DNA from: Syntrophorhabdus sp.
GTDB lineage: Bacteria > Desulfobacterota > Syntrophorhabdia > Syntrophorhabdales > Syntrophorhabdaceae
Direction: 5' to 3'
Length of the DNA: 32,895 nucleotides
Assembly (NCBI GenBank): GCA_012719415.1
Contig: JAAYAK010000032.1
Span: 1 to 32,895 of the forward strand
Position 1 is the stretch's first letter. The number at the start of each line of letters is the position of its first letter. A model generated the notes under the pieces. That model saw only the letters and a program-made list of their open reading frames with translations. It was not told where the DNA came from and did no database searches. The position numbers and the translations under genes are program-made. Shown piece after piece: positions 1 to 32,895 of this stretch.

Positions 1-70
1 CCGGCGGGAGAGAAAGAATATACTGTTTTTTTATCCTGAAGGAGTAATCCCCCCTCATCTCCCCTGTAGT

Positions 71-110
71 CATAGGTCCTATAAGTCCTATATGTCCCAT
101 AGGTCCTATA
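71..110. repeat. Tandem-unit arm, TATAGGACC-type (E1)
   Basis: About 40 bp made of degenerate 9-10 nt units; on the minus strand they read roughly TATAGGACC. No matching inverted arm is seen in the next 120 bp, so a partner would lie before the window or is lost. The same unit, including the word GGGACATATAGGAC, recurs at 24152-24226 in the opposite orientation, so this belongs to the intergenic repeat elements found through the window. Confidence 0.6.
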
Positions 111-228
111 ACCATCCTCCAGACCCCCTATACTACCTTACTCCCTTAAGATTCCCATCCCATCCCCTCCCCATAACTCCCACCTGAAAAGAATCCTTTT
201 CTTTTGCCTCCCGTCGCAGACGGGATGC

Positions 229-275
229 AAAGACGGCCGGATTTTGGAAGGCTTCGAAATCCGGCCGAATCTTTT
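229..275. terminator. Palindromic hairpin E2, probable bidirectional terminator
   Basis: An 11-bp perfect stem, CGGCCGGATTT at 234-244 with its complement at 257-267, encloses a 12-nt loop. AAAGA at 229-233 mirrors TCTTTT at 270-275, so each strand leaves the stem into a T-rich tail. It lies about 95 bp downstream of the minus-strand MFS gene stop. The AAAGAC end is shared with the longer intergenic elements of the window. Termination is inferred from structure. Confidence 0.5.
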
Positions 276-367
276 CTCTGCGATCTCTGCGGGCTTGAGC
301 GAAGCGGGCGAGAGGCAAGGTCTTCAAGCTCTTCGCCGGCTCACAGCTCGGGCGAGAGGTAAGACCT

Positions 368-1618
368 CTACTCTTCCTTCTTCACGAACCCCATCAGCAC
401 CGCTGATAGTGCGGCGAGGCCTATGGCGACCATGAAGGGGATGGAGAAGGAGCCTGTCACGTCGCGGACGTAGCCGCCGAACCAGTGGGCGGCAATGGCT
501 CCGAAGGCATAAAAAGGTGTGAAGGCGCCGATCACCGTCCCGATGATCTCCTTTCTGAAATAGTCGCCGCCGCAGGCGCCGTACAGGGGAAAGGTCGCGC
601 CGTAGAATATGCCGAAGATGAATATGCTCGTATAAAGCATCGCGGCATTGGAGCCGGAAAGGATTATCCAGACGATGATGAGCGCGATGAAGGCGTTCGA
701 TGTGAGTATCGTCCCCTTCCGGCCAAAACGATCGGAGATCGCCGGTATGGTTAGGACCCCCACCACCTGGCCGAACCCGTGCATCGTCGCGAGGAACGAT
801 GCCCGGTCGTAGGCAAACCCCAGTTGGTACCGCGCATAGTCGACCATGAAGGTGGTTATCATGTAAAGCGTCGCGCCTATCGCGAAATAAGAGGCGGCGA
901 TCATCCAGAAGCGTCTCGCGGAGAGGATCTCCCCGTAGCATGAACGCTGCTTCCCGGCGGGTGCCGCCGGCGCGGCCGGCGCGGGTTCGTCAGGCCGTGT
1001 CCCCCACGGAACCAGACCCGCGTCCTCGGGCTTGCTCCTCAGGAGGATGACATTGATAACGATCATGACGAGGGCGGCGACACCGAGAATGTACCAGCAA
1101 TACCTCCAGCTCCAGTGGGCAACTATCATCGGATACAACCGCCCCATGGTGGCGAAACCAAGCCCGAACCCGGCCGACAGTATCCCGAGCGCCATGCCCC
1201 TCTTATGGAGGGCAAACCACCTCTGCACGAGAGTGATGATGGGCGTCCACATGGCGGCCGCCCCGATGCCGACGAAACAAAAGGTAAAGGCCGCCTGCCA
1301 GAAGCCGTTCGAGAGACCCATGAGGAACGTTCCCACTCCCAGGACCACGCCGAAGACGGGTATCACGACACGGGCACCGAGCCGGTCCGTGAAATACCCC
1401 ACAAAGGGCGAGAAACAAATGTAGGCGTAGAAATAGGCGTTGAAGATCTCCCCGCCTTCCTTCCTGGTGATGCCCATGGTCCGTATCATCTCCGGCAGAA
1501 TGACACCATATCCCAGGCGAATGCCGTAATTGATGAAGAGGTTCACGAAACATACGGCGAGAATGATCCACGCCCAGTGCAGACCCTGCGACTTCGAAGC
1601 TCCGGCTCCATCCGTCAT
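368..1618 (-). CDS. MFS transporter, OFA (oxalate/formate antiporter)-like
   Basis: A 416-residue integral membrane protein with about twelve hydrophobic segments in two halves, split by a Pro/Ala-rich cytoplasmic loop near residues 210-225. The loop 2-3 MFS signature appears as GYFTDRLGAR, and its repeat in the second half as ISDRFGRKG. Sequence style and length fit the OFA/monocarboxylate branch of the major facilitator superfamily. The substrate cannot be read from sequence; a small carboxylate exchanged or imported at the inner membrane is the usual role. The ATG at 1618 has GGGGGAG just upstream, and a good promoter lies at 1652-1680. It is monocistronic, divergent from the PC4-like gene, and ends near hairpin 229-275. 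Confidence 0.85.
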   Translation of the reverse strand: MTDGAGASKSQGLHWAWIILAVCFVNLFINYGIRLGYGVILPEMIRTMGITRKEGGEIFNAYFYAYICFSPFVGYFTDRLGARVVIPVFGVVLGVGTFLMGLSNGFWQAAFTFCFVGIGAAAMWTPIITLVQRWFALHKRGMALGILSAGFGLGFATMGRLYPMIVAHWSWRYCWYILGVAALVMIVINVILLRSKPEDAGLVPWGTRPDEPAPAAPAAPAGKQRSCYGEILSARRFWMIAASYFAIGATLYMITTFMVDYARYQLGFAYDRASFLATMHGFGQVVGVLTIPAISDRFGRKGTILTSNAFIALIIVWIILSGSNAAMLYTSIFIFGIFYGATFPLYGACGGDYFRKEIIGTVIGAFTPFYAFGAIAAHWFGGYVRDVTGSFSIPFMVAIGLAALSAVLMGFVKKEE

Positions 1619-1651
1619 AACTCCCCCTGACTGTCTCTTTGCTGTACAGAC

Positions 1652-1680
1652 ATTCTAGGATACGGCACAAAAGATTGCAA
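1652..1680 (-). promoter_or_regulatory. Sigma-70-type promoter of the MFS gene
   Basis: Reading on the minus strand, TTGCAA (1675-1680) and TAGAAT (1652-1657) are separated by exactly 17 bp, 34 bp upstream of the MFS start codon. This is inferred from consensus match only. Confidence 0.5.
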
Positions 1681-1710
1681 GCCGTTGGAACCGGTTAACG
1701 GATAAAGATG

Positions 1711-1847
1711 GTTGGCACCGTTGGAACCGTTGGAACAGTTAGAATCGTTAGAACCGAGAGGGTTGTTGCAGCGGTTGATTGTTATCATTCGGTGGTCCTG
1801 GCATTTTTCGGTGCTAACGGTTCAAGCGGTTCAAGCGGTTCAAGCGG
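1711..1847. repeat. Inverted tandem-unit element E3 (GTTRGAACC units)
   Basis: The left arm (1711-1755) is five 9-nt units: GTTGGCACC, GTTGGAACC, GTTGGAACA, GTTAGAATC, GTTAGAACC. The right arm (1813-1847) carries three CGGTTCAAG units, nearly the reverse complement. The core (1757-1811) contains TTGTTATC, GGTGGTCC and TTTCGG, which recur in the same order and spacing, reversed, in element E4 (3557-3589). It lies between the divergent MFS and PC4-like genes. Confidence 0.8.
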
Positions 1848-1890
1848 CTTGCGCCTTCGCGCAAGCCTTCTTCCCTCCGGGGTCCGAACA

Positions 1891-1899
1891 TGCTATAGT
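1891..1899 (+). promoter_or_regulatory. Extended -10 promoter of the PC4-like gene
   Basis: TGC followed by TATAGT (1894-1899) forms an extended -10 box 25 bp before the chosen ATG. The -35 region is poor (TTCCCT at 17 bp spacing). The same TGC-TATAGT arrangement is used before the UPF0280 gene. Confidence 0.45.
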
Positions 1900-1924
1900 G
1901 AATAAAAGCTGAATGGAGGGCGCC

Positions 1925-2143
1925 ATGATAATCGGCGAGATACAAAAGACGGGTACCGACAGGATCATCGTTACCGTGAAGGAATTCAAGGGAAAGACCT
2001 ACATCGATGTGAGGAACTTTTTCGAGAACGACGATGGCGAGATGGTACCCACAAAGAAAGGGGTATCGCTGACACCCGAGAATCTGGACGAGTTGATACG
2101 GCTCCTGGGTGAGGCGAAGAAACAGCTTTCGACAGAGAAGTAA
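1925..2143 (+). CDS. PC4/YdbC-like single-stranded nucleic-acid-binding protein
   Basis: A 72-residue protein resembling the bacterial transcriptional coactivator p15 (PC4) family: an N-terminal beta-rich part (IGEIQKTGTDRIIVTVKEFKG, YIDVRNFFE) and a C-terminal helix (TPENLDELIRLLGEAKK). Family members dimerise and bind single-stranded DNA or RNA. The ATG at 1925 was chosen because GGAGG sits 7 nt before it; an in-frame ATG at 1913 would place that GGAGG inside the gene. It precedes rarA by 73 bp with a hairpin between. Its cellular role is not known from sequence; a helper in replication or transcription is possible. Confidence 0.75.
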   Translation: MIIGEIQKTGTDRIIVTVKEFKGKTYIDVRNFFENDDGEMVPTKKGVSLTPENLDELIRLLGEAKKQLSTEK

Positions 2144-2175
2144 TCCACCGGCGGCGCACTATCAACGCAACCACA

Positions 2176-2200
2176 CCCGGCCCCTCTTCGGGGTTCCGGG
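2176..2200 (+). other. GC-rich hairpin before rarA
   Basis: CCCGGCCCC, TCTTC loop, then GGGGTTCCGGG: a 9-bp stem interrupted by a TT bulge. It has no T-tract, and the rarA ribosome site (AAGAGGA, 2203-2209) follows directly. It may stabilise the upstream transcript end or modulate rarA translation; neither can be shown here. Confidence 0.35.
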
Positions 2201-2216
2201 ATAAGAGGACAGATCA

Positions 2217-3527
2217 GTGGAGCTTTTTTCGGACGACACATTTTCCACGGGGAGGTCACAGAAACCTCTCGCAGACAGGGTACGGCCCAGATCGCTCGAT
2301 GATGTCGTCGGCCAGGAGCACCTCCTCGGAGAGGGAAAGCTCCTCAAGGTCCTCATCGAGAGAGGAGACGTTCCCTCTTTCATCTTCTGGGGACCGAGCG
2401 GCGTCGGCAAGACCACCATCGGCTGGCTCATCGGCAGGATAATGAAGCTCCCCTACGTCTCTCTTTCCGCCGTCTCCATAGGCGTAAAGGAGGTCAAGGA
2501 GGTCATCCAGAAGGCCCGGAACCAGAGGATCATCCTCTTTGTCGATGAATTCCACCGCTTCAACAAGCTCCAGCAGGACACGTTCCTTCCCCACGTGGAG
2601 AACGGCACCATCATCCTCATCGGCGCCACGACGGAAAACCCTTCCTTCGAGATCATCTCCCCCCTCCTGTCACGTATGAGGGTCCTCACCCTGAAACCCC
2701 TCGTCACCTCCGACCTCGTGAAGATCCTCGAGAGGGCCTTAAGGGACGACGAAGAGCTCAGGAAGGCGGACATCTGCATCGATACGGCAACGGTAGAGGA
2801 GATCGCGTATCTCGCCGACGGCGACGCGCGGCGGGCGCTGAACCTCCTGGAAGTATGCTGGAAGATGGTCAGGGAAGGCTCTTCGGGAAGCCCTGTCATC
2901 GACCACGCTATCGTGCAGGAGGCCTACCAGAAGAAGACCGCACGGTACGACAAGACCGGCGAGATGCACTACGACCTCATCAGCGCCCTTCACAAAAGCA
3001 TCCGGGGCTCCGACGCCGACGCGTGCCTCTACTGGCTCGCCCGGATGATAGAAGGCGGCGAGGATCCCCTTTACATCATGCGCCGCCTCGTGCGCTTTGC
3101 CTCCGAGGACGTCGGCAACGCGGATCCGCACGCCCTTACCCTCACCATAAGCGCCACGGAGGCCTTCAAGTTCATCGGCCCCCCCGAAGGCTACCTCGCC
3201 CTCGCCCAGGCGGCGGTGTACCTGTCGCTGTGCGAAAAGAGCAACGCCGTCTACACCGCGTACGGTAAGGCGGCGCGGGACGCCCGGGACCTCCCGGAAT
3301 ACCCCGTCCCCATGCACATCCGCAACGCGCCGACGAAGCTCATGGGCGAGCTCGGCTACGGCGAAGGATACCTCTACCCCCACGACCATCCCGGAGCGCT
3401 GGTCAAACAAACCTACCTCCCCGAAGAGCTTCTTGGCAAAAGCTACTACCACCCCACCGACAGAGGCGAAGAACGACGGCTCAAGGCGTTCATGGAGAAA
3501 GTGCGGAACGCGTATAAAGATCGTTAG
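2217..3527 (+). CDS. rarA: Replication-associated recombination AAA+ ATPase RarA (MgsA)
   Basis: A 436-residue cytoplasmic AAA+ ATPase of the RarA/MgsA/WRNIP1 family, which acts at stalled replication forks near SSB and the clamp loader. Visible motifs: Walker A GPSGVGKT (59-66), Walker B ILFVDEFHRF (106-115), sensor-1 GATTEN (136-141), SRMR with a candidate arginine finger near 153, then the C-terminal tetramerisation part. Full family length. The GTG start at 2217 has AAGAGGA upstream, and the protein begins MELFSDD as usual. The TAG stop at 3525-3527 lies inside the first GTTAGAACC unit of element E4, so the element begins at the gene's end. Confidence 0.93.
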   Translation: MELFSDDTFSTGRSQKPLADRVRPRSLDDVVGQEHLLGEGKLLKVLIERGDVPSFIFWGPSGVGKTTIGWLIGRIMKLPYVSLSAVSIGVKEVKEVIQKARNQRIILFVDEFHRFNKLQQDTFLPHVENGTIILIGATTENPSFEIISPLLSRMRVLTLKPLVTSDLVKILERALRDDEELRKADICIDTATVEEIAYLADGDARRALNLLEVCWKMVREGSSGSPVIDHAIVQEAYQKKTARYDKTGEMHYDLISALHKSIRGSDADACLYWLARMIEGGEDPLYIMRRLVRFASEDVGNADPHALTLTISATEAFKFIGPPEGYLALAQAAVYLSLCEKSNAVYTAYGKAARDARDLPEYPVPMHIRNAPTKLMGELGYGEGYLYPHDHPGALVKQTYLPEELLGKSYYHPTDRGEERRLKAFMEKVRNAYKDR

Positions 3528-3660
3528 AACCGTTAGCGCCGTTAGCACCGTTGGCGCCGAAAGACACCCGGACCACCAAACGATAACAACCAATCATTGA
3601 AACGATCCCTCGGTTCCAACGGTTCCAACGGTTCTAACGGTTCCAACGGTTCTAACGGTT
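3523..3660. repeat. Inverted tandem-unit element E4 (GTTAGAACC units)
   Basis: The left arm (3523-3558) is four 9-nt units GTTAGAACC, GTTAGCGCC, GTTAGCACC, GTTGGCGCC. The right arm (3612-3656) is five inverted units of GGTTCYAAC. The core (3559-3611) carries GGACCACC (3570-3577) and GATAACAA (3582-3589). It fills the gap between rarA and thiL, and its first unit contains the rarA stop codon. Confidence 0.85.
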
Positions 3661-3708
3661 GCCGAGGTTGCAACCGCCTTTCGGTTTGGGTTATTATGTT
3701 CCTTCGTC

Positions 3709-4674
3709 ATGGAGATATCGGAAAATAATTTCATTGAGGGCATTCGAAAATTCTCCCGAAGAAGTAATAGTGTCGTACGGGGCATCGGTGACGACGGTGC
3801 CGTCGCGGAGCTTGGCGCCGGCCAGTACGTCTTCGTGCAGGATGCCATGGCGGAGCATGTCCACTTCGAGTTCTCTTTCATGGACCCTTACTACGTGGGT
3901 AAAAAGGCTCTGTACTCCAACATATCGGACGTCCTGGCAATGGGAGCACAGCCGGTCTTCTATCTCGTGACCGCGGGAATACCCGCGAAGATCTCCTCGG
4001 GGGAGATGGACAGGATGTACCGCGGCCTGGACAGGGTCGCCCGGGAATTCGGCGTCATCCTCCTCGGGGGAGACACGGTCGCCACGGCGAGGGACCTCTT
4101 CATCGACATCTCCGTGATCGGGAAGCTGGCCGCGAAGCGATATTTCGGCAGGGACAAGGCCCGAAGGGGCGACCTCATCGCCGTCACGGGAAAGCTCGGA
4201 GAGGCCGCGCTGGGGCTTCGGGCGCTCAAGGAAAGAGGGGATGCGAAGGGTCTCAAGGGCTGTATCAGGCGTTTCCTCAGTCCCAGGCCTCCGTATGCCC
4301 TGTGGAAGGAGATCGTGAAAAATGATATAACTGATGCAATGATGGATGTGAGCGACGGGCTCATCCTCGACCTTTCGAGGATGATGAAGGAGAGCAGGAA
4401 ACAGGCCCGCATCCACTGGGAAAAGGTCCCCGTGCCCCGCCCGCTGAGGCAGAGGGGTCTCGAAGACCTCGCCTTCGGAGGCGGAGAGGATTACCAGCTT
4501 CTCTTCACGTTCCCCCGGGACAAGCTTCCCGTCGTAGAGGCAATGATCGAAAGAGGAAGGCCCGTCACCGTCATCGGAGAGGTCGTATCAGGCAGAGGGG
4601 TCAGGGTCTTAAGGCACGGTTCCGAGATCACACCCCCCCGGGGGGGTTACGATCATTTTGGGGGAAAGGTTTGA
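3709..4674 (+). CDS. thiL: Thiamine-monophosphate kinase ThiL
   Basis: A 321-residue ATP-dependent kinase that phosphorylates thiamine monophosphate to thiamine diphosphate in the cytoplasm. Family marks: GIGDDGAV (26-32) at the N-terminal Mg/ATP site, SDVLAMGA (73-80), LLGGDTVAT (118-126), MDVSDGLILDLSRM in the second half, and AFGGGEDYQLLFT near the end. Length is typical. The ATG at 3709 lacks a strong ribosome site; it lies about 50 bp past element E4. The stop overlaps the TTG start of the next gene, indicating cotranscription. A 14-bp C7G7 palindrome at 4633-4646 encodes part of the normal C-terminus. No thiamine riboswitch is seen upstream. Confidence 0.92.
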   Translation: MEISENNFIEGIRKFSRRSNSVVRGIGDDGAVAELGAGQYVFVQDAMAEHVHFEFSFMDPYYVGKKALYSNISDVLAMGAQPVFYLVTAGIPAKISSGEMDRMYRGLDRVAREFGVILLGGDTVATARDLFIDISVIGKLAAKRYFGRDKARRGDLIAVTGKLGEAALGLRALKERGDAKGLKGCIRRFLSPRPPYALWKEIVKNDITDAMMDVSDGLILDLSRMMKESRKQARIHWEKVPVPRPLRQRGLEDLAFGGGEDYQLLFTFPRDKLPVVEAMIERGRPVTVIGEVVSGRGVRVLRHGSEITPPRGGYDHFGGKV

Positions 4675-5624
4675 GCAAAAAGATCTTTGTGCGGGACATC
4701 ACCGGGAATCAGAACGAGGTAAACGATCTTTTCGTCGTCACGAAGAAGGGCACCTATACCTCGAAGAACAACACCAGATACATGATGATAGGCCTCAAGG
4801 ATGCCACGGGCTCCATCGACGGAAGGGTATGGGAGCGCGTCGACGAGCTGGAGGGCCTCTTCGAAAGAGGCGACATCGTCTCCGTCCGGTCGAAGGCCAG
4901 GGACTATCAGGGAAAGCCGCAGCTGCACATCACCGACATCCGCAAGCTCGATGCCGACCTTGCGGTGGGCGACATTGCCCATTTCTATCCTTCCGGTGAC
5001 AGGGACAGGACTTTTCTGGAAAAGGAGTACGGGCAGATCGTGAGTGAGGTGACCAATCCCTGGCTCGCGAAGCTCCTCGCGGTCTTCCGCGACGACGCGC
5101 AGCTCCGGGAAAGGTTCTTTTCGTACCCCGCCTCCACCACCGTGCACCACGTTTACATAGGCGGGCTGCTCGATCACTCCCTCTGCATGGCACGGATGGG
5201 CATGGCCGCCGTATCCTTCATCGGGGGGGACCGCGACATAGTGATCGCCGGTTCCATCCTCCACGACATTGGAAAGACGCAGGAACTCGACATAACGCGG
5301 GGTTTCAGGTTCACCGACAGGGGCAGGCTCCTCGGCCACATCACCCTCGGTGTCATGATCCTGGAAGACCTGATCCGTCGCGTCGAGGAGTTCCCCAAGG
5401 AACTGACGGATATACTCACCCATATCGTCGTCAGCCACCATGGCCTGGAAGAATGGGGATCGCCCAAGAAACCCATGTTCCCCGAGGCCATCATCATTCA
5501 CCACCTCGACAACCTGGACGCGAAAGTGAAAGGCGTGAGGGAGCATATGAAGGACAACATGGCGGACGAACGCTGGAGCGAATACCACCGGCTGTACGAA
5601 GCGAAATATTACAAAATTGATTGA
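4671..5624 (+). CDS. OB-fold + HD-domain 3'-5' exoribonuclease, YhaM-like
   Basis: A 317-residue protein with an N-terminal OB-fold nucleic-acid-binding domain (about 1-100; DATGSIDGRVWE, GDIVSVRSKARDYQGKPQLHI) and a metal-dependent HD phosphohydrolase domain (about 150-300; HHVYIGGLLDHSL, LHDIGKTQEL, GHITLG, VSHHGLEEWGSP). This architecture is that of YhaM/CBF1-type 3'-5' exoribonucleases. The TTG start at 4671 overlaps the thiL stop by four bases and has GGGGGAAAGG upstream. Translational coupling to thiL is likely. The exact substrate is inferred from the family. Confidence 0.8.
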   Translation: MSKKIFVRDITGNQNEVNDLFVVTKKGTYTSKNNTRYMMIGLKDATGSIDGRVWERVDELEGLFERGDIVSVRSKARDYQGKPQLHITDIRKLDADLAVGDIAHFYPSGDRDRTFLEKEYGQIVSEVTNPWLAKLLAVFRDDAQLRERFFSYPASTTVHHVYIGGLLDHSLCMARMGMAAVSFIGGDRDIVIAGSILHDIGKTQELDITRGFRFTDRGRLLGHITLGVMILEDLIRRVEEFPKELTDILTHIVVSHHGLEEWGSPKKPMFPEAIIIHHLDNLDAKVKGVREHMKDNMADERWSEYHRLYEAKYYKID

Positions 5625-5639
5625 GAGCCGGAAACACTC

Positions 5640-6410
5640 ATGGAGATCAGAAGGGTTTTTGTCGACAAGCTGAAGATCAAGAACGGCATGGTCCTCCTGA
5701 CGGGGCCCATGCACAGATACATCATCGGGGTCCTCAGGAAACGCCCGGGAGACAGGATAGACCTCATCGATGGAAAGGGTTACCTCTACCGTTCCACCAT
5801 CCAGAGCGTCAAGGGGAAAGAGCTCTACCTCCAGGTGCTCGACGCGGTGCACAACCCTGATGAGAAACGACCAAAGGTTATCCTCTGCGTAAGCCCCATC
5901 AAGGGGCCCCGGATGGACTGGCTCATTGAGAAGGCGACGGAGCTGGGGGCCGAAAAGATCGTTCCCACCATCTTCAAGAGAACGGTGGTGAGGCTCACCG
6001 ACCACGGGGCGGAAAAGGTCGAACGGTGGAAGAGGATCACCGTCGAGGCCTCCCGCCAATCGGGACGTTTCACCATACCGGAGATATCGGAGCCGACACC
6101 GCTTCGGGGCATCGCCGAACTCATAGGGGATGCCGACAGACGCGTCGTTCTCTACGAAAGAGAGAAGCGTGTCACCCTCAGGGACGTCTTCGGCTCGAAG
6201 GGGACAGATGCCACCTGCGTTGTCATAGGACCCGAAGGCGGTATCGAAGAGGAGGAGGTCGAGTGGCTCAGGGAGAACGGCTTCATCACCTGCACCCTGG
6301 GAGAGAACATATTCCGGACGGAGACGACGCCGCTCGTCGTCCTGTCGGTGATCCTCTATGAATATGCCAGCACAGGCAGCGAAAGCACAGGAAACAATGC
6401 CGGCGCGTGA
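5640..6410 (+). CDS. rsmE: 16S rRNA (uracil-1498-N3)-methyltransferase RsmE
   Basis: A 256-residue SPOUT methyltransferase. The N-terminal PUA-like part (RRVFVDKLK, RYIIGVLRKRPGDRIDLIDGKG) binds rRNA. The C-terminal knot carries SPIKGPRMDWLIEKATELG, IVPTIFKRTV, the SAM-binding GPEGGIEEEEVEWL and LGENIFRTETTPL. It methylates U1498 of 16S rRNA in the assembled 30S subunit. The usual LGxRILRTETA is here LGENIFRTETT, a modest divergence. It starts 15 bp after the YhaM-like gene, apparently in the same transcription unit. Confidence 0.9.
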   Translation: MEIRRVFVDKLKIKNGMVLLTGPMHRYIIGVLRKRPGDRIDLIDGKGYLYRSTIQSVKGKELYLQVLDAVHNPDEKRPKVILCVSPIKGPRMDWLIEKATELGAEKIVPTIFKRTVVRLTDHGAEKVERWKRITVEASRQSGRFTIPEISEPTPLRGIAELIGDADRRVVLYEREKRVTLRDVFGSKGTDATCVVIGPEGGIEEEEVEWLRENGFITCTLGENIFRTETTPLVVLSVILYEYASTGSESTGNNAGA

Positions 6411-6455
6411 GTGACGGGGCTTAAGAAAAGGGAAAGCGGGAGGTACACGAGGCGT

Positions 6456-7091
6456 ATGGGCATAGGGGGCAAGGTTGGTTGCGGGTGCCTCATCGGCATC
6501 CTTGTTGTGATAATGGTACTGGCGGGTGTATCGCTGCACCCTGTCAGCCTCAGGTTCCTCGGGAAGAGTTTCCGGTACGAGGACAAGATAGTCCCCGCCG
6601 ATGCCATCTTCGTGCCGAGGTTTGGGGAAGACCACAACGGGGAGCTCTACGTCGAGGCCTTCAGGGAATACTTCTCGGGCAACGGAAAGGTCCTGTATAT
6701 CGAGAACGACAAGGTCCTGGGGACGGACGTGCACGATCTTGTATCCCGGCTGGCAAAGTCCCGGGGGATCAAAGATAACGTGACAAAGCCCCTCTACACC
6801 GAGGACATGGGAGACCGTAAGACGGCTTTCTTCAAACAGAAGTTGAAGGAGGCCGGCCTCAGGAAAGTGATCGTCGTGGTCCCGGAATACGCGTCGAGAC
6901 GGTACCACAACATGTACGATCCTACCCGGGACGGGGGTGCGGTCCTCTACATGATCAAGCCCGTGAAGGTCGGCTATTTCAGGGCCGACAGATGGTGGCG
7001 GGATGAGCTGTCGCGCTCGCTGATGGCCCGTGAGTTCTATGCCTCTCTTCTTTACTATTATTCCCTGCTCCGGAAAGAGAAGACCGGATAG
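6456..7091 (+). CDS. DUF218 (YdcF/ElyC/SanA)-like membrane-anchored protein
   Basis: A predicted 211-residue protein with one N-terminal membrane segment (about residues 7-25, GCGCLIGILVVIMVLAGVSL) and a soluble domain with DUF218-like features: PADAIFVPRF, a variable middle with HDLVSRLAKSRGI, TEDMGDRKTAFFKQKLKEAGLRKVIVVVPEYASRRYHNMY. DUF218 proteins are linked to envelope biogenesis, but their reactions are largely unknown. I preferred the ATG at 6456, which has GGGAGG 12 nt upstream; a GTG at 6411 directly after the rsmE stop would add 15 residues. The match is distant, so the family call is tentative. Confidence 0.55.
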   Translation: MGIGGKVGCGCLIGILVVIMVLAGVSLHPVSLRFLGKSFRYEDKIVPADAIFVPRFGEDHNGELYVEAFREYFSGNGKVLYIENDKVLGTDVHDLVSRLAKSRGIKDNVTKPLYTEDMGDRKTAFFKQKLKEAGLRKVIVVVPEYASRRYHNMYDPTRDGGAVLYMIKPVKVGYFRADRWWRDELSRSLMAREFYASLLYYYSLLRKEKTG

Positions 7092-7153
7092 GCCTCGTTC
7101 CCGGTCCCCTGAGACAGGCTCCGACGGCAGAACGGACAAGGACGGGTATCCCC

Positions 7154-8197
7154 ATGGATGAACGACGCGCCCTCATCGCACTATCCCGGGTAAAGGGTTT
7201 GAGCCGCCTGGCGAAACGAAGGATCTGCGATTCATATCCCGACATCACCCGGCTCTTCCGCCCCGGCACGTCCTCGGCCCCCGCGGGCATCGCGTCGCGC
7301 TTCGGCGATTGGGGAGGGATCGACAGGGACCTCAAGCTTCTCGACATGATGGGCGCCCGGGTTCTCACCATGCGCGACGAGGGGTACCCGAAGGCCCTGC
7401 GACACATACCCGACGCCCCGATCGTCCTGTATGCCCGGGGTCCCCTCGTGCCGGGGGACAGGGCGCTTGCCGTCGTAGGTTCACGAAAGGCCTCTCCCGA
7501 GGGCACAAATCTCGCCGGGAAGATCGGTGAGACCCTGTCGCTCGCCGGGATAACGATCGTCAGCGGTCTTGCCCGCGGTATCGACACGGCGGCGCACGCG
7601 CGGGCCCTCATGGGGCCGTCAGGCACGGTAGCCGTCCTGGGATGCGGAATAGACGTCTGCTATCCCCCCGAGAACAAAGATCTCTTTGAGAGGATCGGCA
7701 AAGAGGGACTCGTGGTGACCGAGTACGCACCCGGGGAAGATCCCCTGCCCTATCATTTCCCGGAACGCAACCGCATCATCGCGGGGCTCGTGAGGGGAGT
7801 GCTGGTCGTGGAGGCGACGGCCAGGAGCGGCTCCCTCATCACCGCGAGACTGGCCCTTGAATACGGCAGGGAGGTCATGGCCATCCCCGGAAGCGTTCTG
7901 AGGACCGAACACGCCGGCTCCAACAGGCTCATCAAGGAGGGCGCGAGACTGGTCGATTCCGTGGAAGACATCCTCACCACCTGTTTCCCCGACATCCGCC
8001 CGCCTGAACCGGAGCCCGTGGAACTGGACAGACGGGAAGACAGGGTATATTCTCTCATAGGATTTGAAAAAGTGCACGCAGATGAGGTAATAGAAAGAAG
8101 CGGCATGGAAACGAAGGAGGTCATGGCCGCCCTCACCCGCCTGATCATGAAGAATGTCGTGGCAGAGGTGGCGGGAGGCTTCTTCATACGACGATAA
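7154..8197 (+). CDS. dprA: DNA-processing protein DprA
   Basis: A 347-residue protein that loads RecA onto incoming single-stranded DNA during natural transformation. Domains: N-terminal helix-hairpin-helix/SAM-like region (1-75; ALSRVKGLSRLAKRRI), Rossmann DNA-binding domain (about 100-270; AVVGSRKASPEG, IVSGLARGIDTAAH, VLGCGIDVCYPPEN, FPERNRIIAGL, EATARSGSLITARLA, GSNRLIKEGA) and a C-terminal winged helix (FEKVHADEVIERSGMETKEVMAAL). All core motifs are intact. DprA is also common in species without known competence, so transformation is not proven. topA follows 53 bp downstream. Confidence 0.93.
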   Translation: MDERRALIALSRVKGLSRLAKRRICDSYPDITRLFRPGTSSAPAGIASRFGDWGGIDRDLKLLDMMGARVLTMRDEGYPKALRHIPDAPIVLYARGPLVPGDRALAVVGSRKASPEGTNLAGKIGETLSLAGITIVSGLARGIDTAAHARALMGPSGTVAVLGCGIDVCYPPENKDLFERIGKEGLVVTEYAPGEDPLPYHFPERNRIIAGLVRGVLVVEATARSGSLITARLALEYGREVMAIPGSVLRTEHAGSNRLIKEGARLVDSVEDILTTCFPDIRPPEPEPVELDRREDRVYSLIGFEKVHADEVIERSGMETKEVMAALTRLIMKNVVAEVAGGFFIRR

Positions 8198-8208
8198 GGT
8201 CCGCGGAT

Positions 8209-8226
8209 CCCCCGGGGAAACGGGGG
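8209..8226 (+). other. Short GC hairpin between dprA and topA
   Basis: CCCCC (8209-8213) pairs with GGGGG (8222-8226) around an 8-nt loop. There is no T-tract, so full termination is unlikely; it may separate or stabilise dprA and topA messages. The topA ribosome site GGAG follows at 8241. Confidence 0.3.
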
Positions 8227-8250
8227 GTTGAAGAATATAAGGAGACATGG

Positions 8251-10494
8251 ATGGGAAAGTCACTGCTCGTTGTTGAGTCGCCGACAAAGATGAAGACCCT
8301 GTCGAAATACCTGGGAAAGGATTACGTCATCAAGGCGACGTACGGCCATATCAAGGACCTTCCGAAGAGCACCCTCGGTGTCGATGTCGAGGAGGGTTTC
8401 AAGCCTCATTTTCACATCCTGAAAGGCAAGTCGAAGGTGGTCGATGAGATAAAGAAGGCAGGGAAGGAAGCGGAAAGGATCCTGATCGGGTCAGACCCCG
8501 ACCGCGAAGGGGAAGCGATAGCCTTCCACGTTGCCGAGGTCATCGGGAACAACGACCGCATCGAGCGCGTCCTCTTCCACGAGATAACGAAAAAGGGGGT
8601 CCTCGACGCCATGAGGTCGCCCATCAAGCTCGACCCGGCCAAGTACAACGCCCAGAAGGCGCGGCGGATACTCGACCGGCTCGTGGGATACAAGATAAGC
8701 CCGCTCCTGTGGGAGAGGGTCAGCTACGGCCTTTCCGCGGGAAGGGTGCAATCGGTGGCCCTTCGCCTCGTGTGCGAGCGGGAGGCCGAGATCGAGGGCT
8801 TTGAAAGGGAGGAGTACTGGGTCATCGACGTTGTCCTCGAACTTCCTTCGGGAGAGACCTTCACGGCGACACTGGAACGGAAGGCCGCCGATGGCACGGC
8901 GCTGTCGGCCGGCGGGAAGGGGTCAGGAAAGATCCGGATAGCCTCCGAAGATGAGGCCGCCGCCATCAGGGCCGACATCGCAGGGAAAGAGTTCATCGTG
9001 ACGAAGGTCGAGGTGAAGGAAAAGAACATATCACCCCAGCCGTCCTTCATCACGAGCAGGCTCCAGCAGGAGGCCTCCCGGGTGCTGCGCCTCTCACCGA
9101 AGCGCACGATGATGCTCGCGCAGAGACTCTACGAAGGAGTCGATATCGGCGAAGACGGACCGGTGGGACTCATCACGTACATGAGGACCGACTCGGTGAG
9201 GGTTTCGATGGAGGCCGTGGCCGAGGCGCGGGATTTCATCAGGAAAGGTTTTCCCGAGGGCTATCTCCCCGAGAAACCGAACTTCTTCAAGAACAGGAAG
9301 ACGGCCCAGGACGCCCACGAGGCGATACGGCCCACATCGGTCTTCTTCACCCCGGAGAAGGTCAAACCCCATCTCGACAAGGAGCTCTTCGCCCTCTACG
9401 ATCTTATCTGGAAACGCTTCGTGTCCTCCCAGATGACCCGGAAGAGGGTGGAAACGAAGACGGTGGACGTCACCGCAGGCGATCACGTCTTCGTTGCCAG
9501 GGGCACGACGGTGCTCTTTGACGGATTCACGAAGATATACGAAGAGATAGGTGAGGATGAAGAGGCCGTGACCGCTCTTCCCGAGGTCAAAAAGGGCGAG
9601 AGGGCAACGCTCAGGAACACGACCATGGAACAGCGTTTCACCAACCCTCCCCCCCGTTATTCCGAGGCGTCCCTTATCAGGACCCTGGAGGGAAAAGGTA
9701 TCGGAAGACCCTCCACCTACGCGACCATCGTGAGCACGGTCCAGGACCGCGACTATGTGAGGAAAGAAAAGGGCAGGCTCGTGCCCACACCCCTTGGCCG
9801 GACCGTCAACAGGCTCCTTTCCGAGTTCTTCCCCACCGTCCTCGATGTGGGTTTCACGGCCAAAATGGAGGTCCGTCTCGACGAGATAGAGGACGGCAAG
9901 AAGGATTGGATCAAATCCCTGGAGAAGTTCAACGCCTCTTTCGAGGGCGAGCTTCAGGGCGCCCAGAAACAGATGAAGAGCCTCAAGAAGGAGGAGAAGG
10001 AGACGGAGATCGAATGCGACAAATGCGGCAGGAAGATGCTGCTGCGCTGGGGAAAGAGCGGCGAGTACCTGGTCTGCTCCGGAAAACCGGAATGCAAGAA
10101 CAAGAAGAACGTCAGGGTCGATGCCGACGGGAAGATAACCATTGTCGAGAGCGAAGCGAAAGGAATATGCCCCAAATGCGGCGGCAAGCTCGTGGAGAAA
10201 AAGGGACGGTTCGGCCGCTTCCTCGCATGCAGTAATTATCCCGAATGCAAGCACACAGAGGCATTCTCGCTGGGGTTCTCGTGTCCCATGGAGGGATGCC
10301 CCGGCAAACTCGTCGAAAAAACGTCGAAAATGAAGAAGAGGTTCGTCAGCTGCTCGGAATACCCCAGGTGCTCCTTCGCCACAAACAAGGAGCCGACGGA
10401 GGGTGAATGCCCCTCCTGCGGCGCCCCGACCCTCTTTTCCTTCAAGAAGGCCCTCTTCTGCCTCCGCAAGGACTGCGGATGGAAATCACGGTAA
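8251..10494 (+). CDS. topA: DNA topoisomerase I (type IA)
   Basis: A 747-residue type IA topoisomerase that relaxes negative supercoils. TOPRIM domain: LLVVESPTKMKTLSKYLG with catalytic Glu9, and DPDREGEAIAFH with the D82-x-D84-x-E86 metal triad. The nucleophile Tyr310 lies in GLITYMRTDS. The gate region includes QDAHEAIRPT and GKGIGRPSTYA. The C-terminus has four Cys4 zinc ribbons starting at about residue 589 (CDKCGRK, CPKCGGK, CPMEGCPGK, CPSCGAP). The start is ATG 8251 with GGAG; an ATG four bases earlier is out of frame. It overlaps trmFO by 16 bp, the common topA-trmFO pair. Confidence 0.96.
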   Translation: MGKSLLVVESPTKMKTLSKYLGKDYVIKATYGHIKDLPKSTLGVDVEEGFKPHFHILKGKSKVVDEIKKAGKEAERILIGSDPDREGEAIAFHVAEVIGNNDRIERVLFHEITKKGVLDAMRSPIKLDPAKYNAQKARRILDRLVGYKISPLLWERVSYGLSAGRVQSVALRLVCEREAEIEGFEREEYWVIDVVLELPSGETFTATLERKAADGTALSAGGKGSGKIRIASEDEAAAIRADIAGKEFIVTKVEVKEKNISPQPSFITSRLQQEASRVLRLSPKRTMMLAQRLYEGVDIGEDGPVGLITYMRTDSVRVSMEAVAEARDFIRKGFPEGYLPEKPNFFKNRKTAQDAHEAIRPTSVFFTPEKVKPHLDKELFALYDLIWKRFVSSQMTRKRVETKTVDVTAGDHVFVARGTTVLFDGFTKIYEEIGEDEEAVTALPEVKKGERATLRNTTMEQRFTNPPPRYSEASLIRTLEGKGIGRPSTYATIVSTVQDRDYVRKEKGRLVPTPLGRTVNRLLSEFFPTVLDVGFTAKMEVRLDEIEDGKKDWIKSLEKFNASFEGELQGAQKQMKSLKKEEKETEIECDKCGRKMLLRWGKSGEYLVCSGKPECKNKKNVRVDADGKITIVESEAKGICPKCGGKLVEKKGRFGRFLACSNYPECKHTEAFSLGFSCPMEGCPGKLVEKTSKMKKRFVSCSEYPRCSFATNKEPTEGECPSCGAPTLFSFKKALFCLRKDCGWKSR

Positions 10495-11786
10495 TCGGGG
10501 CCGGCCTTGCGGGTGTCGAGGCCGCGCACCAGATCACCCGGATGGGGGGACGGGCGGTGCTTTTCGAGATGCGCCCCGGGGTCGGCACCCCCGCGCACCG
10601 GACCTCCCTCCTCGCGGAGCTCGTCTGCAGCAACTCCCTCAAGTCGCTGGACCTTCACAACGCCCACGGACTCCTCAAGGAAGAGCTTCGCGGGATGGGT
10701 TCCGTCATCATGGAGGCGGCCGACGGGACGGCCATTCCCGGCGGCAAAGCGCTCGTCGTCGACAGGGACCGGTTCGCCGCGAGGGTGACGGAAATGACCG
10801 GGAACAACCCCGGCATCCGCCTTGTCCGGGAAGAGGCGCGCCGGACACCGGAGGAGGGCATCGTTATCATCGCGACGGGCCCGCTGACAAGCGATGCCCT
10901 CTCGGGAGAGCTTCAGAAGCTCACGGGCGAGGACAGCCTCTCCTTCTTCGATGCCATATCCCCCATAGTCGACGCCGCCAGCATCGACCATCACAAGGCC
11001 TTCCACGCATCCCGCTACATGAAGGGCGAGGCGGGAGACTATCTCAACTGCCCCCTCACGAGAGAGGAATATGACCTCTTCCACGAAGCCCTGGTGAAGG
11101 CCGAGAGGGTGGATCTCAGGGAATTCGAGAAGACATCCTATTTCGAGGGTTGCCTTCCCGTGGAGGTCCTGGCGGAGCGCGGCAAGAAAACGCTTGCCTT
11201 CGGACCCATGAAACCCGTGGGCCTTACGGACCCGCGCGATGGGAAAAGGCCCTACGCCGTGGTGCAGCTCCGAAAGGAAAACGCCTCGGGAACCATGCTT
11301 AACCTCGTGGGCTTCCAGACGAAGATGAAATACCCCGAGCAGGACCGCGTCTTCCGGATGATACCCGCCTTGAAGGATGCCGTTTTCCTCCGGTACGGCA
11401 GCATCCACCGGAACACCTATATCAACGCTCCCCTGTGCCTGAACGAAAAGCTCGAGCTCAAGGCCGACAGGCGGATCCTCTTCGCCGGGCAGATAACAGG
11501 GGTCGAAGGGTACATGGAATCGACGGCAATGGGCCTCGCCGCGGGCATCTCCGCTTTCATGTCCGCGACGGGCAGGGAATTCCACCCCCCGCCGCCGTCG
11601 ACCTGCATCGGCGCACTCATCCGTTACCTCACCACCGAGAACAGGAACTTCCAGCCTATGAACATGAACTTCGGCCTCATCGAGGGCTATTCGAAAAAGA
11701 ACAAAGAAGCAGCGGTCGAGACGGCTTTGCAGGAAATGGAGAAATGGAAAAACAGTTATAGTCATAAAAACAGTTTTAAGTTTTAG
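10479..11786 (+). CDS. trmFO: Folate-dependent tRNA (uracil-54-C5)-methyltransferase TrmFO
   Basis: A 435-residue FAD enzyme that makes m5U54 (T54) in tRNA using methylenetetrahydrofolate. It begins MEITVIGAGLAGVEAAHQI with the FAD-binding GxGxxG, followed by FEMRP, LVCSNSLKS, YFEGCLPVEVLAERG, LNLVGFQTKMKYPEQ, FAGQITGVEGYMES and MNMNFGLIEGY. The start at 10479 was set from this N-terminus. The end is odd: after the usual EMEKW the frame runs through an A/T-rich stretch encoding KNSYSHKNSFKF and stops at a TAG inside a TTTTAGG unit of element E5. The last ten or so residues are therefore probably not ancestral. Confidence 0.95.
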   Translation: MEITVIGAGLAGVEAAHQITRMGGRAVLFEMRPGVGTPAHRTSLLAELVCSNSLKSLDLHNAHGLLKEELRGMGSVIMEAADGTAIPGGKALVVDRDRFAARVTEMTGNNPGIRLVREEARRTPEEGIVIIATGPLTSDALSGELQKLTGEDSLSFFDAISPIVDAASIDHHKAFHASRYMKGEAGDYLNCPLTREEYDLFHEALVKAERVDLREFEKTSYFEGCLPVEVLAERGKKTLAFGPMKPVGLTDPRDGKRPYAVVQLRKENASGTMLNLVGFQTKMKYPEQDRVFRMIPALKDAVFLRYGSIHRNTYINAPLCLNEKLELKADRRILFAGQITGVEGYMESTAMGLAAGISAFMSATGREFHPPPPSTCIGALIRYLTTENRNFQPMNMNFGLIEGYSKKNKEAAVETALQEMEKWKNSYSHKNSFKF

Positions 11787-12015
11787 GTTTTAAGTGGTAA
11801 GTTAAGAAAAACGGTTTTAAGTGAGAAGAACAGTTTTAAGTTTTAGGTTTTAAGTTTTAAGTAAAAGACTGAAAGAAACAGACGAGATAGTGGAACTCTC
11901 CAAAATTACTCTCTCCGAACCAAGGAACCAATTCCTTTTCCCTTTAACTTAAGACTCAAGACTTAAAATTATCTTCTAACTTGAAACCTAAAACTTAAAA
12001 CCTAAAACGGTTTCT
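11771..12015. repeat. Inverted tandem-unit element E5 (TTTTAAG/TTTTAGG units)
   Basis: Left side: three reiterations opening with AACAGTTTTAAG or AACGGTTTTAAG (11771-11799, 11810-11820, 11829-11863), built of 7-nt TTTTAAG/TTTTAGG units. Right side (11943-12015): inverted units ending CCTAAAACGGTTT. The core has AAAGAAACAG near its left edge and TTCCTTTTCC near its right. It spans from the trmFO 3' end nearly to the bioB ribosome site and is strongly AT-rich against its surroundings. Confidence 0.8.
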
Positions 12016-12028
12016 AACAGGAGCTACT

Positions 12029-13009
12029 ATGACTTCCCTTTTTGACACTCTCGCGGATCGGGCGATCGCTACGAAGGACATATCCGGGAAAGATGCCCGG
12101 GAACTCTATGAAGCGGGAAAGAAAGACCCCTTCGGGCTGATGGCCCGCGCGTCCAGGATACGGGAGCATTTCAAGGGCAACGCGGTAAGCCTCTGCGGCA
12201 TCGTGAACGCAAAGTCCGGCGTGTGTCCCGAAAACTGCAGGTTCTGTGCCCAGTCGGCCCACTACCACACCGATGCGCCCGTCTATCCCCTCATGTCCGC
12301 GGATGAGATCGCCGCGAAAGGACGGGCCGCAAAGGAAAGCGGCGCCCATATGTTCAGCATCGTCACGAGCGGTACGAGGGTGGAAACGCATGCCGAATGG
12401 GACACCATCTACCGCGCCATAGGGCTGCTCTCCGAAATGGGGCTGAAAGCCTGCGGCTCCCTCGGCATGCTGAGCGAGGAGACGGCCATCAACCTCAAGA
12501 AGGCGGGGCTCTACCGCTACCACCACAATCTCGAAACATCGCGAAGCTTCTTCGACAACATCTGTTCGACCCACGAATACGACGAGGACACCGGGACGGT
12601 GCGCATCGCCCGGGCGGCGGGCCTCACCGTCTGCTCCGGCGGTATCATCGGTCTCGGAGAGGCCATGGACCACCGCATCGAGATGGCGATGACCCTCAGG
12701 GAACTCGACGTGGATTCCGTTCCCATCAACATCCTCAACGCCATCCCCGGCACGCCCCTCGAGAACATCCCCCCGCTGACCCCGATGGAGATCCTCCTCA
12801 CCGTAGCCCTTTACCGCTTCATCCTCCCCGACAAGGACATAAAACTCTGCGGCGGGAAGGAAAAGAACTTGAGGCAACTCCTCCCCCTCGCGATGGTAGC
12901 CGGCTGCAATTCCCTGCTCACCGGCAACTACCTCACGACCCTCGGAAGGGACACCTCCGCCGACCTGGAAATGATCCACGACCTGGGGATGGTAGCGGAA
13001 ATGCGATAG
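12029..13009 (+). CDS. bioB: Biotin synthase BioB
   Basis: A 326-residue radical SAM enzyme inserting sulfur into dethiobiotin. The [4Fe-4S]-SAM cysteines are Cys66, Cys70 and Cys73 in GVCPENCRFC; the rest of the TIM barrel carries GAHMFSIVTSGTR, HHNLETS, TVCSGGIIGLGE, NILNAIPGTPLE and the late LCGGKEKNLRQL (the family usually has R at the [2Fe-2S] site). It starts at ATG 12029 with AGGAG at 12019-12023. No other biotin gene is in the window. Its TAG stop is followed directly by AAGACGGTTCAAG, the left end of element E6. Confidence 0.95.
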   Translation: MTSLFDTLADRAIATKDISGKDARELYEAGKKDPFGLMARASRIREHFKGNAVSLCGIVNAKSGVCPENCRFCAQSAHYHTDAPVYPLMSADEIAAKGRAAKESGAHMFSIVTSGTRVETHAEWDTIYRAIGLLSEMGLKACGSLGMLSEETAINLKKAGLYRYHHNLETSRSFFDNICSTHEYDEDTGTVRIARAAGLTVCSGGIIGLGEAMDHRIEMAMTLRELDVDSVPINILNAIPGTPLENIPPLTPMEILLTVALYRFILPDKDIKLCGGKEKNLRQLLPLAMVAGCNSLLTGNYLTTLGRDTSADLEMIHDLGMVAEMR

Positions 13010-13157
13010 AAGACGGTTCAAGGGTTCAAGGGTTCAAGGGTTCAAGGGAAAGACCGTGAAGGGGGGCGGCTGTCAACGCACTTACTGACCTGCGCAACAG
13101 ATTTTCTTCCTTTTCTTACTCTGGAACTCTTGAACCTTTGAACTCTTGAACTGTCTT
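13010..13157. repeat. Inverted tandem-unit element E6 (GGTTCAAG units)
   Basis: Four perfect GGTTCAAG units occupy 13015-13046. The inverted right arm (13121-13157) reads, on the minus strand, AAAAGACAGTTCAAGAG and further GTTCAAAG/GTTCAAGA units. The element fills the whole gap between two convergent genes: the bioB stop abuts the left end, the pilC stop abuts the right end, and both ends read AAGACNGTTCAAG outward from the gene. This is the clearest full-length example and could act as a two-way terminator. Confidence 0.85.
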
Positions 13158-14363
13158 TTAGCCTACTGCCTGGCCGAGTTTGAAGATGGGGAGGTACATG
13201 GCGACGATGAGGCCGCCGAGGACGACGCCGAGGAAGACCATGATCATCGGCTCCATCATGGCCGTGAGGTTGCCGACCATCGTGTCCACGTCGTCTTCGT
13301 AGAAATCGGCGATCTTGTTGAGCATGCTGTCGAGGGCGCCCGTCGATTCACCGACCTGGACCATCTGGACCACCATGGGAGGAAAGATGCCGGCCTGCTC
13401 GAGCGGTTCGGCCATCGTGCGGCCCTCACTGATGCGGGAGCGGGCCACAAGAAGGGCCTCTTCGACGATCTTGTTGCCTGCCACCTTGGCAACGATGATC
13501 ATGCTCTCGAGGATTGCGACGCCGCTCATGAGGAGTGTCGCGAGGGTCCGGGTCACCCTGGCCACGGAGGCCTTGATGGTGAGCAGACCGAAGAGGGGAA
13601 GCTTGAGGACGATCCGGTCGATATTGCGGTGACCGCTCTCCGTCCTGTAATAAAACCTGAGGGCCAGAACGAGGCCCACAACACCTCCGATGATGATGTA
13701 CCAGTAGGTTTGCACCATCTGGCTCAGGTTGATGACGATCTGCGTCGGCGCGGGCAGCTCCGCCCCCATCTCCTTGAACATCTTCTCGAAGACGGGGATG
13801 ACGAAGAGAAGGAGAACGATGACGACGACGAAGGCGACGACTATGATCGCGACGGGATAGATCATCGCCGATTTGACCTTCTTCTTCAGTTTCTCCGTCT
13901 TCTCGATGTAGATGGCGAGCCTCTGCAGCACGCTGTCGAGAAGACCGCCCTCCTCCCCTGCCACGACGAGGTTGATGAAGAGCTCATCGAAGCATTTCGG
14001 GTAATCCCTGAGCGCGTCGGCAAAGCGCGCGCCCCCTTCGATCTTCTCCTTGATCTCCCTGACGATGCCCCTGAAGTTGATGTCCTCTATCTGGTTCGCA
14101 AGGATCTCCAGGGACTGGACGAGCGGCAGCCCCGACGTGATCATCGTGGAAAGCTGCCGTGTGAAGAGCAGTATCTCGACGTTCTTGATCTTCTTCTGGG
14201 GATTGTATTTCTGCTTCCCCGCCTCCTTCGTCTCCTGCATGGAGGTGAGGATGACGCCTTCTTTTCTCAGCGCCGCCCTGAGGGCGTCGCCGGACGCCGC
14301 CTTCGAAACGCCCTTGCGCGTTTCACCCGATGAGGTCCTTCCTTCCCATTGAAACTGCGGCAT
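13158..14363 (-). CDS. pilC: Type IV pilus / type II secretion inner-membrane platform protein PilC
   Basis: A 401-residue polytopic protein of the PilC/GspF family, the inner-membrane platform for pilus or pseudopilus assembly. It has two T2SSF repeats (about 65-190 and 265-390) with signatures FTRQLSTMITSGLPLVQSLEILANQ, LFINLVVAGEEGGLLDSVLQRL and MVVQMVQVGESTGALDSMLNKIADFYEDDVD, and three membrane segments. The N-terminus MPQFQWEGRTSSGETRKG is canonical. No other pilus gene is adjacent in the window, so it may be an orphan copy or the border of a cluster elsewhere. No clear ribosome site precedes the ATG. Confidence 0.92.
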   Translation of the reverse strand: MPQFQWEGRTSSGETRKGVSKAASGDALRAALRKEGVILTSMQETKEAGKQKYNPQKKIKNVEILLFTRQLSTMITSGLPLVQSLEILANQIEDINFRGIVREIKEKIEGGARFADALRDYPKCFDELFINLVVAGEEGGLLDSVLQRLAIYIEKTEKLKKKVKSAMIYPVAIIVVAFVVVIVLLLFVIPVFEKMFKEMGAELPAPTQIVINLSQMVQTYWYIIIGGVVGLVLALRFYYRTESGHRNIDRIVLKLPLFGLLTIKASVARVTRTLATLLMSGVAILESMIIVAKVAGNKIVEEALLVARSRISEGRTMAEPLEQAGIFPPMVVQMVQVGESTGALDSMLNKIADFYEDDVDTMVGNLTAMMEPMIMVFLGVVLGGLIVAMYLPIFKLGQAVG

Positions 14364-14369
14364 GACTCA

Positions 14370-14397
14370 ATAATACATGAATAAATCCCGTTTGCAA
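14370..14397 (-). promoter_or_regulatory. Possible promoter of pilC
   Basis: On the minus strand TTGCAA (14392-14397) and TATTAT (14370-14375) are separated by 16 bp. The start site would fall at or just before the ATG at 14363, giving a leaderless or nearly leaderless message, which agrees with the missing ribosome site. Confidence 0.3.
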
Positions 14398-14509
14398 AGA
14401 GAAAATTATCAAAACAGGTGGTTAATGGAGAAACGAGTTCCAGAGTTTGAGTTTTACAGCATAAGATGCGATAATAATTGAACAATTATGTGACGATGAT
14501 CACATTTTC

Positions 14510-14578
14510 CCCGTCCCGGGTCGCAGATCCCAGGGAGTCTATGCCGCTCACCTGAGACCTGAGACCTGAGACCCTCTT
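14510..14578. repeat. Tandem-unit element E7 (CCTGAGA units), one arm decayed
   Basis: Directly after the htrA stop codon (minus strand) comes AAGAGGGTCTCAGG and two more GTCTCAG units (14551-14578). The expected second arm is only faintly recognisable at 14510-14540 as CCTGGGATCTGCGACCCGGG. The rest of the gap to pilC (14398-14509) is AT-rich without a gene. Confidence 0.6.
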
Positions 14579-16045
14579 CTATTCCCTTATCACCGCGTAG
14601 AACGTCGCGTTCTCGCGCTGGATCAGCATGACGATGCCTTCCTTGACGTTGGAGCGCTTGACCGCTTCCTTGAACTCCGCGACGCTTCTGATGGGCTTCC
14701 TCCCGATCTCCCTGATGACGTCGCCGGAGCGGATGTCCGCCTCCTGGGCAGGCGAGCCGGGGATGACATCGGTCACGATGACACCCCTCTTATCCTTCAG
14801 GTTGAGATGCTTCGCGATCTCCGCGGTGATGTCCTGAACGACGAGGCCGAGGTCCTTTTCAACCTCCGTCTTCCTCGACGCCCTGAGACCCTCCTCCTGG
14901 AGTTCGCCGATGACCACCGTCACTTCCATCTGCTTCTTGTCCCTGATGAGGACGACCTTCGCCTTTGTACCTATCTCGGTCGCGGCGACAAGACGGGGAA
15001 GGGTTTCGTTGTCTTTGATCTTCTTGCCGTTGTATGAGATGATGACGTCTCCACGCTTGATGCCCGCCTTGTCAGCCGGGCTCTGGTCCATGACATCAGC
15101 GACAAGGGCGCCCTCGGATTCCTTCAATCCAAAGCTCTTCGCGATCTCCGGCGTCATCTTCTGGATGACGACACCAAGCCAGCCGCGGGCGACCTTGCCC
15201 TTGCTTTTGAGCTGGGACAGCATATCCTTCGCAACATTGATGGGTATGGCAAACCCGATGCCCTGGCCGCCGGAAACGATGGCCGTGTTTATCCCAACCA
15301 CTTCACCCTTGAGATTAAGGAGCGGTCCGCCGGAATTGCCGGGGTTGATGGAGGCATCGGTCTGGATGAACTGATCGTAGGGTCCTGCTCCGATGATCCT
15401 GCTCTTGGCGCTCACGATGCCGGCGGTGACGGTGTGTTCGAGACCGAAGGGATTACCGATGGCGACGACCCAGTCACCCACCTGCAGGACCTCGGAATCA
15501 CCGAGCACCGCGACAGGGAGGGATTGCTTGACATCGATCTTGATGAGGGCTATATCCGTCTTCGGATCCCGTCCTATTATCCTGGCGTCATACTCTTTCT
15601 CATCGGAAAGCTTCACTTTTATGGTCGTGGCCTTTTCAACCACATGGTTGTTCGTCAATATGTACCCTTCCCTGTCGATGACGAATCCGGAGCCGAGGCT
15701 GCGCTGCTTGTATTCCCGCCGTCCCCCGTTGCCGAAGAACTTGTCGAAGAAATCATCACCGAAGAAATCCTTGAAAGGGTTGTTGGGCCCCATCATCGGG
15801 CCCTGCCCCCCGGGCCCCCTGATGACCGCGGTGGTGCTGATGTTGACGATCGACGGTTTCGCCTCATTGACAAGCCCCGCGAGGCTCGGCAAACCGCTCG
15901 AGTTGAAAGCGGCCACCGTCCGGACGCCCTGCGGCGGCGGAGCCGCGTGCCTGGCTTCTGGCAACACCTGGGCCCTGACATAGGCAAAGGCCAGAGCCGC
16001 CGCGATAAGGATACAAACGGTTACGACGAGTCGTTTGTTCTTCAT
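14579..16045 (-). CDS. Periplasmic Do/HtrA-family serine protease with two PDZ domains
   Basis: A 488-residue protease of the DegP/DegQ family. The N-terminal membrane segment (about 5-23) acts as signal or anchor. The trypsin-like domain has His134 (NNHVVE), Asp164 (TDIALIKID) and Ser238 (GNSGGPL). PDZ1 is at about 285-375 (GWLGVVIQ) and PDZ2 at about 400-485 (GLVVQDITAEI, GSPAQEADIRSGDVI). It degrades or refolds misfolded envelope proteins. It is the last gene of a response regulator - kinase - htrA unit, 13 bp after the kinase, so its expression is likely under that system. DegP, DegQ or DegS type cannot be settled by eye, though two PDZ domains argue against DegS. Confidence 0.93.
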   Translation of the reverse strand: MKNKRLVVTVCILIAAALAFAYVRAQVLPEARHAAPPPQGVRTVAAFNSSGLPSLAGLVNEAKPSIVNISTTAVIRGPGGQGPMMGPNNPFKDFFGDDFFDKFFGNGGRREYKQRSLGSGFVIDREGYILTNNHVVEKATTIKVKLSDEKEYDARIIGRDPKTDIALIKIDVKQSLPVAVLGDSEVLQVGDWVVAIGNPFGLEHTVTAGIVSAKSRIIGAGPYDQFIQTDASINPGNSGGPLLNLKGEVVGINTAIVSGGQGIGFAIPINVAKDMLSQLKSKGKVARGWLGVVIQKMTPEIAKSFGLKESEGALVADVMDQSPADKAGIKRGDVIISYNGKKIKDNETLPRLVAATEIGTKAKVVLIRDKKQMEVTVVIGELQEEGLRASRKTEVEKDLGLVVQDITAEIAKHLNLKDKRGVIVTDVIPGSPAQEADIRSGDVIREIGRKPIRSVAEFKEAVKRSNVKEGIVMLIQRENATFYAVIRE

Positions 16046-16058
16046 GGAATATCCTCCG

Positions 16059-17465
16059 TCATGACATGGGCAGTTTAATGGTGAACAGACTTCCCGCGGC
16101 GGGCCTCGATTCGACCTCGATGGTTCCCTGATGGGCCTCGGCTATCCACTTGCTGATGGACAGACCGAGACCGCTGCCGCTTTCACGTTTGCGTGACCTG
16201 TCCGCGCGGTAGAACCTGTCGAAAATGTACTTTATGTCCTCCGGCGATATGCCGGGACCGTCGTCCTCGACATTGATACAGGCAAAACCGTTCTGTTTAT
16301 GCGATGAGACCGTCACGTGCCCGCCGGGGTGTCCGTACTTGATGCCGTTCTCCACCACGTTGGTTATCATCCGGCGCAGCTTGAGTTCGTCCCCGACGAT
16401 GCGGATGTCCTCGAGGTCCCGGACGACCACTTCCACCCCTTTGTTCTCGCCGAAAAGCTTCATACTGAGACAGACATCGGCAAGAAGGTCCCTGAGGTCG
16501 ACCTTATCGAGGTTCATCCCGATGTCCTTTGTTTCGGCCTTGGAGAGTAGGAGCAGGTCGTCGATGATCCGGCTCATCCTGTCGATCTCCTCGAGATTGC
16601 TTTGCAGGGAACGCCTGTATTCGTCCGTCGTCCTTTGCTTCCTCAGGGCCAGTTCGGTCTCGCCTTTCAGGATGGTAAGCGGCGTCTTGAGCTCATGGGA
16701 AACATCGATGCTGAACTGGTTGATCCTGTGGAAGGAATCCTTGAGCCTCGAGATCATGGCGTTGAAGGTCTCCGCGAGGCGGCCAAGCTCATCCTTGCGT
16801 CCCTTCTTGATGTCGATCCGCTCATCAAGGTTGGTCGAGGATATCTTGACGGCGGCCCTGCGGATCTGGTCAACGGGCTTCATGGTCTTCTTCGCCATGA
16901 AGTAGCCGACAACTATGGTGGCGCTGATGGAGGTGATGATGCTGATGATCATGATTATGAGGAGACGCTTCATGGTGTCCTCGAACTCCTCCAGCGACGA
17001 ACCCACCTGGACGATGCTGGTGACCTTCTTGCTGTCCAGGATCGGCATCGTGATCATGCGCAGCCGGGGGCGGGCGCCCTCGAGCGTCTCGTAGACGGTC
17101 TCTCCCTTGAGGGCCCTCTCGAGGGTGACAAAGCTGACCGGCACGGCCTCGGCTTCGAGGTCGTTCAGTCTCGCGCCGATCTTACCCGAGGCGTCTATGA
17201 TCTGGATGAACTTGCCTTTCGGCTTCTTGCCGAGGGCGTTCTCGAGATAACGCTCGAAATTGCCGAAGAGGCTCTGGCCGTGGGCCTCCGTCATGGATGA
17301 GGCGAGGACCTCGGCAATCGACTTGATCTTCGTGTCGATGCTCTTCTGCAGGCTGTTCTGGAAGTATATGTAGACCCCGCTGGAGAAGGTGACGAGTATC
17401 AGGGCCAGGATGCCGCCGTACCAGAGGGTCAGTTTCCATTTGATGGGGAGGCTAAAGCTTTTCAT
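16059..17465 (-). CDS. Sensor histidine kinase
   Basis: A 468-residue inner-membrane kinase. Membrane segments at about 13-35 and 168-190 flank a periplasmic sensor of about 130 residues with no family I recognise. A HAMP linker (190-243) follows, then HisKA with phospho-acceptor His257 in DVSHELKTPLT, and the HATPase domain with the N box NVVENGIKYG, G1 DDGPGI, F box FDRFYR and G2 GSGLGLSI. All catalytic boxes are intact. It overlaps its response regulator by 14 bp and is followed by htrA, so an envelope-stress signal is a fair inference. The resemblance is to CpxA/BaeS-type kinases in arrangement only. Confidence 0.92.
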   Translation of the reverse strand: MKSFSLPIKWKLTLWYGGILALILVTFSSGVYIYFQNSLQKSIDTKIKSIAEVLASSMTEAHGQSLFGNFERYLENALGKKPKGKFIQIIDASGKIGARLNDLEAEAVPVSFVTLERALKGETVYETLEGARPRLRMITMPILDSKKVTSIVQVGSSLEEFEDTMKRLLIIMIISIITSISATIVVGYFMAKKTMKPVDQIRRAAVKISSTNLDERIDIKKGRKDELGRLAETFNAMISRLKDSFHRINQFSIDVSHELKTPLTILKGETELALRKQRTTDEYRRSLQSNLEEIDRMSRIIDDLLLLSKAETKDIGMNLDKVDLRDLLADVCLSMKLFGENKGVEVVVRDLEDIRIVGDELKLRRMITNVVENGIKYGHPGGHVTVSSHKQNGFACINVEDDGPGISPEDIKYIFDRFYRADRSRKRESGSGLGLSISKWIAEAHQGTIEVESRPAAGSLFTIKLPMS

Positions 17466-18129
17466 CTTCCTTGAGGATGTAACCGACTCCGCGGACGGTG
17501 TGGATGAACTTCCTGACCGTGAGGAGTTCCATCTTCTTGCGGAGGAAATTCACGTAGACATCGACGATGTTCGAGGAATCGTCCTGGCTCTGCCAGGCGT
17601 ATTCAGCCATCTCCTTCCTGGCGAGCGGCCTTTCGCTGTTGCGCATCATGTACTCCATGATGAGGAATTCCTTTTCCGTGAGCTCCGCCTCCTTGCCCCC
17701 TATGGAAAGTCTCCTATTGTATGGGTTGAGGATGATCTCCCGGTACTCGAGGGTGAGCGGGGCGGCCTTCCGGCTTCTTCTCAAGAGCGCCCGTATCCTG
17801 GCCAGGAGCTCTTCGAAGGAAAAAGGCTTGGTCAGATAGTCGTCGCTGCCCGTGTCGAGCCCCTTGATCACGTCCTCCTTCGTGCTCTTCGCGGTGATGA
17901 TGAGGACCGGTGTCTCGATACCCGACTCGCGCATTCGCTTGAGCACCTCGAGGCCGTCGATCTCGGGTATCATGAGATCAAGGAGGACGATGTCATAATC
18001 CCGGGTGGTAACGAGATCAAGGCCCGTCCTGCCGTCACCGGCCACGTCCACACCATACCCTTCCTCCTCGAGGCCCCTCATGACAAAATTGGCGACCTTC
18101 GATTCATCTTCCACGAGAAGAACTTTCAT
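17452..18129 (-). CDS. OmpR/PhoB-family response regulator
   Basis: A 225-residue two-domain regulator. The receiver domain (1-120) begins MKVLLVEDE with acidic pocket E7/D8, phospho-acceptor Asp51 in LLDLMIPEIDG, and conserved Lys in DYLTKPF. The C-terminal winged helix (about 128-222) has AELTEKEFLIMEYMMRN and VDVYVNFLRKKM with HTVRGVGYIL at the end. It binds DNA when phosphorylated by the kinase encoded next door. A promoter and a 12-bp palindrome lie directly before the start codon, suggesting autoregulation. There is no ribosome site in the usual place. Confidence 0.93.
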   Translation of the reverse strand: MKVLLVEDESKVANFVMRGLEEEGYGVDVAGDGRTGLDLVTTRDYDIVLLDLMIPEIDGLEVLKRMRESGIETPVLIITAKSTKEDVIKGLDTGSDDYLTKPFSFEELLARIRALLRRSRKAAPLTLEYREIILNPYNRRLSIGGKEAELTEKEFLIMEYMMRNSERPLARKEMAEYAWQSQDDSSNIVDVYVNFLRKKMELLTVRKFIHTVRGVGYILKEDEKL

Positions 18130-18136
18130 ATCCGTA

Positions 18137-18167
18137 ATACTATAGTATAAAAAGACCCATTGTACAA
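18137..18167 (-). promoter_or_regulatory. Promoter and palindrome of the two-component/htrA operon
   Basis: On the minus strand TTGTAC (18162-18167) is 17 bp from TATAGT (18139-18144). The -10 box sits inside the perfect palindrome ATACTATAGTAT (18137-18148), which could be an operator. The predicted start is within a few bases of the ATG at 18129, so the message may be leaderless. Confidence 0.45.
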
Positions 18168-18210
18168 TTCTTCCGTTTCACCGCCGCTCCCACCCCCGTC
18201 GACAGACAAT

Positions 18211-18341
18211 AAAGACCGTCTCAGGTCTCACGTTTCAGGCCTCAGGTTAAGGACCAAAGAAGAGCCTTTTCGACTGTCTCCGTCTGATTTCTTTTGGCCT
18301 GAGACCTGGGACGTGGGACGTGAGACCTGAGACCGTCTTTT
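18211..18341. repeat. Inverted tandem-unit element E8 (GGTCTCA units)
   Basis: The outer 23 bp are an almost perfect inverted repeat: 18211-18233 against 18319-18341, one mismatch by eye, starting AAAGACCGTCTCAGG on the left and AAAAGACGGTCTCAGG read inward from the right. Both arms consist of 7-nt units near GGTCTCA. The core has AAAGAAGAG and TTTCTTTT at its edges. It is located between divergent promoters rather than at gene ends. Confidence 0.85.
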
Positions 18342-18353
18342 CTCTGAATTTCT

Positions 18354-18382
18354 TTGACAAAACGGGGGTGATGCTATTAAGT
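18354..18382 (+). promoter_or_regulatory. Promoter of the speE-like gene
   Basis: A perfect TTGACA (18354-18359) is followed after 17 bp by TTAAGT (18377-18382); TATTAA at 18375-18380 is an alternative with 15 bp spacing. The leader would be about 75 nt. Confidence 0.45.
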
Positions 18383-18465
18383 ATTAGGGTTTCCGGGTGA
18401 ACAAGAAGGGGTATCGTTCCATACAAATGTCACATACGTGAAGTCATACAGGGAGGTCTACATCC

Positions 18466-20016
18466 ATGAGTCTTCTTGAGGCATATATTATCACCTTCAT
18501 TGCGAGTTTCTGTACCCTCGTGATCGAAATGGTCGCGGGACGTATCCTCGCACCTTTCGTGGGGGTTTCGATCTACACGTGGACGAGCATCATCGGTGTC
18601 ATCCTCGCCGGTATCAGCATCGGCGCCTATATCGGGGGCAAGCTCGTCGACCGCTATCCCTCCAGGAAGACCCTGGGGTGGCTCCTTTTCATATCGGGCG
18701 TCATGGCGCTGACGATCATCCCACTCACCTACGCCATCGCCGCCTACCGGTTCCCCGTCTCCCTGATGATGAGGATCTTCATGGTCACATCCATCATCTT
18801 CTTCATCCCCGGCTGCGTCCTCGGCACCATCTCGCCCGTCGTAGTGAGGCTCACCCTCAAGGACCTCGAGAACGCGGGGAATGTCATCGGGAAGATATAC
18901 GCCGTCTCGACACTGGGGGCCATCATCGGGACATTCGTCACCGGCTTCTTCCTCATCTCCTTTATGGGCACGCGGGCGATCATCCTGTCCATGGGGATCA
19001 TCCTCCTTGTCGTCGCCCTTCTGGCGGGGTCCATCTTCAGGAAGAAGACCAGCATGGCCATCTTCGTCATCATCGCGGTACCCAGTCTCTTTTTCATCAA
19101 CTCTTATCTCTATGCCATCCCGGCAAGCGGCAAGACATACCTCTACAGGGAAAGTGACTACTACACGATCAAGCTGTCGAAGACGATGAGTTCCGACCGC
19201 AAGACAGAGCTCGAGGCGATGGTCCTCGACAACCTCATTCATTCCTACGTGAACCTCAAGGACCCGAAACACATCGAGTACGAGTACGAACGTATCTATG
19301 CCGACGTCCTCACGTGGAAGTTCGCCGAAGAGACACCCTTCAAGAGTCTTACGATAGGAGGGGGCGGCTACACCTTCCCCCGGTACATGGAGATCACCTA
19401 TCCCCGGGCGAAGATCGACGTTGTCGAGATAGACCCCGAGGTGACGAAGATCGTCTACGACCATCTCGGCCTGCCGAAGGACACGAAGATAGCGAGCTAC
19501 AACACCGACGGCAGATGGTTCGTCATGAACTGCAAGGAGAAATACGACCTCGTCTTCACCGATGCCTACAACGACATCTCCATACCCTACCACCTGACGA
19601 CGAAGGAGTTCCTCCAGCAGATACACGACATCATGAATCCCGGGGCGATCCTCATGTCCAACATCATCGACAACTTCCAGAAGGGGCTTTTCCTTCCTTC
19701 CTATATCAAGACCCTAAGACAGGTCTTCGGGGAGAAAAACGTCTATCTCATCTCCGTGAGCCCGAGTTTCAGGAAGGTCCGGATCAGCACCTTCATCGTC
19801 ATCGCCGGAAAGGGAAATTTCGACATAGCGAGCTTCCAGTCCTTCATTGAGCACCGCCTGGGCTCCCGGGCCACATCCTCCATTGTGCCCGAAGACCTCA
19901 TGGACGAGTTCATAAACAGGAAAGATGCCATCGTCATCCACGACGACCACGCCCCCATCGACAACCTGGTGGCCCCCGTCTTCGAGGAAAGGTTCGGGTA
20001 CAATAGAAAGAACTAA
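18466..20016 (+). CDS. Membrane-fused spermidine-synthase-like protein
   Basis: A 516-residue fusion. The N-terminal half (1-220) has seven or so membrane segments with an MFS-like repeat (IEMVAGRILAPFVGVSIYTWTS, GGKLVDRYPSRKTLG). The C-terminal half (about 230-500) is a spermidine-synthase-type Rossmann methyltransferase fold: TIGGGGYTFPRYMEITYP, VVEIDPEVTKIVYDHLGL, YDLVFTDAYNDISIPYHLTTKEFLQQI. This fused family is widespread and its substrate is mostly unknown. The usual DSTDPxGP segment of true SpeE reads TDAYNDISIPYHL here, so polyamine synthesis should not be assumed. The start ATG has GGGAGG upstream. It ends next to element E9. Confidence 0.82.
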   Translation: MSLLEAYIITFIASFCTLVIEMVAGRILAPFVGVSIYTWTSIIGVILAGISIGAYIGGKLVDRYPSRKTLGWLLFISGVMALTIIPLTYAIAAYRFPVSLMMRIFMVTSIIFFIPGCVLGTISPVVVRLTLKDLENAGNVIGKIYAVSTLGAIIGTFVTGFFLISFMGTRAIILSMGIILLVVALLAGSIFRKKTSMAIFVIIAVPSLFFINSYLYAIPASGKTYLYRESDYYTIKLSKTMSSDRKTELEAMVLDNLIHSYVNLKDPKHIEYEYERIYADVLTWKFAEETPFKSLTIGGGGYTFPRYMEITYPRAKIDVVEIDPEVTKIVYDHLGLPKDTKIASYNTDGRWFVMNCKEKYDLVFTDAYNDISIPYHLTTKEFLQQIHDIMNPGAILMSNIIDNFQKGLFLPSYIKTLRQVFGEKNVYLISVSPSFRKVRISTFIVIAGKGNFDIASFQSFIEHRLGSRATSSIVPEDLMDEFINRKDAIVIHDDHAPIDNLVAPVFEERFGYNRKN

Positions 20017-20017
20017 G

Positions 20018-20138
20018 AAAGACTGTTTTAAGTTTTAGGCAAAAGACAAATGAAAAGTGGTGGGATGCGCCGGTATCCCCCGGAAACCCCCGGGTTCTTG
20101 CTGCTTTTAACCTAAAACCTAAAACTTAAAACGGGCTT
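20018..20138. repeat. Inverted tandem-unit element E9 (TTTTAAG/TTTTAGG units)
   Basis: The left end AAAGACTGTTTTAAG begins two bases after the speE-like stop codon (left arm 20018-20039). The right arm (20104-20138) is inverted CCTAAAA/CTTAAAA units. The unit is the same as in E5, 8 kb away. The core contains GGTATCCCCCGG and CCCCCGGG blocks. The tRNA-Gly gene follows. Confidence 0.75.
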
Positions 20139-20184
20139 CAACACCTCCTTTTCCTTTGCTTTCTTCCCTATTTTCTTTTAGAAT

Positions 20185-20190
20185 TATACT
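20185..20190 (+). promoter_or_regulatory. Possible -10 box for tRNA-Gly
   Basis: TATACT sits 6 bp before the tRNA 5' end in a T-rich stretch. No good -35 box is seen at 16-18 bp, so the call is weak. Confidence 0.25.
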
Positions 20191-20195
20191 TCGGT

Positions 20196-20271
20196 GCGGG
20201 CGTAACTCAGTTGGTAGAGTGCAAGCTTCCCAAGCTTGATGCCGCGGGTTCGAGCCCCGTCGCCCGCTCCA
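20196..20271 (+). tRNA. tRNA-Gly (anticodon CCC)
   Basis: A 76-nt cloverleaf. The 7-bp acceptor GCGGGCG pairs with CGCCCGC, and the 3' CCA is encoded (20269-20271). The anticodon stem CAAGC/GCTTG encloses the loop TTCCCAA, anticodon CCC, reading GGG. The T arm has GGTTCGAGCC. Flanked by repeat elements E9 and E10. Confidence 0.95.
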
Positions 20272-20273
20272 AT

Positions 20274-20410
20274 TGAAAACAATGCCCAATTTACCAATAA
20301 CCAATTGAACAAAGGGAGGGGCGCAACGGACTGCCTGTATCGTTTTCCTGGTTCTTGGTCATTGTCTGTTTCTCTGGTTATTGGGATTTGGTTCTTGGTC
20401 ATTGTCTTTT
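20274..20410. repeat. Inverted element E10 (TTGGTCATTG-type)
   Basis: The left arm (20274-20310) reads AAAACAATGCCCAATTT followed by ACCAATAACC. The right arm (20346-20410), read inward on the minus strand, gives AAAAGACAATGACCAAG then CCCAATAACC. Inside the right arm a 19-bp word starting TGGTTCTTGG is perfectly repeated at 20349-20367 and 20389-20407. It lies directly after tRNA-Gly and has the same layout as the other intergenic elements, but a different unit. Confidence 0.65.
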
Positions 20411-20480
20411 CCTCCCTCGTTGACATTCTGTCCTTCCCCCAGTTATTCTTGCGGATGAACCGTGCGGGCGTCATCGAAGC

Positions 20481-21236
20481 GTGGGCTTGTTTCCGGGTGG
20501 TCCTGTGAAGCGCGGCGACCAGGCGAAGGGCAAACCACCGGGGCTCAAAGCTTTCCTGATAAAAGCCGCTCTCGTCGTGGCGGTGGGTCTCATTGCGATC
20601 TTCCGCCCTGATATCCCCCCGGCCGTCTTCACCTTTTCACTCATCGGTCCCGTGAAGGTGTACCATGTCTTCTGGGCACTGGCTGTATCCATACTCGTTA
20701 AGAGAATGATCCCCCGCTTCAACAAGAAGATCTCTTCGCGCAAGATATTCGGCCGGTTCTACCGGCAGGCCGAGAATATCACACCGAAAAGGGATGAACA
20801 GCTCCGCTCCCTGAAGGCGAGGACAGACAGGGGAGCGGTGAGATCGGCATTCTACTGGCTGCTGCTCGTCGGGGATATGGCGCTGTGGCGGCTGGTCGGC
20901 ATGCTCAGCGACACGTGGATCTATATCATCGTCCTCTTCTTCGTCTTCATGGACCAGTTCTGCGTCACCGTCTTCTGTCCCTTCAGGTGGCTCGCCGGCG
21001 GCAAGTGCTGCAGCACCTGCCGCATCAACAACTGGGGCTACCTCATGGCCTTCTCGCCCCTTATCTTCATACCGTCCTTCTGGACGTGGTCGATCGTCGC
21101 CCTTTCCATCATCATCGCCATTCAATGGGAGTACCTCTATCACAGGTTCCCTGAACGGTTCTATGAGACCCACAATGCCGCGCTGATGTGCAGGAACTGC
21201 ACCGTGGAGTGCACGGGTCACAGAAAATTACGTTGA
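20481..21236 (+). CDS. Cysteine-rich polytopic membrane protein, unknown function
   Basis: I do not recognise this family. The protein has up to 251 residues and about five membrane segments. Two cytoplasmic-looking cysteine groups stand out: FCVTVFCPFRWLAGGKCCST followed by CRINNWG (about residues 155-185) and MCRNCTVECTGH at the C-terminus. Such spacing could bind a metal or Fe-S cluster, or take part in thiol exchange. trxB begins 86 bp downstream, which fits a redox role but does not prove it. The start is uncertain: GTG 20481 has no ribosome site; GTG 20505, in frame, has GGGTGG upstream. Confidence 0.6.
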   Translation: MGLFPGGPVKRGDQAKGKPPGLKAFLIKAALVVAVGLIAIFRPDIPPAVFTFSLIGPVKVYHVFWALAVSILVKRMIPRFNKKISSRKIFGRFYRQAENITPKRDEQLRSLKARTDRGAVRSAFYWLLLVGDMALWRLVGMLSDTWIYIIVLFFVFMDQFCVTVFCPFRWLAGGKCCSTCRINNWGYLMAFSPLIFIPSFWTWSIVALSIIIAIQWEYLYHRFPERFYETHNAALMCRNCTVECTGHRKLR

Positions 21237-21274
21237 ATATTGCGGGGGGATTCCTTACAATGAGAGACACGGCA

Positions 21275-21296
21275 GGCGACCTCTTGTGAGGTCGCC
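21275..21296 (+). terminator. Strong hairpin between membrane protein gene and trxB
   Basis: GGCGACCTC, loop TTGT, GAGGTCGCC: a perfect 9-bp stem, 38 bp after the stop codon. The following sequence has only a short CCTTTC run, so it may be an inefficient terminator or a processing/attenuation site before trxB (ATG 21323, GGGAGG at 21309-21314). Confidence 0.45.
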
Positions 21297-21322
21297 GCGG
21301 TCCTTTCGGGAGGTTTTCGGAC

Positions 21323-22252
21323 ATGTCGGAGCAGTATGAAGCGATCATCATCGGCGGCGGACCCGCGGGGCTTACCGCCGGCCTCTATCTCATGCGGGGC
21401 GGGATAAAGGCCGTCCTCCTCGAGAAGGTCCTCCCCGGTGGGGCTCCTCTCAACACGGGAAGCATCGAGAACTATCCGGGGTTTCCCGAGGGCATATCGG
21501 GCAGGGAGCTGATGGAAAGGTTCGCCGCCCACGCGAAGGCCTTCGGTCTTCCCGTCAGGGAGTTCGCCGAGGTCCAGAGCGTCACGCGCGAGGGAGGACT
21601 CTTCACCGTGATGGTGGACGACGGAGCCCTCACGGCCCGGGGAGTCATCGCCGCCAGCGGCACCGAACCCGTCAGGATGGGGATCCCCGGCGAGAACGAG
21701 TTCGTGGGCAGGGGCATCTCCTATTGCGCCACCTGCGACGGCATGTTCTTCCGGGACCTCGATGTGGCCGTCATCGGGGGCGGCGATTCGGCCATTGAGG
21801 AGGCCCTGTCCCTCGCCAACATCGTGCGGAAGGTGTACGTGGTCCATCGCAGGGACACGTTGAGAGCGCAGAAGATACTGCAGGAGCGCGCCTTTCGGAA
21901 CCCGAAGATGGAATTCCTTTGGAACAGGCGTCCCGCCGAGATCGCTGGCAGTCAGCAGGTGGAACGCCTTGTCATCGAGGACACGAAGACGGGCCGCCGC
22001 GAAGACCTGCCGGTGAGCGGCGTTTTTGTCTACGTCGGCAGCCGGGCCAATACCGGTTTCCTCGGGGATCTTGTCGAACGCGACCCGGCGGGATTCATCA
22101 TAACCGACGAAGGGCTCGCCACGGCCACACCCGGGCTGTACGCTGCGGGAGACATCCGGAAGAAGACGCTCCGGCAGGTCTCCACGGCTGTCGGCGACGG
22201 TGCGACCGCGGCTGTCGGCCTGGAAAGGTATATTCTTGGCGCACAGCAGTAG
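21323..22252 (+). CDS. trxB: Thioredoxin reductase (thioredoxin-disulfide reductase)
   Basis: A 309-residue low-molecular-weight flavoprotein. FAD site IIGGGPAGLTAGLYL (9-23), NAD(P)H site VIGGGDSAIEEALSLA, redox-active Cys135 and Cys138 in YCATCDG, and the C-terminal FAD contact GLYAAGDIRKKTLRQVSTAVGDG. It reduces thioredoxin in the cytoplasm. The usual VHRRD after the NAD(P) site is present (VVHRRDTLRAQ), so NADPH use is plausible. Its end overlaps the next gene by 17 bp, indicating an operon that continues through rph and rdgB. Confidence 0.93.
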   Translation: MSEQYEAIIIGGGPAGLTAGLYLMRGGIKAVLLEKVLPGGAPLNTGSIENYPGFPEGISGRELMERFAAHAKAFGLPVREFAEVQSVTREGGLFTVMVDDGALTARGVIAASGTEPVRMGIPGENEFVGRGISYCATCDGMFFRDLDVAVIGGGDSAIEEALSLANIVRKVYVVHRRDTLRAQKILQERAFRNPKMEFLWNRRPAEIAGSQQVERLVIEDTKTGRREDLPVSGVFVYVGSRANTGFLGDLVERDPAGFIITDEGLATATPGLYAAGDIRKKTLRQVSTAVGDGATAAVGLERYILGAQQ

Positions 22253-22883
22253 ACCCCTCATTTCATCGGGATCGGAAAGGAGCTCATTCCCGACGGGCGG
22301 ACTTGTCTTATGTCTCGTGGGCCTCCTTCTCCTTGCGGCTGTGCAGCCCCTCTGTGCGGCGGAGCACATCGTCCTTTCGCGGGCGGGCGCCGGCAGCGAC
22401 GCCATGTGGAACGATTTCAGGAAATACCTGACGGACAAGGGCTTCACAATGAGCATCCACGAAACCCCCGCTTCGATGGAAAAACAGGTCGAGACCGCGA
22501 ACAGGGTCAACAAGGAAAAGGCCCTCTTCATGCTCGCCGTCGAACTCGTGCCGTCGGACCGCACCGACGCCTTCATCGCGGTGAGCAGCGCGAAGAAAGG
22601 CAAGGGCCTCATATTGAATGTGGACGAGGTACCGGGATCGCACGCCGCCCGGTCGGGAGAACTGGCATCGTCCATTGCGTCGGCGTTCCAGAGGAAGGTG
22701 AAGGCGATCCCCCTTTTCATGTTCCTCGGGGTAGACATGCCGGGTGTCTTCGTAAGGCTCGAAGTGGAGAAGACCCGGCCCGCCGGCGCCTTCGGCAGGC
22801 TCCACGAAGGTTTGCTCAATTACATGAAAAGAGGTAAAGATGAGAGAGAACGCAAGGGCGAGCGACGAGATCCGGCACCTTAA
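22236..22883 (+). CDS. Exported amidase_3-like protein lacking zinc ligands
   Basis: A predicted 215-residue protein. The TTG start at 22236 (GGAAAGG upstream) gives a signal peptide with hydrophobic core [14 protein letters not shown] and likely cleavage after LCAA. The mature part resembles N-acetylmuramoyl-L-alanine amidases (amidase_3) in order: [45 protein letters not shown], then [20 protein letters not shown]. The normal zinc and catalytic residues are not seen: GHGG is replaced by RAGAG, SIHAN by AVELV, VExGFLSN by VRLEVEK. It may be an inactive peptidoglycan-binding relative. The fold call is by eye only. It overlaps rph by 44 bp. Confidence 0.5.
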
Positions 22884-23568
22884 GATAGAGAAAAGCTTCC
22901 TCAGGTATCCCGAGGGCTCCGTGCTCGTCGAAATGGGGGCCACGAAGGTCATCTGCGGGGTCAGCGTCGAGGAAAAGGTCCCCCCCTTTCTAAAGAACAG
23001 CGGGAAGGGGTGGCTCACCGCCGAGTATTCCATGCTCCCCCGCGCTACACACAACAGATCGATGCGGGAATCCGTCTCGGGACGCATAGGAGGCAGGACC
23101 CATGAGATACAGCGCCTGATCGGACGGGCCCTTCGCGCGATAGTCAATCTCGACATCATCGGTGAGAGGACCATATGGGTCGACTGCGATGTCATCCAGG
23201 CCGACGGAGGAACGAGGACCGCGAGCATCACCGGAGGCTACGTCGCCCTCGTGGAGGCCCTGTGGGGAATGAAACGGCGGGGCATTATCGACAAGATCCC
23301 CCTGCGCGACAGCGTGGCAGCCATAAGCGTTGGCATCGTCGGCGGGAACATCGCCCTCGACCTGTCCTACGAGGAAGACTCGAGGGCGGAGGTGGACATG
23401 AACTTCGTCATGACGGGCAAGGGACAGCTTATCGAGGTGCAGGGCACGGCGGAGAAGAAGCCTTTCACGAAGGAACAGTTCGACGTCATGTACCAGTACG
23501 CGCTGAAGGGCATAGGCGAGATAACGAGGCAGCAGAAGACAACCCTGGGCCCCCTCTTCCCCGCATGA
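22840..23568 (+). CDS. rph: Ribonuclease PH
   Basis: A 242-residue phosphorolytic 3'-5' exoribonuclease that trims tRNA 3' ends. Characteristic stretches: [75 protein letters not shown] and [20 protein letters not shown]. Full length. AGAGGTAAAG precedes the ATG at 22840, inside the previous gene. The stop overlaps the rdgB start in ATGA, so the two are coupled; rph-rdgB pairs are common. Confidence 0.95.
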
Positions 23569-24149
23569 CGGACGTCGTCATAGCCACCACGAACAGGGGC
23601 AAGTTCGGAGAGATCCGGCGCCTCATATCGGCACAATTCGACAACATCCACTCCCTCCTCGATTTTGATGAAACCGTGATCGTCGACGAAGACAGCCCCC
23701 ATTATGCCGAGAACGCCATGAAAAAGGCGAGGAAGGTGGGGAACCATTTCGGTATGCCCGCCCTCGCCGACGACTCGGGGCTCGAGGTGGCCGCACTCGG
23801 CGGGAGGCCGGGAATCCATTCCTCCCGGTACGGGACTAACGACGAGGAACGCATACAGCGCCTCCTCGGCGAGCTTGAGGGCGTCCCCTGGGAAGAGCGC
23901 AAGGCAACCTTCAAGGCCTACGTGGCCCTCTACCTGCCGCAAAAAGACCGCTGCTACCTTTTCTATGGCGAACTCAAAGGATACATCGGCTTCGAGGAGC
24001 ACGGCTCCGGCGGTTTCGGGTACGACCCCGTCTTCTACTCCCCGGAACTGGGCAGATATCTCGCCGAACTCTCCACGGAAGAAAAGAACGCCTTAAGCCA
24101 CCGGGGAAGGGCAATAGCGGCACTGAAAAGATTCATAGGGAACAAGTGA
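23565..24149 (+). CDS. rdgB: XTP/dITP pyrophosphatase (HAM1/RdgB family)
   Basis: A 194-residue house-cleaning nucleotide pyrophosphatase removing inosine/xanthosine triphosphates. Motifs: [13 protein letters not shown] (substrate loop near residue 8), [64 protein letters not shown] and [12 protein letters not shown]. The ATG at 23565 overlaps the rph stop; upstream extension of the same frame has no family similarity. The TGA stop is followed at once by the GGGATAGGACC start of element E11. Confidence 0.95.
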
Positions 24150-24292
24150 GGGGATAGGACCTATAGGAATGGATAGGACCGATGGGACATATAGGACCCA
24201 TAGGACGCGTAGGACTTATAGGACGCGCCAGGCCATAATTGCCGCTTCTGTCTCTGGCCTGTGACTTGCGACCTGTGACCTGTGACTTTTTT
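24150..24292. repeat. Tandem-unit element E11 with unlike arms
   Basis: The left arm (24152-24226) has about eight 9-10 nt units near TATAGGACC. The right arm (24252-24292) uses a different unit; on the minus strand it reads AAAAAAGTCACAGG and repeats of GTCACAG/GTCGCAA. The element fills the gap between convergent rdgB and tRNA-Glu. The left unit is the same as E1 at 71-110, reversed. Confidence 0.75.
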
Positions 24293-24295
24293 ATC

Positions 24296-24368
24296 TGGTC
24301 CCAACGAGAATCGAACTCGTGTTTTCGGCGTGAGAGGCCGACGTCCTGGGCCGCTAGACGATGGGACC
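24296..24368 (-). tRNA. tRNA-Glu (anticodon CTC)
   Basis: A 73-nt cloverleaf on the minus strand. The acceptor GGTCCCA pairs with TGGGACC plus discriminator A. The anticodon stem TCGGC/GCCGA encloses the loop CTCTCAC, anticodon CTC, reading GAG. The T arm has GAGTTCGATTCTC. CCA is not encoded, unlike the tRNA-Gly of this window. It is followed 3' by the AAAAAAGTCACAGG arm of E11. Confidence 0.93.
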
Positions 24369-24451
24369 GCCAAGCATGAATACTATCAGAAATGGATTCT
24401 CATTTCCACTAAAAAACCGACAAAACTCTATACATTTTGGTTGTTTCCTAT

Positions 24452-24457
24452 TATAAT
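24452..24457 (+). promoter_or_regulatory. Promoter -10 box of tatA
   Basis: A perfect TATAAT lies 30 bp before the tatA ATG. The -35 region at 17 bp spacing reads TATACA, a weak match. The AAGGAGG ribosome site follows at 24476-24482. Confidence 0.45.
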
Positions 24458-24486
24458 GGGGGGGACATCATCATAAGGAGGAAACA

Positions 24487-24705
24487 ATGTTTGGCCTCGG
24501 AATGCCGGAACTGATCATCATACTTGTCATCGTGATACTCATTTTCGGCGCCGGCAGGATCTCGGAGATAGGCGGGGCGATAGGGAAAGGGATCAAGGGC
24601 TTCAAGAAATCCGTCAACGAGCCCGAGTCCATCGATGTCACGCCGGATCAGAAGGATAAGCAGGAAAAGGACAAGGACCCCCAGAAACCGAACGAACCGA
24701 AGTAG
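24487..24705 (+). CDS. tatA: Twin-arginine translocase TatA/TatE subunit
   Basis: A 72-residue protein with the TatA plan: short N-terminus [12 protein letters not shown], one membrane helix (about 8-20), hinge [23 protein letters not shown] as amphipathic helix, and a charged Lys/Asp/Pro tail. TatA forms the protein-conducting part of the pathway for folded proteins. No tatB or tatC is nearby, so those would be elsewhere. A strong ribosome site and its own promoter point to independent expression. Confidence 0.93.
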
Positions 24706-24790
24706 CACCTCCCTATCTTCCCGTAAACGACAAAGAGGCGGCATCTAACCCCTGCCTTCCGGCTTTAAGCCTGCTGAACGCGAAAACCTC

Positions 24791-25780
24791 ATGGACATCC
24801 TGAACGGCAAGGAGAGAACATCGATCTTAAAGGCGGTGGAGGCCCTCGAGGCAGGCGACATCGTCGCCTTCCCCACGGAGACGGTGTACGGGCTTGGAGC
24901 CGTTGCCGAGAACCCCTACGCCGTGGCAAAGATCTTCGAGGTCAAGAAAAGGCCCCACTTCGACCCCCTCATCGTGCACCTTGACGGACCGGCGCGGCTG
25001 AAAGAGTATGTGACCGACGTGCCCGGCGAGGCGCGACGGCTCATGAAGGTGTTCTGGCCCGGTCCCCTCACCATGATCCTCAGGAAGATGCCCTCTATTC
25101 CCGACATCGTTACCGCCGGCCTTCCCACGGTGGGTGTGCGTGTTCCTTCCCACCCCGTCGCCCTGGAACTCATCGGCACGCTGAAAAAGCCCATCGCCGC
25201 ACCGAGCGCGAATCCCTTCGGCTACATGAGTCCCACGCGGGTGCGGCATGTGACCAGGTCCTTCGCGGACCGCGTGCCCATCGTTCTTGACGGCGGAAAC
25301 TCCTCCTACGGCATCGAGTCGACGATAGTGTCTTTCCGCCAGGGAGGGGTGTTCGTCCACCGCCATGGTGCCATAAGCGTCGAGGAACTCTCCGAGCACG
25401 TGAGGATAATCGAGGAAGAAAGGACGGGCGGCATCTGCGAGTCACCCGGCGAACTCCCTTACCATTATGCCCCCATGAAACCTCTCCGCCTCGTCACCGG
25501 CCCTTCCGACGCGCGGCACGAGGCATCGTCCTATCTCGCCTTCCGGCAACCGATGGAAGAGGTGAGGTCAAGGTATGTGAGGGTCCTCTCCCCATCAGGC
25601 GACCTCAGGGAGGCGGCCTCCAATTTCTTCTCCGCCCTCATCGATCTCGATCGTGACGACGTGGACGTCATCTATGCCGAAAGGCTGCCGGAAAAAGGCA
25701 TAGGCCGGGCCGTCATGGAACGGCTCAGGAAAGCCGCCCGCAGACACCCCCCTTCAGGCTGTCCACAACTCGTTGAATAA
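24791..25780 (+). CDS. Threonylcarbamoyl-AMP synthase, Sua5 type
   Basis: A 329-residue protein with an N-terminal YrdC domain (about 10-200: GDIVAFPTETVYGLGA, FEVKKRPHFDPLIVHL, FWPGPLTMIL, VGVRVPSHPVAL, AAPSANPFGYMSPT, LDGGNSSYGIESTIV) and a C-terminal Sua5 domain (about 225-325; PLPYHYAPMKPLRL-like ELPYHYAPMKPLRLV). It makes threonylcarbamoyl-AMP from threonine, bicarbonate and ATP for tRNA t6A37 synthesis. The two-domain length marks it as Sua5 rather than short TsaC. No clear ribosome site precedes the ATG. The 85 bp before it show nothing recognisable. Confidence 0.92.
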   Translation: MDILNGKERTSILKAVEALEAGDIVAFPTETVYGLGAVAENPYAVAKIFEVKKRPHFDPLIVHLDGPARLKEYVTDVPGEARRLMKVFWPGPLTMILRKMPSIPDIVTAGLPTVGVRVPSHPVALELIGTLKKPIAAPSANPFGYMSPTRVRHVTRSFADRVPIVLDGGNSSYGIESTIVSFRQGGVFVHRHGAISVEELSEHVRIIEEERTGGICESPGELPYHYAPMKPLRLVTGPSDARHEASSYLAFRQPMEEVRSRYVRVLSPSGDLREAASNFFSALIDLDRDDVDVIYAERLPEKGIGRAVMERLRKAARRHPPSGCPQLVE

Positions 25781-25791
25781 TTGGATGAACC

Positions 25792-25806
25792 GTGATAAGG
25801 TATCAC
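25792..25806. promoter_or_regulatory. GTGATA palindrome after the Sua5 gene
   Basis: GTGATA, AGG, TATCAC is a perfect 6-bp inverted repeat with a 3-bp centre, 12 bp after the Sua5 stop and about 100 bp before the lipoprotein gene. It looks like an operator half-site pair, but no regulator can be named. Confidence 0.3.
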
Positions 25807-25904
25807 CGAAAGCTCGATCGGAACAAAATGTGAAGCAACGATGAAAACATTTGATAAGATTGAAAAAACATTTTTGCACGGTTTTTGGGCAAAGGGGAGA
25901 TAGC

Positions 25905-26285
25905 ATGAGTATGATCAAGGGGTTACAGGTTTCTTTATACAATTTGTCAACAGCTTTTCCACAAAAATTGTGGAAAAGTCTCAAAAGTCCCCGCTTTTCA
26001 ATGACCTGTATCGTACTTCTGTCCTGTTTTGTTTTGATTTCCTGTTCATACATGAAAAAGGTTACGGGAAAACCGCAGCCGCTTATGGAGAACTCCCTCA
26101 TCTCACTGAACGAGGACGAGGTCCGCAAGAAACTGGGTGAGCCCACCATGGTGAGTCTCACGCCGGAGAACAAGATCATCTGGACATATCGCCCCGAGTG
26201 GAAGATCATGCCTGACAACAAGGGCACAGTCTACGTGGAATTCGACAACGGCAAGGTTACAAAAGTGATCAAGGCGGAGCAATGA
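25905..26285 (+). CDS. Small lipoprotein, possibly BamE/SmpA-like
   Basis: A predicted 126-residue lipoprotein. The ATG at 25905 has AAAGGGGAGA upstream and yields an unusually long, basic N-region before the hydrophobic stretch CIVLLSCFVLISC; the lipobox LISC puts the acylated Cys at 47. The mature part (ENSLISLNEDEVRKKLGEPTMVSLTPENKIIWTYRPEW, YVEFDNGKVTKVIK) has the short beta-meander plan of SmpA/OmlA/BamE proteins. A later in-frame ATG (26001) would give too short a signal peptide. The stop overlaps the next gene in ATGA. A DnaA-box-like palindrome (25954-25978) lies inside the N-region. Confidence 0.6.
   Translation: MSMIKGLQVSLYNLSTAFPQKLWKSLKSPRFSMTCIVLLSCFVLISCSYMKKVTGKPQPLMENSLISLNEDEVRKKLGEPTMVSLTPENKIIWTYRPEWKIMPDNKGTVYVEFDNGKVTKVIKAEQ
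25954..25978. promoter_or_regulatory. DnaA-box-like palindrome
   Basis: CTTTTCCACAA, AAA, TTGTGGAAAAG: an 11-bp perfect inverted repeat containing TTTTCCACA on both strands, each a match to the relaxed DnaA box TTWTNCACA. TTGTCAACA lies 2 bp upstream and CTGTCCACA at 25759-25767; both are weaker. A regulatory site is as likely as an origin; gene strand bias does not switch here. Confidence 0.3.
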
Positions 26286-26545
26286 CCATGCTATGCGAGA
26301 CGTGTTCGAAGGAGTTCGAGAAAACGACCTGCCCTCACTGCAGGGAAGACATCTTCCGGTTTGGCGCTTACTGCTATCTTTGCGGAGGGACGCTGACGGT
26401 CGAGGCGCCTGTCGGGGAAGAGACCGGCGAAGATGATGACTTTTCGAAGAGGATCCTGTGCAGCGACGGGGCCTGCATCGGCGTGATAGACGAGAGAGGC
26501 ATCTGCAAGGTATGCGGAAAACCGTACACGCCGGAATCGGAATAA
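26282..26545 (+). CDS. Zinc-ribbon protein of unknown function
   Basis: A protein of 87 residues (ATG 26282, or 85 from ATG 26288) with four Cys pairs: LCETC, CPHC, CYLCGG, and CSDGAC with CKVCG. They would form two zinc ribbons separated by an acidic linker (GEETGEDDD). I cannot assign a function; such proteins often act as adaptors. It overlaps the upstream lipoprotein gene by four bases and the downstream gene by 34 bp, so the three are almost certainly translated from one message. Confidence 0.65.
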   Translation: MTMLCETCSKEFEKTTCPHCREDIFRFGAYCYLCGGTLTVEAPVGEETGEDDDFSKRILCSDGACIGVIDERGICKVCGKPYTPESE

Positions 26546-27075
26546 TCCTCGTCGCCTGCTTCGTCTGTTCCTGCACGACCTACAGCATCTATTCACGAAA
26601 CGTTGTGGCCGGAAAGAACCTCGTTTCGGAGAAGAAGTACGACGATGCCGCGAGGTACCTCGCGGAGGCTGCCCGGTACAACGTCGATGGCGCGGCGTTC
26701 ACATACCTCGCCGTCGCGGCCTATCATCAGGGCGAACTGGACAAGGCCCTTGGCTACGTGAAGAGCGCGGAGAAGTCGCCCCCCGACATTCTCACGTCTC
26801 TCCGCATGTACGGCTACAAGGCGCTCATCCTGATCGGCCTCAAGGACCCGGGGGCCATGAAGGCGCTCAAGGAATACACAGACCGCTACGATGCTTTCTA
26901 TCCCCTCGAATCCATCAACGAGATAAAGGCAATGTGGCGAACGGGCACTGTCGACAGACCCCGCCTGGAGACGGTCATCGAGGAGCAACTCACGACACAT
27001 GAAGAGGACCTGGACCTCTATATATATAATAATGTAGGTTTCTATGCCCGGGACAACCGGGAAGGGGCGTACTAG
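26512..27075 (+). CDS. TPR-like lipoprotein
   Basis: A predicted 187-residue protein with the signal peptide MRKTVHAGIGIILVACFVCS and acylated Cys21 (lipobox VCSC). The mature part contains alpha-helical repeats like tetratricopeptide units (EKKYDDAARYLAEAARYNVDGAAFTYLAVAAYHQGELDKALGYVKSAEK) and is probably a periplasmic scaffold. The ATG at 26512 was chosen because it gives a proper lipoprotein signal; the upstream part of the frame is Arg-rich shadow of the zinc-ribbon gene. ftsY follows after 11 bp. Confidence 0.6.
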   Translation: MRKTVHAGIGIILVACFVCSCTTYSIYSRNVVAGKNLVSEKKYDDAARYLAEAARYNVDGAAFTYLAVAAYHQGELDKALGYVKSAEKSPPDILTSLRMYGYKALILIGLKDPGAMKALKEYTDRYDAFYPLESINEIKAMWRTGTVDRPRLETVIEEQLTTHEEDLDLYIYNNVGFYARDNREGAY

Positions 27076-27086
27076 GGGACGATACC

Positions 27087-27995
<909 letters not shown>

Positions 27996-28378
27996 ACGGA
28001 CGGACGGGTCTGCGCGCAAAAGCGCGCAAACGGGTCGGCGCTCGCGCGCCTAACGGGCAAACGGGGGAAGAGGCACACGGGTCTTTCGCTTCGCGAAAAA
28101 CGGGCGGACGGGCAAACGGGTAAGGACCTTGTTGGTGCCCCGGGAAAGCCGGGGAATCTGTCTTGCGCGTTTCCGCGCATAATCTCTCATTTTATGTAAT
28201 GGTGTATAAACCTACCGGCAGTCTCTGCGGCGGCAGACAAAGAGTACATGTCCGGATCGGGACAGGTTGGTTGTCCAACAGCTGTCCTTCTCGGCCCGTC
28301 CTCGCCTTTCCCCGTCTGCCCGTTAGGCGCGCGAGCGCCGACCCGTTTGCCCGAAGGGCAGACCCGTCTACGTCCTTA
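27996..28378. repeat. Large inverted element E12 with nested small hairpins
   Basis: It fills the gap between convergent ftsY and purN. A 39-bp segment (28028-28066) recurs inverted at 28310-28348 with one mismatch by eye. It includes GGCGCTCGCGCGCC and ACGGGCAAACGGG. Next to it, after a conserved GACGGGTCT, each copy has a different small hairpin: GCGCGCAAAAGCGCGC (left) or GCCCTTCGGGC (right). A third copy has TTTCGCTTCGCGAAA (near 28089). Between the arms lie hairpins at 28138-28154, 28164-28179 and 28259-28288. The right arm runs into the purN stop codon. No gene is seen in the 380 bp. Confidence 0.8.
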
Positions 28379-28981
28379 CCGGCCCTCGCCGGCAAGGACT
28401 ATCTCCCCCGTCGCTATCTTTTCCAGTGTTGCCGGGTAGACGATGTGTTCCTGTTCGAGGACGCGGGCAGCCAGGGTCTCGGGGGTGTCGCCGGGCATGA
28501 CGGGGACGCGCACCTGGGCAAGGATGGGCCCCCTGTCGTATTCCTCGTCCACGAGATGCACCGTCACACCGGACTCCGTCTCTCCCGCCGCGATGACGGC
28601 CTCGTGGACGTGCATGCCCCACATCCCCTTGCCGCCGTGTTTCGGCAGGAGCGCCGGATGGATGTTGAGGATGCGCCCCTTGAAGTGCGCGAGCGTTTTG
28701 GGCCCGAGCTTCTTCATGTAGCCCGCAAGGGCAACGACATTGACCTTGTGGCGGACAAGCGCATCGAGGATTGCCTGGTCGAGGCTCTCCGGATCGGGAT
28801 GGGTCGTGCCGCTTAAGTGGTAGCTCGGGATGCCCTCCACCCTCGCGCGCTCAAGGGCCCGCGAATCGCCGTTGTTGCTGATGACGACAACCGGCGTCGC
28901 GTGCAGTCTCCCCGCCTTGCAGGCATCGATAATGGCCTGCATATTGCTCCCCCCATGTGACGCAAGAAACCCGATATTCAT
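28376..28981 (-). CDS. purN: Phosphoribosylglycinamide formyltransferase PurN
   Basis: A 201-residue enzyme transferring formyl from 10-formyl-tetrahydrofolate to GAR in purine synthesis. Motifs: GFLASHGGSNMQAIIDA, VVVISNNGDSRALERA, VVALAGYMKKLGPKTL, the catalytic segment ILNIHPALLP with conserved Asn/His, and HLVDEEYDRGPILAQ with the conserved Asp. The ATG at 28981 was chosen because GGGGG lies just upstream and the family starts with this strand. It sits 104 bp after prmA on the same strand. Its TAA stop lies in the GGTAAGGAC end of element E12. Confidence 0.93.
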   Translation of the reverse strand: MNIGFLASHGGSNMQAIIDACKAGRLHATPVVVISNNGDSRALERARVEGIPSYHLSGTTHPDPESLDQAILDALVRHKVNVVALAGYMKKLGPKTLAHFKGRILNIHPALLPKHGGKGMWGMHVHEAVIAAGETESGVTVHLVDEEYDRGPILAQVRVPVMPGDTPETLAARVLEQEHIVYPATLEKIATGEIVLAGEGR

Positions 28982-29055
28982 GACGCCCCCTGGCAAACTG
29001 AAATAGGATCCGGGAATCCGGGTCATCTGCCCGGATCACCCCGTCCTTTGCTCTT

Positions 29056-29085
29056 CCCTTGAAACCTGAAACCTGCAACCTGAGA
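29056..29085. repeat. Single tandem-unit arm E13 (AACCTGA units)
   Basis: Immediately after the prmA TAG stop (minus strand) comes TCTCAGGTTGCAGG followed by GTTTCAG/GTTTCAA units. No inverted partner is seen before purN; instead ATCCGGG and CCCGGAT words (29012-29036) form a separate hairpin. Confidence 0.6.
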
Positions 29086-29913
29086 CTATCTTCTCAGGAC
29101 AAACCCCCTCCAGGCATTCTTCCTGACCTCCATCACCGGCTCCCAGGGAACAAAAAGCCGCAGAGCTTCCTTCTTCTCCCTGCCGATGATGCCTGAGACG
29201 ATGAGGGTCCCTTTCTTCTTCAACAGCCCCATGATGTGTCCCGACGACAGGGCGAAGGTGCGGATGTCGAGGTTGGCGAGGACGACGTCGTACCTTCCGC
29301 TCACATCCATGAGATCGGCACAGACGACCTCGACCCCCGCTGTTCCGTTGAGGAGCACGTTCTTTTGCGCCGAAAGGACCGCGTCAAGGTCGTTGTCGAC
29401 GGCGTAAACGCGCCGGGCGCCCTTCACGCGGGCGTACAGGGACAGGAGCGCCGAGCCGCAGCCGAGATCGAGGACGCGCTTCCCCGCGAGGTCCGTCTGC
29501 CTCATGAGCTTCATCATGAGCCGTGTCGACTCGTGCCTGCCCGTGCCGAAGGCCATCCCGGGCTCGATGGTGATATACGTGACCCCTTCCCGCCTTCCGT
29601 TCCAGGGTGCCCGGATGACAATGTCCTCGACCGTAACGGGCCGGAAATACCGCTTCGCCATCTCTGAGTAATCGCGGCGCGCTTCGTCGGTGACGCGGAC
29701 GTCCCTCACGGCGATCCCGCTTCGCCGCATTGCCGTGAGGTACGTCTCCACCTGTTCCGGGTAGGCCCTGACGATCGTTTCCCCGCCCTCTTCAACGACC
29801 CATATCCCCGACGGGGAATGGAGCGTGTAGATCTCCTCGGGCAGCAACTCCTCTCCCCCCGGCTCCACCACGATATCGACACGCTTCACCGTCTTCGCCA
29901 CATCGCCTTTCAC
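29086..29913 (-). CDS. prmA: Ribosomal protein L11 methyltransferase PrmA-like
   Basis: About 275 residues. The C-terminal Rossmann methyltransferase domain has GMAFGTGRHESTRLMM, VLDLGCGSALLSLYARVKG, VYAVDNDLDAVLSAQKN, YDVVLANLD and LLKKKGTLIVSGII, which is the PrmA signature. PrmA trimethylates ribosomal protein L11. The N-terminal substrate domain is shorter and less conserved, so a related substrate is possible. GTG 29913 was chosen because GGGGAGG precedes it by 5 nt; GTG 29919 and TTG 29916 overlap that site too closely. It lies upstream of purN on the same strand. Confidence 0.85.
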   Translation of the reverse strand: MKGDVAKTVKRVDIVVEPGGEELLPEEIYTLHSPSGIWVVEEGGETIVRAYPEQVETYLTAMRRSGIAVRDVRVTDEARRDYSEMAKRYFRPVTVEDIVIRAPWNGRREGVTYITIEPGMAFGTGRHESTRLMMKLMRQTDLAGKRVLDLGCGSALLSLYARVKGARRVYAVDNDLDAVLSAQKNVLLNGTAGVEVVCADLMDVSGRYDVVLANLDIRTFALSSGHIMGLLKKKGTLIVSGIIGREKKEALRLFVPWEPVMEVRKNAWRGFVLRR

Positions 29914-30035
29914 CAACACCTCCCCACAGGTCTGATCGACATCGGCCGCACCGTCCTCATTTCTTGTCTATTGCCCATCGATACCCTATGCGAGATTATA
30001 GCGGAAAGCCCCTGCATTATCAATCGGGACAGGCG

Positions 30036-30136
30036 GAAAGACCGCTCCAGGCTCGGAGCTCCGCGTTCCTCATCTTTTTGGGACCAGCGCCTTTCTCCCG
30101 CCTGGAACGTGGAACCGTGAACATGGAACCTTCTTT
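30036..30136. repeat. Inverted tandem-unit element E14 (TGGAACS units)
   Basis: The left arm (30036-30070) begins GAAAGACCGCTCCAGG and ends GCGTTCCT. The right arm (30101-30136) reads CCTGGAACGTGGAACC and GTGAACATGGAACC, then TTCTTTT. The arms match imperfectly in inverted orientation. It lies between the divergent prmA and UPF0280 genes, just upstream of the latter's promoter. Confidence 0.65.
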
Positions 30137-30148
30137 TCTCTCGCTTCA

Positions 30149-30177
30149 TTGACACCGACCCACCCTCCTGCTATAGT
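30149..30177 (+). promoter_or_regulatory. Strong sigma-70 promoter of the UPF0280 operon
   Basis: A perfect TTGACA (30149-30154), 17-bp spacer and TATAGT (30172-30177), preceded by TGC as an extended -10. The leader to the ATG at 30245 is about 60 nt. This is the best consensus promoter in the window. Confidence 0.65.
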
Positions 30178-30244
30178 ACGAACACCGCGTCACGTCGAAG
30201 GTGATCACCAGCACGGCCGTCCACGGGGATCGCGGCACAGCCCC

Positions 30245-30967
30245 ATGTATGAGGAAAGATTCTATCGCCGGATATCGAAACCCGCCGAACTCGCCTGCTA
30301 CGAAGTGCAGTACAGGGAGACAGATCTCTTTTGCTGCACCGACAGCGACTTAAGCCCCTTCATAAAGAAGCGGGTCCTCTTCTACCGGAACCAGCTCGAG
30401 GAATACATCCGGACGAGACCTTCCTTTGCCGACAGCCTTTCCCCCCTTGCGGAAGACCGGTTCGCGCCTGCCATCGCCTCGGAGATGATACGCGCCTCCG
30501 CCCTCGTCGGGGTGGGACCGCTCGCAACCGTCGCCGGCGCCATTGCCGAGTTCGTGGGCCGTGACATCATGCCGCTGACCCGCGACTTCATCATTGAGAA
30601 CGGGGGCGATATCTATCTCAGGACATCGGAGAGGCGCACCATACAGGTCCACGCCGGGCCCTCCCCGTTCAGCGGGCGCATCGGGATCGAACTGAAACCG
30701 GGCCCCGATCCCCGGGGGGTCTGCACCTCGTCGGGAACGGTGGGCCACTCCTTAAGCTTCGGCGAGGCCGATGCCGTCTGCGTGGTGGGAAACTCGTCCC
30801 TTTTTGCCGACGGACTTGCAACTTACCTCGGTAATAGTGTAAAAAAAAAGGACGATATCGCTGCCGCCGTCGAAAAAGGACAGCGCTTTCCCGGTGTAAC
30901 GGGGATATTGATCATACTCGGCGATCAGCTCGGCGCCTGGGGAGATCTTGACATCGTCGAAGTATAA
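30245..30967 (+). CDS. UPF0280 (COG2122) family protein, ApbE-like
   Basis: A 240-residue protein of the UPF0280/COG2122 family, distantly related to ApbE flavin transferases. Recognisable stretches: YEVQYRETDLFCCTDSDL, ASALVGVGPLATVAGAIAEFVGR, DFIIENGGDIYLRT, GVCTSSGTVGHSLSFGEADAV. In Methanosarcina, this family is genetically associated with the COG1900 + NIL-ferredoxin route that makes homocysteine from aspartate semialdehyde and sulfide; the reaction is not settled. A NIL-ferredoxin gene lies 46 bp downstream here, the usual partner. The ATG at 30245 begins MYEERFYRR; an earlier TTG start would overlap the promoter. Confidence 0.82.
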   Translation: MYEERFYRRISKPAELACYEVQYRETDLFCCTDSDLSPFIKKRVLFYRNQLEEYIRTRPSFADSLSPLAEDRFAPAIASEMIRASALVGVGPLATVAGAIAEFVGRDIMPLTRDFIIENGGDIYLRTSERRTIQVHAGPSPFSGRIGIELKPGPDPRGVCTSSGTVGHSLSFGEADAVCVVGNSSLFADGLATYLGNSVKKKDDIAAAVEKGQRFPGVTGILIILGDQLGAWGDLDIVEV

Positions 30968-31013
30968 TCCGTCAGTCCGCCGGCAGGGCTCGAACGAAAC
31001 ACGCGAGGACTCC

Positions 31014-31424
31014 ATGAAGAAAAGGATCATTCTCCGCTTTAAGAAAGACACCATCGACAAGCCCATCGTCTACCGGCTCGTCAAGGATTACAATCTGGTC
31101 TTCAACATCCTGAGGGCCAACATATCCCCCAGGGCAGAGTCCCTCATGGTCATGGAGGTGGAGGGCACGGAGACGAATTTCAAGAAGGCCGTCAGGTACC
31201 TCAAAGACCTCAACATCGACACGGAACCCATGGAGCAGGACATCAACCGCGACGAGACGCGGTGCGTTCACTGCGGCCTCTGTACCAGCGTCTGTGCGCC
31301 CGGGGCCCTTTTCATCAGGGACAGGAAGACCATGAAAGTGGAGTTCGACTATACCCGCTGCGTTGCCTGCGAGCTCTGTGTCCGGGTGTGTCCCGTCAAG
31401 GCCATGAATGTCTCCTTCGAGTAA
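31014..31424 (+). CDS. NIL-domain ferredoxin with two [4Fe-4S] sites
   Basis: A 136-residue protein. The NIL domain (1-75; IILRFKKDTIDKPIVYRLVKDYNLVFNILRANISP) is also found in methionine ABC transporters, where it binds methionine. A 2[4Fe-4S] ferredoxin domain follows with Cys84, 87, 90, 94 and Cys116, 119, 122, 126. In archaea such proteins work with COG1900 proteins in homocysteine synthesis. It shares its operon with UPF0280 upstream and overlaps the cysteine desulfurase by 17 bp. A COG1900 gene is not in the window. Confidence 0.88.
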   Translation: MKKRIILRFKKDTIDKPIVYRLVKDYNLVFNILRANISPRAESLMVMEVEGTETNFKKAVRYLKDLNIDTEPMEQDINRDETRCVHCGLCTSVCAPGALFIRDRKTMKVEFDYTRCVACELCVRVCPVKAMNVSFE

Positions 31425-32589
31425 GAACGTGTCGACACCCCGAATATACATGGACAACAACGCCACAACCCCCATCCATCCCCGGGTGGCGGACGCGGTG
31501 AGACCCTTTCTCGACGGTCTCTTCGGAAACCCTTCGAGCCTTCATTTTGCCGGGCGCGACATCAAAGAAACCTATGAAGCGGCACGGGAGCAGATAGCCG
31601 CCGTGATCGGGGCGAAGGCGAATGATGTCGTTATCACGAGCTGCGGCAGCGAGGCCGACAACCATGCCATCAAGGGCATCGCCTTGAGGGCGCGAAAAGG
31701 CCATATCATAACATCGGCGGTGGAGCATCCCGCCGTGCTCAACTGCTGCAAGCACCTCGAAACGCAGGGCTTTCCCGTCACCTATCTTCCCGTCGACGGG
31801 CATGGTCTCGTCGATCCGGAAGACGTGAGGGATGCCATCAGGAAGGACACCATCCTCATCTCTGTCATGTACGCGAACAACGAAACGGGGACTGTGATGC
31901 CCATCGCCGATATCGCCCGCATCGCCCGCGAAAGAGAGATCCTCTTTCATTCCGACATGGTGCAGGCCCTGGGCAAGATAGATGTGGATGTGACCTCCCT
32001 CGGCGTCGACCTCGCCAGCTTCTCGGGGCACAAGGTGTACGCCCCGAAGGGGGTGGGGGCCCTGTACATACGCGAGGGTCTCGCCATCGACAACCTCATT
32101 CACGGCGGCCACCAGGAATCGGGAAGACGGGCGGGTACGGAGAATGTCATCGGCATCGTGGCCTTCGGCAGGGCCTGCGAACTGGCGAGAGAGGAGATGA
32201 ACGAACGGCGGGAGACCATCGAAGGCCTGCGGCGTCGCCTCCTCGACGGCATCCTGGAGCGCATCGATCACGTGCGCCTCAACGGACACCCCCTGCAGAG
32301 GGTCCCCAACACGCTCAACCTCAGCTTCGAGTTCATAGAATCGGAATCGCTTCTGCTTGCCCTCGACATGAAGGGCGTTGCCGTATCGTCCGGCTCTGCC
32401 TGTTCGTCGGGCTCCACGGAGCCCTCCCATGTCCTCACGGCAATGGGCATACCGGGGCCCCTGTGCCAGAGCGCGCTGCGCTTCAGCCTGGGATGCGAGA
32501 ACAGTCCGGCCGACGTGGACTATGTCCTCGACATCCTTCCCGATCTCGTGGCCAAACTGCGGGAGATGTCACCGTTCTACAAAGGGTAG
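31408..32589 (+). CDS. nifS: Cysteine desulfurase, NifS/IscS family
   Basis: A PLP-dependent enzyme of about 393 residues that releases sulfur from cysteine for Fe-S clusters and thio-modified tRNA. It has YMDNNATTPIHP, GNPSSLHFAGRD, TSCGSEADNHAIKG, SAVEHPAV, MYANNETGTVMPI, HSDMVQALGK, the PLP Lys in SFSGHKVYAPKGVGAL, and the persulfide Cys in VSSGSACSSGSTEPSHVL with the short-loop NifS/IscS style. ATG 31408 overlaps the ferredoxin gene; GTG 31429 is an alternative that starts closer to the family N-terminus. The TAG stop is followed by AAGACGGTTTCAGG of element E15. Confidence 0.93.
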   Translation: MSPSSKNVSTPRIYMDNNATTPIHPRVADAVRPFLDGLFGNPSSLHFAGRDIKETYEAAREQIAAVIGAKANDVVITSCGSEADNHAIKGIALRARKGHIITSAVEHPAVLNCCKHLETQGFPVTYLPVDGHGLVDPEDVRDAIRKDTILISVMYANNETGTVMPIADIARIAREREILFHSDMVQALGKIDVDVTSLGVDLASFSGHKVYAPKGVGALYIREGLAIDNLIHGGHQESGRRAGTENVIGIVAFGRACELAREEMNERRETIEGLRRRLLDGILERIDHVRLNGHPLQRVPNTLNLSFEFIESESLLLALDMKGVAVSSGSACSSGSTEPSHVLTAMGIPGPLCQSALRFSLGCENSPADVDYVLDILPDLVAKLREMSPFYKG

Positions 32590-32756
32590 AAGACGGTTTC
32601 AGGTTTCAAGTTGCAGGTTTCAAGTTAAAAAACCCGATACTTTTGCCTGGAACCTGGAAAGGGAAAAGACGGTTTCAGGTTTCGAGTTTCAGGTTTCAGG
32701 CAAGAGAAACCGGATTCTTTTACCTGGAACCTGGAACTTGGAACATGAAACCTCGC
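32590..32756. repeat. Duplicated tandem-unit element E15 (GGTTTCA units)
   Basis: Two copies lie head to tail with a period of about 76-77 nt. Each opens with AGACGGTTTCAGGTTTC (32591 and 32667). Each has a core ending in a 24-nt word (32636-32659 and 32713-32736, 22 of 24 identical by eye) that includes CTTTT and CCTGGAACCTGGAA. The last arm continues as TGGAACT/TGGAACA/TGAAACC units and contains the start codon of the next gene. Confidence 0.8.
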
Positions 32757-32895
32757 TTTTTTATCCATACCACCGGCTGCAGGGCCAATCAGTGGGATTC
32801 TTCCGTGATCGCGGGGAACCTTGAGAGGGCGGGTTACACGCCAGCCGGCGTCAACCAGGCCGAACTCGTGGTGATCAACGCCTGTACGGTCACGG
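32745..32895 (+). CDS. MiaB/MtaB-type tRNA methylthiotransferase, 5' part
   Basis: The first 50 codons of a gene running off the window. The N-terminal UPF0004 domain is clear: FIHTTGCRANQWDSS with the first cluster Cys12, and LVVINACTVT with the second Cys47. These radical SAM enzymes add methylthio groups to tRNA A37 or to ribosomal protein S12; the TGCRANQWDS form suggests the MtaB (t6A) branch, but the rest is needed. The ATG lies within a TGGAACA/TGAAACC repeat of E15, and the only ribosome site is a repeat-derived GGAAC. An Fe-S enzyme beside a desulfurase makes sense. Confidence 0.85.
   Translation, partial: MKPRFFIHTTGCRANQWDSSVIAGNLERAGYTPAGVNQAELVVINACTVT

Follow-up and report, generated by a model that had tools for sequence, protein, structure and literature searches.

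The heptamer STRR arrays of cyanobacteria are intergenic tandem heptamers that occur in many copies; they are not known to form inverted pairs around homologous cores. In Geobacter metallireducens, the Gmet_I sites of classes 1-3 are paired tandem-repeat sites that were read, in the passages of the paper devoted to them, as sites for IHF/HU-type regulators (Aklujkar et al., 2009; PMC2700814). REPs are hairpins of 20-40 bp with GTAG/CGTC tags and without tandem-unit arms, and they are associated with RAYT transposases (PMC3733652, PMC3116915). Among eukaryotes, the Foldback/Galileo-type transposons (e.g., Tm1) have long inverted ends composed of short tandem repeats in variable number (PMC3169594). 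Inverted tandem-repeat pairs of bacteria have so far been listed, but taken as static binding sites, and a literature search found no paper on Syntrophorhabdus with tandem repeats.

The window analysed here (32,895 nucleotides) is the entire contig C32 of a 3.7-Mb Syntrophorhabdus assembly in 329 contigs. Among named relatives, those closest to it by RarA (89-93% identical) are metagenome assemblies, namely Syntrophorhabdus sp. PtaB.Bin047, Syntrophobacterales bacterium Delta_02 and further bins of Syntrophorhabdus type. Two intergenic elements, E3 and E4, lie within the order MFS gene (reverse)-E3-PC4 gene-rarA-E4-thiL, which is conserved in the genus (Table 1). The original prediction held that they share a homologous, transferable core in opposite orientation, flanked throughout by one class of 9-nt unit, and that this argues for duplication or mobility.

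Organization of the Locus

Table 1. Features surrounding E3 and E4, and two further elements of the window.
Feature	Positions	Strand	Basis or remark
MFS transporter gene	368-1618	-	Pfam MFS_1; divergent from the PC4 gene, E3 between both promoters
Orthologous left flank of E3, containing the putative MFS promoter	1619-1681	+	83% to G002, 76% to G005
E3 left arm, five units GTTGGAACC/GTTAGAACC, E4-like	1711-1756	+	TRF; 1711-1841 77% to E4
E3 core common to E4	1779-1811	+	27/33 vs. shuffle maximum of 22
E3 right arm, CGGTTCAAG units, class kept from ancestral E3	1818-1847	+	1809-1925 92% to G002 site
PC4/p15 family small gene	1913-2143	+	Pfam PC4
rarA (MgsA-type AAA+ ATPase)	2217-3527	+	Pfam MgsA_C, AAA
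E4 left arm, GTTAGAACC-type units	3522-3552	+	TRF
E4 core, homologous to E3 core	3557-3589	-	Core match, shuffles, alignment
E4 right arm, CGGTTCCAA/CGGTTCTAA units	3611-3660	+	TRF
thiL, thiamine-phosphate kinase	3709-4674	+	TIGR01379 over cut-off
Further element, built alike, with 8-nt arms and a multi-copy core	13015-13152	+	Fills the gap between two convergent stop codons
Further element, 7-nt GGTCTCA arms	18218-18334	+	Same site: GGTTTCA in G005, GGTCACA in G002

A promoter-like sequence (TTGCAA-17-TAGAAT, minus strand) within the left flank of E3 is the putative MFS promoter. At the other element, rarA ends on a stop codon (TAG, 3525-3527) that, by sequence, is part of the first unit of the E4 left arm; in relatives, rarA terminates ahead of the element. 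An Rfam scan of the window returned two tRNAs and no other family over gathering score. At 32581-32753, two 7-nt elements stand in tandem before a downstream gene, the second being approximately a copy of the first (76-nt period).

Homology of the E3 and E4 Cores

The E3 core on the plus strand and the E4 core read in reverse (3589-3557) are identical at 27 of 33 positions, so that the coordinates, orientation and count originally given are correct; TTGTTATC, GGTGGTCC and TTTCGG were found at equal spacing in both, and the alignment confirms that transitions make up five of the six differences. Twenty-seven is also the best ungapped 33-nt match between the inter-arm segments of the two elements, as compared to a mean of 17.5 (sd 1.3, maximum 22; z 7.5) for 1000 pairs of dinucleotide-preserving shuffles of these segments. 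This match is among the top seven of 903 pairs of cores from 766 kb of the same genome, and the rest of these are pairs from within other core families. The likeness extends past the core into both arms as a 131-nt alignment of 77% identity (E 1e-21). On the strength of these alignments, the two cores are homologous rather than alike by chance, which supports the view that the elements are more than arms made by slippage.

Further copies of this core, sought in the same genome and throughout the genus, did not exceed a reversed-pattern control at up to three mismatches. With the 20 most marked core bases, the genome itself yielded the two known copies and one background match at this threshold, the reversed control also giving one; 12 genomes of the genus yielded background matches only, and neither E3 nor the core pattern was matched in collections of plasmids and viral contigs. 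The core is likewise absent from the orthologous sites of relatives. For the E3/E4 core taken by itself, transferability is thus unsupported, and the outcome is the one originally named as refuting it; it holds for the type of element, because other cores are multi-copy and occupy non-orthologous loci. The covariance model originally proposed was unwarranted, there being only two copies, neither of which folds better than when shuffled (z -0.5 and +0.6).

A Genus-restricted Set of Fold-back Elements

E3 and E4 are members of a larger set of fold-back elements, intergenic and restricted to the genus, each consisting of a core of about 30-200 nt between inverted arms of 7-, 8- or 9-nt tandem units. 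A survey of 766 kb, about one-fifth (21%) of the genome, contained 197 tandem arrays with periods of 6-10, a density that is not a genome average since the contigs were partly picked for a match to E3. The dominant units are AACCGCTTG, AACCGTTRG (9 nt), AACYCTTG (8 nt), AAACCTG, ACCTGAG and AAAACTT (7 nt), and ACCTATAGG. Where arrays neighbour each other within 350 nt, 48 of 61 are same-class inverted copies, as compared to a mean of 11.5 and a maximum of 22 when right-hand arrays are permuted. Arms keep one fixed polarity, shared by 64 of the 64 left arms that could be scored in the main classes, and the box AAAGAC, about 10-fold enriched at both outer and inner arm edges, is never reversed there. 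The unit may hence be idealized as AAAGAC-units-AAAGAC-core-GTCTTT-units-GTCTTT.

Within an element, the two arms resemble each other no more closely than they do other members of their class. This argues against arm-to-arm correction, rejected on this count, and for elements dispersing as a whole; it also means that there is no direct sign of exchange between arms. In the 8-nt family, a left arm can be told from a right arm (p 0.004). The 7-nt and 9-nt arms tested are confined to part of the genus, with a few single matches to the 9-nt pattern among 87 genomes outside it. Tandem heptamer arrays of a different unit are present in another genome of the phylum, G088 (other family), in which a reversed control pattern recovered 32 matches to ACTTTGG heptamers.

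Turnover Among Relatives

One family of cores, normally found within 8-nt arms, has 21 matches in the genome of the window and 23 in G005, whereas G001, which is incomplete, has four and G002 none. Identity between members from different contigs reaches 92% over 76 nt, and the start of the same core is also present within 7-nt arms. Two small contigs of the assembly, L263 (G000:C70) and L017 (G000:C20), have stretches of 1.4-1.7 kb that are 99-100% identical to a G005 contig, L264 (G005:C67), although elsewhere the two assemblies are only about 86% identical. This points to metagenome bins contaminated by one another, and a few of the copies counted in the survey may therefore belong to the other species. 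Another core is found both at the E3 site of G005 and at the E4 site of G002, with six and seven matches in those genomes, some of which overlap because the core is palindromic.

In the relatives G002 and G005, the elements at the E3 and E4 sites differ from those of the window in both unit class and core, and no element is present at the E3 site of G004, G006 and G007. A comparison by eye of the element sites of the window with those of G005 found class and core to differ at most of them; both are kept at 11747-12008 and 20024-20132. At four more orthologous sites, one species has an 8-nt element where the other has a 7-nt element, a remnant or a palindrome of the ACGGGCAN type. The number of arm units varies between species at vertically kept sites, such as 11747-12008.

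In a further palindromic family, found in the window at 28010-28370 and at L172:16507-16656, tandem ACGGGCAN units surround hairpins rich in GC; the orthologous G005 site has an 8-nt element. An 8-nt-class core at L161:5575-5679 apparently contains a nested, near-perfect inverted repeat of 20 bp, CTTGAGACAGGGAACCTGCAC, of which no second copy was found in the sequence examined, and a REP-like palindrome, GATTCCGGCCTTCGCCGGAATGACG, lies inside some cores (L209:3986-4336, L213:7554-7835). Such repeats seem to land inside cores.

E3 as a Mosaic

The left flank of E3 (1619-1681) and its right arm with the adjoining flank (1809-1925) are 83 and 92% identical, respectively, to the orthologous site of G002. 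Between them, the left arm and core (1711 to approximately 1815) match E4. The same 9-nt unit class had been claimed for all arms; three of the four are indeed of the CGGTTCYAA class, and the exception, the right arm of E3, is of the CGGTTCAAG class. Arm pairs of mixed class are found in two of the 22 nine-mer elements of these classes, E3 being one of them. E3 is shown by these alignments to be a mosaic, its outer flanks and right arm those of the ancestral E3 and its left arm and core of E4 type. The simplest account would be that sequence of E4 type replaced the original left arm and core, and that on the right the junction fell within the arm. Copying from E3 to E4 would predict CGGTTCAAG units at E4, which has none on either side, and with only two copies of the core known, the direction from E4 to E3 rests on the arm classes. 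The copies are 23% diverged; the event is consequently old and its edges are blurred. As to the earlier argument for duplication or mobility, the mosaic is a better fit to local copying via recombination through the arms than to the insertion of a complete mobile unit.

On balance, we think it more probable than not that E3 and E4 are part of a fold-back set in which an E4-type copy was introduced into E3 by exchange in the arms, with a wider dispersal and replacement of whole elements elsewhere. The donor would have been E4 or an E4-type element since lost, and the homology-driven exchange, by gene conversion or template switching, would have started and ended in the GGTTC-rich arms, so that the arms would act as tracts of exchange and the core as cargo that can be replaced. 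At other loci, entire elements would disperse or give way to other classes, preferentially right behind stop codons, where a long hairpin with an A-tract before and a T-tract after it may serve as a putative bidirectional terminator. A broader picture can be put forward only tentatively, namely that of a modular fold-back system in a genus of the Syntrophorhabdales, with arms as landing and exchange tracts, cores swapped between loci and arm classes, and classes overwritten at fixed sites behind stop codons, all driven by a putative enzyme.

Placement and the Question of Termination

With genes called by a simple hexamer model, elements were found in 19 of 44 convergent gaps and in 27 of 199 other gaps of at least 100 nt (p 3e-5). 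At 16 of the 19 convergent sites, both arm edges are within 25 nt of a stop codon, and between codirectional genes one edge usually adjoins the stop codon of the upstream gene. This adjacency and the convergent excess are what would be expected were the elements bidirectional terminators with hairpins under selection, their positions being kept for the gene ends while their sequences turn over by slippage, conversion and replacement. We regard this as a serious candidate, albeit one with less than an even prospect of being correct. It would also account for the A-tract and T-tract at the arm edges, for the high stability of the folds predicted for both E3 and E4 (-43 to -75 kcal/mol), and for changes of class where position stays. 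However, E3 is an exception in placement, lying between two divergent promoters as do several others, so that termination is not its main role. An intrinsic terminator would have a GC-rich stem, a short loop and then a U-tract; T-tract boxes do lie at the arm edges, but the loops, at 50-150 nt, are too long. Terminator hairpins in the cores themselves were rejected as a general explanation; structure is no general property of the cores (mean z -0.4 vs. shuffles), only a minority of which fold beyond shuffles. A terminator scan identified one short terminator-like site beside E4 (3656-3676), its total not exceeding that of shuffles. The E3 site of some relatives is without any element, which also speaks against a terminator role, and selection for termination does not explain why cores are shared by distant loci.

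The Search for a Mobilizing Enzyme

The presence, absence and replacement of elements at orthologous sites, together with a core family that is abundant in two genomes and missing from another, might reflect non-autonomous miniature transposons of a MITE-, REPIN- or Foldback-like kind with a transposase acting in trans; E3 and E4 would then be two insertions of one subfamily, and the right arm of E3 would reflect later decay or a nested insertion beside an older element. The distinguishable left and right arms of the 8-nt family and the boundary boxes at the inner and outer arm edges are what such units might possess. We consider this a candidate, but less likely than not. No target duplication was seen in the comparisons of filled and emptier sites, made between relatives too diverged to demonstrate one, and no autonomous, gene-carrying copy flanked by arms was found in the 21% of the genome scanned; two candidate intervals contain a radical SAM gene and an unassigned 142-aa frame. 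A RAYT was rejected as the driver, as the distribution of Y1_Tnp (PF01797) does not track the number of elements: G002 (98% complete) has no PF01797 match yet 82 and 73 arm matches, and G004 has PF01797 matches and no arm matches, although loss after spread is possible. The data analysed yielded neither an enzyme nor an excision product. The mosaic structure of E3, with a breakpoint within an arm, is a further difficulty for transposition of whole units.

By analogy with the paired sites proposed for G. metallireducens, the elements could be putative binding sites of a nucleoid or regulatory protein; the published parallel consists, in the passages concerned, of octa- and heptanucleotide arrays that form pairs, one on each strand, with a variable distance between them (PMC2700814). 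This seems improbable here, as the many unit sequences per genome and the replacement of classes at one site are hard to reconcile with a single site-specific binder. It is very improbable that the arms arose by replication slippage in ordinary hairpins with arm-to-arm correction, the shared core being chance or convergent, for although arm copy number does vary at vertically kept sites, core likeness is far above shuffles, cores are shared in multiple copies, the same few units recur at dozens of loci in half of the genus and hardly outside it, arm polarity is fixed, and arms within an element show no excess likeness.

Comparison With Known Systems

Comparison of close relatives reveals turnover, with other classes at the same positions, unrelated loci that have a core in common, and the mosaic seen in E3. 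It suggests that the set is a little-known kind of small spreading DNA, the middles and arms of which would be swapped or replaced between species. The spread of very small dispersed DNA in bacteria without an obvious transposase becomes testable, as does the notion of gene ends as refuges for such DNA if hairpins double as terminators.

Inverted tandem-repeat termini around a variable middle, here in 48 of 61 neighbouring arrays, are the hallmark of the Foldback transposons, which resemble the present elements in their inner purine-rich motif and in a middle that differs between copies (PMC3169594). Those transposons have transposase-coding relatives and 9-bp target duplications (PMC3169594), neither of which was found here, and the present elements are bacterial and several times shorter; membership is not claimed since the defining target duplication and transposase were sought and not found.

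With REP/BIME and REPIN sequences, the elements have in common that they are short, palindromic, extragenic, of high copy and in species-specific families, and that they lie in convergent and codirectional gaps, downstream of coding regions (PMC3733652, PMC3116915). The convergent enrichment (19 of 44 gaps, p 3e-5) agrees with this placement. Unlike REPs, they have tandem-array arms and varying cores; in place of a conserved palindromic unit with a GTAG/CGTC tag there are 7-9-nt arrays bounded by AAAGAC, and the pattern in G002 and G004 is not that of a cognate RAYT.

The Gmet_I units differ in sequence from those found here, and shared cores, replacement at orthologous sites and placement at stop codons are not described in the passages of that paper dealing with these sites (PMC2700814). 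As described there, however, Gmet_I has three to five tandem units of 7-8 nt, on opposite strands, paired at variable distance and present in many copies, in a host likewise from the former delta-proteobacteria (PMC2700814). Paired tandem oligonucleotide arrays on opposite strands are equally characteristic of the elements of Syntrophorhabdus, a likeness of architecture, and by this analogy the Gmet_I paired sites of G. metallireducens are the nearest published description.
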